DNA of 53,428 nucleotides from Bacteroidota bacterium (GTDB lineage Bacteria > Bacteroidota > Bacteroidia > Flavobacteriales_D > Crocinitomicaceae): the NCBI GenBank assembly GCA_024280295.1, contig JAJRQK010000052.1:1-53428 (forward strand). Direction: 5' to 3'. Each line of letters starts with the position of its first letter. Position 1 is the stretch's first letter. Below the pieces are notes generated by a model. It searched no databases. It was not told where the DNA came from and was given only the letters and a program-made list of their open reading frames with translations. Position numbers and translations under genes: made by a program. This document shows, piece by piece, positions 1 through 53,428 of the stretch.

Positions 1-1500
1 AAAGGATACACATTTCGCACAGACACAGACACGGAGGTTCTCATTTATCTAATCGATGATATCCGAAAAAAAACAGGCCTAAAACTTGGTGAATCTATAC
101 GAACAGCGTTGCAACAAGTCGTTGGAGCTTATGCAATTGTCGTTTTATCCAAAGATGAGCCAGACAAATTAATTGCTGCACGTAAAAGTAGTCCACTTGT
201 TGTTGGAGTAGGAAAAGAAGGAGATTTTTATCTAGCATCTGACGCAACTCCATTTGTAGAGTACACAAAAAGTGTAGTTTATTTAGGGGATGAAGAAATC
301 GTTGTAATAAAACGCGACGGTGGAATGAAACTTTATGATATCGATGATGTTGAAAAGACACCTTACATCGAAGAACTAGAAATTCACCTAGAACAAATTG
401 AAAAAGGAGGTTACGAGCATTTCATGTTGAAGGAAATTCACGAACAACCAACCTCAATACAAGATTGTTTCCGTGGTCGATTAAACGCTGCTGCTGGAAG
501 AGTAGCACTTGGTGGGATAAAAGAATACGAACAAAAAATAATCAATTCACAGCGTGTTATTATGATCGCATGTGGAACTTCATGGCACGCGTGTTTGGTT
601 GGAGAGTATCTCTTTGAAGACTTAGCTCGAATCAATGTTGAAGTAGAATATGCAAGTGAATTTAGGTATCGAAATCCAATAATCGGAGAAAATGATATCG
701 TTATTGCGATCTCTCAATCAGGAGAAACAGCAGATACACTTGCAGCGTTAGAGTTGGCAAAATCGAAAGGTGCAACGATTCTTGGAATTTGCAATGTAGT
801 TGGGTCTTCAATATCAAGAATTACTGATGCAGGATCTTACACACATGCCGGACCAGAAATTGGCGTAGCATCCACAAAAGCGTTTACTGCTCAAGTCACT
901 GTTCTAACTTTAATGGCACTATCGCTTGCGCATCAAAAAGGAACGATAAGCGAAACGAAATACCGCAATATGCTTTCTGAACTTGAAGCTATTCCGCAGA
1001 AAGTACAACAGGTGTTGGACAAAAATGATCAAATTGAGTACATCGCTTCTCAATACAAAGATGCTACAAATGCACTATATTTAGGTAGAGGTAGTTCTTT
1101 CCCAGTAGCACTTGAGGGTGCGTTGAAGCTAAAAGAGATTTCATATATTCATGCTGAAGGCTATCCTGCTGCAGAAATGAAACATGGTCCAATTGCTCTT
1201 ATTGATGAAGAAATGCCCGTTTTTGTGATTGCTACAAAAGGAACTTCCTACGAGAAAGTTGTGAGCAATATCCAAGAAGTGAAAGCGCGTAAAGGGAAAA
1301 TCATTGCAGTTGTAACAGAGGGAGATGAACAAGTGAAAAATATCGCCGATCATACGATTGAAATTCCAGAAACAGATGAGCATTTGGTTCCGTTATTAGC
1401 AACAATTCCATTTCAACTTCTTTCTTATCATATCGCGGTTATGCGTGGCTGTAATGTTGATCAACCTAGAAATTTAGCGAAATCGGTTACAGTAGAGTAA
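1..1500 (+). CDS. glmS: Glutamine--fructose-6-phosphate aminotransferase (isomerizing), 5'-truncated by window edge
   Basis: This enzyme makes glucosamine-6-phosphate from fructose-6-phosphate and glutamine, the first committed step toward UDP-GlcNAc for peptidoglycan. The frame is open from base 1: the 36 codons before the first apparent start (a TTG at 109) still read as glutaminase domain, with a TDTE motif and a VGAYA motif. The N-terminal cysteine nucleophile and roughly the first 110 residues lie outside the window. Two SIS sugar-isomerase domains follow; visible markers are ACGTSWHA, SQSGETADT, GRGSSFP, the AEGYPAAEMKHGP stretch and the canonical C-terminus DQPRNLAKSVTVE. It converges on the minus-strand membrane protein that ends 44 nt downstream. 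Family assignment is secure. Confidence 0.97.
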   Translation, partial: KGYTFRTDTDTEVLIYLIDDIRKKTGLKLGESIRTALQQVVGAYAIVVLSKDEPDKLIAARKSSPLVVGVGKEGDFYLASDATPFVEYTKSVVYLGDEEIVVIKRDGGMKLYDIDDVEKTPYIEELEIHLEQIEKGGYEHFMLKEIHEQPTSIQDCFRGRLNAAAGRVALGGIKEYEQKIINSQRVIMIACGTSWHACLVGEYLFEDLARINVEVEYASEFRYRNPIIGENDIVIAISQSGETADTLAALELAKSKGATILGICNVVGSSISRITDAGSYTHAGPEIGVASTKAFTAQVTVLTLMALSLAHQKGTISETKYRNMLSELEAIPQKVQQVLDKNDQIEYIASQYKDATNALYLGRGSSFPVALEGALKLKEISYIHAEGYPAAEMKHGPIALIDEEMPVFVIATKGTSYEKVVSNIQEVKARKGKIIAVVTEGDEQVKNIADHTIEIPETDEHLVPLLATIPFQLLSYHIAVMRGCNVDQPRNLAKSVTVE

Positions 1501-1543
1501 TTGTCGAATCCATGAATGGATAAGTAAGACAAAGGCTGTAAAT

Positions 1544-2767
1544 TTATTCTATTTTTTGATTTCGAATTCGTTTTATCTGATGAATAGTCATCATTATCAT
1601 CACAGGGTAAAGCACTGACCAAAGAGCAATTGATGGTAATACTAGCCGATCACCTTGCCAAAATGAAAGTCCGGTTGTAAGAATATAATATGCCATCAAA
1701 CCCGCAATAATTAAGATCAGAGTTAGATCCTTAAATCTCTTGAAGCGGAATGCAAGATATAAGTTGATGAGAATGACAATCAATCCGAACCAATGTAATA
1801 TAAATATTAATCTATTTATAATTTTCATATAGACAAATGCACCTAAATTTTGCTTTGGTCGCCCTAAATTCAAATAAATAGGATCTCCTTCAATATTCTC
1901 TTTAACGTTCCCTACAAATTGTTCGTAAAACTCTTTCTTATGATTTAATATATACCCTTTCTTCTCTTGCGAAGTTAGCGTTCCAATGTACTGAATCACC
2001 TCTCCTCTATCACTCCCTTCAATTTCACTCATCGCTTTTGCGAAATAGTAATTATCAAAAGTGTCGCCACCGATAGTCGAGACAACAAATTCTCCATGCA
2101 ATTTCTTAACGATTGACATCTGTGCAAATAATGGCACTAGAATCAATGCCAACCATGCAATAGAACGAGGAGTCTTTAAGTATTTCCTGCCATAAAACAC
2201 TATTAGCATAACTAAACAGAGCAATACCATGTAATAAAACACTCCTTTTATCAAAGTGAGAAGGACTAGAAAAAATAGAATTCCATGGATAAAATAAATG
2301 GACCTAAACCGATCAATTTTAGTAACAATAAAGTGAAGAAGTAAGCTTAAAAAGAAGAATGTTGGGATTTCTGATAAAGCGTGAAAGGTCATTGCAATCA
2401 ACGATAAATTAGACAAAAGAATACCTAAGACGATCCAGCCAATAAGCTCTTTCTTTGACCACCTAACAACAGCTCTAACACACAGATTAATGCCTACAAG
2501 CCAACAAGAAAATTGCAGAAACCAAATTCCATATATACCTGCGATTTTATATGGAAGCACCATCATTAATGGGAAAAGAAGAGGACGTTTTGCTGTATGC
2601 CCTGTTATTTCACCACCAAAAATCCAATCGGCAACAGCAATATAACTGTTAGAATCATTGGTTGCAAACATGGAAGACTCGCTAATTTCAAATCCTAATA
2701 ATACGGAGCACACGCTATACAGAGATATACTTACTGTATTTAGTACAAAGAATTGCTTTCTATTCAT
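1544..2767 (-). CDS. Polytopic membrane protein, possible ArnT/GT39-like glycosyltransferase
   Basis: About 407 residues with roughly ten hydrophobic segments and short charged loops, so an inner-membrane protein. An early lumenal-type loop carries DSNSYIAVADW followed by a KRPLLFP motif. That arrangement of an acidic residue after the first membrane helix is reminiscent of the GT-C glycosyltransferases that use lipid-phosphate sugar donors, but no signature is strong enough to name a substrate. I chose the ATG at 2767 (MNRKQFF) over the in-frame TTG at 2785. The gene is isolated: it converges with glmS, and the 5' side is a 360-nt intergenic region. Function remains unassigned. Confidence 0.7.
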   Translation of the reverse strand: MNRKQFFVLNTVSISLYSVCSVLLGFEISESSMFATNDSNSYIAVADWIFGGEITGHTAKRPLLFPLMMVLPYKIAGIYGIWFLQFSCWLVGINLCVRAVVRWSKKELIGWIVLGILLSNLSLIAMTFHALSEIPTFFFLSLLLHFIVTKIDRFRSIYFIHGILFFLVLLTLIKGVFYYMVLLCLVMLIVFYGRKYLKTPRSIAWLALILVPLFAQMSIVKKLHGEFVVSTIGGDTFDNYYFAKAMSEIEGSDRGEVIQYIGTLTSQEKKGYILNHKKEFYEQFVGNVKENIEGDPIYLNLGRPKQNLGAFVYMKIINRLIFILHWFGLIVILINLYLAFRFKRFKDLTLILIIAGLMAYYILTTGLSFWQGDRLVLPSIALWSVLYPVMIMMTIHQIKRIRNQKIE

Positions 2768-2960
2768 AGAGCTCAATAAAGCCAATTTCAGGCAAAATAA
2801 GGATTCCTATACGAAATTGAGATAATTATGAATTGATTACTTGCTTAGATTTATGTGCGAGCTGATCGACTATAGATTCATAAAACTGCTCTGAAACCTA
2901 TCAACTGTGGAGTAAATCACGCCCAGACGGAGTGCGATAGCTTGCCGAAAAGAAGCTGAT

Positions 2961-3013
2961 TCCAAACCTGCTTGACAGCGGCTGATAAGCCCCTGTGCAA
3001 GTTTTGGTTTGGA
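2961..3013. other. Strong imperfect stem-loop in a GC-richer intergenic block
   Basis: Between 2768 and 3118 I see no convincing gene. The centre (about 2880-3050) is clearly richer in G+C than its surroundings and can fold into one long hairpin. The outer arms TCCAAACC (2961-2968) and GGTTTGGA (3006-3013) are perfect. The middle arms CTTGACAG (2971-2978) and CTGTGCAAG (2993-3001) pair with a one-base bulge. The inner arms GGCT (2980-2983) and AGCC (2988-2991) close a four-base loop. Candidates are a structured RNA, a small palindromic mobile repeat or a bidirectional terminator. A 62-codon minus-strand reading frame crosses it but looks incidental. Confidence 0.5.
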
Positions 3014-3118
3014 AAAGCTACATGAGGAAACTAAAGCAAGTAGGCAGAAAAGGCGCAAAAAATAACAAAATCGTAAATTTCAATTGAATTCTACGAATAT
3101 TAAATAATTCACACCGCT

Positions 3119-3148
3119 TTTGACAGAAATAAGTAACTTATATTTATG
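3119..3148 (+). promoter_or_regulatory. Candidate Bacteroidota-type promoter (-33/-7)
   Basis: TTTG at 3119-3122, an 18-nt spacer, then TATTTATG at 3141-3148, one mismatch from the TAnnTTTG -7 consensus. Transcription would begin near 3155, downstream of the ATG at 3146. This supports the internal ATG at 3245 as the real start of the lipoprotein gene. Inferred from motif spacing only. Confidence 0.4.
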
Positions 3149-3244
3149 AAGTTAGAGCGTCTTTTGCTCGAAAAAGTAGAGGAATTAACACTCTATGTTT
3201 TGGAATTGGAAGAGAAAATCAATACCTTAAATGAATTAAATAGA

Positions 3245-4048
3245 ATGAAGCCACTTATTATTTTAGTCCTAATTCTTCCCTTGCTTTTTCTTGGATGCAA
3301 AAAGTACGAGCAACCAGAACTAACACCGTTAAATGAAGACTGTGGTTGCGCGAGTGAAGTAAGTGCAGATTTCGAAATTTTGGAATTGGAATCTTTGCCT
3401 CAGTTTGATCCTATTGGAACTGATTCTGATACGATTTTTCACGAAAGTAATGTGATTTTTCGAGCGAAAGAAGATAATGCTGAGTACACTTGGTATATAG
3501 GTTCTGAAATATTAAATACGCAAGAAGTTGGAAGAAATTTTCCAATATCTTTTGGTGGGCAAGATATTACGGTTTCATTAGTTGTTCGAAAAGCGACAAA
3601 CTCAATCTGTCTGCCGAATGATGATGGCTACGATTCTATTTCACGAACATTTCATGTGCAGCCTTATGGTATATGTGATTTGACCTCACAATACATTAAT
3701 GACACCACTTTAATGAAAGGGGTGTTTCGTATGAAATCTGCTCATTTACCAGATAGTTTTGACATAACAATTGATTACATAGATTATGTTGGTGGTGCAT
3801 ACAATTATATCGAAATCTATAACTACGATGGACTGGGTTCAAATGTTATTAACATTCCTAGATGTTCGGCAACCTTAAAAACATATAGAGGCCTTTGGAT
3901 CGAAGGGCAAGGTACCTTTTACAATTGTTTCTCAGGAACATTGTTTTATTCTATCAATGGAGTAGCAAATTTTAAAATAAAAAAATGTGACCTAATTGGG
4001 GGGAATTATGTCACCACTGAATATACATACACGGGGAGAAAACTATAA
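3245..4048 (+). CDS. Secreted lipoprotein of unknown function, PKD-like region
   Basis: A 267-residue protein beginning with a lipoprotein signal peptide: a hydrophobic stretch after MKPLIIL and the lipobox LFLGC, so it is probably anchored in the outer membrane. Residues of about 45-140 contain a YTWYIGSE motif and alternating hydrophobic pattern resembling PKD/immunoglobulin-like beta domains. Two CDS-type cysteine clusters (CGC near the N-terminus, CDL twice) may form disulfides. The reading frame is open back to an ATG at 3146, but those 33 extra residues form an acidic coiled coil unlike a signal peptide, and the likely -7 box overlaps that ATG; I therefore start at 3245. It leads a run of secreted-protein genes. 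Confidence 0.75.
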   Translation: MKPLIILVLILPLLFLGCKKYEQPELTPLNEDCGCASEVSADFEILELESLPQFDPIGTDSDTIFHESNVIFRAKEDNAEYTWYIGSEILNTQEVGRNFPISFGGQDITVSLVVRKATNSICLPNDDGYDSISRTFHVQPYGICDLTSQYINDTTLMKGVFRMKSAHLPDSFDITIDYIDYVGGAYNYIEIYNYDGLGSNVINIPRCSATLKTYRGLWIEGQGTFYNCFSGTLFYSINGVANFKIKKCDLIGGNYVTTEYTYTGRKL

Positions 4049-4086
4049 CTCAACCACATTCTCACTAATTAACTAGCTAACTAACT

Positions 4087-4389
4087 ATGAAAACACTCAC
4101 TTTATTGACTTTTCTACTTTGTACACAAACTTGGCTTTTGGGGCAAAATAATTCTCTCCATGAAGTCTCAACTGACCCAGATAATTCATTTAATAATATC
4201 CTTCCATCTACTGATGACTATCCTAATGGTGATCCGAGATTTATTAACTCTTTTGATTGGTACAGGAATTACAATATTCCTCTCACAAACTTTCTGTCAG
4301 TTTATCCTACTGATATGACTAAACTCAACTTTGATTCTCATAGCTATTACACTTTCCTTTCTTCTGGGGAAGACCTTATTCCAAAATAA
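4087..4389 (+). CDS. N-terminal fragment (1 of 3) of a frameshifted T9SS-secreted protein
   Basis: The first 100 codons give a signal peptide (MKTLTLLTFLLC, cleavage after LLGQ) and then sequence that runs out of frame near GGGG at 4366-4369. Removing one G there joins it to the next reading frame, giving LSSGKTLFQNNGWELMLF. The GWEL motif followed by a VLYNRFTG motif is, from memory, a recurring start in large secreted Bacteroidota proteins. Read together, 4087-6917 would encode one protein of about 940 residues: signal peptide, body, C-terminal sorting domain. Whether this is a real mutation or a base-calling error cannot be told from the sequence. Confidence 0.7.
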   Translation: MKTLTLLTFLLCTQTWLLGQNNSLHEVSTDPDNSFNNILPSTDDYPNGDPRFINSFDWYRNYNIPLTNFLSVYPTDMTKLNFDSHSYYTFLSSGEDLIPK

Positions 4390-5305
4390 TGGATGGGAAC
4401 TAATGCTATTTAATACAGGTTATTATCCTGACCAATCTGAAGTGTCTGGTCTCGGTACTCAAGATCTTCCTTATATTGTACTATATAATCGATTTACTGG
4501 CATATTAAGAGTGTTTGGTTCATACGGTGTTTCTCCTATAGTTAATGGTGGATTGAGTTTCGATGGTTTGCGAATTACAGTTAAATTTTCCCAACCAACT
4601 AAATTAAGTGGAAACCTTCGCTTACGCAATGGGCATGATGCAGCATTAGATCAGAATACTGATGTATTACTTACCCAAACTATGGCACTTCATACCAATT
4701 CACCCAGTCAGTGGTTTTGCGCAGACTTTCAACTAGCTTATGACCCTTGCATCTGTTTCTATCCCTCCAAACTTCGAATGAAATTCGATTTTTACGATTC
4801 TAAAGAAATTACACTTTATGGCAGATCAATAAGTATACAGGATGAAATAGCCGATGGGAATCATTTACTAACGAATAATTTCCTTTCCAATTTTCAAAAT
4901 ACTTCAGTTGATGCACAAGGTAATTTTGCGACTGACGATCAGATCATTATGTATAAAGTAATGGATGATTTTATCGCGGATTACATTGAGCGATTAGAAA
5001 AATATAAAAGCGATCTCGCTAACGTTCAGGAATATAATAAGGAAATAGAAAGAAAGCTCGTTATCGTTAAGATTTTCAAGAAAGTAGTTATTGACGGAAC
5101 TACATACGGCGTTTCATCTTTTATTGGACAAAATTGGTTTCAAAATGCAGTGGACTTTGCGGATCACTTCATACCCCCTCTTAATGCAGATGACTCAACG
5201 GTAGCAGTATATCGAAAAAAATTAGAAGCTTCAGCAAAAAAAGCAATTGGCGCTGGAGTTGAAACATTCATTAATAAGAACTTTAAGAAAAAAAAAGCCA
5301 AATAA
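4331..5305 (+). CDS. Middle fragment (2 of 3) of the frameshifted T9SS-secreted protein
   Basis: The apparent start is a TTG inside the previous fragment and is not a real start; meaningful sequence begins at about 4370. It carries GWELMLF, LPYIVLYNRFTGILRVFGS and then beta-rich sequence, followed by a helical, charged segment (about residues 225-325, with ERLEKYKSDLANVQEY) that looks like a short coiled coil. It ends in a lysine-rich stretch encoded over a run of nine adenines (5288-5296). With eight adenines the frame continues directly into the third fragment. The fragment boundaries thus fit two single-base insertions in one long gene. Confidence 0.7.
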   Translation: MILIAITLSFLLGKTLFQNNGWELMLFNTGYYPDQSEVSGLGTQDLPYIVLYNRFTGILRVFGSYGVSPIVNGGLSFDGLRITVKFSQPTKLSGNLRLRNGHDAALDQNTDVLLTQTMALHTNSPSQWFCADFQLAYDPCICFYPSKLRMKFDFYDSKEITLYGRSISIQDEIADGNHLLTNNFLSNFQNTSVDAQGNFATDDQIIMYKVMDDFIADYIERLEKYKSDLANVQEYNKEIERKLVIVKIFKKVVIDGTTYGVSSFIGQNWFQNAVDFADHFIPPLNADDSTVAVYRKKLEASAKKAIGAGVETFINKNFKKKKAK

Positions 5306-6917
5306 ACCCGACGCACCAGTTGCCAATTTTACTGAAACTAAAATGGTTGGAAAACTAACAGATTTAATCTCAGTTGAAAAACCGGGATTCTATACACCTG
5401 GAACCTATGGTTCGGAAGGAACAGGCACGCCAACGTTAAAAAATGCCTTAGCTTATCCAATATATAACAATGCCGTTGGAACATTTGCATTACTGAACAG
5501 CCCTAAAATTAAAGCATACAAAAGCCCAAGAGTAACATTCAATAAATATTATGAAGGTTATGAACTTCCTCCCTCTCCCTCTAATTCACCACCGGTGGAA
5601 AAATATAGAGGATATCAATCTTGGGGAGGGAATTATCAATTCCAACTTGGAAACGATCTATATTACGCATTGAATGATATTAATATCAAATCACACTCTA
5701 TAAAAGTCTCCATTGAAGTTGAAGGAAACCCGATAAATACCTCCTCAATAAACAGTAATTTATACTTAGACCCGACGAAAGTGACAAATTTCACATCCCA
5801 GCAGATCGAGACAGATGAATTCTATCCAATAAAAGTAAACAACGGATTAGGGTACAACAGTGGTGGGAATTATTGCACTAATTTCTTTGACAACACTATC
5901 TGTACTTATGAGCAATATGATTTGGAGAATACAAATTACAATAAAGACTTGGTGATTTTTAGTTCTCCATATTTTTCCATAGATGAAATTTCGCCTATTG
6001 TTTTGTCCTTTGGATTTATTAACGACATACCCTATTACGCAGCAAATTCACCTAATTTTATTGAGCCAGAAAATGATGGGTATCGCTTTGAAAATATTCA
6101 AACTAAACTTAAATTAATTGTTGATGTAGTATATAATGATTTGGATGAAAATGGGGATAATATAACGGAGATTCTAATGTTCACTTACAATGTTAACGAT
6201 CTTGAATGGGTAAATACACCACTCGAAACAGACCTCCAAAATTCACCAACAAATTACAGCGCCTACGAAGAAAACTTAATACTGAACACAACAGTTTTCG
6301 ATGGTTCGCAAGTTGAAGGGTGTAAATTAGTTGGAACACACTATACTTGCCACGGTTGGGATGATGTAACTATTGTTGGAGACTTAACAACTTTAGGTGG
6401 TCACACAGTCGATATTTTTGGAGCGAATAGTGTATTCGTTATTGGTGAATCTAATGTATCACCTGAAATAGTCCTTGACATTAATTTTCTTTTAGATAAC
6501 TCTTACCCTATGCCACGCGCTGATGCCTTGTTCGTTGAAGGCTATTGTAAAAACACCCTTGGAGAAGGGTTTCCAGAATACCTAGCTAACACTCCTAATA
6601 AACAGGCATTAGAGGAATTTGAGGCTGTTAATAATGGAAATATCAGTGAATCAACAAGTTTTGAACCTCTTTCAGTAAATTTGTATCCTGTTCCAACGAA
6701 TCAGTTATTGAATATTCATTCATCAGTTGAATTAACCAATGAAATAATTACCCTATTAGATTTGTCTGGGCGAGTTTTAAATCTTCCAATTCGAAAAATC
6801 AATGATCAAGACTTTGAAATTAATGTAGCTAAATTGGCAGAAGGCTCATATTATTTGACAATTTCAAGTAATGAAGGTCAAGCCAAGAAATTATTTATGG
6901 TCGTAAAAAACAACTAA
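5247..6917 (+). CDS. C-terminal fragment (3 of 3) of the frameshifted protein, with T9SS type A sorting domain
   Basis: The apparent TTG start is an artefact; the continuous protein enters this frame after the A9 run with a PNKPDAPVANFTETK stretch. The body is long, asparagine- and tyrosine-rich beta sequence. A region with a VEGCKLVGTHYTCHGWDDV stretch and repeated short turns (VTIVGD, VDIFGANS) resembles a beta-helix in which each turn ends in a short strand. The last 80 residues are a type A sorting domain: NLYPVPTNQLLNI, then LLDLSGRVL, then a GSYYLTISSNEG motif and a basic tail. Such a tail directs export by the type IX system to the cell surface. It overlaps nothing downstream; the next gene starts 3 nt after. 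Confidence 0.8.
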   Translation: MALELKHSLIRTLRKKKPNKPDAPVANFTETKMVGKLTDLISVEKPGFYTPGTYGSEGTGTPTLKNALAYPIYNNAVGTFALLNSPKIKAYKSPRVTFNKYYEGYELPPSPSNSPPVEKYRGYQSWGGNYQFQLGNDLYYALNDINIKSHSIKVSIEVEGNPINTSSINSNLYLDPTKVTNFTSQQIETDEFYPIKVNNGLGYNSGGNYCTNFFDNTICTYEQYDLENTNYNKDLVIFSSPYFSIDEISPIVLSFGFINDIPYYAANSPNFIEPENDGYRFENIQTKLKLIVDVVYNDLDENGDNITEILMFTYNVNDLEWVNTPLETDLQNSPTNYSAYEENLILNTTVFDGSQVEGCKLVGTHYTCHGWDDVTIVGDLTTLGGHTVDIFGANSVFVIGESNVSPEIVLDINFLLDNSYPMPRADALFVEGYCKNTLGEGFPEYLANTPNKQALEEFEAVNNGNISESTSFEPLSVNLYPVPTNQLLNIHSSVELTNEIITLLDLSGRVLNLPIRKINDQDFEINVAKLAEGSYYLTISSNEGQAKKLFMVVKNN

Positions 6918-6919
6918 TT

Positions 6920-7408
6920 ATGAAAAATATATTTTCCATTCTTTTAATCGGGGTGTTTCTTTCAACAGCACTTGTAAGTTGTGATAAGATCAAGAATCGG
7001 TCAAAGAAACTGCAACGACAACCACTTTCTGGAAATATTTATTGGTCGGTAAAATCGCTAACCATCAACGGAGTAGAATCTGACATTAAAGGCTCGTGGG
7101 TGGTAAGTCAAGATTACATTTATGACACGATTCAAACATTCACTTGGTCTGGAAATCCTGCTTTTGGTGAAAGTACATTTGAGTGGCAATTTCAAGATAG
7201 AGCTAAAATTATTCAGTTAAATCATAGGTTGTATTGTGCTGAATGTGATGGAATCTTTTTGGATTCAATGGATTATTTCTCTAACGCCATTACCGGAACA
7301 TACACTGTCGAAAAGCAAAGTCGTAAAAAAATGATTTTTAAGTCTAACTCAACAGTTGGATTCTCTGGTCAAGAAGTAATAATTGAAATTGAAGGAAAGA
7401 AGAAGTAA
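6920..7408 (+). CDS. Small lipoprotein of unknown function
   Basis: 162 residues with a lipoprotein signal (MKNIFSILLIGVF, lipobox ALVSC) and then a lipocalin-like pattern: a basic linker, alternating hydrophobic strands, GNIYWSVKSLTINGVE, and a C-terminal VIIEIEGKKK. A CAEC motif in the middle may bind metal or form a disulfide. The gene follows the T9SS gene by 2 nt and is probably cotranscribed with it. The fold is inferred only from strand spacing; there is no function I can assign. Confidence 0.75.
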   Translation: MKNIFSILLIGVFLSTALVSCDKIKNRSKKLQRQPLSGNIYWSVKSLTINGVESDIKGSWVVSQDYIYDTIQTFTWSGNPAFGESTFEWQFQDRAKIIQLNHRLYCAECDGIFLDSMDYFSNAITGTYTVEKQSRKKMIFKSNSTVGFSGQEVIIEIEGKKK

Positions 7409-7413
7409 CTTCG
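7406..7413 (+). promoter_or_regulatory. Candidate -7 box TAACTTCG, 4 nt before the start of the next gene
   Basis: TAACTTCG overlaps the stop codon of the upstream gene and sits 4 nt before the ATG at 7418. The same octamer occurs immediately upstream of the starts at 8167 and 12280 (minus). It fits TAnnTTTG with one change. A promoter here would give an almost leaderless message. No convincing -33 element was verified. Confidence 0.35.
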
Positions 7414-7417
7414 ATTT

Positions 7418-7762
7418 ATGAAACTGAGTGAAAAGAACAAAGATTTTTTCCAGGACGTATTTGATGTAGCACGACTTATTCCAGAGGGAAAAGCAACTAG
7501 CTATGGTGCAATTGCAAAGTATTTAGGCGCACCTCGATCGAGTAGAATGGTAGGATGGGCGATGAATGCAGCACATACACATACAGATATACCCGCTCAC
7601 CGTGTCGTAAACCGCAATGGCCTACTCACTGGTAAGATGCACTTTGCCACTCCAACATTAATGGAAGAATTGTTAGAAAAGGAAGGTATTAAGGTAAAGA
7701 AGGATAAAATTGTGGACTATAAAAAAATCTATTGGGATCCAAATATTGAACTAGCCCTTTAG
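7418..7762 (+). CDS. Alkyltransferase-like protein (MGMT/ATL family)
   Basis: A 114-residue DNA-binding domain of the O6-alkylguanine alkyltransferase family. Recognisable parts are IPEGKATSYGAIAKYLG (helix-turn-helix), the SRMVGWAM segment and the active-site region. In true alkyltransferases that region reads PCHRV with the alkyl-accepting cysteine; here it is IPAHRVV, so the cysteine is an alanine. That is the hallmark of ATL proteins, which bind O6-alkylguanine lesions and hand them to nucleotide excision repair rather than removing the alkyl group. The length and lack of an N-terminal domain match ATLs. The stop overlaps the convergent small lipoprotein gene by 4 nt. Confidence 0.88.
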   Translation: MKLSEKNKDFFQDVFDVARLIPEGKATSYGAIAKYLGAPRSSRMVGWAMNAAHTHTDIPAHRVVNRNGLLTGKMHFATPTLMEELLEKEGIKVKKDKIVDYKKIYWDPNIELAL

Positions 7763-8007
7763 TTATTATAAACTTCACTCAAAAACAGTTTCTCATTGCC
7801 AGATGCCTTCGCTAGAAAATTGATTTCCTCTTCAAGATTTTCAATCTCGTTGATTAATCGTTCTCTTGGGAGTAGCGAATTACTAGCCTCAACCATTGTT
7901 ATTTTTTCCTTTAACCCTTTAGCTTCCTCTAACCTCTCTTCATACTCAGATTTGCATGAAGTGAGGAGTAGGCCTAGTAGTAGTAATGAAACGGTAATTA
8001 ATTTCAT
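7759..8007 (-). CDS. Small coiled-coil lipoprotein
   Basis: 82 residues from the ATG at 8007, chosen because it begins the signal peptide MKLITVSLLLLGLLLTSC directly; an upstream in-frame start at 8025 would only add MLLLCG. The lipobox is LTSC. The mature part is a short acidic, heptad-like helix (EERLEEAKGLKEKI, then NEIENLEEEINFL), suggesting a coiled coil at the envelope. The function is unknown. It converges with the ATL gene with overlapping stops. Confidence 0.65.
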   Translation of the reverse strand: MKLITVSLLLLGLLLTSCKSEYEERLEEAKGLKEKITMVEASNSLLPRERLINEIENLEEEINFLAKASGNEKLFLSEVYNN

Positions 8008-8154
8008 ACCACAAAGTAACAACACTTCAATTCCTCTTACAACTTAATTGATAATTAAAAAACGAATAACTATCGTTCAAAACAGTGAAATACTCATTTT
8101 GAGAAATCCAAATCTAAATTTAGTACTGAATGACATCCTTCAATTGAAAGATTG

Positions 8155-8162
8155 TAACTTCG
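8155..8162 (+). promoter_or_regulatory. Candidate -7 box TAACTTCG before the SDR gene
   Basis: TAACTTCG lies 4 nt before the ATG at 8167, which would place the transcription start at or next to the start codon. I found no good TTTG at the expected -33 position, so this rests on the octamer and its repeated placement at other genes in the window. Confidence 0.35.
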
Positions 8163-8166
8163 CACC

Positions 8167-9177
8167 ATGATTTTTGTCACAGGAGGTACAGGTGTTTTGG
8201 GTTCACAGTTATTGTATGACTTAACCAAACAGTCCACTCAAATTCGTGCAATTTACCGTTCTGAAGCCAAGTTAAATCAAACCAAACGCTTTTTCGCATT
8301 GCTTAATCCCGATAGTTGGCAAGATCAGTTTCAACAAATTGAATGGTTGATCGGAGATGTTTTAGATGTTGTACTTCTGGAAGAGCAGATGAAAGGATGT
8401 ACGCATGTCTATCATTGCGCCGCGATCGTTTCATTCCACAAATCAGACTTCAACCAAATGATTCAAACTAATCGTTATGGGACTGCAAATGTGATAAATG
8501 TTTGTTTAGGTTTAGCAATTGAGAAACTTTGCTATGTGAGTTCTACTGCGGCAATTGGTGGCGATAGCGACAAGATCATAACGGAAGATACCAAATGGAA
8601 ACTCTCTCCAACGACAACGGGTTACTCTGTTTCTAAGTACTCAGCAGAAAAAGAAGTTTGGCGAGGGATTGAAGAAGGTCTTAACGCAGTCATGGTTAAT
8701 CCGTGCGTAATTATTGGTGCTGGAAATTGGAATGACAGTTCATTAACACTCTTCAAAACACTCGAAAAAGGGATGAGCTATTATCCTCCAGGATCAAATG
8801 CAACTGTGGATTCGAGGGATGTAAGTTCGGTTATGATCAAATTGATGAACTCCGAAATTTCTGGTGAACGATTCTTGTGCACTGGGTCAAATCATACTTT
8901 CCGGGATTTAATGACGGAAATTTCATCTCAGTTGAAGGTCAAACCGCCTCGAAAACTAGCAAAGCGATGGATGGTCAACTTTGTCCGTAGAATGATGAAA
9001 ATTGGCTACCTTTTCAGCTCGAAAAAACCTTCAGTGACTAAGGAAGGTGTTAATGCACTATTCAGTAATCGATGTTATGACAGTTCAAAAGTGAAAAAGG
9101 CTTTGGGTATTGAGTTTTATGGATTAAAGGAAAGTGTGAAGCATACTATTGACAATCGCTTTCAAGACAAAAAGTAA
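8167..9177 (+). CDS. NAD(P)-dependent epimerase/dehydratase-like extended SDR
   Basis: 336 residues with a Rossmann nucleotide-binding motif TGGTGVLG at residues 5-12, the NAD-binding YHCAAIV segment and the catalytic pair YSVSK (Tyr-X3-Lys) with an upstream SSTAA serine. The overall order matches the extended short-chain dehydrogenases related to dihydroflavonol reductase and 3-beta-hydroxysteroid dehydrogenase. The substrate cannot be read from the sequence. It is a cytoplasmic enzyme with no signal peptide and stands alone, with a divergent lipoprotein gene upstream and a convergent gene downstream. Confidence 0.85.
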   Translation: MIFVTGGTGVLGSQLLYDLTKQSTQIRAIYRSEAKLNQTKRFFALLNPDSWQDQFQQIEWLIGDVLDVVLLEEQMKGCTHVYHCAAIVSFHKSDFNQMIQTNRYGTANVINVCLGLAIEKLCYVSSTAAIGGDSDKIITEDTKWKLSPTTTGYSVSKYSAEKEVWRGIEEGLNAVMVNPCVIIGAGNWNDSSLTLFKTLEKGMSYYPPGSNATVDSRDVSSVMIKLMNSEISGERFLCTGSNHTFRDLMTEISSQLKVKPPRKLAKRWMVNFVRRMMKIGYLFSSKKPSVTKEGVNALFSNRCYDSSKVKKALGIEFYGLKESVKHTIDNRFQDKK

Positions 9178-9319
9178 GTAGTTGCTGCATGCTCAAATTG
9201 GTCGATGAAGATTCTTCTGAACGCACTATTTAACAATGTGAATTGAGTTACAATAGATTTAAAGCTGAAATGATCAATAAAACATTAAGTTGTGAGCTAC
9301 AATTTGATAACGAGGTTGT

Positions 9320-10201
9320 CTAAAAGAAATCGTAATCCTGAAATCGTAGAATTAAAATAAAGCCAGTGCTGACTTGACGTGTTAAGACGGCTGATAGCAA
9401 TTTAGATTTACTGTTGTAGATAATTTGAATGTCCGTAGTAAAAATACCGTTCTTATAGATGTGCTTCTCGATCAAATTTCCAAGATCGTCATACTTGAAC
9501 TTCATTTCTTCTAAAACACCTTCTTTACGGTTGCTTGTCTTTCTAATTGCTGCCAATTTCCCTTCTCGATTGTATTCGTAAGCAAAAGTATATACTGTCG
9601 ACGTCATTTTGATCCGCTCCACCACTTCAACCAAATAACCCAGTTCATTGTAGTTGTAGAATTCATCCAAGTAAGCTAGATCGTAGTTGTTGTAGCGTGT
9701 TCGCTTCTCTTGAAGGTCGTAATTCTTATATTCAATGCGCTCCTTATTAAAGGAAAGCGTCCGAACAATGTTACTTGCACTATCAATTTCTCGAATAAAC
9801 TCTTCTTGAATTACTCTTCCGATGGAATCATTTGTGTAGAGTACAGTTGTGAATCCTTCCAAATCTGTTTTCCGGTGACTTGCCAGAAACCCTTGATCAT
9901 CGTAACTAAAAATGTTCCAAGTGGTATCCTTGGTTCCATCGTCAGCGCGGGTTTCATAAGTTGATCTTAAGTGACCTGATTTATCGAACTCGTAAACGTG
10001 TTTATAGGTTGTTTCACGCATTGCTGCTCCATCCTTCTTGTAGGTATATGTACCGATGAGTCGCTTGAGTTTATTTTCTTTGACAAAATCAACATTAAAA
10101 AATGGTTTATCGGTAAATGCCTCACCGTGACGATTATCTAGGACTTGTCCATTGACAGACAGCATCGAAATAAGAAATAAGAACGTAATTGAATATTTCA
10201 C
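9320..10201 (-). CDS. Exported protein with YD/RHS-like repeats
   Basis: 293 residues starting with a signal peptide (MKYSITFLFLISMLS, cleavage near VNGQ). The mature part has about ten repeated units of the type Tyr-(Asp/Asn)-x2-Gly-x-(Leu/Val), for example FDKSGHLRSTYE, YDDQGFLASH, NSIGR-like units and YDDLGNLIEK. These resemble the YD repeats of RHS-family proteins but without the large cage or a toxin domain. Such short secreted versions are common in Bacteroidota and uncharacterised. It ends with an aromatic-rich tail and shows no T9SS domain. Confidence 0.7.
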   Translation of the reverse strand: MKYSITFLFLISMLSVNGQVLDNRHGEAFTDKPFFNVDFVKENKLKRLIGTYTYKKDGAAMRETTYKHVYEFDKSGHLRSTYETRADDGTKDTTWNIFSYDDQGFLASHRKTDLEGFTTVLYTNDSIGRVIQEEFIREIDSASNIVRTLSFNKERIEYKNYDLQEKRTRYNNYDLAYLDEFYNYNELGYLVEVVERIKMTSTVYTFAYEYNREGKLAAIRKTSNRKEGVLEEMKFKYDDLGNLIEKHIYKNGIFTTDIQIIYNSKSKLLSAVLTRQVSTGFILILRFQDYDFF

Positions 10202-10252
10202 AGTACAAAAGAAACAAAAATCGATCCGTATGTATGCCTGTTAAACGAAACT

Positions 10253-12280
10253 TTATCCATGATCAGCATTTGATAACGCGTTTATGGCATCCGTAATACT
10301 TTCCGTTGGAAGAAAACACGTCTCGTCGGCACAAACATGAATCATGGTCTTTTCATCACTCATTTTATCATTAAAAATGGGAAGATTGGAGTTTGAAATC
10401 GTCCCCACAAACAAGGCATCATCGAGGATTTCCTGCTGCAAGGATTTCATTTTCGCTCGTGCCTCTGGACCTGTTACAACAATTTCATAATGCCCGTACA
10501 CCATGTGATTCAATAAGACTCCCCAGTTCGAATAACCGGATCCATACATTTCCATGCCATCGTAAACATTTGAAAGCATCTGTTTCGATAGTTCACTGAA
10601 GCGGTCATCACGATAGTATTTTGCTAGGTAAAATAGATTCCTAGCCATCACAGAATTACTCGCTGGAATTACGTTGTCATTGATTTCCATTTTTCGTGCA
10701 ATCAACTTTGTGGAGGATGGCGTAAAGAAAAACATTTGTGAAACCTCATCGTGAAAATGATCGAGCGTGTAATCTGTCAACTGTTTCGATAGATCCAACC
10801 AATGTTCATCTAAAGTCACTTGATAAGTTGAAATAAATGCGGCAATAACATGTGCATAATCTTCTAAAAAACCATCAACAGTTGATTTTCCATTTTTAAA
10901 CGATCTCCAGAGTGATCCGTCTTTTTTAAACTGTTTATTTGCTATCCATTTAGCGTTCTTCAAGAGTGATAGCATGATTTCATCTTCTTGAAAGACCATG
11001 TAAGCATCGCACAATCCTTTGAGCGCCATAGCATTCCATGAGGTCAAACATTTATCATCCAAGCCTGGTCTTATTCGGTTCGATCTTTCTTGAAGCAAAC
11101 GTTCATTGAGGTCTAAAATTCGATCTCTCAACTCTTCAACTGACCACGACATTTTCTTGCAAAATTCCGAATCAGATGTCGTTCTCAATAAGATGTAATT
11201 ATCCTCTTCCCAGAATCCGCGTTGATTTACACTGTAAAAATCATAAACCCAATCATCTTTGGATGTCAAAACCGCATCCAATTCCAACTTCTTCCAAACA
11301 TAAAATTTTCCCTCAACTCCTTCACTGTCGGCATCAAGAGCAGCATAAAACGCACCTGATTCAGACAACATTTCACGCTCCATCCACCGTATCGTTTGAA
11401 GCACAATTCGTTTGTAAAGTGGTTTCTTAAAAATACGATATGCTTTGCTGTAAATAGTAAGTAATTGTCCATTATCATACAACATCTTCTCAAAATGCGG
11501 AACTTTCCAAAGCATATCGACTGAATACCGAGAAAATCCACCTCCAATTTGATCGTAAATTCCACCCATTGCCATTTTATCTAAGGTTAACTCAACATGA
11601 GATTTCACTGTTTCATCTTTCGAATTAAGCGCGTAATCAAGTTGAAATTCAATATTAGAGGGCAATGGAAATTTGGGTGCTCGACTATTTCCTCCTTCGT
11701 AACGATCAAAATTCTTCGACCATCTCTGCACTAGTTCTTTTAAATGAGATTCATTGAAATTACTCGTGAATTCTGTCTTTGTAACAAGTTCACTTGCACT
11801 AATTCCTTCATGTAAATTTGCAGCATACTCGTGCATTTTCTCCAAATCATTCTCGAATGTATGATTCAACGAATTTAAGATGTGTGTCCATTGATCTTTC
11901 GGGAAGTATGTTCCGCCATATACAGGACGACCATCTGGAAGCGTAAAACAATTTAGCGGCCAACCTCCTTTTTGCGTCATAAGTTGGACTGCTGTCATGT
12001 AAACTTGATCAACATCTGGGCGTTCCTCGCGATCTACTTTCACATTGATAAAATACTTGTTCATTAACGCGGCAACTTCTTCACTTTCGAACGATTCGTG
12101 TTCCATCACATGACACCAATGACAGGCGGAATAACCAACACTGATCAAAACCAGTTTATTCTCCTTTTTTGCTCGATCGAAAACATCATCCGACCATGCT
12201 ACCCAGTTCACAGGATTGTGCGCATGCTGTAATAAATAGGGTGACGACTCTTGAATGAGATCATTGATGAATTTTTCCAT
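10253..12280 (-). CDS. Thioredoxin-domain protein of the YyaL/DUF255 family
   Basis: 675 residues, the usual length of the family (human homologue SPATA20). The N-terminus has the family start [15 protein letters not shown] and a thioredoxin-like fold with the redox pair CHWC at residues 53-56, then REERPDVD and GGWPL motifs. The remainder is an (alpha/alpha)6-barrel-like domain resembling N-acylglucosamine epimerases and cellobiose epimerases, with [26 protein letters not shown] and [13 protein letters not shown]. The physiological role is unknown. It has no signal peptide and is divergently arranged with the YfhO-like gene, with 69 nt between starts. Confidence 0.92.
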
Positions 12281-12284
12281 GATG

Positions 12285-12292
12285 CGAAGTTA
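12285..12292 (-). promoter_or_regulatory. Candidate -7 box TAACTTCG for the YyaL-like gene
   Basis: On the minus strand TAACTTCG precedes the ATG at 12280 by 4 nt, identical in sequence and placement to the sites before 7418 and 8167. The predicted message would be leaderless or nearly so. Confidence 0.35.
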
Positions 12293-12334
12293 GATAATCT
12301 ATGTTCCAAAGTAACAATTCCGCATGATTGTTCG

Positions 12335-12342
12335 TACTTTCG
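12335..12342 (+). promoter_or_regulatory. Candidate -7 box TACTTTCG for the YfhO-like gene
   Basis: TACTTTCG is one change from TAnnTTTG and ends 7 nt before the ATG at 12350. It supports that start over the in-frame upstream ATG at 12251, which lies inside the divergent coding region. Confidence 0.35.
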
Positions 12343-12349
12343 ACCTGTG

Positions 12350-14461
12350 ATGAAGCGTTTTCCAAAACTTGTAGACTACTTAATCTTGTTGGTCGTGCTG
12401 ATTATTGCATTGTGGCCTTTGGTGACTGGTTCTGCGGTTATGAAGTGGGATGCAATGGATCTTTATCTTCCATGGAAACACTTTATTTCGGATGGATTAG
12501 CACATAATCAATTGCCACTTTGGAATCCTTATATCAACGCGGGATTTTCGCAAATGGGAGATCCTGGAAGTTGGTACCCTGTTAGCTGGATCATTGGTTG
12601 GGTATCTGGAAGCTATGGCATGGGGTGCCTGCATTTCGAATATCTCTTTCATCTCTACATTGGAGGAATAGGGTTCTACCTTCTCGGTAAATCGCATGGA
12701 TGGGTCAGAACCGCTTGCCTTGTGGGAGGTATAGGCTATATGCTTTCTGGAATAATGATCGGTAACGCGCAACACGTTGGCTGGGTTGTAAGTGCCGCTT
12801 GGATTCCTTGGATTCTTATTTATTTCCGGCACATTTTAACCTCTCCCAACTTTAAAAATGCCGTCATTCTTGCTTTGATTCTATTTCTGATGATTTCTGG
12901 TGGATATCCTGGCATGTTTATCGTGACCGCTTACATTCTAATTATTTACTTCGGAATTCATGTCTGGAAAACAGTGCGATCAAAGAATAAGTCTCAACTC
13001 AAAAAACAAATCATCTATTTTGCCATTGCTGGAGGAGTATTTATAGCATTAAGTCTAACTGTTCTTTTGGCTTCATTTGATATGTCGTCACTAATAACAC
13101 GAGGTGTTGGATTGAATGATAGAACCGATGTCTGGAATACGTTAAATGGGTCACTCACACCACAATCTTTAGTGTCCTATGTTTACCCTTTAGCAACTAT
13201 CATCAACGATCAATCTTTTTGGGGGGCGGATTTTTCCATGACGAATTGCTATTTTGGAGTTATCTCATTACTCTGTATTTTAACAGCTATTTTCCACCAA
13301 GGCGCACCAAAAAACATTCGCATTTATGCCCTGATTGGTTTATTCTTCGTAGGGATTGCCTTAGGGCAAGATTTACCATTCAGAAAATGGACGACCTATC
13401 TACCATTCATGGATTTGTTCCGATTCCCGTCGCTTTTTAGGCTATTTGCCCTCTTTTTCTTCTTGCTTTCGGCAGGGTCATCGATCAATTTTATTATCCG
13501 TTCCGACAAACTAAAAATGAAATTCACCTTTGTACTTTTGGTGTTTTCAGTGATTTTTGGATTAATCGCTCTACTCCTATTCTCAAATGTTGAATTATGG
13601 AAATACAAGCAGATTTTTAGCATTGGCTGGTTACATTTCATGGGGCAAGTCAATATAAAAGAGTTAATATTCTTACAGAGTTTATTATTGGTTGGACTGG
13701 TTGGTGGATTATGGGTTTTACTCCGCCTAAATAATATTTCTTGGAGAATAGCAATCATTATTTTCGTTTCGATAGAAGCAATTTCGTTTACTCGAATGAA
13801 TGCGTATTCAACCATTTTATATGATCGTTCATTATCAGATGCGTCTGTAGGCATGGACGACCTTCCATCAGGATATCCAACTCCATCTGTAACTTTGTCG
13901 TTAACTACGTTCAATGATGTTGATCAGAGCCAGCATTTCATTCAACTCTGGAAAAATCTTTCGATGTATCTGAAAACTCCAACCTTTGATGGGATAAGTC
14001 CTTATGCTTACCACACAATGGCTGAAGCAGTTGAAAGTGGAGAATTTGATAAGATTGTGAAATACCCACTTGTCTTTTTTGCTGATCGAATAGATGAACA
14101 GTCACATATCGATACAGCTAGTATTGACCAATTTTCATTCCGAAAACTGAGTATACAAACCTTTAACCCTAATCTTATCGCCATTGAAACAAACACCAAA
14201 TCCAAGGGAAAATATCTTGTCTATGTGCAAAATCAACATCCTTCTTGGAATGTTTATATCGATGGTCAACAGAGTAATATTCTTCGAGTAAGTGATACCT
14301 TCATGGCGGTTTGTATTCCAGCAGGTAAACATGTTATTGATTTCAAATTTGAACCGAGATCAATTATCAACGCAAGTTATGTAAGCCTCTCAACATTGCT
14401 ACTTAGTATTCTCTTCCTTCTAGTAGTATGGATTAAATCGTTAAAAAGTCAAAAAAAATGA
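12350..14461 (+). CDS. YfhO-family polytopic membrane protein
   Basis: About 703 residues with around 12 membrane helices and a C-terminal extracytoplasmic domain followed by one last helix. Motifs of the family are visible: DLYLPWKHF after the first helix, QLPLWNPYINAG, the glycine-rich GDPGSWYP, and near the C-terminus SWNVYIDGQQ followed by AVCIPAGKHVIDFKFEP. YfhO proteins are GT-C-like; Gram-positive YfhO glycosylates lipoteichoic acid, while Bacteroidota members have unknown acceptors. I start at 12350 (MKRFPKLVD); the longer frame from 12251 runs over the divergent gene. It may be functionally tied to the O-acylation genes 95 nt downstream. Confidence 0.85.
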   Translation: MKRFPKLVDYLILLVVLIIALWPLVTGSAVMKWDAMDLYLPWKHFISDGLAHNQLPLWNPYINAGFSQMGDPGSWYPVSWIIGWVSGSYGMGCLHFEYLFHLYIGGIGFYLLGKSHGWVRTACLVGGIGYMLSGIMIGNAQHVGWVVSAAWIPWILIYFRHILTSPNFKNAVILALILFLMISGGYPGMFIVTAYILIIYFGIHVWKTVRSKNKSQLKKQIIYFAIAGGVFIALSLTVLLASFDMSSLITRGVGLNDRTDVWNTLNGSLTPQSLVSYVYPLATIINDQSFWGADFSMTNCYFGVISLLCILTAIFHQGAPKNIRIYALIGLFFVGIALGQDLPFRKWTTYLPFMDLFRFPSLFRLFALFFFLLSAGSSINFIIRSDKLKMKFTFVLLVFSVIFGLIALLLFSNVELWKYKQIFSIGWLHFMGQVNIKELIFLQSLLLVGLVGGLWVLLRLNNISWRIAIIIFVSIEAISFTRMNAYSTILYDRSLSDASVGMDDLPSGYPTPSVTLSLTTFNDVDQSQHFIQLWKNLSMYLKTPTFDGISPYAYHTMAEAVESGEFDKIVKYPLVFFADRIDEQSHIDTASIDQFSFRKLSIQTFNPNLIAIETNTKSKGKYLVYVQNQHPSWNVYIDGQQSNILRVSDTFMAVCIPAGKHVIDFKFEPRSIINASYVSLSTLLLSILFLLVVWIKSLKSQKK

Positions 14462-14556
14462 ATCTTAAGAGTTATTCTCAATTCAGTTTTGATAAAAAAA
14501 TTAGATTTCACGTGGTTTAACAGCTAAAGCGGGTTAATTTTACTGATTACTCACCG

Positions 14557-16026
14557 TTGAAAGAAATACGTCCATATAAAATCGCCTTGTACATTCTTGG
14601 AATCATGCTGATTCTAAGTCCTGTTGTGTATTTCATACCTGATGAAGGTATAAAAACTGGATCAGTAGAATTAAACTTCTTAACGCTGGAAGATTTCATT
14701 CACCCGAAAAAACAAGTGAATGCTGACATCACCGATATCCTTGAGGACATCGATACATCATTAAATGCACCCATAAAACCATTGATAAAGCATCAAAATG
14801 ATTCTGATGGAAACATGGGGGCTCCAGGTGCGGGAAGTTTTGAAGTAGAAAGTTCCACGGAATTCCTAATGACTGAAACGGGTAAGGCAAATCTTCATAA
14901 ATTCTTCGAAATTCTCTCAAGTACAGCATCTAACAGAAATAAAATATCAATTCTTCACTACGGTGACTCTCAAATTGAAGGGGATCGAATGACTGGGTTT
15001 ATTCGCGAAAGAATTCAGCAACAATTTGGAGGAAATGGACCTGGACTCGTTCCTGCAACCAACGTTTACAACACTTACGCATTCAATCAAGACTATTCCG
15101 AAAACTTCAAACGCTATACTTGCTTTGGCGGTGCTTCACTCGATAATCGTAAATATGGAGTAATGGCATCGGCTTCGAGATTCACCGAAGAAATAGAGAT
15201 AGACTCAATCGACTTAGCTGAATTACCAGAACAAACAGGTTGGATTGAAGTCTCTCCTTCTGGACGCGCATATAGTAGAGCGAGATCTTACAATAATGTC
15301 AAAATGCATTACAATAGCTGTGTTGCTCCAACAATGCTTCGAGTCTATCAAAATGGATCAGTGATTCACGAAGACAGTCTTATTATGGACGGTGGACAAC
15401 ACTCTGTAAAACTCAATTTCGGATCGACACCAGGTGCGCTTAAATTCGAATTCACAGGGAAAGTTAGTCCGAATGTATGTGCATTTTCACTTGAGGGCGA
15501 TTACGGAGTGCAAGTTTCAAACATTGGCATGCGCGGATCGAGTGGAACAATTTGGGGAAGGATGAATCAGAGTATTTTGGCAACAATGTATGCTGAATTA
15601 AACACAAAATTGATCATCATGCAATTTGGCGGAAATTCGGTTCCATCATTTGTAGACAGCACTTCCGTTCGAAATTTTGCGAGCTATTTTCAAGGGCAAA
15701 TCAGTGCTGTAAAACGATTAAATCCTGGAGTAATGGTAATTGTAATTGGACCGAGTGACATGTCAGTTTATGATGATGGATTGCATGTAACTTACCCACT
15801 TCTACCCTACTGTGTTGATCGTATGATGGTAGCAACAAAAGCATCGGGAGCAGCCTATTGGAATCTATACGCGGGAATGGGTGGTTTTAATTCTATGCCA
15901 GCTTGGGTTGAGAAAGGACTCGCGGGTAAAGATTACATTCACTTCTCGAATGCTGGTTCTAAATTCGCGTCACAAATGTTCTACAATGCATTAATGTCGG
16001 AATACGCTAAATGGAAAAGTAATTAG
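14557..16026 (+). CDS. Membrane-anchored SGNH-hydrolase-like protein (first of pair)
   Basis: 489 residues starting at a TTG: MKEIRPYK followed by one hydrophobic anchor (about residues 9-27), so the catalytic part faces the periplasm. SGNH block I is HYGDSQIEGDR with the serine in GDSQ at 136-139. Block III is FGGNS. Block V is KDYIHFSNAG with Asp459 and His462, so the full catalytic triad is present. Between blocks sits an inserted beta domain with GRAYSRARSY. It overlaps the next gene by 1 nt and precedes an MBOAT gene. By analogy with AlgX/AlgJ or PatB, a role as periplasmic O-acetyltransferase or esterase is likely; the substrate is unknown. Confidence 0.82.
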   Translation: MKEIRPYKIALYILGIMLILSPVVYFIPDEGIKTGSVELNFLTLEDFIHPKKQVNADITDILEDIDTSLNAPIKPLIKHQNDSDGNMGAPGAGSFEVESSTEFLMTETGKANLHKFFEILSSTASNRNKISILHYGDSQIEGDRMTGFIRERIQQQFGGNGPGLVPATNVYNTYAFNQDYSENFKRYTCFGGASLDNRKYGVMASASRFTEEIEIDSIDLAELPEQTGWIEVSPSGRAYSRARSYNNVKMHYNSCVAPTMLRVYQNGSVIHEDSLIMDGGQHSVKLNFGSTPGALKFEFTGKVSPNVCAFSLEGDYGVQVSNIGMRGSSGTIWGRMNQSILATMYAELNTKLIIMQFGGNSVPSFVDSTSVRNFASYFQGQISAVKRLNPGVMVIVIGPSDMSVYDDGLHVTYPLLPYCVDRMMVATKASGAAYWNLYAGMGGFNSMPAWVEKGLAGKDYIHFSNAGSKFASQMFYNALMSEYAKWKSN

Positions 16027-17327
16027 TGAAGGTTCTCATTTACATAGCGCTTTTTTTAACTCCATTTACTGGATTTTCGCAAGATACAGTTAGGTTAAAC
16101 ACCTATAAATATCCTGATTTTCGAACGATGGACACGGCACTTCGATCAACCTACCCATTTGTAAAATTCGAAGTGAATAATTACAAATTTTACTCAAAGC
16201 AAAGCAAGAATTTCACCGATTTCTACAACAAGTTAATGACTATCGTAGAGACCAAAAAGGGGAAATTAAATATTTATCATATTGGAGGATCACATATTCA
16301 GGCGGATATTTACACGAATGATGTTCGTATGAATTTACAAACGAAATGGCCAGATATTACTGGTGAACGAGGTTGGGTATTCCCATTTGATTTAGCACAA
16401 ACGAACAATCCTGGGAACTATGAATTTTCATCCCCGAACAAATGGAAAGGATTGAGAAGTGTGAACCACAAACCATCGAAATACGGAGTCGATTATGGAG
16501 TTCTAGGTGCGATGATTACCTGTCCAGACTCAGTAATAACTATTAAATTTAAACACGATAGAACAATTGTCAAACCGCCATTTAATCATGTTCGAATATT
16601 TCACAACATTGGCGAGTTCCCCTATTGGATGCATTTTGGCGGAGATGACATTCTTGTAGTAAACATCACCAACAATCCAGAAATTGGCTATTCTGATATT
16701 TACCTAACTGATGCTGTAGACACATTAAACATTCAGTTTCAACGAAAAAAATCACGCGCACCAGAACTTGAAATTTACGGCTTCATTCTGATGAATGATG
16801 ATCCTGGGATTTCATTCACGTCAATAGGAATTAATGGTGCTGGTTTGTACACCTATCTCGGAAATAAACGCTTTGAAGAGCAATTAATGACCTATCCACC
16901 CGACTTCTTTGCTTTTGCAGTTGGGACGAACGATGGGAATACCACTTTCGCGAAGTTTAAGCCTGGAGTGTACAAACGAAACTTGGAGAAAGTCATGCAA
17001 ATGGTGCTTCGAACGAATCCTAATTGTGCTTTATTGCTAACCGTTCCGAACGATTCGTATTACAGGAGAAGATATCTCAATAAAAATATTGCTAGAGAGC
17101 GAACAGTGATTATTGAACTAGCGGCAGAATACAATATGGCTGTTTGGGATATGTATGGAATTATGGGAGAACTCGGTTCTTCAAAAACTTGGCGAAATAA
17201 CAAACTGATGCGGAATGATATGATTCATTTCACACATACTGGCTATCACTTCAAAGGCGATTTATATTATGACGCATTCTTGAAGTTCATGGATCAAATG
17301 GAACTTGAAACTAATTCGATAAACTGA
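16026..17327 (+). CDS. Secreted SGNH-hydrolase-like protein (second of pair)
   Basis: 433 residues from a GTG that overlaps the previous stop by 1 nt. A signal peptide (MKVLIYIALFLTPF, cleavage near GFSQ) sends it to the periplasm. Block I reads HIGGSHIQAD: the serine at residue 89 is kept but the usual aspartate of GDSH is a glycine. Block III is VGTNDGN and block V is NDMIHFTHTG with Asp398 and His401. It is therefore a plausible active SGNH enzyme with a variant oxyanion loop. Paired with the upstream SGNH protein and the downstream MBOAT protein by overlapping start and stop codons. Confidence 0.82.
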   Translation: MKVLIYIALFLTPFTGFSQDTVRLNTYKYPDFRTMDTALRSTYPFVKFEVNNYKFYSKQSKNFTDFYNKLMTIVETKKGKLNIYHIGGSHIQADIYTNDVRMNLQTKWPDITGERGWVFPFDLAQTNNPGNYEFSSPNKWKGLRSVNHKPSKYGVDYGVLGAMITCPDSVITIKFKHDRTIVKPPFNHVRIFHNIGEFPYWMHFGGDDILVVNITNNPEIGYSDIYLTDAVDTLNIQFQRKKSRAPELEIYGFILMNDDPGISFTSIGINGAGLYTYLGNKRFEEQLMTYPPDFFAFAVGTNDGNTTFAKFKPGVYKRNLEKVMQMVLRTNPNCALLLTVPNDSYYRRRYLNKNIARERTVIIELAAEYNMAVWDMYGIMGELGSSKTWRNNKLMRNDMIHFTHTGYHFKGDLYYDAFLKFMDQMELETNSIN

Positions 17328-19018
17328 TGGGAGATTTCTTTATGCAGTTTTACGAACGTTTTATCAAGATTTTCTCACTTGATGTTGGAGATGCTACCAC
17401 ACTTGTATTTACCAAGTTGGATTTCTGGATGTTCTTCTTGCTCGCAATGGTTGTCTTCTCATTCTTGCATAAAAACAAACTCGTTCGCAGTATTTACTTG
17501 ACGGCAATCAGTCTCTTTTTCTTTTACAAGACTTCAGGCCTATATGTTTTACTTCTTGGACTAAGTATCACTGTGAATTATCTCATGGGGAGACAGATTT
17601 TTAAAGCTCCCACTGACTTGAGGCGTAAATGGATCATCGCCTTCTCAGCGATATTTAATTTACTCATTCTCGGTTATTTCAAGTATGCATACTTCTTTTC
17701 TGATTCGTTCAATGAGATGTTTGGTACCGACTTTGAGTTAGTTAATCATTTTGCACAGTTTGGAAATAACATTTTTGGTGCCAATTCATTTGTACTTGAT
17801 ATTGCACTTCCTGTTGGAGTATCTTTCTTCACCTTTCAGAATATTAGCTATGTAGTTGACATCTATCGAAAAGAAATTAAGCCCGTAAAAAACTTCTTCG
17901 ACTATACCTTTTTCGTGACCTTCTTCCCACAATTAATAATGGGTCCAATTGTTCGAGCAAGAGATTTTATCCCACAAATTAGCCAGTCATTTCATCTCAC
18001 AAAAGATGATTTTAGTTGGTCAATTATTCAGATTGTAAAAGGGCTGATTAAGAAAATTGTCATCGCAGATTTCTTAGTGGTACATTTCATTGATATTATC
18101 GTTGAAACACCAACAGCGTATCCAGGATTTGTTAGCGTACTAGCCATGTGGGCATATTCACTGCATATCTACGCCGACTTTTCAGGCTATACTGACATAG
18201 CCATAGGACTGTCTCGATTGATGGGGTTCAAACTTAAACCCAACTTCAATTCGCCTTATAAAGCAACCAGTGTAGCAGATTTCTGGAGGCGTTGGCACAA
18301 ATCTTTAGGTTCTTGGCTTCGTGATTATCTGTACATTCCATTAGGAGGAAATAGAGGAGGGACAATTGGCTCTTACATCGCGATTGTCGTCATATTTACC
18401 TTTTTAATCTTCATAACTCAATGGTATGAACTACTCTATGTCTATGGCGGATTGACAATTATCTACCTCATCGGAGCCGCAACAATTAAAGATTTCAAAC
18501 GCTTTGTCCATCGTGATTTGAATCTCCTAATTACTATGGTTGTCGGTGGATTATGGCATGGTGCAAGTGAAAACTTTGTGATTTGGGGAGCAATGAATGG
18601 TGCGGCATTAATTATCTATAAGTACTGGAAACAAATTAGCTTCTATGAGAATCGATCAGGGTTCATTGTTCATTTTTGGAAGATCTTTATCACGTTTAAC
18701 TTTATCACATTTACGCGTATTTGGTTTAAGCTAGATGATGATGGTATGCCACTCGTGATGTTGGATCAAATCTGGAATAATTTCAACTTTTCATGGGATG
18801 TGTTTATTACCATATTGACGACATATCAAGCTGTATTCTGGGTAATGCTCGTTGGATTTATTATTCATTGGTTGCCTAATAAAGTGAAGGATTTGTACGA
18901 AAAGCTGTTCATGCGAATGCCACTAATTCTGCAAACTGTATGTGTGGCTGCTATTATCTTTTTACTTTATCAAGCGATATCTGGTGAAGCGCCTCCATTT
19001 GTTTATTTGTCGTTTTAG
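17327..19018 (+). CDS. MBOAT-family membrane O-acyltransferase (AlgI-like)
   Basis: 563 residues with about 11 membrane helices. MBOAT hallmarks are PVGVSFFTFQNISYVVD, FFPQLIMGPIVRARDF, SGYTDIAIGLSRLMGF, DFWRRWHKSLGSWLRDYLYIPLGG and the catalytic histidine at residue 411 in GGLWHGASENFVIWG. AlgI-type proteins pass an acyl group from a cytoplasmic donor across the membrane to periplasmic SGNH partners. Two such partners are encoded immediately upstream and coupled by a 1-nt overlap (TGATG), which strongly suggests a three-protein complex that O-acetylates a surface glycan. No mannuronan genes are nearby, so the glycan is not alginate by any evidence here. Confidence 0.93.
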   Translation: MGDFFMQFYERFIKIFSLDVGDATTLVFTKLDFWMFFLLAMVVFSFLHKNKLVRSIYLTAISLFFFYKTSGLYVLLLGLSITVNYLMGRQIFKAPTDLRRKWIIAFSAIFNLLILGYFKYAYFFSDSFNEMFGTDFELVNHFAQFGNNIFGANSFVLDIALPVGVSFFTFQNISYVVDIYRKEIKPVKNFFDYTFFVTFFPQLIMGPIVRARDFIPQISQSFHLTKDDFSWSIIQIVKGLIKKIVIADFLVVHFIDIIVETPTAYPGFVSVLAMWAYSLHIYADFSGYTDIAIGLSRLMGFKLKPNFNSPYKATSVADFWRRWHKSLGSWLRDYLYIPLGGNRGGTIGSYIAIVVIFTFLIFITQWYELLYVYGGLTIIYLIGAATIKDFKRFVHRDLNLLITMVVGGLWHGASENFVIWGAMNGAALIIYKYWKQISFYENRSGFIVHFWKIFITFNFITFTRIWFKLDDDGMPLVMLDQIWNNFNFSWDVFITILTTYQAVFWVMLVGFIIHWLPNKVKDLYEKLFMRMPLILQTVCVAAIIFLLYQAISGEAPPFVYLSF

Positions 19019-19135
19019 CGCGTCTTGAAATACCTACTAGTGGGTGCTTTTACTTCTAAATTTAATTAATTACTTTGTCAAGTCGTCTTTTTGATGCTTG
19101 CTAGACTATATTATGGAGCACTCATTCATTCTTCT

Positions 19136-19222
19136 ATGAAAACTGTTTTACGATTAACCACCCTCTTTTGTTTTGTGCTATTAAGCACATCTACTTTTGC
19201 ACAAAAAGGTTATACGTATTGA
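19136..19222 (+). pseudogene. Orphan signal-peptide remnant of a secreted-protein gene
   Basis: A 28-codon frame encodes a complete, convincing signal peptide (MKTVLRLTTLFCFVLLS then TSTFAQ) and stops after KGYTY. Nothing resembling a mature protein follows in any frame before the next gene. I read it as the 5' stub of a deleted secreted-protein gene, although a very small exported peptide cannot be excluded. It lies in a 303-nt gap between the MBOAT gene and the repeat protein that otherwise shows nothing. Confidence 0.45.
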
Positions 19223-19321
19223 GCAAATCCTTAACGATTAACCATAATTGACGTTTATTTGGATCAAATCAAAATAACTTGGAACAATTTCTGTTACATT
19301 TAAACCATAGTTTGAATGATA

Positions 19322-20734
19322 ATGAAACAACTTCTTTTTATAACATTTATACTCGGAATAACCTCAATTGGGTTTTCACAAGATACAACCTATCACAAAA
19401 ATGGTTCGATCAAGAGTATTCGAAGTTGGAATGGTGAAAATAGAGCAGGAAAATGGGTTCAATACTTCCAAAATGGAGGAATTTACGTTATTGGAAATTT
19501 CGAGAATGGTACGCCCGTTGGAAATTGGAAGGAATATTACCCCAACAAACAGTTAAAAAAAACAGGTGTTTTTATCGAAGGCAATACGCATGGTGAAGTC
19601 CTTGGATATTATGAGAATGGACAACCAAATTACATTGAAAATTACAACACTGGATTATTAGAAGGAGAACAGCGTTATTTTTTCGAAGATGGAACACTTC
19701 GTGCAATTGAAAATCATCTAGGTGGTGGATTTCACGGCTTGTATCAAGAATATTTTCAAAACGGACAGCTAAAAGCCAAAGAGTTCTTTGTCAATGATAA
19801 AGAAGATAGTATGGCAATCAATTATTTTGATACTGGAACTATTCGTAATAAAGGTGACTGGAAACTCGGGGTTCGAGTTGGGAAATGGGAACATTTTTAC
19901 AAAGATGGACAAGTTGAAGTCACAAAACATTTCAATGAAAGTGGAAAGAAAACTGGTAGTTGGTTGTTTTTCTATCCTTCCGGGAAATTACTTGGTGTAG
20001 CATATTATATCGACGGAAAAAAAGACAGTACATGGATTGGCTATTTCGAAAGTGGTAATTTAAAATCACGAGAGCATTACCAAAATGGACTAGAAGCTGG
20101 TGATTGGGTTTACTACCATGAAAATGACTCCCTTATGGGTGAAAAATCTTGGATTGACGGTGAACGCAACGGTAATTGGACTGAATACTTCGAGAATGGT
20201 CAATTAAAAACATCGGTCACATTCGTGAAAAATCAACCTAATGGGAAATCGTATGAAATGGCGATGAACGGTTTGCCATTAACGATCACAACTTGGGTCG
20301 CGGGTCAACAAACAGGATCTTACGAAGAATATCACACGAATGGTCAACTTAAATCAGCAGGAACTTTACTCGATGGAAAGCAAGATGGGAATTGGACCGA
20401 ATACTATGACAATGGAATAACTGCCTTTGTCACACCCTATTTAAATGGCAAAAAAAACGGTCTCTGCATCTTCTACAACGACAACGAGATGGTTATCCGA
20501 AAGGGTAATTACGAAAACAACTTAGAAGAAGGATTATGGACGAGTTATACATGGGAAGAAGGCGTTATAGACACTGAAGAGTTTTATGTGAATGGTAAAA
20601 AAAATGGTTCATGGAAACTTTATCACCCCAATGGTCAACTTCACAAATTGGGTACATTTGAAATGGATAAGAAGATTGGTAAATGGACTGAATATGATGA
20701 AGATGGTAAGCTCCTAAAAACTGAGCAGTTTTAA
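19322..20734 (+). CDS. Exported MORN-type / YwqK-like repeat protein
   Basis: About 470 residues: signal peptide (MKQLLFITFILGI, cleavage near GFSQ) then about 19 tandem units of about 23 residues with the pattern G-x-W-x-x-Y-(Y/F)-x-N-G-x-L-K. Clear units are GNWTEYFENGQLK, GSWKLYHPNGQLH and GKWTEYDEDGKLL. This is the MORN_2/YwqK-antitoxin repeat, common in exported Bacteroidota proteins; despite the family name it need not be an antitoxin. No toxin gene is adjacent. An in-frame ATG 6 nt upstream (19316) is an equally possible start. Function unknown; likely a surface or periplasmic scaffold. Confidence 0.85.
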   Translation: MKQLLFITFILGITSIGFSQDTTYHKNGSIKSIRSWNGENRAGKWVQYFQNGGIYVIGNFENGTPVGNWKEYYPNKQLKKTGVFIEGNTHGEVLGYYENGQPNYIENYNTGLLEGEQRYFFEDGTLRAIENHLGGGFHGLYQEYFQNGQLKAKEFFVNDKEDSMAINYFDTGTIRNKGDWKLGVRVGKWEHFYKDGQVEVTKHFNESGKKTGSWLFFYPSGKLLGVAYYIDGKKDSTWIGYFESGNLKSREHYQNGLEAGDWVYYHENDSLMGEKSWIDGERNGNWTEYFENGQLKTSVTFVKNQPNGKSYEMAMNGLPLTITTWVAGQQTGSYEEYHTNGQLKSAGTLLDGKQDGNWTEYYDNGITAFVTPYLNGKKNGLCIFYNDNEMVIRKGNYENNLEEGLWTSYTWEEGVIDTEEFYVNGKKNGSWKLYHPNGQLHKLGTFEMDKKIGKWTEYDEDGKLLKTEQF

Positions 20735-20773
20735 TCGTATTTGTCGTATATTTATCAACACAATCAATCTTTT

Positions 20774-22009
20774 ATGAAAAAACTACTCCTTCTTGCCTTT
20801 ATTGGTATTTCTCAACTTGGTTCAGCTCAACTTACTATCGATGTACTCTCCTACAATGTATTAAATTTCCCAAATGGCAGTGCTGATCGTATTGACACGC
20901 TGAAAAAAGTGTTGACGCATTACACACCAGATTTAATGCTAGTTCAAGAATTGAAATCTGATGCAGGCTTGCAATCAATCACTGGGGCACTATCTGATAT
21001 TTCTCTGGTAAATTACGTTTCTGGAACATGGGAAGCACAGCAATCCAATCCATCTTCGAGTTGGAAACTGCAACAGAATATTATCTATAGTACTGAAATG
21101 TTCACACTTGCTGAAGAGCGTGTAATCACTACCAACTATCGAGATGTCAATTATTTTAAGTTGTACCTTAATGATATAAACCTTGGAACTTCACTTGATA
21201 CAATTTTTCTTCACGTATTTGTGACTCACCTAAAATCGTCGCAAGGATCCACTAATGAGCAACTCCGCTTCGAAATGGCACAGGTTATGCGCGCGGAAAT
21301 TGAAGCTTTACCTGCAAATAGTTATGTGCTCTGTGGAGGGGATTTCAACCTTTACAACAGTACTGAGACAGCTTACCAGCATCTAATTGACAATACTGTC
21401 AACAACTACCTTGTTGATCCGATTAATATGCCAGGAAACTGGCACGACAGCGGTTTTCCGAACAAAGAGATCTTAACACAGTCCACGCGATTAACACCTT
21501 TAACTGATGGCGCAGGTGGCGGATTAGATGATCGTTTTGACTTTGTACTACAAAGTTCTGAACTTGGTCTTGGAAACGCGAAACTGTCTTATGTGAATGG
21601 AACATACAAAGCACTTGGAAACAATGGAACTTGCTATAATCAGGATTTAACAAATTGTACATCCGTTGGAAACGTTCCAGATTCAATTATTTCGGCATTG
21701 TACTATTGTTCGGATCATTTGCCTGTTGTTTTTTCGCTTCAAAGTAATGCTGTTTTAAGTATTTCAGATGCTGGTTTGACTCAAATCACTATTTATCCGA
21801 ATCCAATGCAAGAAGTGTTAACGATCAAGCCATCAAATAGTAATTTATTAGACCTTTTGTTGACAGACCTTTCAGGTAAAATTATTCGTTCATCAAATTT
21901 TAGCGGAAAATTCTCACTAGATATTTCCGGATTTAATTCTGGGGTTTATTTGGTTTCGATATTCGAAAATGGAGATCTATTGATCCGAGAAAAGGTGGTG
22001 CGGTTGTAG
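20774..22009 (+). CDS. Secreted endonuclease/exonuclease/phosphatase-fold protein with T9SS sorting domain
   Basis: About 411 residues from the ATG at 20774, chosen because it starts the signal peptide MKKLLLLAFIGIS (cleavage after GSAQ); the frame is open further upstream. The catalytic domain shows LSYNVLNFP near the N-terminus, LVQELKS, VTHLKSS, CGGDFNLY and the closing SDHLPVVF, which are the metal- and phosphate-binding motifs of the EEP (DNase I-like) superfamily. A C-terminal type A sorting domain follows (ITIYPNPMQEVLTI, LLTDLSGKII, a GVYLVSI motif). Likely a surface nuclease or phosphodiesterase used in DNA or phosphate scavenging; the exact substrate is not determined. Confidence 0.9.
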   Translation: MKKLLLLAFIGISQLGSAQLTIDVLSYNVLNFPNGSADRIDTLKKVLTHYTPDLMLVQELKSDAGLQSITGALSDISLVNYVSGTWEAQQSNPSSSWKLQQNIIYSTEMFTLAEERVITTNYRDVNYFKLYLNDINLGTSLDTIFLHVFVTHLKSSQGSTNEQLRFEMAQVMRAEIEALPANSYVLCGGDFNLYNSTETAYQHLIDNTVNNYLVDPINMPGNWHDSGFPNKEILTQSTRLTPLTDGAGGGLDDRFDFVLQSSELGLGNAKLSYVNGTYKALGNNGTCYNQDLTNCTSVGNVPDSIISALYYCSDHLPVVFSLQSNAVLSISDAGLTQITIYPNPMQEVLTIKPSNSNLLDLLLTDLSGKIIRSSNFSGKFSLDISGFNSGVYLVSIFENGDLLIREKVVRL

Positions 22010-22062
22010 CGTTTGAATCGTTGATTGAATTTCATCTGTAACTTTTACGCGGGTTAAAAGTC

Positions 22063-22101
22063 TTACCTACAAATCAAGGTTCTTTTGCTAGGTAAATTTT
22101 T
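22063..22101 (+). terminator. Possible hairpin terminator after the EEP-fold gene
   Basis: TTACCTA (22063-22069) and TAGGTAA (22089-22095) are perfect inverted arms with a 19-nt loop, followed by ATTTTT. The loop is long and the stem AT-rich, so this is only a weak terminator candidate. Confidence 0.25.
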
Positions 22102-22190
22102 AAACGTATGAAAAAAGATAATTCTCGTCAACATTCAATTTTGCGGTTGGACGAAGAGAATACGAATTAATTCTAAAAGACGTAGAAGCG

Positions 22191-22394
22191 TTAGTGATAG
22201 GAATGGCATCCTTTTTTAATGGATTTGCCTCTATTATAGGTAAACACGGATGTAAAAAAGATACAGTGGATAGCACGGCTGCTTTCTTTCTTTGCTTGTT
22301 GTTCGATCAATAAAATTAAAGACAGCAGAAACGCCCAGATTAGAATCATTATGGTAAAGATCTCAGTGACATCAATAATTTTAATTAATTTCAT
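22191..22394 (-). CDS. Possible small single-span membrane protein (uncertain)
   Basis: A 67-codon frame whose first 35 residues contain a clean hydrophobic segment (IFTIMILIWAFLLSLILLI) followed by a basic turn. The rest of the frame is read through the conserved intergenic element at 22192-22276 and looks non-protein-like. The start lies only 24 nt from the divergent GIN-domain gene, leaving little room for two promoters. It may be a small gene ending in a repeat, or chance. Confidence 0.2.
   Translation of the reverse strand: MKLIKIIDVTEIFTIMILIWAFLLSLILLIEQQAKKESSRAIHCIFFTSVFTYNRGKSIKKGCHSYH
22192..22276. repeat. Copy 1 of a conserved intergenic element (GATAG / GGCATCCTTTT / AAAAGATACAG type)
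   Basis: The element has three blocks identical to a second copy at 32958-33003: TAGTGATAG, then after 4 nt GGCATCCTTTT, then AAAAGATACAGTGGATAGCA. In this copy the T-run and A-run are separated by a 40-nt insert that contains an additional CATCC/GGATG pairing; in copy 2 they abut. Similar blocks are, from memory, abundant between genes in Flavobacteriia. Either a structured RNA, a terminator-like element or a mobile palindrome. Confidence 0.6.
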
Positions 22395-22418
22395 TTAATA
22401 AAACCAAACCCATTTAAT

Positions 22419-23126
22419 ATGAAAGTAACTTTCGCAATTTTATCGACACTTCTTCTTATTACATCCTGTCAATTCGCATCTATAAAAGGATCTGATAAAT
22501 TGATCACAAAAACATTCGACTACACTAATTTCACATCAATCAGTACTTCATCTGCAATTTCTGTAGAGATTTTTCAATCAGATTCATATTATGTTGAACT
22601 AGAGTGCAACGAAAACATTGAAGAATATTTTGACATTGATTTAAAGGGAGAAGATTTGAAAATCAGCCTAAACTCAAACCAATCGTTTACGAATGTAACC
22701 ATGAAAGTAAAAATTCACGCTCCTAATATTTCTATGGTGGAGGCAAAAGGTGCAAGTTCCATTCATTTTGATAAATATAAGACTGATAATTTGACCTTAA
22801 ACTTATCTGGTGCTTCGGAAGTAAACGGATCATTGGTGATTTCTAAAAAACTCACTATTGAATCGACTGGAGCATCGAGTGCAAACCTTATTGGATCAGC
22901 GAATAATGTTTTGCTAGATTATTCAGGAGCTTCATCGTTTTCTGGAAAGAAATTAGTCATTATTGGACAATTGGACATTGATAGTTCTGGTGCTAGTTCA
23001 ATCGAGACAATGGCAAACGGAACAATCGACATTGATGCCTCAGGTGCGAGCGACATTAGTTACTATGGAAAAGGTAAAGTAATCCATAGCAAAACATCGG
23101 GTGCTGCGAGCGTAACACACAAATGA
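22419..23126 (+). CDS. GIN-domain (DUF2807) lipoprotein
   Basis: 235 residues with a lipoprotein signal (MKVTFAILSTLLL, lipobox ITSC) and a DUF2807 head domain: the start SISTSSAISVEI, the ECNENIEEYF segment and then a right-handed beta-helix marked by seven GAS-type turns (KGASSIHF, SGASEVN, TGASSANL, SGASSFS, SGASSIE, SGASDIS, SGAASV). These proteins are widespread in Bacteroidota as outer-membrane or surface proteins, sometimes annotated as putative auto-transporter adhesins, with no proven function. The next gene starts 4 nt downstream. Confidence 0.9.
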   Translation: MKVTFAILSTLLLITSCQFASIKGSDKLITKTFDYTNFTSISTSSAISVEIFQSDSYYVELECNENIEEYFDIDLKGEDLKISLNSNQSFTNVTMKVKIHAPNISMVEAKGASSIHFDKYKTDNLTLNLSGASEVNGSLVISKKLTIESTGASSANLIGSANNVLLDYSGASSFSGKKLVIIGQLDIDSSGASSIETMANGTIDIDASGASDISYYGKGKVIHSKTSGAASVTHK

Positions 23127-23130
23127 CACC

Positions 23131-24384
23131 ATGTCTCTGCTGAAAACCAAATTTATCTTTCTTACTTTCCTTCTTTGTTTTAGTCCACTGAAAGCTCAAA
23201 CAATTACTGGAAATTTGGAACAATACATCAGCACTTATATTGATGGAATCCCAGGGAGTACTGGAAATGATTTTCAGACACCGGCGTCAATAGAATTAAT
23301 AACCTGGAGGACTGTTATCGATGCGATTCTGATTAATGATTTGGTTACAGCTCGAAACACAGCAGCTTCAATTAACTATCAAATTGTTGAATACTCAGAC
23401 ACTCAATCATCTGAATTGCATTACGTCTTGGAGGAGAAATCACCGCTTCAACATTACTGGGGACTTTACGTTTTTAATCCAAATCCATGTCGAAACACGT
23501 TGATACTTCAAGCTCCTCACCCAAAATACGATTTCAATACTGGAAAGGAAGCCGGATATTGCTATACACGACTTTCATCACTCGCACTATTTGTGAGTGG
23601 AACACATCGCTGTAATCAGAGTGGCTTTTCGGTTTGCGATGGAACTACGAGTATTTGTCAAGGAACATCATCTAGTTTCCAAGTTTCTGACAATGCGCAT
23701 ACTATTCAATCTGTATTTCAAGAAACAACAGATGCTATTAATGATTTCCTATCGGATGCGGTTTTTGTTCAATTACACGGTTTCTCAAAACAAGCGAGCG
23801 ATCCTTACGTGATTATGAGTAATGGAACGCGCGATACGCCAACAAATGATTTCGTAGATCTTATAAAAACACAACTTTTTGCAGCCGATGCAATGCTTAC
23901 ATTTGAAGTAGCACATGTCAACTTAGCTTGGACACGATTAATCGCATTCTCAAACACACAAGGTCGACTCGTGAATCAAAGTTTCGATCCTTGTAACACG
24001 CATTTAGATATTTCAATGGGGAAATTCGTCCATATTGAACAAGAAAAAACAAAGCTCCGTGATGATTCTACAGGGTGGTTTAAAATGTACACTGCTCTCG
24101 CGAATGTATTTCCGTGCGATTCTTCAACGGCAAATTATATCGAGTCAAAAAAGGATGCTATCGTTGTTTTTCCGAATCCTGTGATAGGTGATATTGTAAC
24201 TGCGAAAGGTAAAAAATTAATTGGCTACTCATTGCTTGATATGAACGGAAAGGTTTTGAAAAGAGATAGTTTTGATCAATGCTCTGCTCTCAACATTGAT
24301 ATAAGTGGAATTAGTCATGGTATTTATCTTATGGAGATTCGCACAGCACAGAAAATTAAAACAATAAAGCTTCTTTTTCAATGA
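23131..24384 (+). CDS. T9SS-secreted protein of unknown function, possible metal-dependent hydrolase
   Basis: 417 residues: signal peptide (after MSLLKTK, cleavage near LKAQ), a central domain and a C-terminal sorting domain (VVFPNPVIGDIVTAKGK, LLDMNGKVLKR, a GIYLMEIRT motif). The central domain has conserved-looking polar motifs in this order: LQAPHPKYDFNTGKEAG, VSGTHRCN, VQLHGFSK and MSNGTRDT. The His-Pro...Asp...Glu, Thr-His-Arg and Leu-His-Gly pattern resembles zinc hydrolases of the N-formylglutamate-amidohydrolase or carboxypeptidase type, but I do not recognise the family, so this is an inference. Short-spaced after the GIN-domain gene and overlapped 4 nt by the next. Confidence 0.7.
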   Translation: MSLLKTKFIFLTFLLCFSPLKAQTITGNLEQYISTYIDGIPGSTGNDFQTPASIELITWRTVIDAILINDLVTARNTAASINYQIVEYSDTQSSELHYVLEEKSPLQHYWGLYVFNPNPCRNTLILQAPHPKYDFNTGKEAGYCYTRLSSLALFVSGTHRCNQSGFSVCDGTTSICQGTSSSFQVSDNAHTIQSVFQETTDAINDFLSDAVFVQLHGFSKQASDPYVIMSNGTRDTPTNDFVDLIKTQLFAADAMLTFEVAHVNLAWTRLIAFSNTQGRLVNQSFDPCNTHLDISMGKFVHIEQEKTKLRDDSTGWFKMYTALANVFPCDSSTANYIESKKDAIVVFPNPVIGDIVTAKGKKLIGYSLLDMNGKVLKRDSFDQCSALNIDISGISHGIYLMEIRTAQKIKTIKLLFQ

Positions 24385-24938
24385 GTAAGACTACAAATTC
24401 GTATGAGACTACATTTAATTGGACTAGAAATCAAGCCGATAATTGCCTAGCAAAATGGAATAATCTTCTCCTTCGAGTTGAAGAAATGGACGACAATTTT
24501 TGGTCTTGGTCTGTTCGAGATACGGAGCAAAACGAATTTCAAATTGACACTTCCAGTAATTATGATGAAAAGGTTTTAACAGTAGAAGCAGCTCGACAAA
24601 AAGCAGAAGAATGCGCTTTAGCATACCAGCGCGAAAGATTAAAAAATGCTGAAGTTGGTCAGTTAAATATTACGAAGCGATTTTTCTACGTTTCAATGAT
24701 TGCATTGCTATTCTTAGTAATCAAAATTCTATTCATTGACAACTTAATCATTGGAAACCCATCCCATTATCATTTAAGTGGGACCAGTAATCTTTTCAAC
24801 TTCTTCTATCCGTCAACTACAACAAAAGAGGTTCATCCAGAACCATCTACATTAAATCATGCCCTAACATTTCTAGTTGGGTGTCTTGTTGGTTGGGGAA
24901 TAATACGATTCTTTTTACGCAATAATAGCAGCAAATAA
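24381..24938 (+). CDS. Membrane protein of unknown function, two predicted helices
   Basis: 185 residues starting within an ATGA overlap with the previous stop, so translationally coupled. The N-terminal 105 residues are soluble, rich in Trp and acidic residues (MDDNFWSWSVRD) and end in a helical EAARQKAEECALAYQRERL segment. Two hydrophobic stretches follow (about 114-132 and 160-178) with a Ser/Thr/Pro loop between. No family is recognised. Coupling to the secreted-protein gene suggests an envelope role. Confidence 0.65.
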   Translation: MSKTTNSYETTFNWTRNQADNCLAKWNNLLLRVEEMDDNFWSWSVRDTEQNEFQIDTSSNYDEKVLTVEAARQKAEECALAYQRERLKNAEVGQLNITKRFFYVSMIALLFLVIKILFIDNLIIGNPSHYHLSGTSNLFNFFYPSTTTKEVHPEPSTLNHALTFLVGCLVGWGIIRFFLRNNSSK

Positions 24939-25012
24939 AGGAAATTAAACTGGTTCGGAATTATCCCGAAACAAATGTGCCTTTAGTGCCATTGTGGTTT
25001 ACTTAAAAATCC

Positions 25013-27064
25013 CTACATCGATTGGTCAATCTTCTTTACCATCGTTAAAATTGTCGCAATTGCCACAGTTTCTCCAGTTTCATCGTACATATCAACTAAG
25101 AATTTCACGATTCCTTTAGCGATGTCATCTTCGGATTTCTTTTCTTGATCGATTTTCTCTTTCACTGTGAATCGAACGGCGATTGTTGCTCCTGGATAAA
25201 CAGGTTTTGTGAATCGAGCTTCTTCTACTCCATAATTCAATAAGACAGGACCTTTCTTCGGATCAACAAATAATCCAGCGGCTTTTGAGAGCAAGAAGTA
25301 ACCATGTGCAACACGTTGTTCGAAGATTGTTCCGTCGAGAGAAGTCTCATCCATGTGAGCATAGAAATTATCTCCAGAAACGTTCGCGAAATTTACAATG
25401 TCAGCCGTGGTAACTGTATGCTTATGCGTGAAAACAGTATGTCCGATTGTTAACTCTTCGAAATGCTGTCTAAAAACATGAGGAACCGCTTCTGGTTGTT
25501 TTGCCCCTACTTGGAATTGCTGCGTAATCTCTGTGATTGTCGTTGGATGACCTTGAATTGATGTTCGCTGCATATAGTGCATCACACCACGTTTTCCACC
25601 CATCTCTTCTCCACCACCAGCTCGACCAGGTCCACCATGTGTTAACAATGGCATTGGTGATCCGTGACCAGTACTTTCCTTTGCACAGTCCTTATTCAGT
25701 ACAAGAATTCTTCCGTGCATGCTCGCTGCACCAACAATATATTCACGCGCTTCTTGATCATCTGGAGTAACAATCGATGATACTAGGGAACCTTTCCCCA
25801 TGCGAGAGAGTTCAATTGCATCTTCCATGGATTTGTAAGGCATAATCGTAGATACTGGTCCAAATGCTTCCACATTATGAACGTCTGTTTTCGTATAAGG
25901 ATCGTCATTGTAAAATAAAATTGGCGAGAAAAACGCACCTTTCTCCTTGTTTCCACCGAGTATTTCAAAATTGTCCATGTCTCCATAAATAATCTCTTGC
26001 GACTTAGAAAGCAATTCTACACTTTCACGAACGCGTTCAACTTGAGTTCGACTAGCTAAAGCTCCCATGCGCACACCTTCTTGACTTGGATCTCCAATTG
26101 TAGTTTTTGCAAGTCGTGTTGAAATGCCTTTTTGAACATCCTCTACAAGATTTTCTGGAACAATAATTCTACGAACAGCTGTACATTTCTGCCCTGCTTT
26201 TATGGTGATTTCTTTTGTTGTCTCTTTTATAAATAAATCGAATTCCTCAGTTCCTGGCGTTGCATGTTGACCTAATATAGTTGCATTTAATGAATCTGCT
26301 TCAAGGTTAAAAGGGACACTCTCCTCAAGAATTATTGGCATTCCCTTCAAAAGTTTTCCAGTCGATGCTGAACCTGTAAAAGTCACAACATCCTCTGAAG
26401 TAACATGATCAATTATTCCACGTCCTAATCCGCAAACAAGTTGAAGTGAGCCTTCATGCAATATTTTTGATGCGATAATATCTCTTACCATAATCTCGGT
26501 GAGATAACAAGTAAACTCTGATGGTTTCACTATGCAAGGAACTCCAGCCATCAAATTCACTGCGATTTTTTCAAGCATCCCCCAAATTGGGAAGTTAAAA
26601 GCATTTATGTGAACCGCTATTCCTTGTTTTGGAACCATAATGTGATGTCCAATAAACGAGCCTTCTTTTGAAAGAGGAATTGCATCTCCATCAACATTGT
26701 ATGGTAAATCAGGGAACTGTCGGCGGAGTGATGCATTGGCAAATAAATTTCCGATTCCACCTTCAATATCAATCCAAGAGTCAATTTTTGTCGCCCCTGT
26801 CCATTTACTCATCGCGTAATATTCTTTCTTTTTTGTTAAAAGATGCAATGCCAATGCTTTGATCATCAAACCACGTTCTTGGAAAGTCATCGTACGCAAT
26901 TTTGCCCCCCCTGTTTTTCTTCCATACGCAAGAATTTCTGCATAATCAAGACCTTCACTTGAAGCTTCACCGATTTGTTCTCCAGAAATGGCATTATAGA
27001 GAGGAGTTTCAACGCCCTTACCATTAATCCATTCTCCTTGCACGTAATTTTGAAATTTTCTCAT
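25013..27064 (-). CDS. paaZ: Bifunctional oxepin-CoA hydrolase / semialdehyde dehydrogenase PaaZ
   Basis: 683 residues, the same length and order as E. coli PaaZ. The N-terminal aldehyde dehydrogenase (about 1-520) has HINAFNFPIWGMLEKIA, FTGSASTGK, LEADSLN with the general-base glutamate and GQKCTAVRRI with the catalytic cysteine. The C-terminal MaoC-like hot-dog domain (about 540-683) has FANVSGDNFYAHMD and RVAHGYFLLSKAAG. In phenylacetate catabolism it opens the oxepin ring of the CoA intermediate and oxidises the resulting aldehyde. No other paa gene lies in the window, so it may be displaced from its pathway or serve a related ring-opening step. A -7-like TATCTTTA lies upstream at 27086-27093. 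Confidence 0.95.
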   Translation of the reverse strand: MRKFQNYVQGEWINGKGVETPLYNAISGEQIGEASSEGLDYAEILAYGRKTGGAKLRTMTFQERGLMIKALALHLLTKKKEYYAMSKWTGATKIDSWIDIEGGIGNLFANASLRRQFPDLPYNVDGDAIPLSKEGSFIGHHIMVPKQGIAVHINAFNFPIWGMLEKIAVNLMAGVPCIVKPSEFTCYLTEIMVRDIIASKILHEGSLQLVCGLGRGIIDHVTSEDVVTFTGSASTGKLLKGMPIILEESVPFNLEADSLNATILGQHATPGTEEFDLFIKETTKEITIKAGQKCTAVRRIIVPENLVEDVQKGISTRLAKTTIGDPSQEGVRMGALASRTQVERVRESVELLSKSQEIIYGDMDNFEILGGNKEKGAFFSPILFYNDDPYTKTDVHNVEAFGPVSTIMPYKSMEDAIELSRMGKGSLVSSIVTPDDQEAREYIVGAASMHGRILVLNKDCAKESTGHGSPMPLLTHGGPGRAGGGEEMGGKRGVMHYMQRTSIQGHPTTITEITQQFQVGAKQPEAVPHVFRQHFEELTIGHTVFTHKHTVTTADIVNFANVSGDNFYAHMDETSLDGTIFEQRVAHGYFLLSKAAGLFVDPKKGPVLLNYGVEEARFTKPVYPGATIAVRFTVKEKIDQEKKSEDDIAKGIVKFLVDMYDETGETVAIATILTMVKKIDQSM

Positions 27065-27106
27065 AATTGATTACTTTTAACCAGCTAAAGATAACCAATT
27101 TCATTA

Positions 27107-27541
27107 GTGACCATTGAAAAAGACAACATAGAAATGTTCAATTCTACAATTCTCCATGAGCGAGATATTGAAGGGGCTAGCGCGCGCGTATTTGATAACA
27201 GGATTTACCACCTCAAAATTCCCGAATACAAGAAGGTAACAATGGGGTTCGTTGAAAAGGGATACGAGTTCATTGAATCTGCTGGCGGAGGAAGGTTCTA
27301 CAATATTTATGAATTTTCTTCTTTTTCTGATCTGGACCCAGAAGTGAGAGATTGGGCTGCGGACACTGATAAAAACCCAAATACACATACTGATGCTTTA
27401 GTTGTTAAGAGTCTTCCTCATAAAATTATTGCGAATTTCTACCTCAAATTTAATCGACCGAAAAAGCCGACACGAATTTTTAATTCATTGGATTTGGCTA
27501 TCGCTTGGACGCTAGATCAGATTGAAAAGAATGAGGAATAA
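27107..27541 (+). CDS. Small cytoplasmic protein of unknown function, STAS/SpoIIAA-like pattern
   Basis: 144 residues from a GTG, or 135 from the ATG at 27134; I cannot decide between them. It is a mixed alpha/beta protein without signal peptide or membrane helix. The order of an early strand (NRIYHLKIPEY), a central ALVVKSLPHKIIANFYLKF segment and a C-terminal helix reading FNSLDLAIAWTLDQIEK resembles the Bacteroidota SpoIIAA/STAS-like proteins that end with a similar helix. This is a pattern-level guess. The gene is divergent from paaZ with 42 nt between them. Confidence 0.6.
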   Translation: MTIEKDNIEMFNSTILHERDIEGASARVFDNRIYHLKIPEYKKVTMGFVEKGYEFIESAGGGRFYNIYEFSSFSDLDPEVRDWAADTDKNPNTHTDALVVKSLPHKIIANFYLKFNRPKKPTRIFNSLDLAIAWTLDQIEKNEE

Positions 27542-27639
27542 TCGAATCTCCCAAAAGAGCAATTAAGTGATAAAATCAACTTAAACTTAGCTAGTTATCG
27601 CACCATTCAATTTAAAATTACGATTTGCGCTGATTTACA

Positions 27640-28635
27640 TTACTGAGCAAATTGAAAATCTTCAGAATTCTCTCGAATAAAGTGAAGGGTATCTTTAATT
27701 TCTTGTAAATCGAAAGAAGTGACAAGCTTCATTCTATATTCTTTAAAATGAGAAATTCCTTTAAAGTAATTTGTGTAGTGCCGTTTCATTTCGGCGATTC
27801 CCAAAATTTCGCCCTTCCATTTTACACTCATTTCTAGATGCTCTAATGTTGCGGAAACACGATCCTCAATTCCTGGTTTTTCAAGGCGTTCTCCTGTTTT
27901 CCAAAAATGTTTTATTTCATTGAAAATCCATGGATAACCAATACTGGCTCTACCAATCATCAATCCGTCTACACCATACTTTTCTTTGTACTCAACTGCT
28001 TTCTCCGGTGTATCAATGTCTCCATTTCCAAAGACGGGAATCTTCATTCTTGGATTATTCTTGACATCAGAAATCAACGACCAATCTGCCTCACCTTTGT
28101 ACATCTGTTTTCGCGTTCTTCCGTGAATCGATATCCCCTCGATTCCAACATCTTGTAAACGTTCCGCAACCTCAACGATGTGTTTCGAACTGTCATCCCA
28201 ACCCAAACGTGTTTTGACTGTTACAGGTAGATTAGTTGATTTGACAATTTCGCGTGTCATTCTAATCATCTTCGGGATATCCTGTAGAATTCCAGCACCA
28301 GCACCCTTACACGCAACTTTCTTTACAGGGCAACCATAATTTATATCGATAATGTCGGGATTGGTTTTCTCTGTAATTTCCGTCGCCAACTTCATACTCT
28401 CAATGTCGTAGCCGAAAATTTGAATTCCAATCGGACGTTCGTATTCGAAAATGTCCAATTTCTGAACACTTTTTACAGCATCCCGAATTAAGCCCTCAGA
28501 AGAAATAAATTCCGTGTACATCAAATCAGCTCCATGACGTTTGCACAATGCACGAAACGGCGGATCACTCACATCCTCCATTGGAGCGAGTAAAAGTGGG
28601 AATTCCCCTAAATCTATATCTCGAATCTTCGCCAT
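27640..28635 (-). CDS. dusB: tRNA-dihydrouridine synthase
   Basis: 331 residues from the ATG at 28635 (MAKIRDIDLG); the frame is open 36 nt further but that part is non-conserved and lies beyond the promoter. This FMN enzyme reduces uridines in the tRNA D-loop. Motifs: LLAPMEDVSDPPFRALC, a YTEFISSEGL segment, DINYGCPVKKVACKGAGAG with the active-site cysteine, VTVKTRLGWDD, a GISIHGRTRKQMYKG stretch and PVFGNGDI. The gene is divergent from glyS, with two divergent -7 boxes in the 112 nt between starts. Confidence 0.95.
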   Translation of the reverse strand: MAKIRDIDLGEFPLLLAPMEDVSDPPFRALCKRHGADLMYTEFISSEGLIRDAVKSVQKLDIFEYERPIGIQIFGYDIESMKLATEITEKTNPDIIDINYGCPVKKVACKGAGAGILQDIPKMIRMTREIVKSTNLPVTVKTRLGWDDSSKHIVEVAERLQDVGIEGISIHGRTRKQMYKGEADWSLISDVKNNPRMKIPVFGNGDIDTPEKAVEYKEKYGVDGLMIGRASIGYPWIFNEIKHFWKTGERLEKPGIEDRVSATLEHLEMSVKWKGEILGIAEMKRHYTNYFKGISHFKEYRMKLVTSFDLQEIKDTLHFIRENSEDFQFAQ

Positions 28636-28642
28636 TGCAGCG

Positions 28643-28650
28643 CAAAGATA
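28643..28650 (-). promoter_or_regulatory. Promoter -7 box TATCTTTG for dusB
   Basis: On the minus strand TATCTTTG matches TAnnTTTG exactly and lies 7 nt before the ATG at 28635. A TTG sits 18 nt upstream as a possible -33 element. The predicted transcript starts at or beside the initiation codon. Confidence 0.55.
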
Positions 28651-28735
28651 CAGCGTTTCATACGAAAACAATGTCCATCCGTCTAAAACTCGTGAAAATC
28701 AGCCTGTTTTTAATATTCTACCATTCAATTTCAGT

Positions 28736-28743
28736 TATCTTTG
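28736..28743 (+). promoter_or_regulatory. Promoter -7 box TATCTTTG for glyS-era
   Basis: TATCTTTG is an exact match to TAnnTTTG and lies 4 nt before the ATG at 28748. A T-run at 28707-28711 may serve as -33, with a longer spacer than usual. The divergent dusB promoter carries the identical octamer, so the two genes form a compact divergent promoter pair. Confidence 0.55.
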
Positions 28744-28747
28744 CGCC

Positions 28748-30307
28748 ATGCAAAAAGAAGACAACCTCAAGGATATCATTTCACATGCCAAAGAATACGG
28801 CTTTGTATTTCCGTCATCAGAGATCTATGATGGACTTGCAGCAACATACGACTACGGGCAACTTGGCTCAGAATTGAAGAACAACATCAAGGCATATTGG
28901 TGGAAATCAATGGTGCAAATGCGCGAAAATGTTGTTGGAATTGATTCTGCGATTTTCATGCATCCTGGAATATGGAAAGCTTCTGGTCATGTTGATGCGT
29001 TTAATGACCCCTTGATTGATAACAAAGATTCCAAAAAGAGATACCGCGCAGATGTCTTACTTGAAGAATTCATTGAAAAAATTCAAGTGAAAATTAATAA
29101 AGATGTTGCAAAAGGATTGAAACGTTTTGGAGACAACTTCAACAAAGAAGAATTCTTGAAAACCAATCCTAATGTATTGAGGAATCAAGCGAAAATTGAT
29201 GACGTTGAGAATCGCATGCGCGAAACACTTGGAAAAAATGATTTGGAAGGAGTTTACAACCTTATCGTTGATTTAGAAATTGCTTGTCCTGTTTCTGGTT
29301 CAAAGAACTGGACTGAAGTACGTCAATTTAACTTGATGTTTTCGACAGAATTAGGATCTATTGCTGGCGATGCTTCAACACTTTATTTACGCCCAGAAAC
29401 GGCACAAGGAATATTCGTCAACTTCTTGAACGTTCAGAAATCTGGTCGCATGAAGATTCCATTTGGGATTGCTCAAATTGGAAAAGCATTTAGAAATGAG
29501 ATCGTAGCACGTCAATTTATCTTTCGAATGCGTGAATTTGAACAGATGGAGATGCAGTTTTTTATTCGCCCAGGTGAACAAGAAAAATGGTACGAGTACT
29601 GGAAAGAACAACGCATGAACTGGCATTTAGCACTAGGAATTTCAGATGAAAGCTACCGATTCCATGATCACATTAAGTTAGCACATTATGCAGATGCTGC
29701 GAGCGACATTGAATTTGACTTCCCAATGGGATTTAAAGAACTTGAAGGAATTCACTCACGGACAGACTTCGATTTGAAGCAACACGAAGAACATACTGGG
29801 AAAAAACTACAATATTTCGATCCAGAATTGAACAAAAACTACGTTCCTTATGTGATTGAAACATCAATCGGTCTTGATCGTATGTTCCTGGCTGTGCTGA
29901 GTTCATCCTTCAAAAACGAAGACCTTGGAGATGGAAAAACGAGAGCAGTACTTTCATTGCCAGCAGCATTAGCCCCATATAAAGTTGCTGTAATGCCATT
30001 AACTAAAAAAGATGGCCTGCCAGAAAAAGCACGTGAAATCATGGACAACCTTAAGTTCGATTTCAATTGTGCTTATGACGAAAAAGATTCTCCAGGGAAG
30101 CGATACAGAAGGCAAGATGCCATCGGAACACCTTATTCAATTATGGTAGATCACGAGACATTAGAGAACAACACAGTTACTATTCGTGATAGAGATACGA
30201 TGGAGCAAGAGCGTGTGGCAATTTCAGAATTGAATAGCATTATTGCAAAAAGAGTGAGTTTCAAAGCATTATTGAGCGGAGAAGCTGTTTCTTTGCAATC
30301 AAATTAA
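28748..30307 (+). CDS. glyS: Glycyl-tRNA synthetase (dimeric type)
   Basis: 519 residues from the ATG at 28748; upstream codons in the same frame cover the divergent promoter region and part of dusB. This class II synthetase charges tRNA-Gly. N-terminal YGFVFPSSEIYDGLAATYDYG is split here as YGFVFPSSEIYDG and ATYDYGQLG; motif 2 is FRNEIVARQFIFRMREFEQ; motif 3 is SIGLDRMFLAVL; the C-terminal anticodon-binding domain runs from APYKVAVMPL onward. The single-chain dimeric form is the one expected in Bacteroidota. The era gene follows after 6 nt and is probably cotranscribed. Symbol usage varies (glyS or glyQS). Confidence 0.95.
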   Translation: MQKEDNLKDIISHAKEYGFVFPSSEIYDGLAATYDYGQLGSELKNNIKAYWWKSMVQMRENVVGIDSAIFMHPGIWKASGHVDAFNDPLIDNKDSKKRYRADVLLEEFIEKIQVKINKDVAKGLKRFGDNFNKEEFLKTNPNVLRNQAKIDDVENRMRETLGKNDLEGVYNLIVDLEIACPVSGSKNWTEVRQFNLMFSTELGSIAGDASTLYLRPETAQGIFVNFLNVQKSGRMKIPFGIAQIGKAFRNEIVARQFIFRMREFEQMEMQFFIRPGEQEKWYEYWKEQRMNWHLALGISDESYRFHDHIKLAHYADAASDIEFDFPMGFKELEGIHSRTDFDLKQHEEHTGKKLQYFDPELNKNYVPYVIETSIGLDRMFLAVLSSSFKNEDLGDGKTRAVLSLPAALAPYKVAVMPLTKKDGLPEKAREIMDNLKFDFNCAYDEKDSPGKRYRRQDAIGTPYSIMVDHETLENNTVTIRDRDTMEQERVAISELNSIIAKRVSFKALLSGEAVSLQSN

Positions 30308-30313
30308 GTCAAG

Positions 30314-31189
30314 ATGGCGCATAAGTCTGGTTTTGTAAATATCGTTGGTAGTCCAAATGTTGGTAAGTCCACCCTAATGAATAAATTAGTTGGTGAGAAA
30401 CTATCAATTGTAACTAAGAAGGCGCAAACTACGCGTCATCGCATCCTTGGGATTGTTAATACTGATGATCATCAAGTGGTTTTTTCGGATACTCCTGGAG
30501 TTGTTAATGCGGCATATAAACTCCATGAAAACATGATGAGTTATGTCAATTCATCGTTGCAAGATGCAGATGTTTTGTTGTTCATCACAGATACTAAGGA
30601 AACAGAAATGAATCACGTAGAGACATTAGCGAAGATTCAAAAATTAGAAGTTCCTGTGATTTGTTTGATCAATAAAATGGATCTCTCGGATCAGAAAAAC
30701 ATGAAGAAAATTCTTGACTATTGGCAAGCAAAACTTCCGAATGCGAACGTATTTCCAATTTCAGCATTACACGGTTTTAATGTCGATAGTGTGTGGGAGT
30801 GCATCATGGATAATTTACCTGAAGGACCAGCATACTTTGACAAAGATGCAATATCAGATCGCCCAATGCGGTTTTTCGTCTCCGAAATTATTCGCGAGAA
30901 GATTTTCATTCATTGCAAAAAGGAAATTCCTTATGCATGTCAAGTTGAGATTGAAGAATATAAAGTAGAACCAAACATTACACGAATTAGGGCACTGATA
31001 ATTGTTGAACGAGATTCACAAAAAGGAATAATAATCGGAAAAGGAGGATCAATGCTAAAGCGATTAGGACGTGAAGCAAGAATTGAAATAGAACGATTTA
31101 TAGAAGCGAAGGTGTTTTTGGAAACTTTTGTAAAAGTAGATAAAGACTGGAGAGCTTCGGAGGGGAAATTGAAGAAGTATGGATACTAG
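30314..31189 (+). CDS. era: GTPase Era
   Basis: 291 residues with the standard layout: GTPase domain with G1 GSPNVGKST (residues about 11-19), switch region TTRHRILG, G3 DTPG and G4 NKMD; then a KH RNA-binding domain with GIIIGKGGSMLKRLGREAR. Era binds the 3' end of 16S rRNA and acts in 30S maturation and cell-cycle coupling. It follows glyS by 6 nt. A 249-nt spacer without genes separates it from the second GTPase, der. Confidence 0.97.
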   Translation: MAHKSGFVNIVGSPNVGKSTLMNKLVGEKLSIVTKKAQTTRHRILGIVNTDDHQVVFSDTPGVVNAAYKLHENMMSYVNSSLQDADVLLFITDTKETEMNHVETLAKIQKLEVPVICLINKMDLSDQKNMKKILDYWQAKLPNANVFPISALHGFNVDSVWECIMDNLPEGPAYFDKDAISDRPMRFFVSEIIREKIFIHCKKEIPYACQVEIEEYKVEPNITRIRALIIVERDSQKGIIIGKGGSMLKRLGREARIEIERFIEAKVFLETFVKVDKDWRASEGKLKKYGY

Positions 31190-31278
31190 GTAGATATTAG
31201 GCATCCAGATAATAAGACATAAGACTGAAGGGCTAGATAGCGAGGAGGATTAGACTTGAAATTTTGAAACCACTTGTT

Positions 31279-31317
31279 ACTTCGAGCATTCGACGTTAGA
31301 AGAATGTATCGAGAAGT
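31279..31317. repeat. Degenerate TCGAG-type intergenic inverted repeat
   Basis: ACTTCGAG (31279-31286) and TCGAGAAGT (31309-31317) bracket a 22-nt spacer in the era-der gap. The pattern resembles the short imperfect palindromes with ACTTCGAG and CGAGAAGT ends that I recall between genes of many Bacteroidota. A direct repeat of TCGGAAAA occurs nearby at 31412-31430. I see no gene in 31190-31438. Confidence 0.35.
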
Positions 31318-31438
31318 AGACAAGAATGATTTTAGGGCTAAATGTAGTTAGCAGTAGGGAAATATTATATAACTAAGAAATTAAAGTTCGAGATAACGTG
31401 AAGCATAGCGATCGGAAAATCGGAAAATCGAATAAAGG

Positions 31439-32749
31439 ATGAGCAACATAATAGCAATTGTAGGTAGACCGAATGTAGGGAAATCAACGCTTTTTAATCG
31501 TTTAACAGAATCAACACGTGCGATTGTGAAAGAAGTTAGTGGTGTGACTAGAGATCGCCTTTATGGACGAGGAGAATGGAATGGTGTTGACTTTTCCGTG
31601 ATCGATACTGGAGGTTATGTAAAGGGATCTGATGATATCTTCGAAGCGGAAATCAGGAAGCAAGTTGAGATCGCAATTGATGAAGCTAATGTGATCATCT
31701 TTATGACTGATGTAATGGTCGGTATTGTTGATTTGGATGAGGTGGTCGCTCGATTATTGCGAAAATCAGGCAAAAAGGTCTTCATCGCTGCAAATAAAGT
31801 GGATAATACCGGCCGCGTTGGAATGTCCGCTGAATTTTGGAATTTAGGCTTGGGCAATGTGTACGATTTATCTGCAACCAACGGAAGTGGGTCAGGAGAT
31901 TTGCTCGATGACATTGTGAAGGAGTTTGACAAAGACGATAAATCAAAACGAGAAGAAGATGACCTACCGCACATTGCCGTTGTAGGAAAACCTAATGTTG
32001 GGAAATCATCCTTAGTTAATGCACTTACGGGTGAAGAACGTAATATTGTGACTGACATCTCTGGAACGACACGAGATTCTGTTAACACTCGTTTTAATGC
32101 TTTTGGATTTGATTTCATGCTTGTTGATACAGCAGGAATTCGTAAAAAAGCGAAAGTTCATGAAGATATTGAGTACTATTCGGTATTGCGATCTGTTCGC
32201 GCAATTGAAAGTTCAGATGTTTGTATTTTTATGATTGATGCACAAGATGGGATTCAAAAGCAGGATCTGAACATCTATTATATAATCGAGAAAAATTCGA
32301 AAGGAATTGTTGTTGTTGTCAATAAATGGGATTTAATTGATAAAGATCACAAAACGATGGCAGCTTATGAAGATATGGTACGCGAGCAGTTAGCTCCTTT
32401 TAACGATGTCCCAATCATTTTTACGTCAACGATCACTAAGCAAAGAATTCACAAGGCGTTAGAAACAACAATGGAAGTTTTTGAAAATAGAACTAAGAAA
32501 ATTGCAACATCTGTTTTGAATGAAGTAATGCTTAAAATCATTGAATCTACACCCCCTCCATCTACTAAAGGAAAGTATGTTCGGATTAAATATGTTCAAC
32601 AGCTTCCTACACATGCTCCGGCATTCGCATTTTTCTGTAATCTACCTCAATATATTCCAGATAGCTACAAGCGGTTCTTGGAAAACAGATTGCGAGAGGA
32701 GTTTAATTTTACGGGAGTTCCGGTAAAGATTTTCTTTAGGAAGAAGTAG
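31439..32749 (+). CDS. der: GTPase Der (EngA), double GTPase
   Basis: 436 residues with two tandem GTPase domains: the first with GRPNVGKST (residues 8-16), DTGG and NKVD; the second with GKPNVGKSS (about 182-190), DTAG and NKWD; then the C-terminal KH-like domain ending in [11 protein letters not shown]. Der is essential for 50S subunit assembly. Length and motif set are standard. Proximity to era is seen here, and the two are separated by a gene-free repeat-containing spacer, so a separate promoter is likely. Confidence 0.97.
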
Positions 32750-32952
32750 GAAGGCAGTTTTTAATTTTAGGTGTTAGATTTTAAGGCGCGAAGACTGAAA
32801 GACTGGGTGGAGAGAAGCAGTTAGTGAGAGGAAATTAAATTTCGGTATATCAAATAAGAATGATGGATCATTGATGGTGTGATATGAACTGAAAGTATAG
32901 CATCCACAAACATTTATGAATTTGAATTACTGATTATCTATGCTCGAACGAA

Positions 32953-33013
32953 TGCGCTAGTGATAGTAGCGGCATCCTTTTAAAAGATACAGTGGATAGC
33001 ACGTTAAAGCGCA
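32953..33013. repeat. Copy 2 of the conserved intergenic element, with closing stem
   Basis: The three blocks of copy 1 (22192-22276) recur at 32958-33003: TAGTGATAG, GGCATCCTTTT and AAAAGATACAGTGGATAGCA, with the T-run and A-run adjacent so that they form a compact hairpin. Perfect outer arms TGCGCT (32953-32958) and AGCGCA (33008-33013) close the structure. It lies just past the stop of the TonB-like gene and 200 nt past der, so it could act as a shared terminator or processed RNA. The rest of 32750-33022 shows no gene. Confidence 0.6.
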
Positions 33014-33022
33014 CCAATAATT

Positions 33023-33832
33023 CTAAAACCTCACTGGAATGGTCATGTAAACAGGAACTTTCTTGTCCTCTTTTTTACCTGGAATCCAGTTAGGCATCAA
33101 TTTAATGATTCGAATTGCTTCTTGATCTAACGAATCATGCAAACTTCGGACAATCTCAATTTGAGTAATATTTCCATCGGCTTCCACCACAAAACGAACG
33201 TAAACGGTACCTGAAAGTGTTGACGTTGTCGGAGACAGTTTATTTTCATCAATAAAAAGCGTCATTTTACCAATTCCACCTGGGAATTCGGGCATTGTGG
33301 ATGTGTACTTGTGAATTTTGTTGTCTGGATCGTGTTTTGACTCCTCTATGGGTGACTCGACATTGCCAAGTAAAATTTCACCTTGCTCCACTTCAATACA
33401 ATGAGGTGTTACTACATCTGTCGTTTCGGCTTTAACTGGAGCAGCAATCATTTTGCCTATTTTTATATGATTCTCGGTTGCAGGTGGAGTATTAATTGTG
33501 TTCACCTCTTCTTGAGAACAGGCTGATAAACTCATACACACGAGTGCTAATACCAAGAAAGGATTTACTGTTTTCTGACGATCTAATGTATCCAAGAGTA
33601 TGGGAATATCCTCATGACGGAAATCAAACTGATCAACACGCATTCTTCCACACACACTATTGTCGCGGTTGGATAACATATATGTTATAATTTCTGCCCT
33701 AGAGTTTTGAGTGAAATCAACTACGTTTTTTTCGCAAGAATCACAATGACGTGTGTACATTCCAATATTATAACCGCTGGCAGTCATTTTTTTCCAATCT
33801 TGTTGACACGGTTCGTTGATTATCAATTTCAT
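33023..33832 (-). CDS. TonB-family energy-transducer-like protein with N-terminal cysteine motif
   Basis: 269 residues. The N-terminal part has EPCQQDW, then HCDSCEKNVVDF and a VCGRM motif, a Cys-rich arrangement found at the start of many flavobacterial TonB-family proteins. A membrane-anchor segment (FLVLALVCMSLSAC) follows. The C-terminal 95 residues are a TonB_C domain: MPEFPGGIGKMTLF, TVYVRFVVEADGNI, an IEIVRSLHDSLDQEA stretch and final YMTIPVRF. TonB proteins couple proton motive force to outer-membrane transporters; no exbB or exbD is nearby. The role of the soluble N-terminal part is unknown. Confidence 0.85.
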   Translation of the reverse strand: MKLIINEPCQQDWKKMTASGYNIGMYTRHCDSCEKNVVDFTQNSRAEIITYMLSNRDNSVCGRMRVDQFDFRHEDIPILLDTLDRQKTVNPFLVLALVCMSLSACSQEEVNTINTPPATENHIKIGKMIAAPVKAETTDVVTPHCIEVEQGEILLGNVESPIEESKHDPDNKIHKYTSTMPEFPGGIGKMTLFIDENKLSPTTSTLSGTVYVRFVVEADGNITQIEIVRSLHDSLDQEAIRIIKLMPNWIPGKKEDKKVPVYMTIPVRF

Positions 33833-33877
33833 ATTCTACAGTTTCTATTTTACTGTACAACTATGATTTTTATTGGT

Positions 33878-35950
33878 TCAGGTAATTCGCAATCCAATTA
33901 ACAAAACATCATCCAATTGTTCGGTATTCCCTCTCCATTCATCGAATTCTGATTCGACTCGTTCCTTTTGTTCAACCAAAGATAATGGTGCAATTTCGAC
34001 AAGAAGTCGCTTCAATCGTTTTGACATAAACTTCTTATCCTTTGGCCCACCGAATTGATCAGCATACCCATCACTACAAGTATAAATAACATCACCCGTT
34101 TTCAAGTCAAAAACTTGATTTGAGAACTTATGAACCTCATCTCCATCAATAAATCCTATTGATTTTCGGTCGCCCTTTAACTCAATTAATTCACCACTTC
34201 GAACAATATAAGCTGAATTTTGTGCCCCTGAAAAATGAAGTTCATTAGTTGCAATATCGATTGCACAAAGAGTGATATCCATTCCATCACGGATATTCTC
34301 GTCTACGAATTCCGAATTTAAGATCTCATTGATTTCCAGATTTAAAAAATCGAGCATTTGTCCAGGGTTCTGAACCTTTTCATCTAACTTACCAAGCTTG
34401 AGCATATTGTTTCCAATGATACTCACTAATGCTCCAGGAACACCATGTCCAGTGCAATCAGCAGTAGCATAAACGGTTAACCCTTGCGGCCATATTTTGG
34501 TAGATGGTATCGTTTCAACCCAATAAAAATCACCACTTACAATGTCCTTAGGACGAAACATCACAAATGAATCAGGAAGAATGCTTTTGAATTTTTTCTC
34601 ATTCGATAATACAGCATTTTGGATTCGTTTTGCGTACATCACACTTGCGACAAAATCATCATTTTTTTCTTTGAGTAAGATTCGCTGTTTTTCAATTTCT
34701 TTCGTGCGATCTGCAACTTCACTTTCTAATCGAACATTTGATTCTTCCAGTTCATTAACCAATAATTTTTGAGCACGTTCTTTCTCCTCTTGCAATGTCT
34801 TAAAACGTCGAACCATAAGGATCGAAAGACAGAGAAGTTCAATCAATGTTCCTACAGTAAGAGATCTTTGCGTTAATCCTGGATTATCAATCAATCCAAA
34901 ATTTCCAAGTATGAATATAGCTCCTCCAATGACTAGTGCTCCCAATCCAATGATAAATAATTTGCTTACATTTTTTGATTTTCGTTGAATGATTGCTGCA
35001 ATTAAGACAAAGATTAAGGCTACAAAACTCAATCCATTGATCAAAGGATAGGCAATTTCGTATGTTTTTCCAGGAATTAACGAAGTCAAAGTCAATAGAA
35101 TTGACAGTCCGATTAAGCCATGAGACATCGCTTTTTTCTTACCTTCAAACTCAAGGTAGTTCTTCGCATACAGCAGAGCAAATATAATTGTTAATCCGGC
35201 GATTGATAATATTGAATGTTGCGTCCAATAACCACCTGAAGTTGCTAAGTATTCGTGAAGATATCCATGAAGTGAAAATTGCAGAAATCCACTAAAAAAC
35301 ACATAACCCACATAAATCAGAAAAAGTCGTTCTCTTAATAAAATATAGAAAGTCATGTAGATGAACAAGGCGAATAAGAAAATCCCAAAATAAAGACCAG
35401 AAATCATTCTTTTCGAGACAATTCGATATTCAAAATCTGATTTGTTCCAAAATGTCATTGGTAGTGTTACATTCTCCCCATCGCTTGCGATTCTTAAAAT
35501 ATATTTCAGCTGACTATTTGCAGGAACCACTAATGGAAGTGCGCTTACTGAAGTTTTAATGTCCTTTTGATCGTATGGGACTGCATCTCCGGAATAGACA
35601 ATAGAACTATCTACAAACAAGAACAAACTGACCAAATTTGTAATTGGACGAGCAGTTTCTAAAACTAACTCTTGAGCGTTAGAGGTCTCATTTTTAATGG
35701 AAAATTCAACAAAGAACGTTGAAGTAGTAAAATCTAGGTTTTCTAACCGATTTTCCATTTTTCGAGGAGTAAATCGCTTCTGGTCTTTTAAAAAATCTTC
35801 GAAACTCATTTCTTGAGCAACTTCGTAAATTTGCAATTTATCAGAAACAGAAGTCCCAAAAAAATTCTGAGTTTCTGTAATTACTAACTCTTTTTGCGCA
35901 ATAGCAATTTGACCGAAAAGAAGCAATAATACAAATAAAATTGATTTCAT
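33878..35950 (-). CDS. 7TM-DISM receptor with SpoIIE-type PP2C phosphatase domain
   Basis: 690 residues in four parts: signal peptide (MKSILFVLLLLFGQIAIAQ); an extracytoplasmic 7TMR-DISMED2-like sensor (about 20-175); seven membrane helices (about 180-395); and, after a coiled coil (KERAQKLLVNELEE), a SpoIIE/PP2C phosphatase domain with IVSGDFYWVE, ATADCTGHGVPGALVS and DVIYTCSDGYADQFGG, which hold the metal-binding aspartates. It probably senses an external or periplasmic ligand and dephosphorylates an anti-sigma-factor antagonist. No STAS or anti-sigma kinase gene is adjacent. Confidence 0.93.
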   Translation of the reverse strand: MKSILFVLLLLFGQIAIAQKELVITETQNFFGTSVSDKLQIYEVAQEMSFEDFLKDQKRFTPRKMENRLENLDFTTSTFFVEFSIKNETSNAQELVLETARPITNLVSLFLFVDSSIVYSGDAVPYDQKDIKTSVSALPLVVPANSQLKYILRIASDGENVTLPMTFWNKSDFEYRIVSKRMISGLYFGIFLFALFIYMTFYILLRERLFLIYVGYVFFSGFLQFSLHGYLHEYLATSGGYWTQHSILSIAGLTIIFALLYAKNYLEFEGKKKAMSHGLIGLSILLTLTSLIPGKTYEIAYPLINGLSFVALIFVLIAAIIQRKSKNVSKLFIIGLGALVIGGAIFILGNFGLIDNPGLTQRSLTVGTLIELLCLSILMVRRFKTLQEEKERAQKLLVNELEESNVRLESEVADRTKEIEKQRILLKEKNDDFVASVMYAKRIQNAVLSNEKKFKSILPDSFVMFRPKDIVSGDFYWVETIPSTKIWPQGLTVYATADCTGHGVPGALVSIIGNNMLKLGKLDEKVQNPGQMLDFLNLEINEILNSEFVDENIRDGMDITLCAIDIATNELHFSGAQNSAYIVRSGELIELKGDRKSIGFIDGDEVHKFSNQVFDLKTGDVIYTCSDGYADQFGGPKDKKFMSKRLKRLLVEIAPLSLVEQKERVESEFDEWRGNTEQLDDVLLIGLRIT

Positions 35951-36136
35951 TATGTTGAATACTAAAGGGTACTAAGCGGGGTTAATCATTCCCAAACAAT
36001 TAAGGCCTAAGAACTCAGTTGTTGCATTATTAAGTAATTAAATCCCCTATCTAATTTACGAGGAATCAGCTTTATAGATTTTCAATAAACACTTCCAGGA
36101 GCATTGAGATCTGGAATTTTAAAAATTCTATTTTAA

Positions 36137-38281
36137 TTACTTTTCAATCTTTTCAAGATCCAATAAGAATGCATATTCAAGAGCGACTTCTTTATAACGT
36201 TGAAAGCGACCCGATGCTCCGCCATGACCAACATCCATATTGCAATCCATTATGAGTAAGTTATCGTCCGTTTTATTCTCTCTGAGTTTAGCAATCCATT
36301 TTGCTGGCTCCCAATACTGTACTTGACTGTCCCAATAACCTGTTGTAATGAGCAAATTTGGGTACTCTTTTTTCTCGATATTATCATAAGGTGAGTACGA
36401 TTTTATATAATGATAGTATTCCTCTTCTTTAGGATTACCCCACTCATCGAATTCACCTGTTGTTAGCGGAATAGATTCATCCAACATAGTTGAGACTACA
36501 TCCACAAAAGGAACGCCAGCAATTACTCCATTCCATAATTCTGGTGCCATATTGATTATTGCCCCCATTAGAAGTCCACCTGCACTACCACCTTGTGCAT
36601 ACAAATGTTCACTTGACGTATATTTTTCTTTGATCAAAAACTTTCCACAATCAATGAAGTCATAGAATGTATTTTTTTTCTTGAGTAGTTTTCCATCCTC
36701 ATACCAGTGCCGTCCCATCTCTTGTCCACCACGAATATGAGCAATTGCCATCACAAAACCACGGTCTAATAAACTCAATCGGATTGCGCTAAAACTTGCA
36801 TCCATGGAGTAGCCATAAGATCCATAAGCGTATAGAAGAAGAGGTGCTTTGCCGTCTAAGTTCGTTCCCTTTCGATAGACAATAGAGATCGGAACTTTTA
36901 CTCCATCTCTTGAAGTTGACATTATTCGTTCAGTGATGTAATTATCTTCCGAAAATTTACCTCCGAGTACTTCTTGCTGTTTTTTAACCTCTTGTGAAAG
37001 GTTGTTCATATTGTAATCGAATGTTGTTTGAGGAGTTCTCATTGATGTGTAACCGTATCTTAATATCTCGGTATCAAATTCAGGGTTAGAGAACGTATAT
37101 GCACTATATGCTGGATCTTTGAATTTTATATAATGCGCCTTATTTCCATTCCATTCTATTACCCGTAATTGGATCAGTCCATCTTTTCGCTCTGTAACGA
37201 CAAGATGATTCTTAAAAATGTCGATATCTTCTAGAAGTACATTAGGTCGATGTGCTATTACTTCTTTCCAATTCTTTTTTCCTGGTTGATCAACAGGTGT
37301 TTTCATTAATCGGAAATTTTTAGCATCTAGATTCGTCACGATATAGAAATCATCTCCATAATGATCAACCGAATACTCTAAATTTCGTTTTCGAGGTTGA
37401 ATAACTTTCCAATCTTCATTCGGAGTATCTGCATCTAAGAATTGAAACTCTGTTGAAAGCGTTTGATAAGAACTAATCATCAAATATTTCCTCGATTTTG
37501 TCTTGTAGATCGAGCATCCAAATGTGTCATCTTTCTCCTCATAAACCAGAACATCTTTTGAAGTACTCGTACCTAGGATATGGCGGTATATTTGATGCGA
37601 ACGAAGCGTTACAGGATCTTTCTTCGTGTAAAACACTGTCTTGTTATCGTTTGCCCATGTAATTCCTCCTGTCGTATTTTCAATTTTATCTGAAAGCATT
37701 TTACCTGTCTTCAGATTCTTAAAGAGAATTGTATACTGACGACGAGAAACTAGGTCGATACTATAGGCAATTAGTTCATTATTTTCGCTTATCGACTGTC
37801 CACCAATTGCAAAATAGTTTTCTCCTTTGGCCATCTCAGGACCGTTTAGCATAACCTCTTCTGGGGCCTCCTCATTGTCTTTTTTACGACAATACAGTCC
37901 GTAATCTTGTCCTTTTTCAAAGCGACTATAATAAACGTAACCATTCACTTTAACCGGAACAGATTCATCATCCTGTTTGATTCTCCCAACAATTTCATCA
38001 TACAATTCAGTTTGAAGTCCTTCTGTATGCTTCATCATTGATTTGAGATAATCGTTTTCCGCGTTCAGATAATCAAGGACATCTTGAGTTTGTTCGTCAG
38101 GCGTTTCTGCATTCTTTTGCTCATCACTCAATCTCATCCAGAAATAATTATCTACGCGCGTATCACCGTGAGTGGTTATTTTGTACTCGATTTTTTTCGC
38201 TTCAGGTGCTTTAGTCATATCGTTTGATGTAGAGCAACTCGTAATGACAAGTGCTGCAATTATATAGAGAATTATCTTCAT
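36137..38281 (-). CDS. Oligopeptidase B-type S9 serine peptidase, lipoprotein
   Basis: 714 residues starting with a lipoprotein signal (MKIILYIIAALVI, lipobox ITSC), so probably periplasmic or outer-membrane attached rather than cytosolic. The N-terminal part contains YFWMRL and a seven-bladed propeller; the C-terminal alpha/beta-hydrolase domain has the catalytic serine 566 in QGGSAGGLLMG, Asp651 in GYWDSQVQYWEP and His686 in VGHGGASGR. These match oligopeptidase B (PtrB), which cleaves after basic residues in short peptides. Stands alone between genes of the same strand. Confidence 0.93.
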   Translation of the reverse strand: MKIILYIIAALVITSCSTSNDMTKAPEAKKIEYKITTHGDTRVDNYFWMRLSDEQKNAETPDEQTQDVLDYLNAENDYLKSMMKHTEGLQTELYDEIVGRIKQDDESVPVKVNGYVYYSRFEKGQDYGLYCRKKDNEEAPEEVMLNGPEMAKGENYFAIGGQSISENNELIAYSIDLVSRRQYTILFKNLKTGKMLSDKIENTTGGITWANDNKTVFYTKKDPVTLRSHQIYRHILGTSTSKDVLVYEEKDDTFGCSIYKTKSRKYLMISSYQTLSTEFQFLDADTPNEDWKVIQPRKRNLEYSVDHYGDDFYIVTNLDAKNFRLMKTPVDQPGKKNWKEVIAHRPNVLLEDIDIFKNHLVVTERKDGLIQLRVIEWNGNKAHYIKFKDPAYSAYTFSNPEFDTEILRYGYTSMRTPQTTFDYNMNNLSQEVKKQQEVLGGKFSEDNYITERIMSTSRDGVKVPISIVYRKGTNLDGKAPLLLYAYGSYGYSMDASFSAIRLSLLDRGFVMAIAHIRGGQEMGRHWYEDGKLLKKKNTFYDFIDCGKFLIKEKYTSSEHLYAQGGSAGGLLMGAIINMAPELWNGVIAGVPFVDVVSTMLDESIPLTTGEFDEWGNPKEEEYYHYIKSYSPYDNIEKKEYPNLLITTGYWDSQVQYWEPAKWIAKLRENKTDDNLLIMDCNMDVGHGGASGRFQRYKEVALEYAFLLDLEKIEK

Positions 38282-38320
38282 AAATTAGTTGGTCTTTTGC
38301 AGGATTAGCACCTACTGATT

Positions 38321-38899
38321 TTAAGAATCAATTTCATCTTCCTCCTCATCCTCTTCCTCTTCAGTATCCTCAGATTCTATGATCTCCACAATTTCGCAGT
38401 CTTCCATGTTTACACCAAGAAGAGTTCCATCACATCGACCTCGAATTACAATTCGCATTCCTTTACTCAATTTGGATACCGCTTCTTCATCATCAATGTA
38501 GCACGTAACGGAGCCGAAAATATCATAACCAACTAAAGAAAAATTGATATTATTGAGTAGATCCTTACTAATATCACTTATCACTCCATCAACATAAAAG
38601 ATCTTGTTTTTGTATTTAGTATCTGCACTTACTTCGTTATTATCATACTCTTCGGCAAGATCCGTTGCTAAGACTGTTTTGGTTTCTCTTTCTAGATCCA
38701 TTTTCACTTTCCGATCTGCGATCATTTTCGCTTTCTCTTCATCACTCAAGTTAGGATCATTCAGAATGGTTTGTTCTGTAACTACTTTCTTTTTTCTTCT
38801 TGGACGAAAGTCAGATGGATCTGGTGCACTTGCATACGCGAGAAACATAAACGCTCCCAAAAGAGTAAGCGAGAAAATATTTAGAAATTTATTCTTCAT
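38321..38899 (-). CDS. Exported OB-fold (tRNA_anti-like) protein with acidic tail
   Basis: 192 residues: a signal-like hydrophobic N-terminus (IFSLTLLGAFMFLAYASA), a charged linker (RPRRKKKVV), a helical segment and, at about 95-170, a beta-barrel pattern with NKIFYVDGVISDI, FGSVTCYIDDEEA and MRIVIRGRCDG, typical of the tRNA_anti-like OB domain. The C-terminus is an almost pure acidic tail. Family members are common in Bacteroidota and uncharacterised. The start overlaps the upstream VanZ-like gene by 11 nt. Confidence 0.75.
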   Translation of the reverse strand: MKNKFLNIFSLTLLGAFMFLAYASAPDPSDFRPRRKKKVVTEQTILNDPNLSDEEKAKMIADRKVKMDLERETKTVLATDLAEEYDNNEVSADTKYKNKIFYVDGVISDISKDLLNNINFSLVGYDIFGSVTCYIDDEEAVSKLSKGMRIVIRGRCDGTLLGVNMEDCEIVEIIESEDTEEEEDEEEDEIDS

Positions 38900-39347
38900 A
38901 ACTTAATATTGAGTTGGGACTAAAGTTAATCCTTTTCCTAAAAATGACAAATGGAATTATAGTTGCAAAAGTGTAAAACAAGAGATCACTCCAATCGAAA
39001 GTACCAAGAGAGGGATTTATCAGCTGACTCAATTCAAAAGACACAGCGATAATGGGTGAAATGAGTGTCCATATAAACCCCATCCATCGCATTGATTTCC
39101 TCCAAACATGAAGCATTATACAAACATACGAAAAGAGCCAAAGTCCATCGGGCAATGAGTACAGAAACCAATTTGGCAGGTCTGTGCGCGTCAAAGACAT
39201 TGTTTCTTGAAAAAACATCACTGAATTGGATAAACCAACATCATCAATCCAACCGAAAAAAATAAGTGAAGGATCGCGAAAAAAAAGATAGATAAAACAA
39301 CCTACCAATAGTGATAAAATAGAATTTACTATCAGCCTAGATTTCAT
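38889..39347 (-). CDS. VanZ-like four-helix membrane protein
   Basis: 152 residues with four hydrophobic helices. The last part has SFELSQLINPSLGTFDWSDLLFY, similar to the VanZ signature in which an E-x-x-Q segment is followed by G-x-x-D-x-x-D-x-x-x-N; here the second acidic position is kept as DWSD but the final asparagine is missing. I assign VanZ-like tentatively. It overlaps the OB-fold gene by 11 nt and follows the next upstream gene by 23 nt, so the three form a small operon. Confidence 0.65.
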   Translation of the reverse strand: MKSRLIVNSILSLLVGCFIYLFFRDPSLIFFGWIDDVGLSNSVMFFQETMSLTRTDLPNWFLYSLPDGLWLFSYVCIMLHVWRKSMRWMGFIWTLISPIIAVSFELSQLINPSLGTFDWSDLLFYTFATIIPFVIFRKRINFSPNSILSYEE

Positions 39348-39370
39348 CTGTGAATTAACTGCATAAATTT

Positions 39371-39793
39371 CTAATTTTCGAGTTTTAGCATTAAATTCGA
39401 AAGGAGTTCCTCATTGAGTAAATCTATCGGAACGCTATACGATTTCGACGCTCCTTCTATTAATATTCGATTTGGACAGTTTGTTTTCTCTGTACATGCT
39501 AATTCACTTAATGTTTGTTCGAAGGCTATCATTTCATCTAAAATCGAATATTCCATCATCAAACTTGATATCAGCATATCTCCATATCGGACGTAGTAAA
39601 CTTTTGTGGAATCCTTGTAGGATTTAATTGTAAAAACATCAAGCGTAACGAATTCATTTCCATTTTTCTCCTGCGTTTTTAAGATGATTCTGTATTCCGT
39701 AGAATCTAAATAACTGGGGAACAACCTTTCGCTTTGTGAAAAGGAAAAGGTAGAAGTCAATGTAAGCAGGAAGTATAAAATTAAAGGTTTCAC
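39371..39793 (-). CDS. Small exported protein of unknown function
   Basis: 141 residues from a GTG at 39793, chosen because the signal peptide begins there (VKPLILYFLLTLTSTFSFSQ). The frame is open to 39886, but the extra 31 residues look like the decayed end of an SGNH hydrolase gene upstream. The mature part is beta-rich with a single CTEKTNC motif that could form a disulfide. No family recognised. Confidence 0.6.
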   Translation of the reverse strand: MKPLILYFLLTLTSTFSFSQSERLFPSYLDSTEYRIILKTQEKNGNEFVTLDVFTIKSYKDSTKVYYVRYGDMLISSLMMEYSILDEMIAFEQTLSELACTEKTNCPNRILIEGASKSYSVPIDLLNEELLSNLMLKLEN

Positions 39794-39898
39794 GTCAGTT
39801 CTAATTTTAAATTGGTCTAGTAAGGTAAGGAATTTAGTGTAAAAAAAATTCCAATTATTCAACAATGCTATTTCATATTCCTCCATAGAAATATTATT

Positions 39899-40132
39899 CT
39901 ACAAATCGTTTGTGCCAATTAATCTAGTTGTAAAACCGGATTTGTGACCCTGTAAAGGTCCAAAATGATTATCAATATATGAGTGAGCTCTATTGCAGTA
40001 GAATCAGGTGTGGTTCCAAAAATTTAGCGTTTCTCGCTCAAGAAATGCTCCAACATACTCCGGATATCCGAGATAAGTTCGGGCGCCAATAGTGATACTG
40101 TCTCCTAGGGCTAGGTAAGTTTCCCAATTCAT
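39899..40132 (-). pseudogene. Degraded SGNH/GDSL hydrolase gene
   Basis: Reading the minus strand from the ATG at 40132 gives MNWETYLALGDSITIGART then YLGYPEYVGAFLE, a textbook SGNH block I. The frame stops at 40004 after NFWNHT. Beyond the stop the same frame continues with YIDNHFGPLQ and reaches IGTND, the block III motif, before another stop at 39899. About 30-40 residues expected between these blocks are missing. The remainder, with the catalytic block V, is absent. It is therefore a relic rather than a functional gene. Decay may continue into 39794-39898, where codons give MEEYEIALLN. Confidence 0.75.
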
Positions 40133-40262
40133 AATTTTCGTAGACTACTGTCACGGTTAGGCTAGGAATAGTAGTCGATTTCGGAAGCAGAATTTTTCAA
40201 TTTACTACTAATGTAGTTGCGGATTACAATGTTCATATTTACTACTATTTCGGCTATTGTTT

Positions 40263-40595
40263 TTATACTTTGTTAGCTGTCTGGGCTTTCTTTTCCGTTC
40301 TGTTGATAGCGTTGGCAAAAACATACTCTTTTGCAATTTTTAGAGCTTGTTCAGCTAATGATTCGTTTTCCAAGTCATAAACAACCTTATCGCTTAACCA
40401 AGCAATTATCAAGTCATTTTTGTTAAGCCCAAAGAATGTAGCGAATTTCATCACTTGTTCTTTTGTTGGTTTTCTTTCTCCTCTTTCGAACTTGCTTATA
40501 ATCGCTTGGTCTATATCAAGTTCAGCTCCTACGTGGCGAAGAATGTAATTTTTTTCTTCTCTTGCCTTTCTAATTATTTCTCCAAATGATTCCAT
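40263..40595 (-). CDS. XRE-family helix-turn-helix regulator
   Basis: 110 residues from the ATG at 40595; the frame extends to a TTG at 40616 inside the candidate operator. The first 65 residues form a Cro/CI-type HTH: GEIIRKAREEK, then HVGAELDIDQAIISKFERGERKP and VMKFATFFGL. The rest is helical. Very similar regulators sit beside restriction-modification genes in Bacteroidota, but none is present here, so this copy is an orphan. Likely autoregulated through the dyad just upstream of its start. Confidence 0.85.
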   Translation of the reverse strand: MESFGEIIRKAREEKNYILRHVGAELDIDQAIISKFERGERKPTKEQVMKFATFFGLNKNDLIIAWLSDKVVYDLENESLAEQALKIAKEYVFANAINRTEKKAQTANKV

Positions 40596-40607
40596 AAGAC
40601 AATTTTT

Positions 40608-40628
40608 TTTTGACAAAAAAAGTCAAAA
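40608..40628. promoter_or_regulatory. Candidate operator of the XRE regulator
   Basis: Perfect 7-nt arms TTTTGAC (40608-40614) and GTCAAAA (40622-40628) separated by seven adenines, ending 13 nt upstream of the XRE start at 40595 (minus). Size and position suit binding by the encoded dimer and negative autoregulation. Not tested. Confidence 0.5.
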
Positions 40629-40660
40629 TCATTAAAGTAATCATCAGAAGCGTTGGGAAA

Positions 40661-40724
40661 TTTTAGCTCTTTTGGTTTTTTAAGGGTTGGAATTGTGCGT
40701 TGACTAAAACCGAAAGTGCTAAAA
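40661..40724. repeat. Long imperfect inverted repeat with 19-nt arms, plus adjoining GC hairpin
   Basis: Arms 40661-40679 (starting TTTTAGCTCTTT) and 40706-40724 (ending GTGCTAAAA) match at 17 of 19 positions with a 26-nt loop. A second hairpin GGCG/CGCC lies at 40730-40743, followed by TTGCAGCTAAC. Short GCGTTGG words occur on both sides (40650 and 40780). The arrangement recalls integron-cassette or palindromic-repeat boundaries of Bacteroidota, but no integrase or proper attC boxes are seen. No gene otherwise in 40617-40870. Confidence 0.5.
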
Positions 40725-40870
40725 TGTGCGGCGGGTTTTCGCCTTGCAGCTAACTAATATAGAAAGTTAACAGACAAAGCGTTGGTAAGTTCTCAATTAG
40801 AGCATCAAACCAGCGAAACAGAAGAACACTCTATTGATGTCTTTTTTCTTCAGATAAATTCAAATCACTT

Positions 40871-41701
40871 GTGACATTCACAAATATCTTAATTTTAGTT
40901 GTAGTTTTCAGTCACCTAATTATTCAGTTGGTCCTTATTTTTGATTTAACTATGAAACGCAAAGAAACACACTTGTATGAGAACGGTAAACTCCCAGAAC
41001 CGACAACTAAAGTTGAGGGAAGATTTTTTGAGACACACATGACTGAAGCCAGATCATTAAACCGCTTGAGAAAACCGATGTATTCTAAATTAACAAATGG
41101 CAAATCTGAGAAAGTATCAAGAACATTCATTCGCAATCAAAATTTGTCAATACCGATTGCGAAATTCATGGACAGGAGAGCTCTGAAATTTCAAAAATTA
41201 GGGATTCCAATTATTGAATTAGACATGGCATCAATGCACGAAATTGATAACTTTTCGGAATCATTTACTTCAGAAGTACAATCACTTCAGCTTTATAAAC
41301 CGGTAAGTGCTAGAAGAATTCGTAAAAATTTAAAAAAGGGATATCTAATTGGAGGATTTAAGGAAGTTTCGACTCGCGCGCAGATAGAAATTCAAAAGAT
41401 AAGTGAATTTCACACCTACCACGCTATGATCCGTCACATGCTTGAATCGATTGTCCGAATGGTAAATATGGCAGACATCTACATCGATCTTGCCGAACAA
41501 AAAGGAGTTAAGTCACCTCGTCGTCTATCCCGACAGTTATTAAGTCTACATATAAATGCATTGCCTGGATGCATGAAATTAGATAAGTTATCCGCACCGA
41601 TTCAAGCGAGTGGAATACCAATTATTCATCAAGATGTGCCATCAATTTCGCCCTATCCAGCAAATATAAGTCACTATTTGAATGATTCATGTCCAAAATA
41701 A
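40871..41701 (+). CDS. Unknown protein with N-terminal membrane anchor
   Basis: 276 residues from a GTG. The first 28 residues form a hydrophobic anchor (ILILVVVFSHLIIQLVLIF), then a basic, mostly helical body with RFFETHMTEARSLNRL, RRIRKNLKKGYLIGG, an HTYHAMIRHMLESIV segment and AEQKGVKSPRRLSRQLLSLH. Several histidines recur (THMT, HEID, HTYH, IRHM), but no known motif is met. It overlaps the next gene by 13 nt, so it is tied to the sterol-desaturase-like gene. No family recognised. Confidence 0.65.
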   Translation: MTFTNILILVVVFSHLIIQLVLIFDLTMKRKETHLYENGKLPEPTTKVEGRFFETHMTEARSLNRLRKPMYSKLTNGKSEKVSRTFIRNQNLSIPIAKFMDRRALKFQKLGIPIIELDMASMHEIDNFSESFTSEVQSLQLYKPVSARRIRKNLKKGYLIGGFKEVSTRAQIEIQKISEFHTYHAMIRHMLESIVRMVNMADIYIDLAEQKGVKSPRRLSRQLLSLHINALPGCMKLDKLSAPIQASGIPIIHQDVPSISPYPANISHYLNDSCPK

Positions 41702-42021
41702 GATTCTATAGAACGCTATATTACCCTCTTGTAATTAGTATTACGATGGCAGTTGGACTGGCTAGCACGTATTGGTTACCAATCGAATTGTACACTCTAA
41801 TTCCAATTGTTTTAACCTTTATTTTCTTGTTAACATTCATTTTTGGTGAAAAACAAGCGGCATATAAAAAAGAATGGAGTGGAAAAAAAGAAGATTCAAA
41901 AGCCGATTTTTTGCAAACTTTTCTGATCCTTCCACTTGCCTCGAAAATTGCCGAAATTATTGTTCCAATTGCATTGTTCTATCCAATTGAAAAAATTTCT
42001 ACGCATCTTGCGTTTAATTAA
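41689..42021 (+). CDS. N-terminal fragment of a frameshifted sterol desaturase/fatty-acid hydroxylase
   Basis: 110 codons with three hydrophobic segments and a basic loop (KEWSGKKEDSKADFLQTF), typical of the membrane-embedded N-terminus of this family, ending early after HLAFN. One base removed near TTTAATTAAT at 42013-42021 restores the frame into the next fragment, giving an intact protein of about 295 residues. The start ATG lies within the end of the preceding gene (13-nt overlap). Confidence 0.7.
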   Translation: MSKIRFYRTLYYPLVISITMAVGLASTYWLPIELYTLIPIVLTFIFLLTFIFGEKQAAYKKEWSGKKEDSKADFLQTFLILPLASKIAEIIVPIALFYPIEKISTHLAFN

Positions 42022-42574
42022 TCTTGTTGCGGAATATGGAATTATTACTCAATTTATTTTAGCCTTACTTGCTTGTGAACTTTCCTTCTATTGGTTCCAC
42101 AGAGCAGTGCATCATTTGCCGTTATTATGGAGGTTTCACTCGTTGCACCACGGCGCTGATAGAGTTTATTGGTTGAATGCAGGACGATTTCATTTTCTTG
42201 AATCATTTTTTACTTCGATAAGCTACTTCATTCCATTAATATTCTTTGCGCCAATGTCAGAAATCACAATTCTAATAATATCCCTCTCCAGTATTACCGG
42301 ATTTTTAGAACATGTCAATATTGATATAAAAGCGGGGTGGCTAAATTACATTTTCAATACCTGTCAACTACATCGGTGGCATCACTCTAAAGTCGTACTT
42401 GAATCGAATAAGAACTACGGCAAAATACTCATTATATGGGATTTGATCTTTGGATCTTATTTTCTCCCCAAAGATCGTGAAGTGGAAGAGGTTGGGATTA
42501 TTAGAGAAGACGTTCCTATTGATTTCAAGAGCCAACAGGCATATCCGTTTAGAAAGAAGTCTAGCGAGGTATAA
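41936..42574 (+). CDS. Catalytic fragment of a sterol desaturase/fatty-acid hydroxylase family protein
   Basis: The apparent TTG start lies in the previous fragment; meaningful sequence starts around 42010 with NLVAEYGIITQ. All three histidine boxes for the di-iron centre are present: FHRAVHH, FHSLHHGADRVYW and LHRWHHSK, with membrane helices between. Enzymes of the family hydroxylate or desaturate sterols, carotenoids, fatty acids or aldehydes. The C-terminus overlaps the convergent cytochrome P450 gene by 14 nt. Its position beside the lipid/isoprenoid cluster suggests that it modifies that product; substrate unknown. Confidence 0.8.
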   Translation: MPRKLPKLLFQLHCSIQLKKFLRILRLINLVAEYGIITQFILALLACELSFYWFHRAVHHLPLLWRFHSLHHGADRVYWLNAGRFHFLESFFTSISYFIPLIFFAPMSEITILIISLSSITGFLEHVNIDIKAGWLNYIFNTCQLHRWHHSKVVLESNKNYGKILIIWDLIFGSYFLPKDREVEEVGIIREDVPIDFKSQQAYPFRKKSSEV

Positions 42575-43886
42575 TGCTGATTTGCACTGGTTTTTTGGTC
42601 GCTAAAGTGATATTCGGTGACATTTCGGGGATAGCACCTGTGTAAGATATCTCGAACTTTGAAACGATTGTAGAAAGTAGTATGATCATCTCCATGAGTG
42701 CTAAATTTCTACCTACACAGAGGCGTGGTCCACCACCAAAAGGAATAAACGTGTACGGAAGTTGAGCTTTCGCTTTCAATGGATGAAAACGCTCTGGATT
42801 AAATTCAGTTGGATTCACCCAATAATCAACTCTTCTATGCAATGTTAGTGGACTTATTCTTACATGAGACCCCGCGGGCAAGTCATATTCACCTAACTTA
42901 TCGTCTTCGATATTCATTCGCCCCATGTGCCAAGCAGCTGGATATAATCTCATTGTTTCATTAATTACCTGAGTCGTGTATGTCAATTCGTGAAGGTCTT
43001 CATACTGGATTTCTCTACCTTCAAGTTTCTTTACTTCTTCAAAGATTTTTTGCTGGATATCAGGTCGAATTCCTATACTATACAATGCCCATGACATGGT
43101 ATTAGAGGTTGTATCATGCCCCGCAAGAAATATCGTCATCACCTCATCTCTCAATTCTTCATCACTCAACCCATTGCTTGATCCTTCTGTATAATTCATC
43201 AATCGAGAAAGCGTATCGCTTTCAGTGTCTTCTGAATTTCGCTTGCTATCAATGATACCATAAATCAATTCGTCCAATGCTGATTTTGCCTTTTTGAATT
43301 TTTTATTCTTAGTTGTGGGCCAGTTCGCAGGAACAATGAATGGATTCCTTAAAGCACGCTCACCTGCATATTCTAGGACGTAATTGATGTTCTTCCAGAG
43401 ATTCGTTCCAAAATCAATTCGAGTGCTAAAGAGCGTTTCACCAATGATTGCCAATGTGATTTTAGCCATTTCTTGCGACGCATTGATTTCTAAATCGGGT
43501 TTTTGTGCCCAATCATTCATCAATCGATTTGCATTTGTGGTTACAGCTGAAACATAGGATCGGATTGCCGTACTATTAAAAGCCGATTGACTAAACTTCC
43601 GACTTCGAACCCAAGAATCACCATCACTTGTCAACATTCCATTACCGACGATAAGTCGCATTGGTTTATAGCCAGTACTTTTGACGTAGTTTTTATGATT
43701 ATCCTGTAGAACGTGCTTGATCAAATCGGGATGATTGATGAAGTAGATTTTTTTACTGAATATTTTAAAAAGCATGATATCCCCAAACTCCTCCGACGAA
43801 TTGAGCATGAAATTAATCGGATCATTTTTAAACTGCTTTAAGTGTCCTATAATTGGTGATCCTTTCGGTTGTGGTGGTAATTTCAT
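42561..43886 (-). CDS. Cytochrome P450
   Basis: 441 residues with all landmarks: I-helix AGHDTTSN, K-helix ETMR, the heme-binding loop PFGGGPRLCVGRNLAL with the axial cysteine at residue 390, and the meander sequence NPERFHPLK. It resembles bacterial P450s of the CYP4/CYP102-like type that hydroxylate fatty acids or terpenes, but the specificity is not readable. It is the last gene of the eight-gene operon, overlapping the acyl-adenylating gene by 4 nt (ATGA). No ferredoxin or reductase is encoded nearby, so electrons must come from elsewhere. Confidence 0.95.
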   Translation of the reverse strand: MKLPPQPKGSPIIGHLKQFKNDPINFMLNSSEEFGDIMLFKIFSKKIYFINHPDLIKHVLQDNHKNYVKSTGYKPMRLIVGNGMLTSDGDSWVRSRKFSQSAFNSTAIRSYVSAVTTNANRLMNDWAQKPDLEINASQEMAKITLAIIGETLFSTRIDFGTNLWKNINYVLEYAGERALRNPFIVPANWPTTKNKKFKKAKSALDELIYGIIDSKRNSEDTESDTLSRLMNYTEGSSNGLSDEELRDEVMTIFLAGHDTTSNTMSWALYSIGIRPDIQQKIFEEVKKLEGREIQYEDLHELTYTTQVINETMRLYPAAWHMGRMNIEDDKLGEYDLPAGSHVRISPLTLHRRVDYWVNPTEFNPERFHPLKAKAQLPYTFIPFGGGPRLCVGRNLALMEMIILLSTIVSKFEISYTGAIPEMSPNITLATKKPVQISIIPR

Positions 43887-45400
43887 GCGAGTTCTTCTGA
43901 TAAGAGTTTACTTTTGTGACGTGCATCCCTAGGTAATGGTTTGCTCCTTGTAATTACTGCGTCGCACGGATAACCTTTGGAGATTATATGTAATTTAATC
44001 TGATCGGAATTAACATTTTGGACAGATCCGACATACAGAATAAATTTGCCTCTGTTATTTTTTATATATCCAAGATCTGTTAATCCAAATTCCATTTCAA
44101 TTTCTTGTTCAATTGGGTACGGGTACACTTTACTGCCGTTGTCATCCAGGATCCTGTGATCGCGTCCAACCAAGTAAAGATGTCCATTCTTGAAATAGCC
44201 AATATCACCCGTACGATGCCAAATCAAACCACCGTCATCAACAATTTTAATTGCAATAAATGCTTTCTGATTCTTATAGTAGTTCTTATTCACATGATTT
44301 CCCGTAACAACAATTTCACCTATGGAATTATCAGCTAATTGGTTCGATTGAAAGTAGGCAGTATCGATGGGACCAATTATAGATTTAACAATTCGTACGC
44401 TTACATCTATAACCGGTATTCCAACATATACACCATCTAAAGGATGTGCTGTGCTATCAAGAATATTTTGGAAAGTACTCAAACAGATCGGTTCTGCTTC
44501 AGTTGATCCATAAATTGCCTCAAAATTGAGTTCAGGATGATCTTGAACGCATGTTTTAATGAGCTGATTTGATATAGGAGCACCTCCAGTAACGATATCT
44601 TGGATAGCTCCATGGCCATTTGACTTCAACCCGTCAATAATCTTTTTTAGCAGAGAAGGTGAAACGAGAATTCTGGTTACATTTGATGCTAGGATATGTT
44701 TAGACATTTCCTCACTATTTGCTTGATGAATTTTCATTAAGTTAATCTGAGGAATAACGACCGTATTTCCAACTGAAAAATCTGCAAGGCCAACGATGGG
44801 GAAGTTTGTAAAATCAACAGATGGACCGTCATTCGTACCTTTTAGGTGTTGCTCCAATGTACTCGCTTGCGCATATAAGAATGAAAACGTTCGGTTTGCA
44901 CCTTTAGGTTGTCCACTTGTACCACTTGTGAATGTAATCAGAGCATTGTCATCATCTGAAACATCCACAATGATCCAATCCTCAACTGTTGGTGTGATAG
45001 AATCTAGTTTCCATTTTCTTAACTTCCAGGTTGAAGGGAGCAGCCACGAAAAGCGTGCAATTTTCTTTGTGACAATTAATAAATCTGGTCGAACTTGATT
45101 AATTACTGAACTCATTTTTTTACCCTTCATCCACGGGTCAAGAAAAATGGCAGTTGCACCTAATGAAAATAGTGCTTGAAGCAAAGCATATAAGTCCATG
45201 GACATCGGAACGAAGACTAATACTTTCGATCCCTTTTTCACTCCTTTTCGCACTAACTCAGCGCGCGCTCCAGTAATATGACGCTTATATTCATCATAAG
45301 TATAGGACCTCCCATTCTTATCAATGATTGCCACCCGATTTGGATACTTCTCCAGTGAGTTTAGGATACCATTAAAAGCTATGTGTGGATTGCTATTCAA
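43883..45400 (-). CDS. Acyl-adenylating enzyme (ANL superfamily), OleC-like
   Basis: 505 residues from a TTG start that overlaps the GNAT gene by 8 nt. ANL motifs: TFTSGTSGQPKGANRT (AMP-binding), YGSTEAEP (A5), HRTGDIGYF (A7) and GRDHRI (A8). The C-terminal end PLPRDARHKSKLLSEELA resembles the PVDVRHNAKI-type end of OleC, the enzyme that forms beta-lactones from beta-hydroxy acids in long-chain olefin synthesis. OleA, OleB and OleD are missing here. An ordinary acyl-CoA synthetase or fatty-acyl-AMP ligase is the alternative. In this operon it may activate an acid made by the P450 or supply an acyl group to the GNAT protein. Confidence 0.85.
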   Translation of the reverse strand: MNSNPHIAFNGILNSLEKYPNRVAIIDKNGRSYTYDEYKRHITGARAELVRKGVKKGSKVLVFVPMSMDLYALLQALFSLGATAIFLDPWMKGKKMSSVINQVRPDLLIVTKKIARFSWLLPSTWKLRKWKLDSITPTVEDWIIVDVSDDDNALITFTSGTSGQPKGANRTFSFLYAQASTLEQHLKGTNDGPSVDFTNFPIVGLADFSVGNTVVIPQINLMKIHQANSEEMSKHILASNVTRILVSPSLLKKIIDGLKSNGHGAIQDIVTGGAPISNQLIKTCVQDHPELNFEAIYGSTEAEPICLSTFQNILDSTAHPLDGVYVGIPVIDVSVRIVKSIIGPIDTAYFQSNQLADNSIGEIVVTGNHVNKNYYKNQKAFIAIKIVDDGGLIWHRTGDIGYFKNGHLYLVGRDHRILDDNGSKVYPYPIEQEIEMEFGLTDLGYIKNNRGKFILYVGSVQNVNSDQIKLHIISKGYPCDAVITRSKPLPRDARHKSKLLSEELA

Positions 45401-46427
45401 CTTGTAAGGACATTAGTGTGTAATTTCTTAGGATATCAGATCCGTATCTTGACTTTGTTAATTTGGCAGTAGTATTCCCAGAATACATGAGTGAGAAGAT
45501 CACATCAGTATATCCCAACTCTTTAGCGAGTGGTTTCATATAGTTGACCACCATTTTCATTATTTTCTTATTTCTCCAATCAGGGTGTGTGGCAATCGTT
45601 TTAAAGAATAGTTTGTTGTTTTTCGAATTCGGATTTATTTCTCCGTAAACATCTTTATATGATATAAATGTAGCCACCGGTCGTTGATTCTTATCGACAA
45701 CGACAAAGGAGCAATCATAGGATGCAACTGCGTTCAAATTTCTTGTTAGAAGATTATAATGATCAAATGAAATTTCGTGAAAAAGGGGATTATCACTGAA
45801 ACTTTTCATGTAAAACTCAAAATAATTAAAATTCTGATCTTCCGTTAGGTTTTTTGGTAATGGCCGTATTTTCAAATTCATTTCAGCTAAAAACACACTT
45901 AAATCTCTCTCATCAATGTCTTGATTCAATTCACTAACTGGTAAAGTAGTTTCATACATCACATCATTGTTAAAGCCAACATTTCCCCATTGTTTCAAGT
46001 AATAAGATGGTTGATATGGTTCACCTGCAAATAGCGGCTTTGAAGCATCCAAATTAAATCTGTACGAACTCCATGTTGAGCCATTAATTGGACCAATGAT
46101 CTTCTTGCAGCCTTGTCGTTGAAGCCAAAGGATTGCCTGTTTTAGTAGCTCTTCACTCAATTCCAGACTATCATCGCACTCAAACCACCCTAGAATCCCA
46201 AGTTGATGATTTTTTTCGTGATAAAATGCCGCCACTCTTCCCTTATACTGTTCATTTTCAACTAAAAAAAAATGAACAGTATCGGAAGTTTCATTAAAAT
46301 AATGATGAATTTCTTTGGGTTCTGACCAAGAGTTATTATCGCTGTTTTTTGATCGAATCTCAACTCCATAATCATAAAAAAGTGACAAATCACTCTGTGC
46401 AGTTAATTTGATTGTTTTTATACTCAT
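45393..46427 (-). CDS. GNAT-fold acyltransferase-like protein
   Basis: 344 residues. The N-terminal half contains RVAAFYHEK, LGWFECDDS and GPINGSTWSSYRFN, which recurs in a family of double-GNAT proteins annotated only as N-acetyltransferase. The second half has a GNAT-type acyl-CoA site with LFFKTIATHPDWRNKKIMKM. It overlaps the kinase-like gene by 4 nt and the adenylating gene by 8 nt. An N-acylation step on an amino group, possibly that delivered by the BtaA-like enzyme, is a reasonable inference, not a demonstrated one. Confidence 0.8.
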   Translation of the reverse strand: MSIKTIKLTAQSDLSLFYDYGVEIRSKNSDNNSWSEPKEIHHYFNETSDTVHFFLVENEQYKGRVAAFYHEKNHQLGILGWFECDDSLELSEELLKQAILWLQRQGCKKIIGPINGSTWSSYRFNLDASKPLFAGEPYQPSYYLKQWGNVGFNNDVMYETTLPVSELNQDIDERDLSVFLAEMNLKIRPLPKNLTEDQNFNYFEFYMKSFSDNPLFHEISFDHYNLLTRNLNAVASYDCSFVVVDKNQRPVATFISYKDVYGEINPNSKNNKLFFKTIATHPDWRNKKIMKMVVNYMKPLAKELGYTDVIFSLMYSGNTTAKLTKSRYGSDILRNYTLMSLQVE

Positions 46428-47167
46428 CCTAGAATAGTATTTCGAAATAAAAACAGGACAACAATCGTGGTCAATGGAATCAGCAAGTTATCCAAACCCT
46501 TTTGAGAAATTGCCTCAACAATAGTCGTCGAAATTGCAATCACAAAAGCAACGAGAAGTATAGATGATCGATTTATATCCAAGTTATAGATGAAAGAAGC
46601 ACTAATTATAAATGATGAGACGAGGAATCCAAGCGAACCAATAAGTGTTTTTGTAGTTCCCATTATCTTGTATTTCCCCAATCGCCATTTTTTTCCAACC
46701 AAAGCAGCAGCTGGATCTGATACCGACAAAATTAATATTGGAAGATAATAATAAATGACAGCACCATTATACCATGAAGAGCCATTCACTTGATGGGACA
46801 GTAAATCATTTCCATCAAAATCACTTAATCCTATTAGGGAGAATGCCCAGTATGTTACGTAGATACTCAAAGGAAATAAAAACGACCCTGCTGTTTTTCT
46901 GTTAACTGAATTTATTGATTTTAATACTCCCCATTTCATACTAAAGATTAACAGTAAGAAAAAGGCAATTGTAAGAATTAAAACAGACCAATGAGAGCCA
47001 AGAAATGAAGGAAATGTGAGGCAGATTAATCCAGTGCCTAAATGGACAACCTTGCGCGTAATTTCTACGGGGAATTTCGCTAAATGAAATAACAATTCAC
47101 CTAGTCCAAATAGAACCAGAAATGCGCCACCGTATATTCCAAGTGATATGATTTCGTTCACACTCAC
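46424..47167 (-). CDS. Dolichol/phytol-kinase or phosphatidate-cytidylyltransferase-like membrane protein
   Basis: About 247 residues with seven helices. I start at the GTG at 47167, which forms a GTGA overlap with the upstream stop; the longer frame from 47233 runs into the upstream gene. Family motifs are EITRKVVHLGTGL near the N-terminus and SVSDPAAALVGKKWRLGKYK followed by TKTLIGS, which resemble the nucleotide-binding region of the Dgk1/Sec59/VTE5 group: CTP-dependent kinases of diacylglycerol, dolichol or phytol. In this operon a prenol or a prenylated glycerol is the likely substrate. Confidence 0.85.
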   Translation of the reverse strand: MSVNEIISLGIYGGAFLVLFGLGELLFHLAKFPVEITRKVVHLGTGLICLTFPSFLGSHWSVLILTIAFFLLLIFSMKWGVLKSINSVNRKTAGSFLFPLSIYVTYWAFSLIGLSDFDGNDLLSHQVNGSSWYNGAVIYYYLPILILSVSDPAAALVGKKWRLGKYKIMGTTKTLIGSLGFLVSSFIISASFIYNLDINRSSILLVAFVIAISTTIVEAISQKGLDNLLIPLTTIVVLFLFRNTILG

Positions 47168-48255
47168 ACTTTTGAATTTACGATAAAAGCACGATAAAAA
47201 TAACCGAGATCTGATGCACTCAATATCTTGCAATTGTCTAAATCAAAATTAAGCTTCTTAGGGAGAACATTTGCTAAATTTCGTTCGATAAGAAGATTCC
47301 AATAGGCAATTTTAGCTTGGGGAGCACTATTCTCAATAATTTGATTTCCAACTATGCTAAATAAATCCTCATCCATATATTCAAAGATATCAGAAAGATT
47401 AAAATGCGTACAATTTGGATAGCACTCCAATGCTGAATCCAATAAACCATGGTGAAGTTCTACACGATCGAGGTTTCGTTTTACATTCGAAAAATTTTCT
47501 TGTCGAACATAATGTGGAAGATCAGCGTTAAAACGGTTGTTGAGAATATAGTTTAGGAAATAATTTTCCTGAGCCATCTTGGTTCGAAGATGCCGTTTAG
47601 CTCGCCTCAAATTCATTTCTGCCACACTGCCTTCCACATGTTTCAAAAACTCAGGATCTCTCCCTTTATCTCCAAGCGTTTTTTCGCCAAAATAATCTTT
47701 GTACAAGATCTCCCATTCAGCAGAATTCCATATATCATCATGAAATTTTAATTGCTCTTCTTCAGACTTTTCAGCTAGTAGCTGATCAACTAAACCCTGG
47801 GAGTGAACTGTATGTAAAAAATTCATCTTAAAGGTCTGAAAATACTGCTCAAATTTCCCTGCATGTATCACTCCAAGGGAAATAGCATCAATATTCTGGT
47901 CCCAATAAAATTTGCACTTTTCGGATAATTTCTCGCGAATAATCGCGTACGTATCCAATCGACTTGAAGCCTCACGGATTCCTGCGAAACCCATGTATTC
48001 CTCTCTATTTAATTGACGAATGGCCTCCATTTTGAGTTCAACAAGATGAAGCTGAACGAGGCTAATATCGAAAGCAATGACCTTCCTCACTCCAGTTGAG
48101 GCAAGTGAGAAACAATTATCTCCAGCTGAGGCAATCGACATAATTGTGGAATTTTGATCTACATTTAATCCTTTGAGCAGGACATCAGCATCCTCCCAGC
48201 AATTAGAGTAGCGAATAATCTCAAAATCAACTTTTCCCAATTGTTTTTCACTCAT
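47164..48255 (-). CDS. DUF3419 / BtaA-like aminocarboxypropyltransferase
   Basis: 363 residues with the family's SAM site: IRYSNCWEDADVLL, SIASAGDNCFSLAST and AFDISLVQLHLVELKMEAI. In betaine-lipid synthesis BtaA moves the 3-amino-3-carboxypropyl group of S-adenosylmethionine onto the free hydroxyl of diacylglycerol, forming a homoserine ether. The BtaB N-methyltransferase that would complete the betaine is not encoded in the window. It overlaps the gene upstream by 8 nt and the one downstream by 4 nt. The acceptor here may be a prenyl-linked lipid rather than diacylglycerol. Confidence 0.9.
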   Translation of the reverse strand: MSEKQLGKVDFEIIRYSNCWEDADVLLKGLNVDQNSTIMSIASAGDNCFSLASTGVRKVIAFDISLVQLHLVELKMEAIRQLNREEYMGFAGIREASSRLDTYAIIREKLSEKCKFYWDQNIDAISLGVIHAGKFEQYFQTFKMNFLHTVHSQGLVDQLLAEKSEEEQLKFHDDIWNSAEWEILYKDYFGEKTLGDKGRDPEFLKHVEGSVAEMNLRRAKRHLRTKMAQENYFLNYILNNRFNADLPHYVRQENFSNVKRNLDRVELHHGLLDSALECYPNCTHFNLSDIFEYMDEDLFSIVGNQIIENSAPQAKIAYWNLLIERNLANVLPKKLNFDLDNCKILSASDLGYFYRAFIVNSKV

Positions 48256-50860
48256 CGTTAATGATTTTTATCTCCCCTGTACTGCCGTCCATTTCTATCA
48301 AATCTCCAGTCCTTAATCTTTTCAGTAATCCAGTCACCCCAACGATACACGGAATCCCCATTTCTCTTGAAACAATTGCAGAATGACTCAATAAGCTTCC
48401 TCGTTCTACAATAATGGCTGAAGCACTCGGAAATAATGTTACCCAACCAGGATCTGTACTCGATGTCACCAAAATATCACCATTTAGACTATCAATTTCA
48501 CTAGGATGGCCTACAATTCTAACCTTTGCTTTCACTAGTCCAGGACAGCAACCAAGACCAGATAAGTTACCGTCCACCAGATTCTCCTTTGAACTATCAA
48601 AGAAGTCATTTCCGTAATTTACGGCATCAAATGTTTCGAAGCGTTCTGCCGGCAATTCCATTTTCTCGAAGTTCTTGTACTCTATTTTACGAGTATAAGT
48701 TAGAGCAATTAGGTCTTTATCTACAGATGTTCCTTGAATAAAAGCGAAAATTTCTACCTTAGTCAAGAAGAAAATGTCACGATGAGATGTCAGCGCACCA
48801 TTTTTCTCAAACTGTTTTCCAATCTGGGTAAATATTTCACGACTCAGTCCAAAAACACGAGTTCTCTCATACCTCAAATTCTCACGGTTAGAAACAAAAT
48901 AGCGTGTCTTCTTTAGCACTTTATTCAGTTTTCGACGTCTCCAAAACTTGCCTTTTAATGCTTTTGAAATTTCTGCTTCAGCTGCATTTCTAAGGTCGAC
49001 ATCTACAGTTGAAGACGTGGAAGATTTGGTTATATTTTGCACAACAAATGATTTGATAATGGCAATAAACAAAGACGGGTCTTGTGTATATGAGATCGTT
49101 TCAAGTTTTAATTCTCCCACACAACGGTCACCGAAGTCATCAATGTAACGATCAATTTCAGCCTTTATCTTAACGTGTTCGGATGCTTGAAGTTTCACCC
49201 AAATGGGAGAAGCATCGTTGTTGGTGAAAAGTTGTTCCAATACAGAATCCTTTTTGATTATTGTCGCAAGCTCAATCGTTCGATGAATCGGTTCCACTGA
49301 TATAATATCTTTACTACCGCACAATAGGTCATTTTGTATGTTTTTATTCTCCCCTATATCGTATTTATCAATCGTCTTTTGGAGTTTTCCAAAATAGTAC
49401 ATTGCGAAACTATCATTGACCAATGGAGCTTCCCACTTTGGCGTCAACTCGGCATCCAAATCTATCCAGGTTTGCATTAATTCGAACGCACTTAAGTCCG
49501 AAAGATTCATACTTTTAATTCGCTTTACACTTCGTTCTACATCAACTTGAAACTCTCTTGTTTCTCGTTTAATAGAAGACAATTTGCCGATGATTTTAAT
49601 GATCATCCAAGACGTACGCATGAAGGCTGAAAACTTGGTGAATCTCCCCTGTTTGGGTAAGTCAAATCGCTCTTTCACCCCCATCATATTTTCCATGAAA
49701 CGGGCATTGAGTTTATATCCTGGAAATAACGCAAGAACTTTATACCACGATAGTAAATTGTAATATACACGGCCATTAATAAGTCCAAGCATGTTGCCAA
49801 AAGTGTCCTCATTTTCTTTTAAGCTCGCAGCACTGACACCCATTATTGAAGCAATTTGTAGGTACACACTTTTATAGGCTTCAAGAATGTAAGAAAACGT
49901 TAATGGAGTTGTAACCCCTGGATAAGATTCGATGATATTACTATTATCCCAAATAATTCTATTCTCAGTTGAGTGTGCTATTTTTTTATGGATAACTGCA
50001 GTTATCGGTCGCGTTTGAAGTAAATAAATAATTCCATTTTTAACTGCAAATTCAATATCCTGAGGTTCTCCAAGTTGTTTTTCTAGCGCGTCTAAAATTG
50101 AACTCAACTTAGTAATTTCTTCCTTAGTTAGTGAAGCAATCTTTCTTCTATTTTCGGCAACATCCACAAAAGTAATTTCACCCGATCTTCCCCGATTGGC
50201 TTTGCTTACCTTATCAACCAAGAGTTCTTCAATTTTCTCTTCGTTTAGCGTAAATGTATCCGCGTTCAGTTCACCAGAGACCAATCCTTCTCCAACTCCA
50301 TAGACAGAACAGATGACTTTAGATCCACGTTCGCCCGTATTTGGGTTAATTCCAAAGCCTACACCTGATACATCTGGGTCGATCATTTTTTGGATAATCA
50401 CACCAATTCCAAAAGTTGGTTTAAGGTTATTTGCTTTTTGATAATTAGCAACTCTATCTGAAAAATTTGATTTCCAAATTTCTTTAACGAATTTCGGAAT
50501 GTCCAAAAAGTTAACATAGAGATATGTTTCAAATTGACCAGCAAATGAGAATGATTGTCCATCTTCTTGAACAGCCGAAGACCTTACCGCAAATAATTGG
50601 CTTTTAGATTCGGTGAATGATTCTCGAAGCGTGTCTAAGAAATCATCGTCAAACTCATAATCATCGATAACATTACAAATTTCTTTTTGATCGAATCTAG
50701 CTTTTGCATCTCCATTCAAAAGCGTCTCAAGAGCATTTTGATCAATGACCACCCAATCAGGAACATTAAGCCCAATCTTCTTCAAACGGTATAAGTTCAA
50801 TCCCTTACCTCCGATTTGATCAATTGTTAAGCTCTGTATGTCAGAAGAGTAGATTCTCAT
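48248..50860 (-). CDS. PEP-utilizing-type phosphotransferase, rifampin-phosphotransferase-like architecture
   Basis: 871 residues from the ATG at 50860, which overlaps the UbiA stop by 1 nt. N-terminal ATP-grasp (PPDK_N) with GGKGLNLYRLKKIGLNVP, FAVRSSAVQEDGQSFSFAGQ and LLQTRPIT; a large variable middle region; a C-terminal swinging domain with the phospho-accepting histidine in RGSLLSHSAIVSREMG. The PEP/pyruvate TIM barrel of true PEP synthase is absent. Rifampin phosphotransferase has the same three-part plan: ATP domain, substrate domain, His domain. I infer that it phosphorylates a pathway-specific hydroxyl group, but the substrate is unknown. Confidence 0.88.
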   Translation of the reverse strand: MRIYSSDIQSLTIDQIGGKGLNLYRLKKIGLNVPDWVVIDQNALETLLNGDAKARFDQKEICNVIDDYEFDDDFLDTLRESFTESKSQLFAVRSSAVQEDGQSFSFAGQFETYLYVNFLDIPKFVKEIWKSNFSDRVANYQKANNLKPTFGIGVIIQKMIDPDVSGVGFGINPNTGERGSKVICSVYGVGEGLVSGELNADTFTLNEEKIEELLVDKVSKANRGRSGEITFVDVAENRRKIASLTKEEITKLSSILDALEKQLGEPQDIEFAVKNGIIYLLQTRPITAVIHKKIAHSTENRIIWDNSNIIESYPGVTTPLTFSYILEAYKSVYLQIASIMGVSAASLKENEDTFGNMLGLINGRVYYNLLSWYKVLALFPGYKLNARFMENMMGVKERFDLPKQGRFTKFSAFMRTSWMIIKIIGKLSSIKRETREFQVDVERSVKRIKSMNLSDLSAFELMQTWIDLDAELTPKWEAPLVNDSFAMYYFGKLQKTIDKYDIGENKNIQNDLLCGSKDIISVEPIHRTIELATIIKKDSVLEQLFTNNDASPIWVKLQASEHVKIKAEIDRYIDDFGDRCVGELKLETISYTQDPSLFIAIIKSFVVQNITKSSTSSTVDVDLRNAAEAEISKALKGKFWRRRKLNKVLKKTRYFVSNRENLRYERTRVFGLSREIFTQIGKQFEKNGALTSHRDIFFLTKVEIFAFIQGTSVDKDLIALTYTRKIEYKNFEKMELPAERFETFDAVNYGNDFFDSSKENLVDGNLSGLGCCPGLVKAKVRIVGHPSEIDSLNGDILVTSSTDPGWVTLFPSASAIIVERGSLLSHSAIVSREMGIPCIVGVTGLLKRLRTGDLIEMDGSTGEIKIINDE

Positions 50861-51792
50861 TAATTTATAAGGTTCATTAACATAGGGATTCCGCCTAGCG
50901 ATAAGTACATTCCAACTGTCCAAACTGCTGAAGTTACTTCGACTAACTTTGCGGATTTTTTATTCGGTTTTCTAGCAAAATAGAGTGCTGGAATCAATGC
51001 CAAAAGTGCTAGACTTCCAAGTATAATAAATCCAGGCATTCCATATCCTGCATAGAAAGCAGCAGTAATAGCAAAAGTCAATGTTGTGAGCAATAATCCT
51101 GACCAAACCAGCATAGATCCTGTGATTCCCCACATACCAGTATAGGAGACAACACCATCCTCTTCGTCATCTTTGGCTTTCAGTTTCCGACCAACTTCAA
51201 CTAATAAACCGTTCAAATAGGAGACAACAAAAAAGAAAACAAGTCCAAAATGTGGTGAACTGCCTTCCAGTACCCAATCCAATCCACTTGAATAGATATC
51301 AAGAAGTGGGAAAATAAACATGTGAGATGTGATGTACAGAATTTGTCGAGGCTTGAGGTACTTTGGTACAAAAAATTCAACCCCCATCAAGCACAAATAC
51401 ACAAGAGCGATAATGTAAAGGTAGAGCATATTCAATTGAAAATAAGCAATGACCGCAATTTGTGCGATGCCTATCAGAATTCCCATATTACGGAGTTCTT
51501 TTAACGACATTACCCCTCTAGGGACTGGAAGATAAGATCGAAATTTAGCATCCTCTTCTTTGTCCTTGAACTCATCAAAAACGCGTACAAGAAAAAACAG
51601 CGTAAACGTTGCGAAGCATCCAATAAAGTAAGTTTGCCATTCGACAAAACCATCAACTCCTCGACAAATTCGAGAATATGAAATAGCAGAAAAAGTAAAA
51701 ACAGCTACGGCGATTAAATTAACAACAATCGGAAACCGTTCTTTCTGATAAATCCAAAATCGCTTAAAAAAGGGAAGTGCTTTTTCGTCCAT
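50860..51792 (-). CDS. UbiA-family prenyltransferase
   Basis: 310 residues from the ATG at 51792 (MDEKALPFF), 2 nt after the HMG-CoA reductase stop; a longer frame to 51888 lies inside that gene. About eight membrane helices. Both aspartate-rich motifs that hold the prenyl diphosphate are present: RVFDEFKDKEED in the first cytoplasmic loop and LKAKDDEEDGVVSYTG in the second. UbiA enzymes attach prenyl chains to aromatic rings, heme, or glycerol phosphate (archaeal lipids). No aromatic-ring pathway gene is near, so a glycerol-type or other acceptor is worth considering. Confidence 0.9.
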   Translation of the reverse strand: MDEKALPFFKRFWIYQKERFPIVVNLIAVAVFTFSAISYSRICRGVDGFVEWQTYFIGCFATFTLFFLVRVFDEFKDKEEDAKFRSYLPVPRGVMSLKELRNMGILIGIAQIAVIAYFQLNMLYLYIIALVYLCLMGVEFFVPKYLKPRQILYITSHMFIFPLLDIYSSGLDWVLEGSSPHFGLVFFFVVSYLNGLLVEVGRKLKAKDDEEDGVVSYTGMWGITGSMLVWSGLLLTTLTFAITAAFYAGYGMPGFIILGSLALLALIPALYFARKPNKKSAKLVEVTSAVWTVGMYLSLGGIPMLMNLIN

Positions 51793-51794
51793 GG

Positions 51795-53057
51795 TTATCT
51801 TCCTAAACGTTGGTGTGCAGAAGCAAAATGTCCAGATGACATAGCCGCGATTATGGAAATTTCTCCTGCAAGGCAAAGTCCAGCGCAAATTTCTGCTAGC
51901 TTCACTGCTTTTCCTTCACCATAGCAATCCATCATTTCTAGGCAATCACGCTGAGTTGGCCATGAGGTTCCACCACCAACTGTACCAACGACTAAATTTG
52001 GTAAAGAAACTGAGCAGTACAAATCTCCGTCCTGCGTTATTTCCATTCTAGTAATTCCGACAGAAGCTTCAGAAACACATGCAGCATCTTGACCACAAGC
52101 AATAAACATTGCGGCTAATCCATTCGCATAATGTCCTTGTGCACCAATGGCTCCGCATTTTACGGCTCCCATGAACGAAGTCTGCCAATATTGAAACATA
52201 AGCTCAGGACTAGATTTTAATATTTTGTTAATGATTTCTTTTTTGAGGACAATTTCAGCGACTACTTTTTTACCTCTCACAGAGCTAAATGAAGTTGAAG
52301 TTGCTTTTTTATCTCCAGAAAAATTGCTTTCAATAAACCAAATATCAGGCTTAATTGGTGTATGTTTCACGATATGCTCACAAATTGCTTGAGTTGCTAT
52401 GGTTACCATATTTTGGCCAGCAGCATCACCTGTTGTAAACTCAAAAGACAGAATAACCTGATTGCCTTCGATGTTAAAATCCATGTCATTCAACTTTGCA
52501 TAATTACTTGTCTTGGCAACTACCTTCTGAAATTTATCCTTCTCCTTCATAATCCAAAGAATAAATTCACCAACACCAAGAACAGTTTCAAACTTAAAAA
52601 GTGGGCATCGTTGAATTCCTTCCACAAGGCAAACAGAGCGAATTGCACCCGATAATCGACAAGCCCTTGCTCCTCTAGCATAAGAAGCAACAAGTGCACC
52701 TTCAGTTGTTGCGAGTGGAACATAATATCCACCTGAAGCAGCAACTCCATTTACGACTAACGGCCCCAAAACTCCAGTAGGAACTTGAGTCATCCCAATA
52801 AAATTCTCAATATTACCCTTCAAATTACCAAAGACCTCAATCTCCTCTTCCCCAGATAAATAATCAAATTTCTTGTCCATGGCATCCTCAATAAACTCTA
52901 AGCGCTGATCAAATCCTTCTTTCGTATGTGGATTCCTGCTTGGTACAGTTTGCAAACCTTCCGTCTTTGAAAGCTCAAAGGTTGCTATGTGTTTGATTGA
53001 ACCATCTAAGTCAAATTTTTGGACAGCCTTGTTTAATTTCGGTTTTGTAATGCTCAT
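51795..53057 (-). CDS. HMG-CoA reductase, class I
   Basis: 420 residues; catalyses reduction of HMG-CoA to mevalonate, the committing step of the mevalonate route to isoprenoids. Motifs: NFIGMTQVPTGVLGPL, the catalytic glutamate in TTEGALVAS, the lysine in SGDKKATSTSF, a GDAAGQNM cofactor motif, the aspartate in CGQDAACVSEAS, GTVGGGTSWP and the C-terminal histidine in SGHFASAHQRLGR. The order matches class I enzymes. It is the first gene of the eight-gene operon; its start is 292 nt from an IS1595-type transposase start. It may be the cell's only reductase or a second, pathway-specific copy. Confidence 0.93.
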   Translation of the reverse strand: MSITKPKLNKAVQKFDLDGSIKHIATFELSKTEGLQTVPSRNPHTKEGFDQRLEFIEDAMDKKFDYLSGEEEIEVFGNLKGNIENFIGMTQVPTGVLGPLVVNGVAASGGYYVPLATTEGALVASYARGARACRLSGAIRSVCLVEGIQRCPLFKFETVLGVGEFILWIMKEKDKFQKVVAKTSNYAKLNDMDFNIEGNQVILSFEFTTGDAAGQNMVTIATQAICEHIVKHTPIKPDIWFIESNFSGDKKATSTSFSSVRGKKVVAEIVLKKEIINKILKSSPELMFQYWQTSFMGAVKCGAIGAQGHYANGLAAMFIACGQDAACVSEASVGITRMEITQDGDLYCSVSLPNLVVGTVGGGTSWPTQRDCLEMMDCYGEGKAVKLAEICAGLCLAGEISIIAAMSSGHFASAHQRLGR

Positions 53058-53349
53058 GAATTTAGTTTTACTTCTTTTAAGCTCTTCCTAAGTTAGTAAT
53101 TGGTTTCAAATTTGGGTGAAATATCTTTATGTTCCGACTTGAATTGAGCAACAAGGACGTTTAATGTTGCGAAAATCACAAATTTTCTAAGAATCTTACA
53201 AGAATGGTAAGATCTATGGAGTTGCAGCTCAATTCCGATTTTTTTTGAAAAATTTAGCGTTGAATTATAAATCAAACTGATTCCCCTATATTTTACCAGA
53301 ACGTAAATTGAATACGATGTTCAACTCTACTTTTGAATAAAAAAAGAAG

Positions 53350-53428
53350 ATGAACATACTAGAATTTATGGAAGAATTTCCAACAGAACAGGTTTGCAAG
53401 GATCATTTCCGAGAGCAGCGAGAGAAAG
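53350..53428 (+). CDS. IS1595-family transposase, N-terminus only (cut by window edge)
   Basis: The last 79 bases encode MNILEFMEEFPTEQVCKDHF followed by REQREK. This matches the start of IS1595-type (ISXO2-like) transposases, where a short F-x-x-x-F-P-x-E-x-x-C-x-x-H/Y-F segment precedes a zinc ribbon. The remainder is outside the window. The 292 nt between it and the HMG-CoA reductase gene hold no recognisable gene; the element's left inverted repeat should lie there but I cannot define it without the other end. Confidence 0.7.
   Translation, partial: MNILEFMEEFPTEQVCKDHFREQREK

Follow-up and report, generated by a model that had tools for sequence, protein, structure and literature searches.

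On balance, and with some reserve, we believe that a dedicated operon in the window (the whole 53,428-nucleotide stretch of Bacteroidota DNA analysed here) makes an undescribed polar lipid bearing an amino group, a product deduced from the genes. Judging from the encoded families, the gene content is best read as that of a polar-lipid pathway that includes an aminocarboxypropyl-type group, probably N-acylated, a prenyl transfer and a branch from an acid through an alcohol to a phosphate. A preliminary description of this DNA had proposed one biosynthetic unit for a polar lipid with such a group, which the conserved gene content bears out. It had also named no characterised pathway with this combination, and our literature search found no description of this gene combination or pathway.

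Layout and conservation of the operon

Eight minus-strand genes at positions 42561-53057 are joined, from the HMGR-like gene onward, by a 2-nt gap and then by overlaps of 1, 8, 4, 4, 8 and 4 nt. These recomputed junctions agree with the packing given in the preliminary description (one 2-nt gap, overlaps of 1-8 nt), and its domain assignments hold as well, with Pfam matches over the cut-off for all operon genes except the CTP kinase. The eight genes have no internal stops and their start codons are ordinary, i.e. ATG except for GTG in the CTP kinase and TTG in the ligase. The features are the following.

51795..53057, minus strand: HMGR-like reductase, class I fold, 420 aa (Pfam PF00368 HMG-CoA_red, 1.3e-113)
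50860..51792, minus strand: UbiA-family prenyltransferase, 310 aa (PF01040, E about 5.8e-14 to 7.5e-14)
48248..50860, minus strand: ATP-grasp and swivelling-His phosphotransferase, 870 aa (PPDK_N 8.1e-55 and PEP-utilizers 2e-24)
47164..48255, minus strand: DUF3419 / BtaA-like SAM-dependent 3-amino-3-carboxypropyl transferase, 363 aa (PF11899, 2.1e-55)
46424..47167, minus strand: CTP-dependent prenol/lipid-alcohol kinase-like membrane protein, 247 aa (RKxxH clamp, 8 long helices)
45393..46427, minus strand: tandem-GNAT acyltransferase, 344 aa (PF00583, 5.8e-7)
43883..45400, minus strand: OleC-like adenylate-forming acid ligase, 505 aa (PF00501 AMP-binding, 4.3e-38)
42561..43886, minus strand: cytochrome P450, lineage-specific last gene, 441 aa (PF00067, 2.7e-95)
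41936..42574, plus strand: FA_hydroxylase (OlsE-like) ORF, probably the 3' part of a broken gene that converges on the operon (PF04116, 5.8e-29)
41689..42021, plus strand: ORF, possibly the 5' part of the hydroxylase gene, 110 aa, with no family over the cut-off
40871..41701, plus strand: ORF not assigned to the operon, 276 aa, matched by neither Pfam nor NCBIfam

What is conserved is a unit of seven genes (HMGR-like, UbiA, His-phosphotransferase, DUF3419, CTP kinase, tandem GNAT and ligase), not eight or ten. We collected 80 named loci and dropped 34 of them from the co-occurrence count for insufficient flank. All seven genes are together in 42 of the remaining 46 loci, and hence their co-occurrence is far beyond chance. 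Eleven of the 80 loci, eight of them among the 46, are on contigs of our family sample, and the count is 35 of 38 once these shared contigs are removed. Within the family, 13 of 18 neighbourhoods hold all seven genes on one contig and the other five are cut by contig ends. Among 394 other genomes of the phylum, seven of eight further matches to the UbiA profile hold all seven genes, although their order differs within one genus. These seven matches include the Portibacter locus, which the named set also contains. The seven-gene loci are mostly from Bacteroidota, together with loci labelled as other phyla. The preliminary description had suggested such a neighbourhood search as a check on whether its eight genes co-occur, and the outcome did not refute the unit: seven do, while the P450 is conserved only near the window (5/18 family neighbourhoods, 2/46 named loci).

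The plus-strand hydroxylase gene seems, from its reading frames, to be broken into two overlapping ORFs. The ORFs 41689-42021 and 41936-42574 overlap in different frames, and the OlsE profile matches the hydroxylase ORF from 112 to 287 of 293, scoring 170.4 against a cut-off of 475. The gene is not conserved alongside the operon, being present in three of the 46 named loci. The P450 and the hydroxylase are lineage-specific extras, and the oxidation proposed in the preliminary description lies outside the conserved pathway.

Other genes join the operon among the relatives. A CDP-alcohol phosphotransferase gene (CDP-OH_P_transf) does so in nine of the 46 named loci and a CTP_transf_1/CarS-like gene in 11, both being inserted at several operon positions; these predicted partners give extra support for a lipid product. 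A polyprenyl synthetase gene beside the ligase in loci L040 and L084 was not counted as an operon member because L104, a locus on the very contig of L040, has a primase within that gene string.

The mirror-tree correlation among the operon proteins is r 0.68-0.94 over 39 loci, partly due to shared ancestry. The distribution is patchy, which suggests that part of the operon's spread was probably from one lineage to another. A search of plasmids with the UbiA profile found one operon (Roseinatronobacter) and short Streptomyces matches.

The HMGR-like reductase and the isoprenoid supply

The reductase, the only HMGR match in the window genome, shares the fold of class I HMG-CoA reductases and scores 314.8 bits, below the TIGR00533 cut-off of 441.8. 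We compared 66 distinct cluster HMGRs, i.e. the alignment minus duplicates plus seven phylum-sample copies less one duplicate, with ORFs of 330 aa or less excluded from the residue counts. In human numbering, the class I residues E559, R590, D690, K691, K692, N755 and D767 are kept in 66/66. In contrast to the class I enzymes, Ser684 is replaced in every copy (E in 65, D in one), and so is Lys735 (S in 59, A in four, G in three); the window protein keeps the catalytic Glu/Lys/Asp, has Glu for Ser684 and has lost Lys735. A salt bridge from Lys735 and a contact from Ser684 hold the HMG carboxylate (PMC9500038), and both residues are retained in our control, a Streptomyces HMGR in an annotated mevalonate cluster. 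The operon enzyme appears, from these residues, to be re-tooled for a substrate other than HMG-CoA. We dropped His866 as a marker; it is kept in 45 of the 66 cluster HMGRs, and its position holds Glu in the Streptomyces control and Gln in the 8ecg sequence.

The same HMGR type is fused to an APH-type kinase, with an APH domain in locus L046 and in Streptomyces NBC_01435, and five more family loci have HMGR ORFs of a length like that of the fusion. The pairing of reductase and kinase thus recurs. The same HMGR branch is also present as solitary genes in Vibrio.

The preliminary description had the HMGR feeding isoprenoids. On such a view the enzyme would make mevalonate and so raise the IPP available for the prenyl donor of UbiA in an aminolipid pathway, and the kept fold and catalytic residues would suit this. 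The searches of the genomes argue otherwise. IspH, a marker of the MEP pathway, was matched in all 30 family genomes tested and is present in the window organism, and HMG-CoA synthase (HMGS), sought in 30 family genomes, was matched in none. The absence of HMGS alone is not decisive, because HMG-CoA could also arise via leucine breakdown. Of the 20 family genomes that bear the operon, 17 had no MVD match, the window genome among them, and in the other three MVD lies within a separate sterol-type cluster, a presence that could speak for mevalonate there. Of 42 named genomes that hold the whole operon or the greater part of it, 24 gave an MVD-like match and 18 gave none. Eleven of the matches are strong, at 72-129 bits; the other 13 are weak, at about 22-31 bits, and ten of these reach or exceed the cut-off of 27 bits. 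The mevalonate link may therefore hold in the 11 genomes with a strong match. IspH is thus in 30/30 and HMGS in 0/30 family genomes, and every operon copy examined has a rewritten HMG carboxylate site, which the HMGR of a real mevalonate cluster keeps. The HMGR of the operon therefore probably does not feed isoprenoids, and with the MVD searches added we consider the mevalonate explanation unlikely.

The other enzymes of the operon

The UbiA domain scores 52.4 bits against a cut-off of 34.2, and the window genome has five UbiA matches, the operon gene included. D73, E74, D77 and D81, which we take to be the first Asp-rich motif (DExxDxxxD), are invariant in an alignment of 19 sequences (A2), and where the canonical second Asp motif would be expected E199, R202, K203 and E210 are invariant instead. 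In the DUF3419 protein S43, G45, D46, N47 and D63, presumably the SAM site, are conserved in another 19-sequence alignment (A1). Neither the UbiA nor the DUF3419 profile matched any PDB sequence at E 0.01.

The CTP kinase had no match over the cut-off in the Pfam search. The alignments A3, A4 and A5 hold 40, 41 and 28 sequences, i.e. the window protein and a redundancy-filtered choice from 79, 72 and 75 relatives, and the kinase residues R38, K39 and H42 are invariant in A3. The AF2 model (pLDDT 90.7) has eight long helices. Locus L156 carries a DUF92 domain, and we take the N-terminal half of its protein to be VTE5-like, a name given partly from that domain. With hhalign, A3 matched L156 at 89.6%, and the alignment of fused forms (A6) matched it collinearly with probability 98.6 and E 1.4e-15. 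A report on prenol kinase (PMC10849223) describes an Arg-Lys-His clamp (RKxxH) and eight transmembrane helices, and clamp and helices are common to the PolK/VTE5-type CTP prenol kinases and the operon protein. We call the protein kinase-like from the clamp, the modelled helices and the homology to the VTE5-like/DUF92 fusion. Foldseek of the model gave weak matches at best (CdsA, probability 0.80, TM 0.35, E 0.24), and the kinase profile had no match in PDB sequences at E 1. Unlike the VTE5-DUF92 fusions, most copies seen in Bacteroidota are the kinase half alone, and the operon kinase differs from VTE5/PolK and the fusions in having no Pfam match and in sitting with DUF3419, GNAT and ligase genes. 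DUF92 (VTE6-like) as a second kinase was rejected: two of five fused C-terminal halves matched, with 16.6 and 9 bits, both short of the cut-off, and one of 47 genomes had DUF92. We therefore limit the claim to the kinase half.

The model of the GNAT protein (AF2 pLDDT 87.4) matched the tandem GNAT 7q3a in Foldseek with E 1.5e-14, and N-acylation by this protein is plausible. The best NCBIfam rows of the ligase are PRK09274 and the olefin beta-lactone synthetase, both under the cut-off. It shares this ranking with the OleC beta-lactone synthetase but reaches 161.7 bits of the 850 demanded by that model, and the operon has no OleA, OleB or OleD genes. D492, R494, H495, S497 and K498 are invariant in 28 ligase sequences, and we assume that this RDxRHxSKI-type end resembles the end of OleC. 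The His-phosphotransferase, whose nearest solved structure is 5hv2, shares the PPDK_N and PEP-utilizers architecture and a swivel His, conserved in the alignment, with rifampin phosphotransferase and PigC, but it is under every curated cut-off shown. Only PPDK_N and the mobile domain were over the cut-off, and the PEP-utilizers C-terminal (pyruvate/PEP-binding) domain expected of a PEP synthase or PPDK was unmatched.

Proposed pathway and its alternatives

In the pathway we favour, the OleC-like ligase would activate a carboxylic acid and the HMGR-like enzyme would reduce the thioester to a primary alcohol, its substrate being without the distal carboxylate of HMG. The CTP kinase would phosphorylate either that alcohol or a prenyl one; in loci that have CTP_transf_1/CarS-like and CDP-alcohol transferase genes, the phosphate could then be turned into a CDP-lipid and receive a headgroup. 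UbiA would attach a prenyl chain, supplied in the window's family by the MEP pathway. The DUF3419 protein would transfer a 3-amino-3-carboxypropyl group from SAM, the tandem GNAT would acylate its amine, and the swivelling-His enzyme might carry out another phosphorylation at the expense of ATP. The P450 would oxidise the product in the window's clade.

The same genes could also be arranged so that the aminocarboxypropyl group itself is activated and reduced, with the DUF3419 protein adding it to a prenyl ether and then GNAT (acylating the amine), ligase, HMGR-like enzyme and CTP kinase yielding a glycerol-free phospholipid of the N-acyl homoserinol (ceramide-like) type. Five enzymes of the operon would thus act in a logical sequence; the ligase and HMGR-like genes accompany the rest in 42/46 loci, and the kinase and CDP-transfer genes suit a phospholipid. 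However, the ligase is OleC-like by NCBIfam rank rather than an amino-acid adenylation enzyme. Locus L164, where a gene of the NAD_binding_4/thioester-reductase family occupies the HMGR slot, keeps the DUF3419 gene and has a PS-decarboxylase-like gene but no ligase. The replacement of one reductase by another speaks for the favoured pathway, but as a single locus with this gene content L164 need not run the same pathway; a search of 244 genomes for such variants gave two matches, its own and a weak partial one. We hold the homoserinol route to be improbable. It is likewise a long shot that the product is a membrane phospholipid of a new class, with a backbone other than glycerol (e.g. N-acyl, O-prenyl homoserinol phosphate), and that a neofunctionalised HMGR branch serves as its alcohol-forming lipid reductase.

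Very unlikely, in our view, is a bacterial version of the archaeal ether phospholipids, in which GGGP from PcrB is prenylated by UbiA, passed through kinase, CarS and CDP-transfer steps and decorated by the DUF3419 protein. The operon does resemble the archaeal set in UbiA and, in some relatives, in the CarS-like and CDP-alcohol transferase genes, and PcrB was matched in 40 of 48 genomes, including 20/20 family genomes with the operon. But it was also matched in 17/21 family genomes without the operon (and in 3/7 outside the family), and the four genomes from genus g136 with the complete seven-gene set gave no PcrB match. The operon is independent of PcrB there, adds the HMGR-like, DUF3419, GNAT and ligase genes to the archaeal scheme, and its UbiA scores weakly against the GGGP geranylgeranyltransferase models.

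A betaine-lipid (DGTS-type) operon with extra genes is hardly credible: the DUF3419 aminocarboxypropyl transferase, with its WED and SxGxN stretches, is shared with BtaA/BtaB synthesis, but no methyltransferase family (BtaB-type partner) was found among the eight operon genes and six other core enzymes are present, and the Rhizobium DUF3419 protein, whose gene adjoins a methyltransferase gene, has about 20% identity to the operon protein and a different C-terminal stretch, with 39 of 105 near-invariant residues in common.

If the favoured reading of a dedicated aminolipid operon is true, a lipid pathway would have gone unnoticed in the cultured genera Dyadobacter, Sphingobacterium, Parapedobacter and Portibacter, as well as in loci whose labels place them in several other phyla, and a group of bacterial genes that bear the annotation HMG-CoA reductase would not make mevalonate. 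Should the reading of a phospholipid on a non-glycerol backbone be true, the mevalonate annotation of this HMGR branch, with its kinase-fused and solitary Vibrio copies, would in general be wrong.

Gene organization and distribution of the operon

The tight run of eight minus-strand genes proposed in the preliminary description was confirmed at its positions on contig C64, which belongs to a 3.46-Mb assembly with a completeness of 98.8%. The genes generally start with ATG, the CTP kinase gene with GTG and the ligase gene with TTG, and the junctions are, in order, -2, +1, +8, +4, +4, +8 and +4 nt (gaps negative, overlaps positive). Pfam supports HMGR, UbiA, PPDK_N plus PEP-utilizers, DUF3419, GNAT, AMP-binding and P450, and gives no family match above cut-off for the CTP kinase of the window. 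Two plus-strand features complete the region:

Plus strand, facing the operon: a 276-aa ORF without a family match
41689-42021 and 41936-42574, plus strand: a di-iron hydroxylase, in overlapping ORFs of different frames

The convergent hydroxylase described earlier is present on the plus strand, but its OlsE-like reading frame (41689-42574) seems to be broken, either by an assembly error or in a pseudogene, and the OlsE profile matches it only from profile position 112.

The DUF3419 protein is found in 19 of the 150 family genomes, counting the window's own. The core order (HMGR-like, UbiA, PPDK-like, DUF3419, CTP kinase, GNAT and ligase) is kept in all 18 other neighborhoods as far as each reaches, with inserted genes in some (L032-L035, L037, L042). 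Thirteen of the 18 carry the seven genes on a single contig, one with the ligase cut by the contig end and one needing an extended stretch. Contig ends interrupt five of the 18, and in three of these the missing genes sit at the end of another contig. We also ran the DUF3419 alignment against 84,980 species genomes, obtained at least 496 confirmed relatives and used the best 80. With more than 7.5 kb before and more than 5.5 kb after the DUF3419 gene, 46 of the 80 were well flanked, and 42 of these 46, drawn from the best 80 of at least 496 relatives, have all seven core genes by tblastn (L067, L093, L101 and L108 fall short), or 35 of 38 after removal of eight loci on contigs of the family sample. 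For these seven genes, the co-occurrence for which a neighborhood search had been proposed holds.

The carriers include Dyadobacter, Rhabdobacter, Sphingobacterium, Parapedobacter, Microscilla, Portibacter and Saprospiraceae. All seven genes were also found by tblastn in metagenome-assembled loci labelled, as in the source records, Planctomycetaceae (L125), Kiritimatiellales (L107), Chthoniobacterales (L140) and Trueperaceae (L141), with altered order in L107 and L125. Short contigs labelled Chitinispirillaceae (L118), Melainabacteria (L119) and Gammaproteobacteria (L135) carry five core genes, and a locus labelled Planctomycetota (L102) carries only two. A Roseinatronobacter plasmid also bears the operon set, with an HMGR gene truncated where the record stops. 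Among 394 other genomes of the phylum the UbiA profile matched eight further genomes, seven of which hold all seven genes (order altered in one genus); one of these is a Portibacter locus already in the named set. Because of these counts across the family, the named loci and the phylum, the seven-gene unit is sporadic but coherent.

When the distance matrices for the seven proteins are compared in pairs, r is 0.68-0.94 over 39 loci, and for each of the 21 pairs none of 999 permutations reached the observed value; common ancestry is partly behind these correlations. Of the eight genes first taken as one unit, seven are conserved together, and the P450 (five of 18 family neighborhoods, two of 46 wider loci) is a local addition, as is the hydroxylase (three of 46 wider loci). 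A gene of ~190 aa lies between GNAT and ligase in L082, L083, L087, L098, L103, L124 and L137; the copy in L037, on a contig shared with L082, matches Polyketide_cyc2, a lipid-binding START-like fold.

The HMGR-like protein and the mevalonate pathway

The HMGR sites were read against PDB 6hr7 and 8ecg, which we take to be the Methanothermococcus and Arabidopsis enzymes. All 66 distinct cluster HMGRs retain Glu559, Arg590, Asp690, Lys691, Lys692, Asn755 and Asp767 (human numbering). Position 684, where Ser contacts the HMG carboxylate, is Glu in 65, Asp in one and Ser in none. Position 735, the second contact, where Lys makes a salt bridge to this carboxylate (site roles from PMC9500038), is Ser in 59, Ala in four and Gly in three; where the alignment gap falls alters the residue assigned (in the copy of the window, Ser or Thr), which is never Lys. 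As a control, the HMGR of an annotated Streptomyces mevalonate cluster, flanked by fni and HMG-CoA synthase, retains Ser and Lys. In the simplest reading, Glu684 would occupy the former place of the substrate carboxylate, paired with Arg590 and Lys692, and therefore the substrate would be without that group; alternatively, it would carry an amine there.

The operon gene is the sole HMGR match in the window genome, and HMGR is present in 43 of 150 family genomes. We sampled 30 family genomes for pathway markers, 20 with operon evidence and 10 without. IspH was found in all 30, the HMG-CoA synthase C-terminal model matched none, and MVD-like_N matched seven, three of which carry the operon. Since MVD matches are strong in 11, weak in 13 and missing from 18 of the 42 named genomes that carry the complete operon or the greater part of it, the operon is tied neither to the presence nor to the absence of the mevalonate pathway. 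The earlier claim that HMGR feeds isoprenoids finds no support in the IspH and HMG-CoA synthase results or in the replacement of both Ser684 and Lys735 in 66 of 66, and an operon supplied with mevalonate by its HMGR is unlikely.

The three operon carriers matched by MVD-like_N have a cluster of another type, which was read by Pfam in one of them:

L059:5814-16727: sterol-type cluster

It holds squalene synthase, squalene epoxidase, a second-type HMGR, MVD, a GHMP kinase, a prenyl synthase-like gene and a squalene/oxidosqualene-cyclase-type gene; at the HMG-site residues its HMGR does not align with either class I reference. Similar clusters occur in L045, L050 and L058, judged by gene lengths and MVD/HMGR matches. 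HMG-CoA synthase has no match even in family genomes bearing this cluster.

Six family loci (L044, L046, L047, L048, L051, L057) and Streptomyces NBC_01435 (L172:7560-10334) encode HMGRs that have the same 684/735 changes and are fused to another domain, which is an APH-type kinase in L046 and L172. Some fused loci adjoin another PPDK_N gene, a CarS-like gene (just under cut-off) or a fatty acid desaturase, and they form a second lipid-like locus type with the same altered pocket. Four solitary Vibrio/Photobacterium HMGRs (L167-L170) have Asp at 684, no Lys735 and neighbors that are not conserved, and their mevalonate annotation may be wrong. The Alteromonas HMGR (L171) has Ala at 684 and no Lys735, and that of Sinorhizobium (L173) aligns poorly at these sites.

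The locus L164 holds PPDK, DUF3419, kinase, UbiA and GNAT homologues, gains a PS-decarboxylase-like gene and is without the ligase. In its HMGR position is a NAD_binding_4 (Male sterility family) gene (PF07993, 170.4 bits), which scores 114.6 bits against the thioester reductase domain TIGR01746 (cut-off 213); its best NCBIfam row, SDR oxidoreductase, is also under cut-off. No second good case was found in the 244 class genomes searched. This one locus suggests that the HMGR slot may need a thioester reductase.

Other enzymes and the predicted product

The nearest structure to the PPDK-like protein, in which the PEP-binding C-terminal domain was not found, is 5hv2, labelled phosphoenolpyruvate synthase and presumably a Listeria rifampin phosphotransferase. 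The model of the GNAT protein has a tandem GNAT fold (7q3a, E 1.5e-14), and the ligase is OleC-like, yet under every NCBIfam cut-off shown. A PcrB/GGGP synthase homologue is present in the window genome (G000:C42:22536-23186) and in most family members tested, with or without the operon.

In the CTP kinase R38, K39 and H42 are invariant (40 sequences), and its model has eight long helices (pLDDT 90.7). It shares these features with the prenol kinase of PMC10849223, which is described with the same arrangement and whose expression in yeast reportedly yielded products that depend on CTP and fit farnesyl and geranylgeranyl phosphates. Kinases of 439-461 aa with an extra ~230-aa membrane domain occur in L102, L107, L140, L141, L142, L157-L160 and L163. 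The alignment of longer homologues, from other lineages, with a VTE5-like/DUF92 fusion spans 326 columns (prob 98.6); the DUF92 likeness of the extra domain is faint (two of five tested, best 16.6 bits), and it is possibly a second phosphorylation domain.

We lean, somewhat beyond even chances, towards an operon making an amino polar lipid. In this route, which has a place for six of the seven core enzymes (all but the PPDK-like phosphotransferase), the ligase would activate an acid, the HMGR-like protein would reduce it to an alcohol, the CTP kinase would phosphorylate it, UbiA would form a prenyl ether or similar, DUF3419 would transfer an aminocarboxypropyl group, and GNAT would acylate the amine, yielding the amino polar lipid. 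As far as gene content goes, a product resembling a phospholipid is indicated chiefly by a CDP-alcohol phosphotransferase and a CTP_transf_1 or CarS-like gene, which certain relatives carry within the operon or at one of its ends. A homoserinol-backbone lipid is as doubtful as the mevalonate reading, and an archaeal-type ether lipid is less probable again. Of 105 near-invariant residues in the DUF3419 protein, 39 recur in a Rhizobium DUF3419 protein, whose gene we take, with the adjoining methyltransferase gene, as a BtaA-BtaB pair; a betaine lipid is very improbable. Products beyond these five readings take the remaining probability.

The preliminary description knew of no characterized pathway with this gene combination. 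In agreement, no description of the operon was found among the matches listed from mostly open-access journal literature (including PMC12419801, PMC9500038, PMC12421683 and PMC10849223). Every one of the closest known families either falls short on a defining property or accounts for only a minor part of the operon, so we regard the pathway as new, with every component from a known superfamily.
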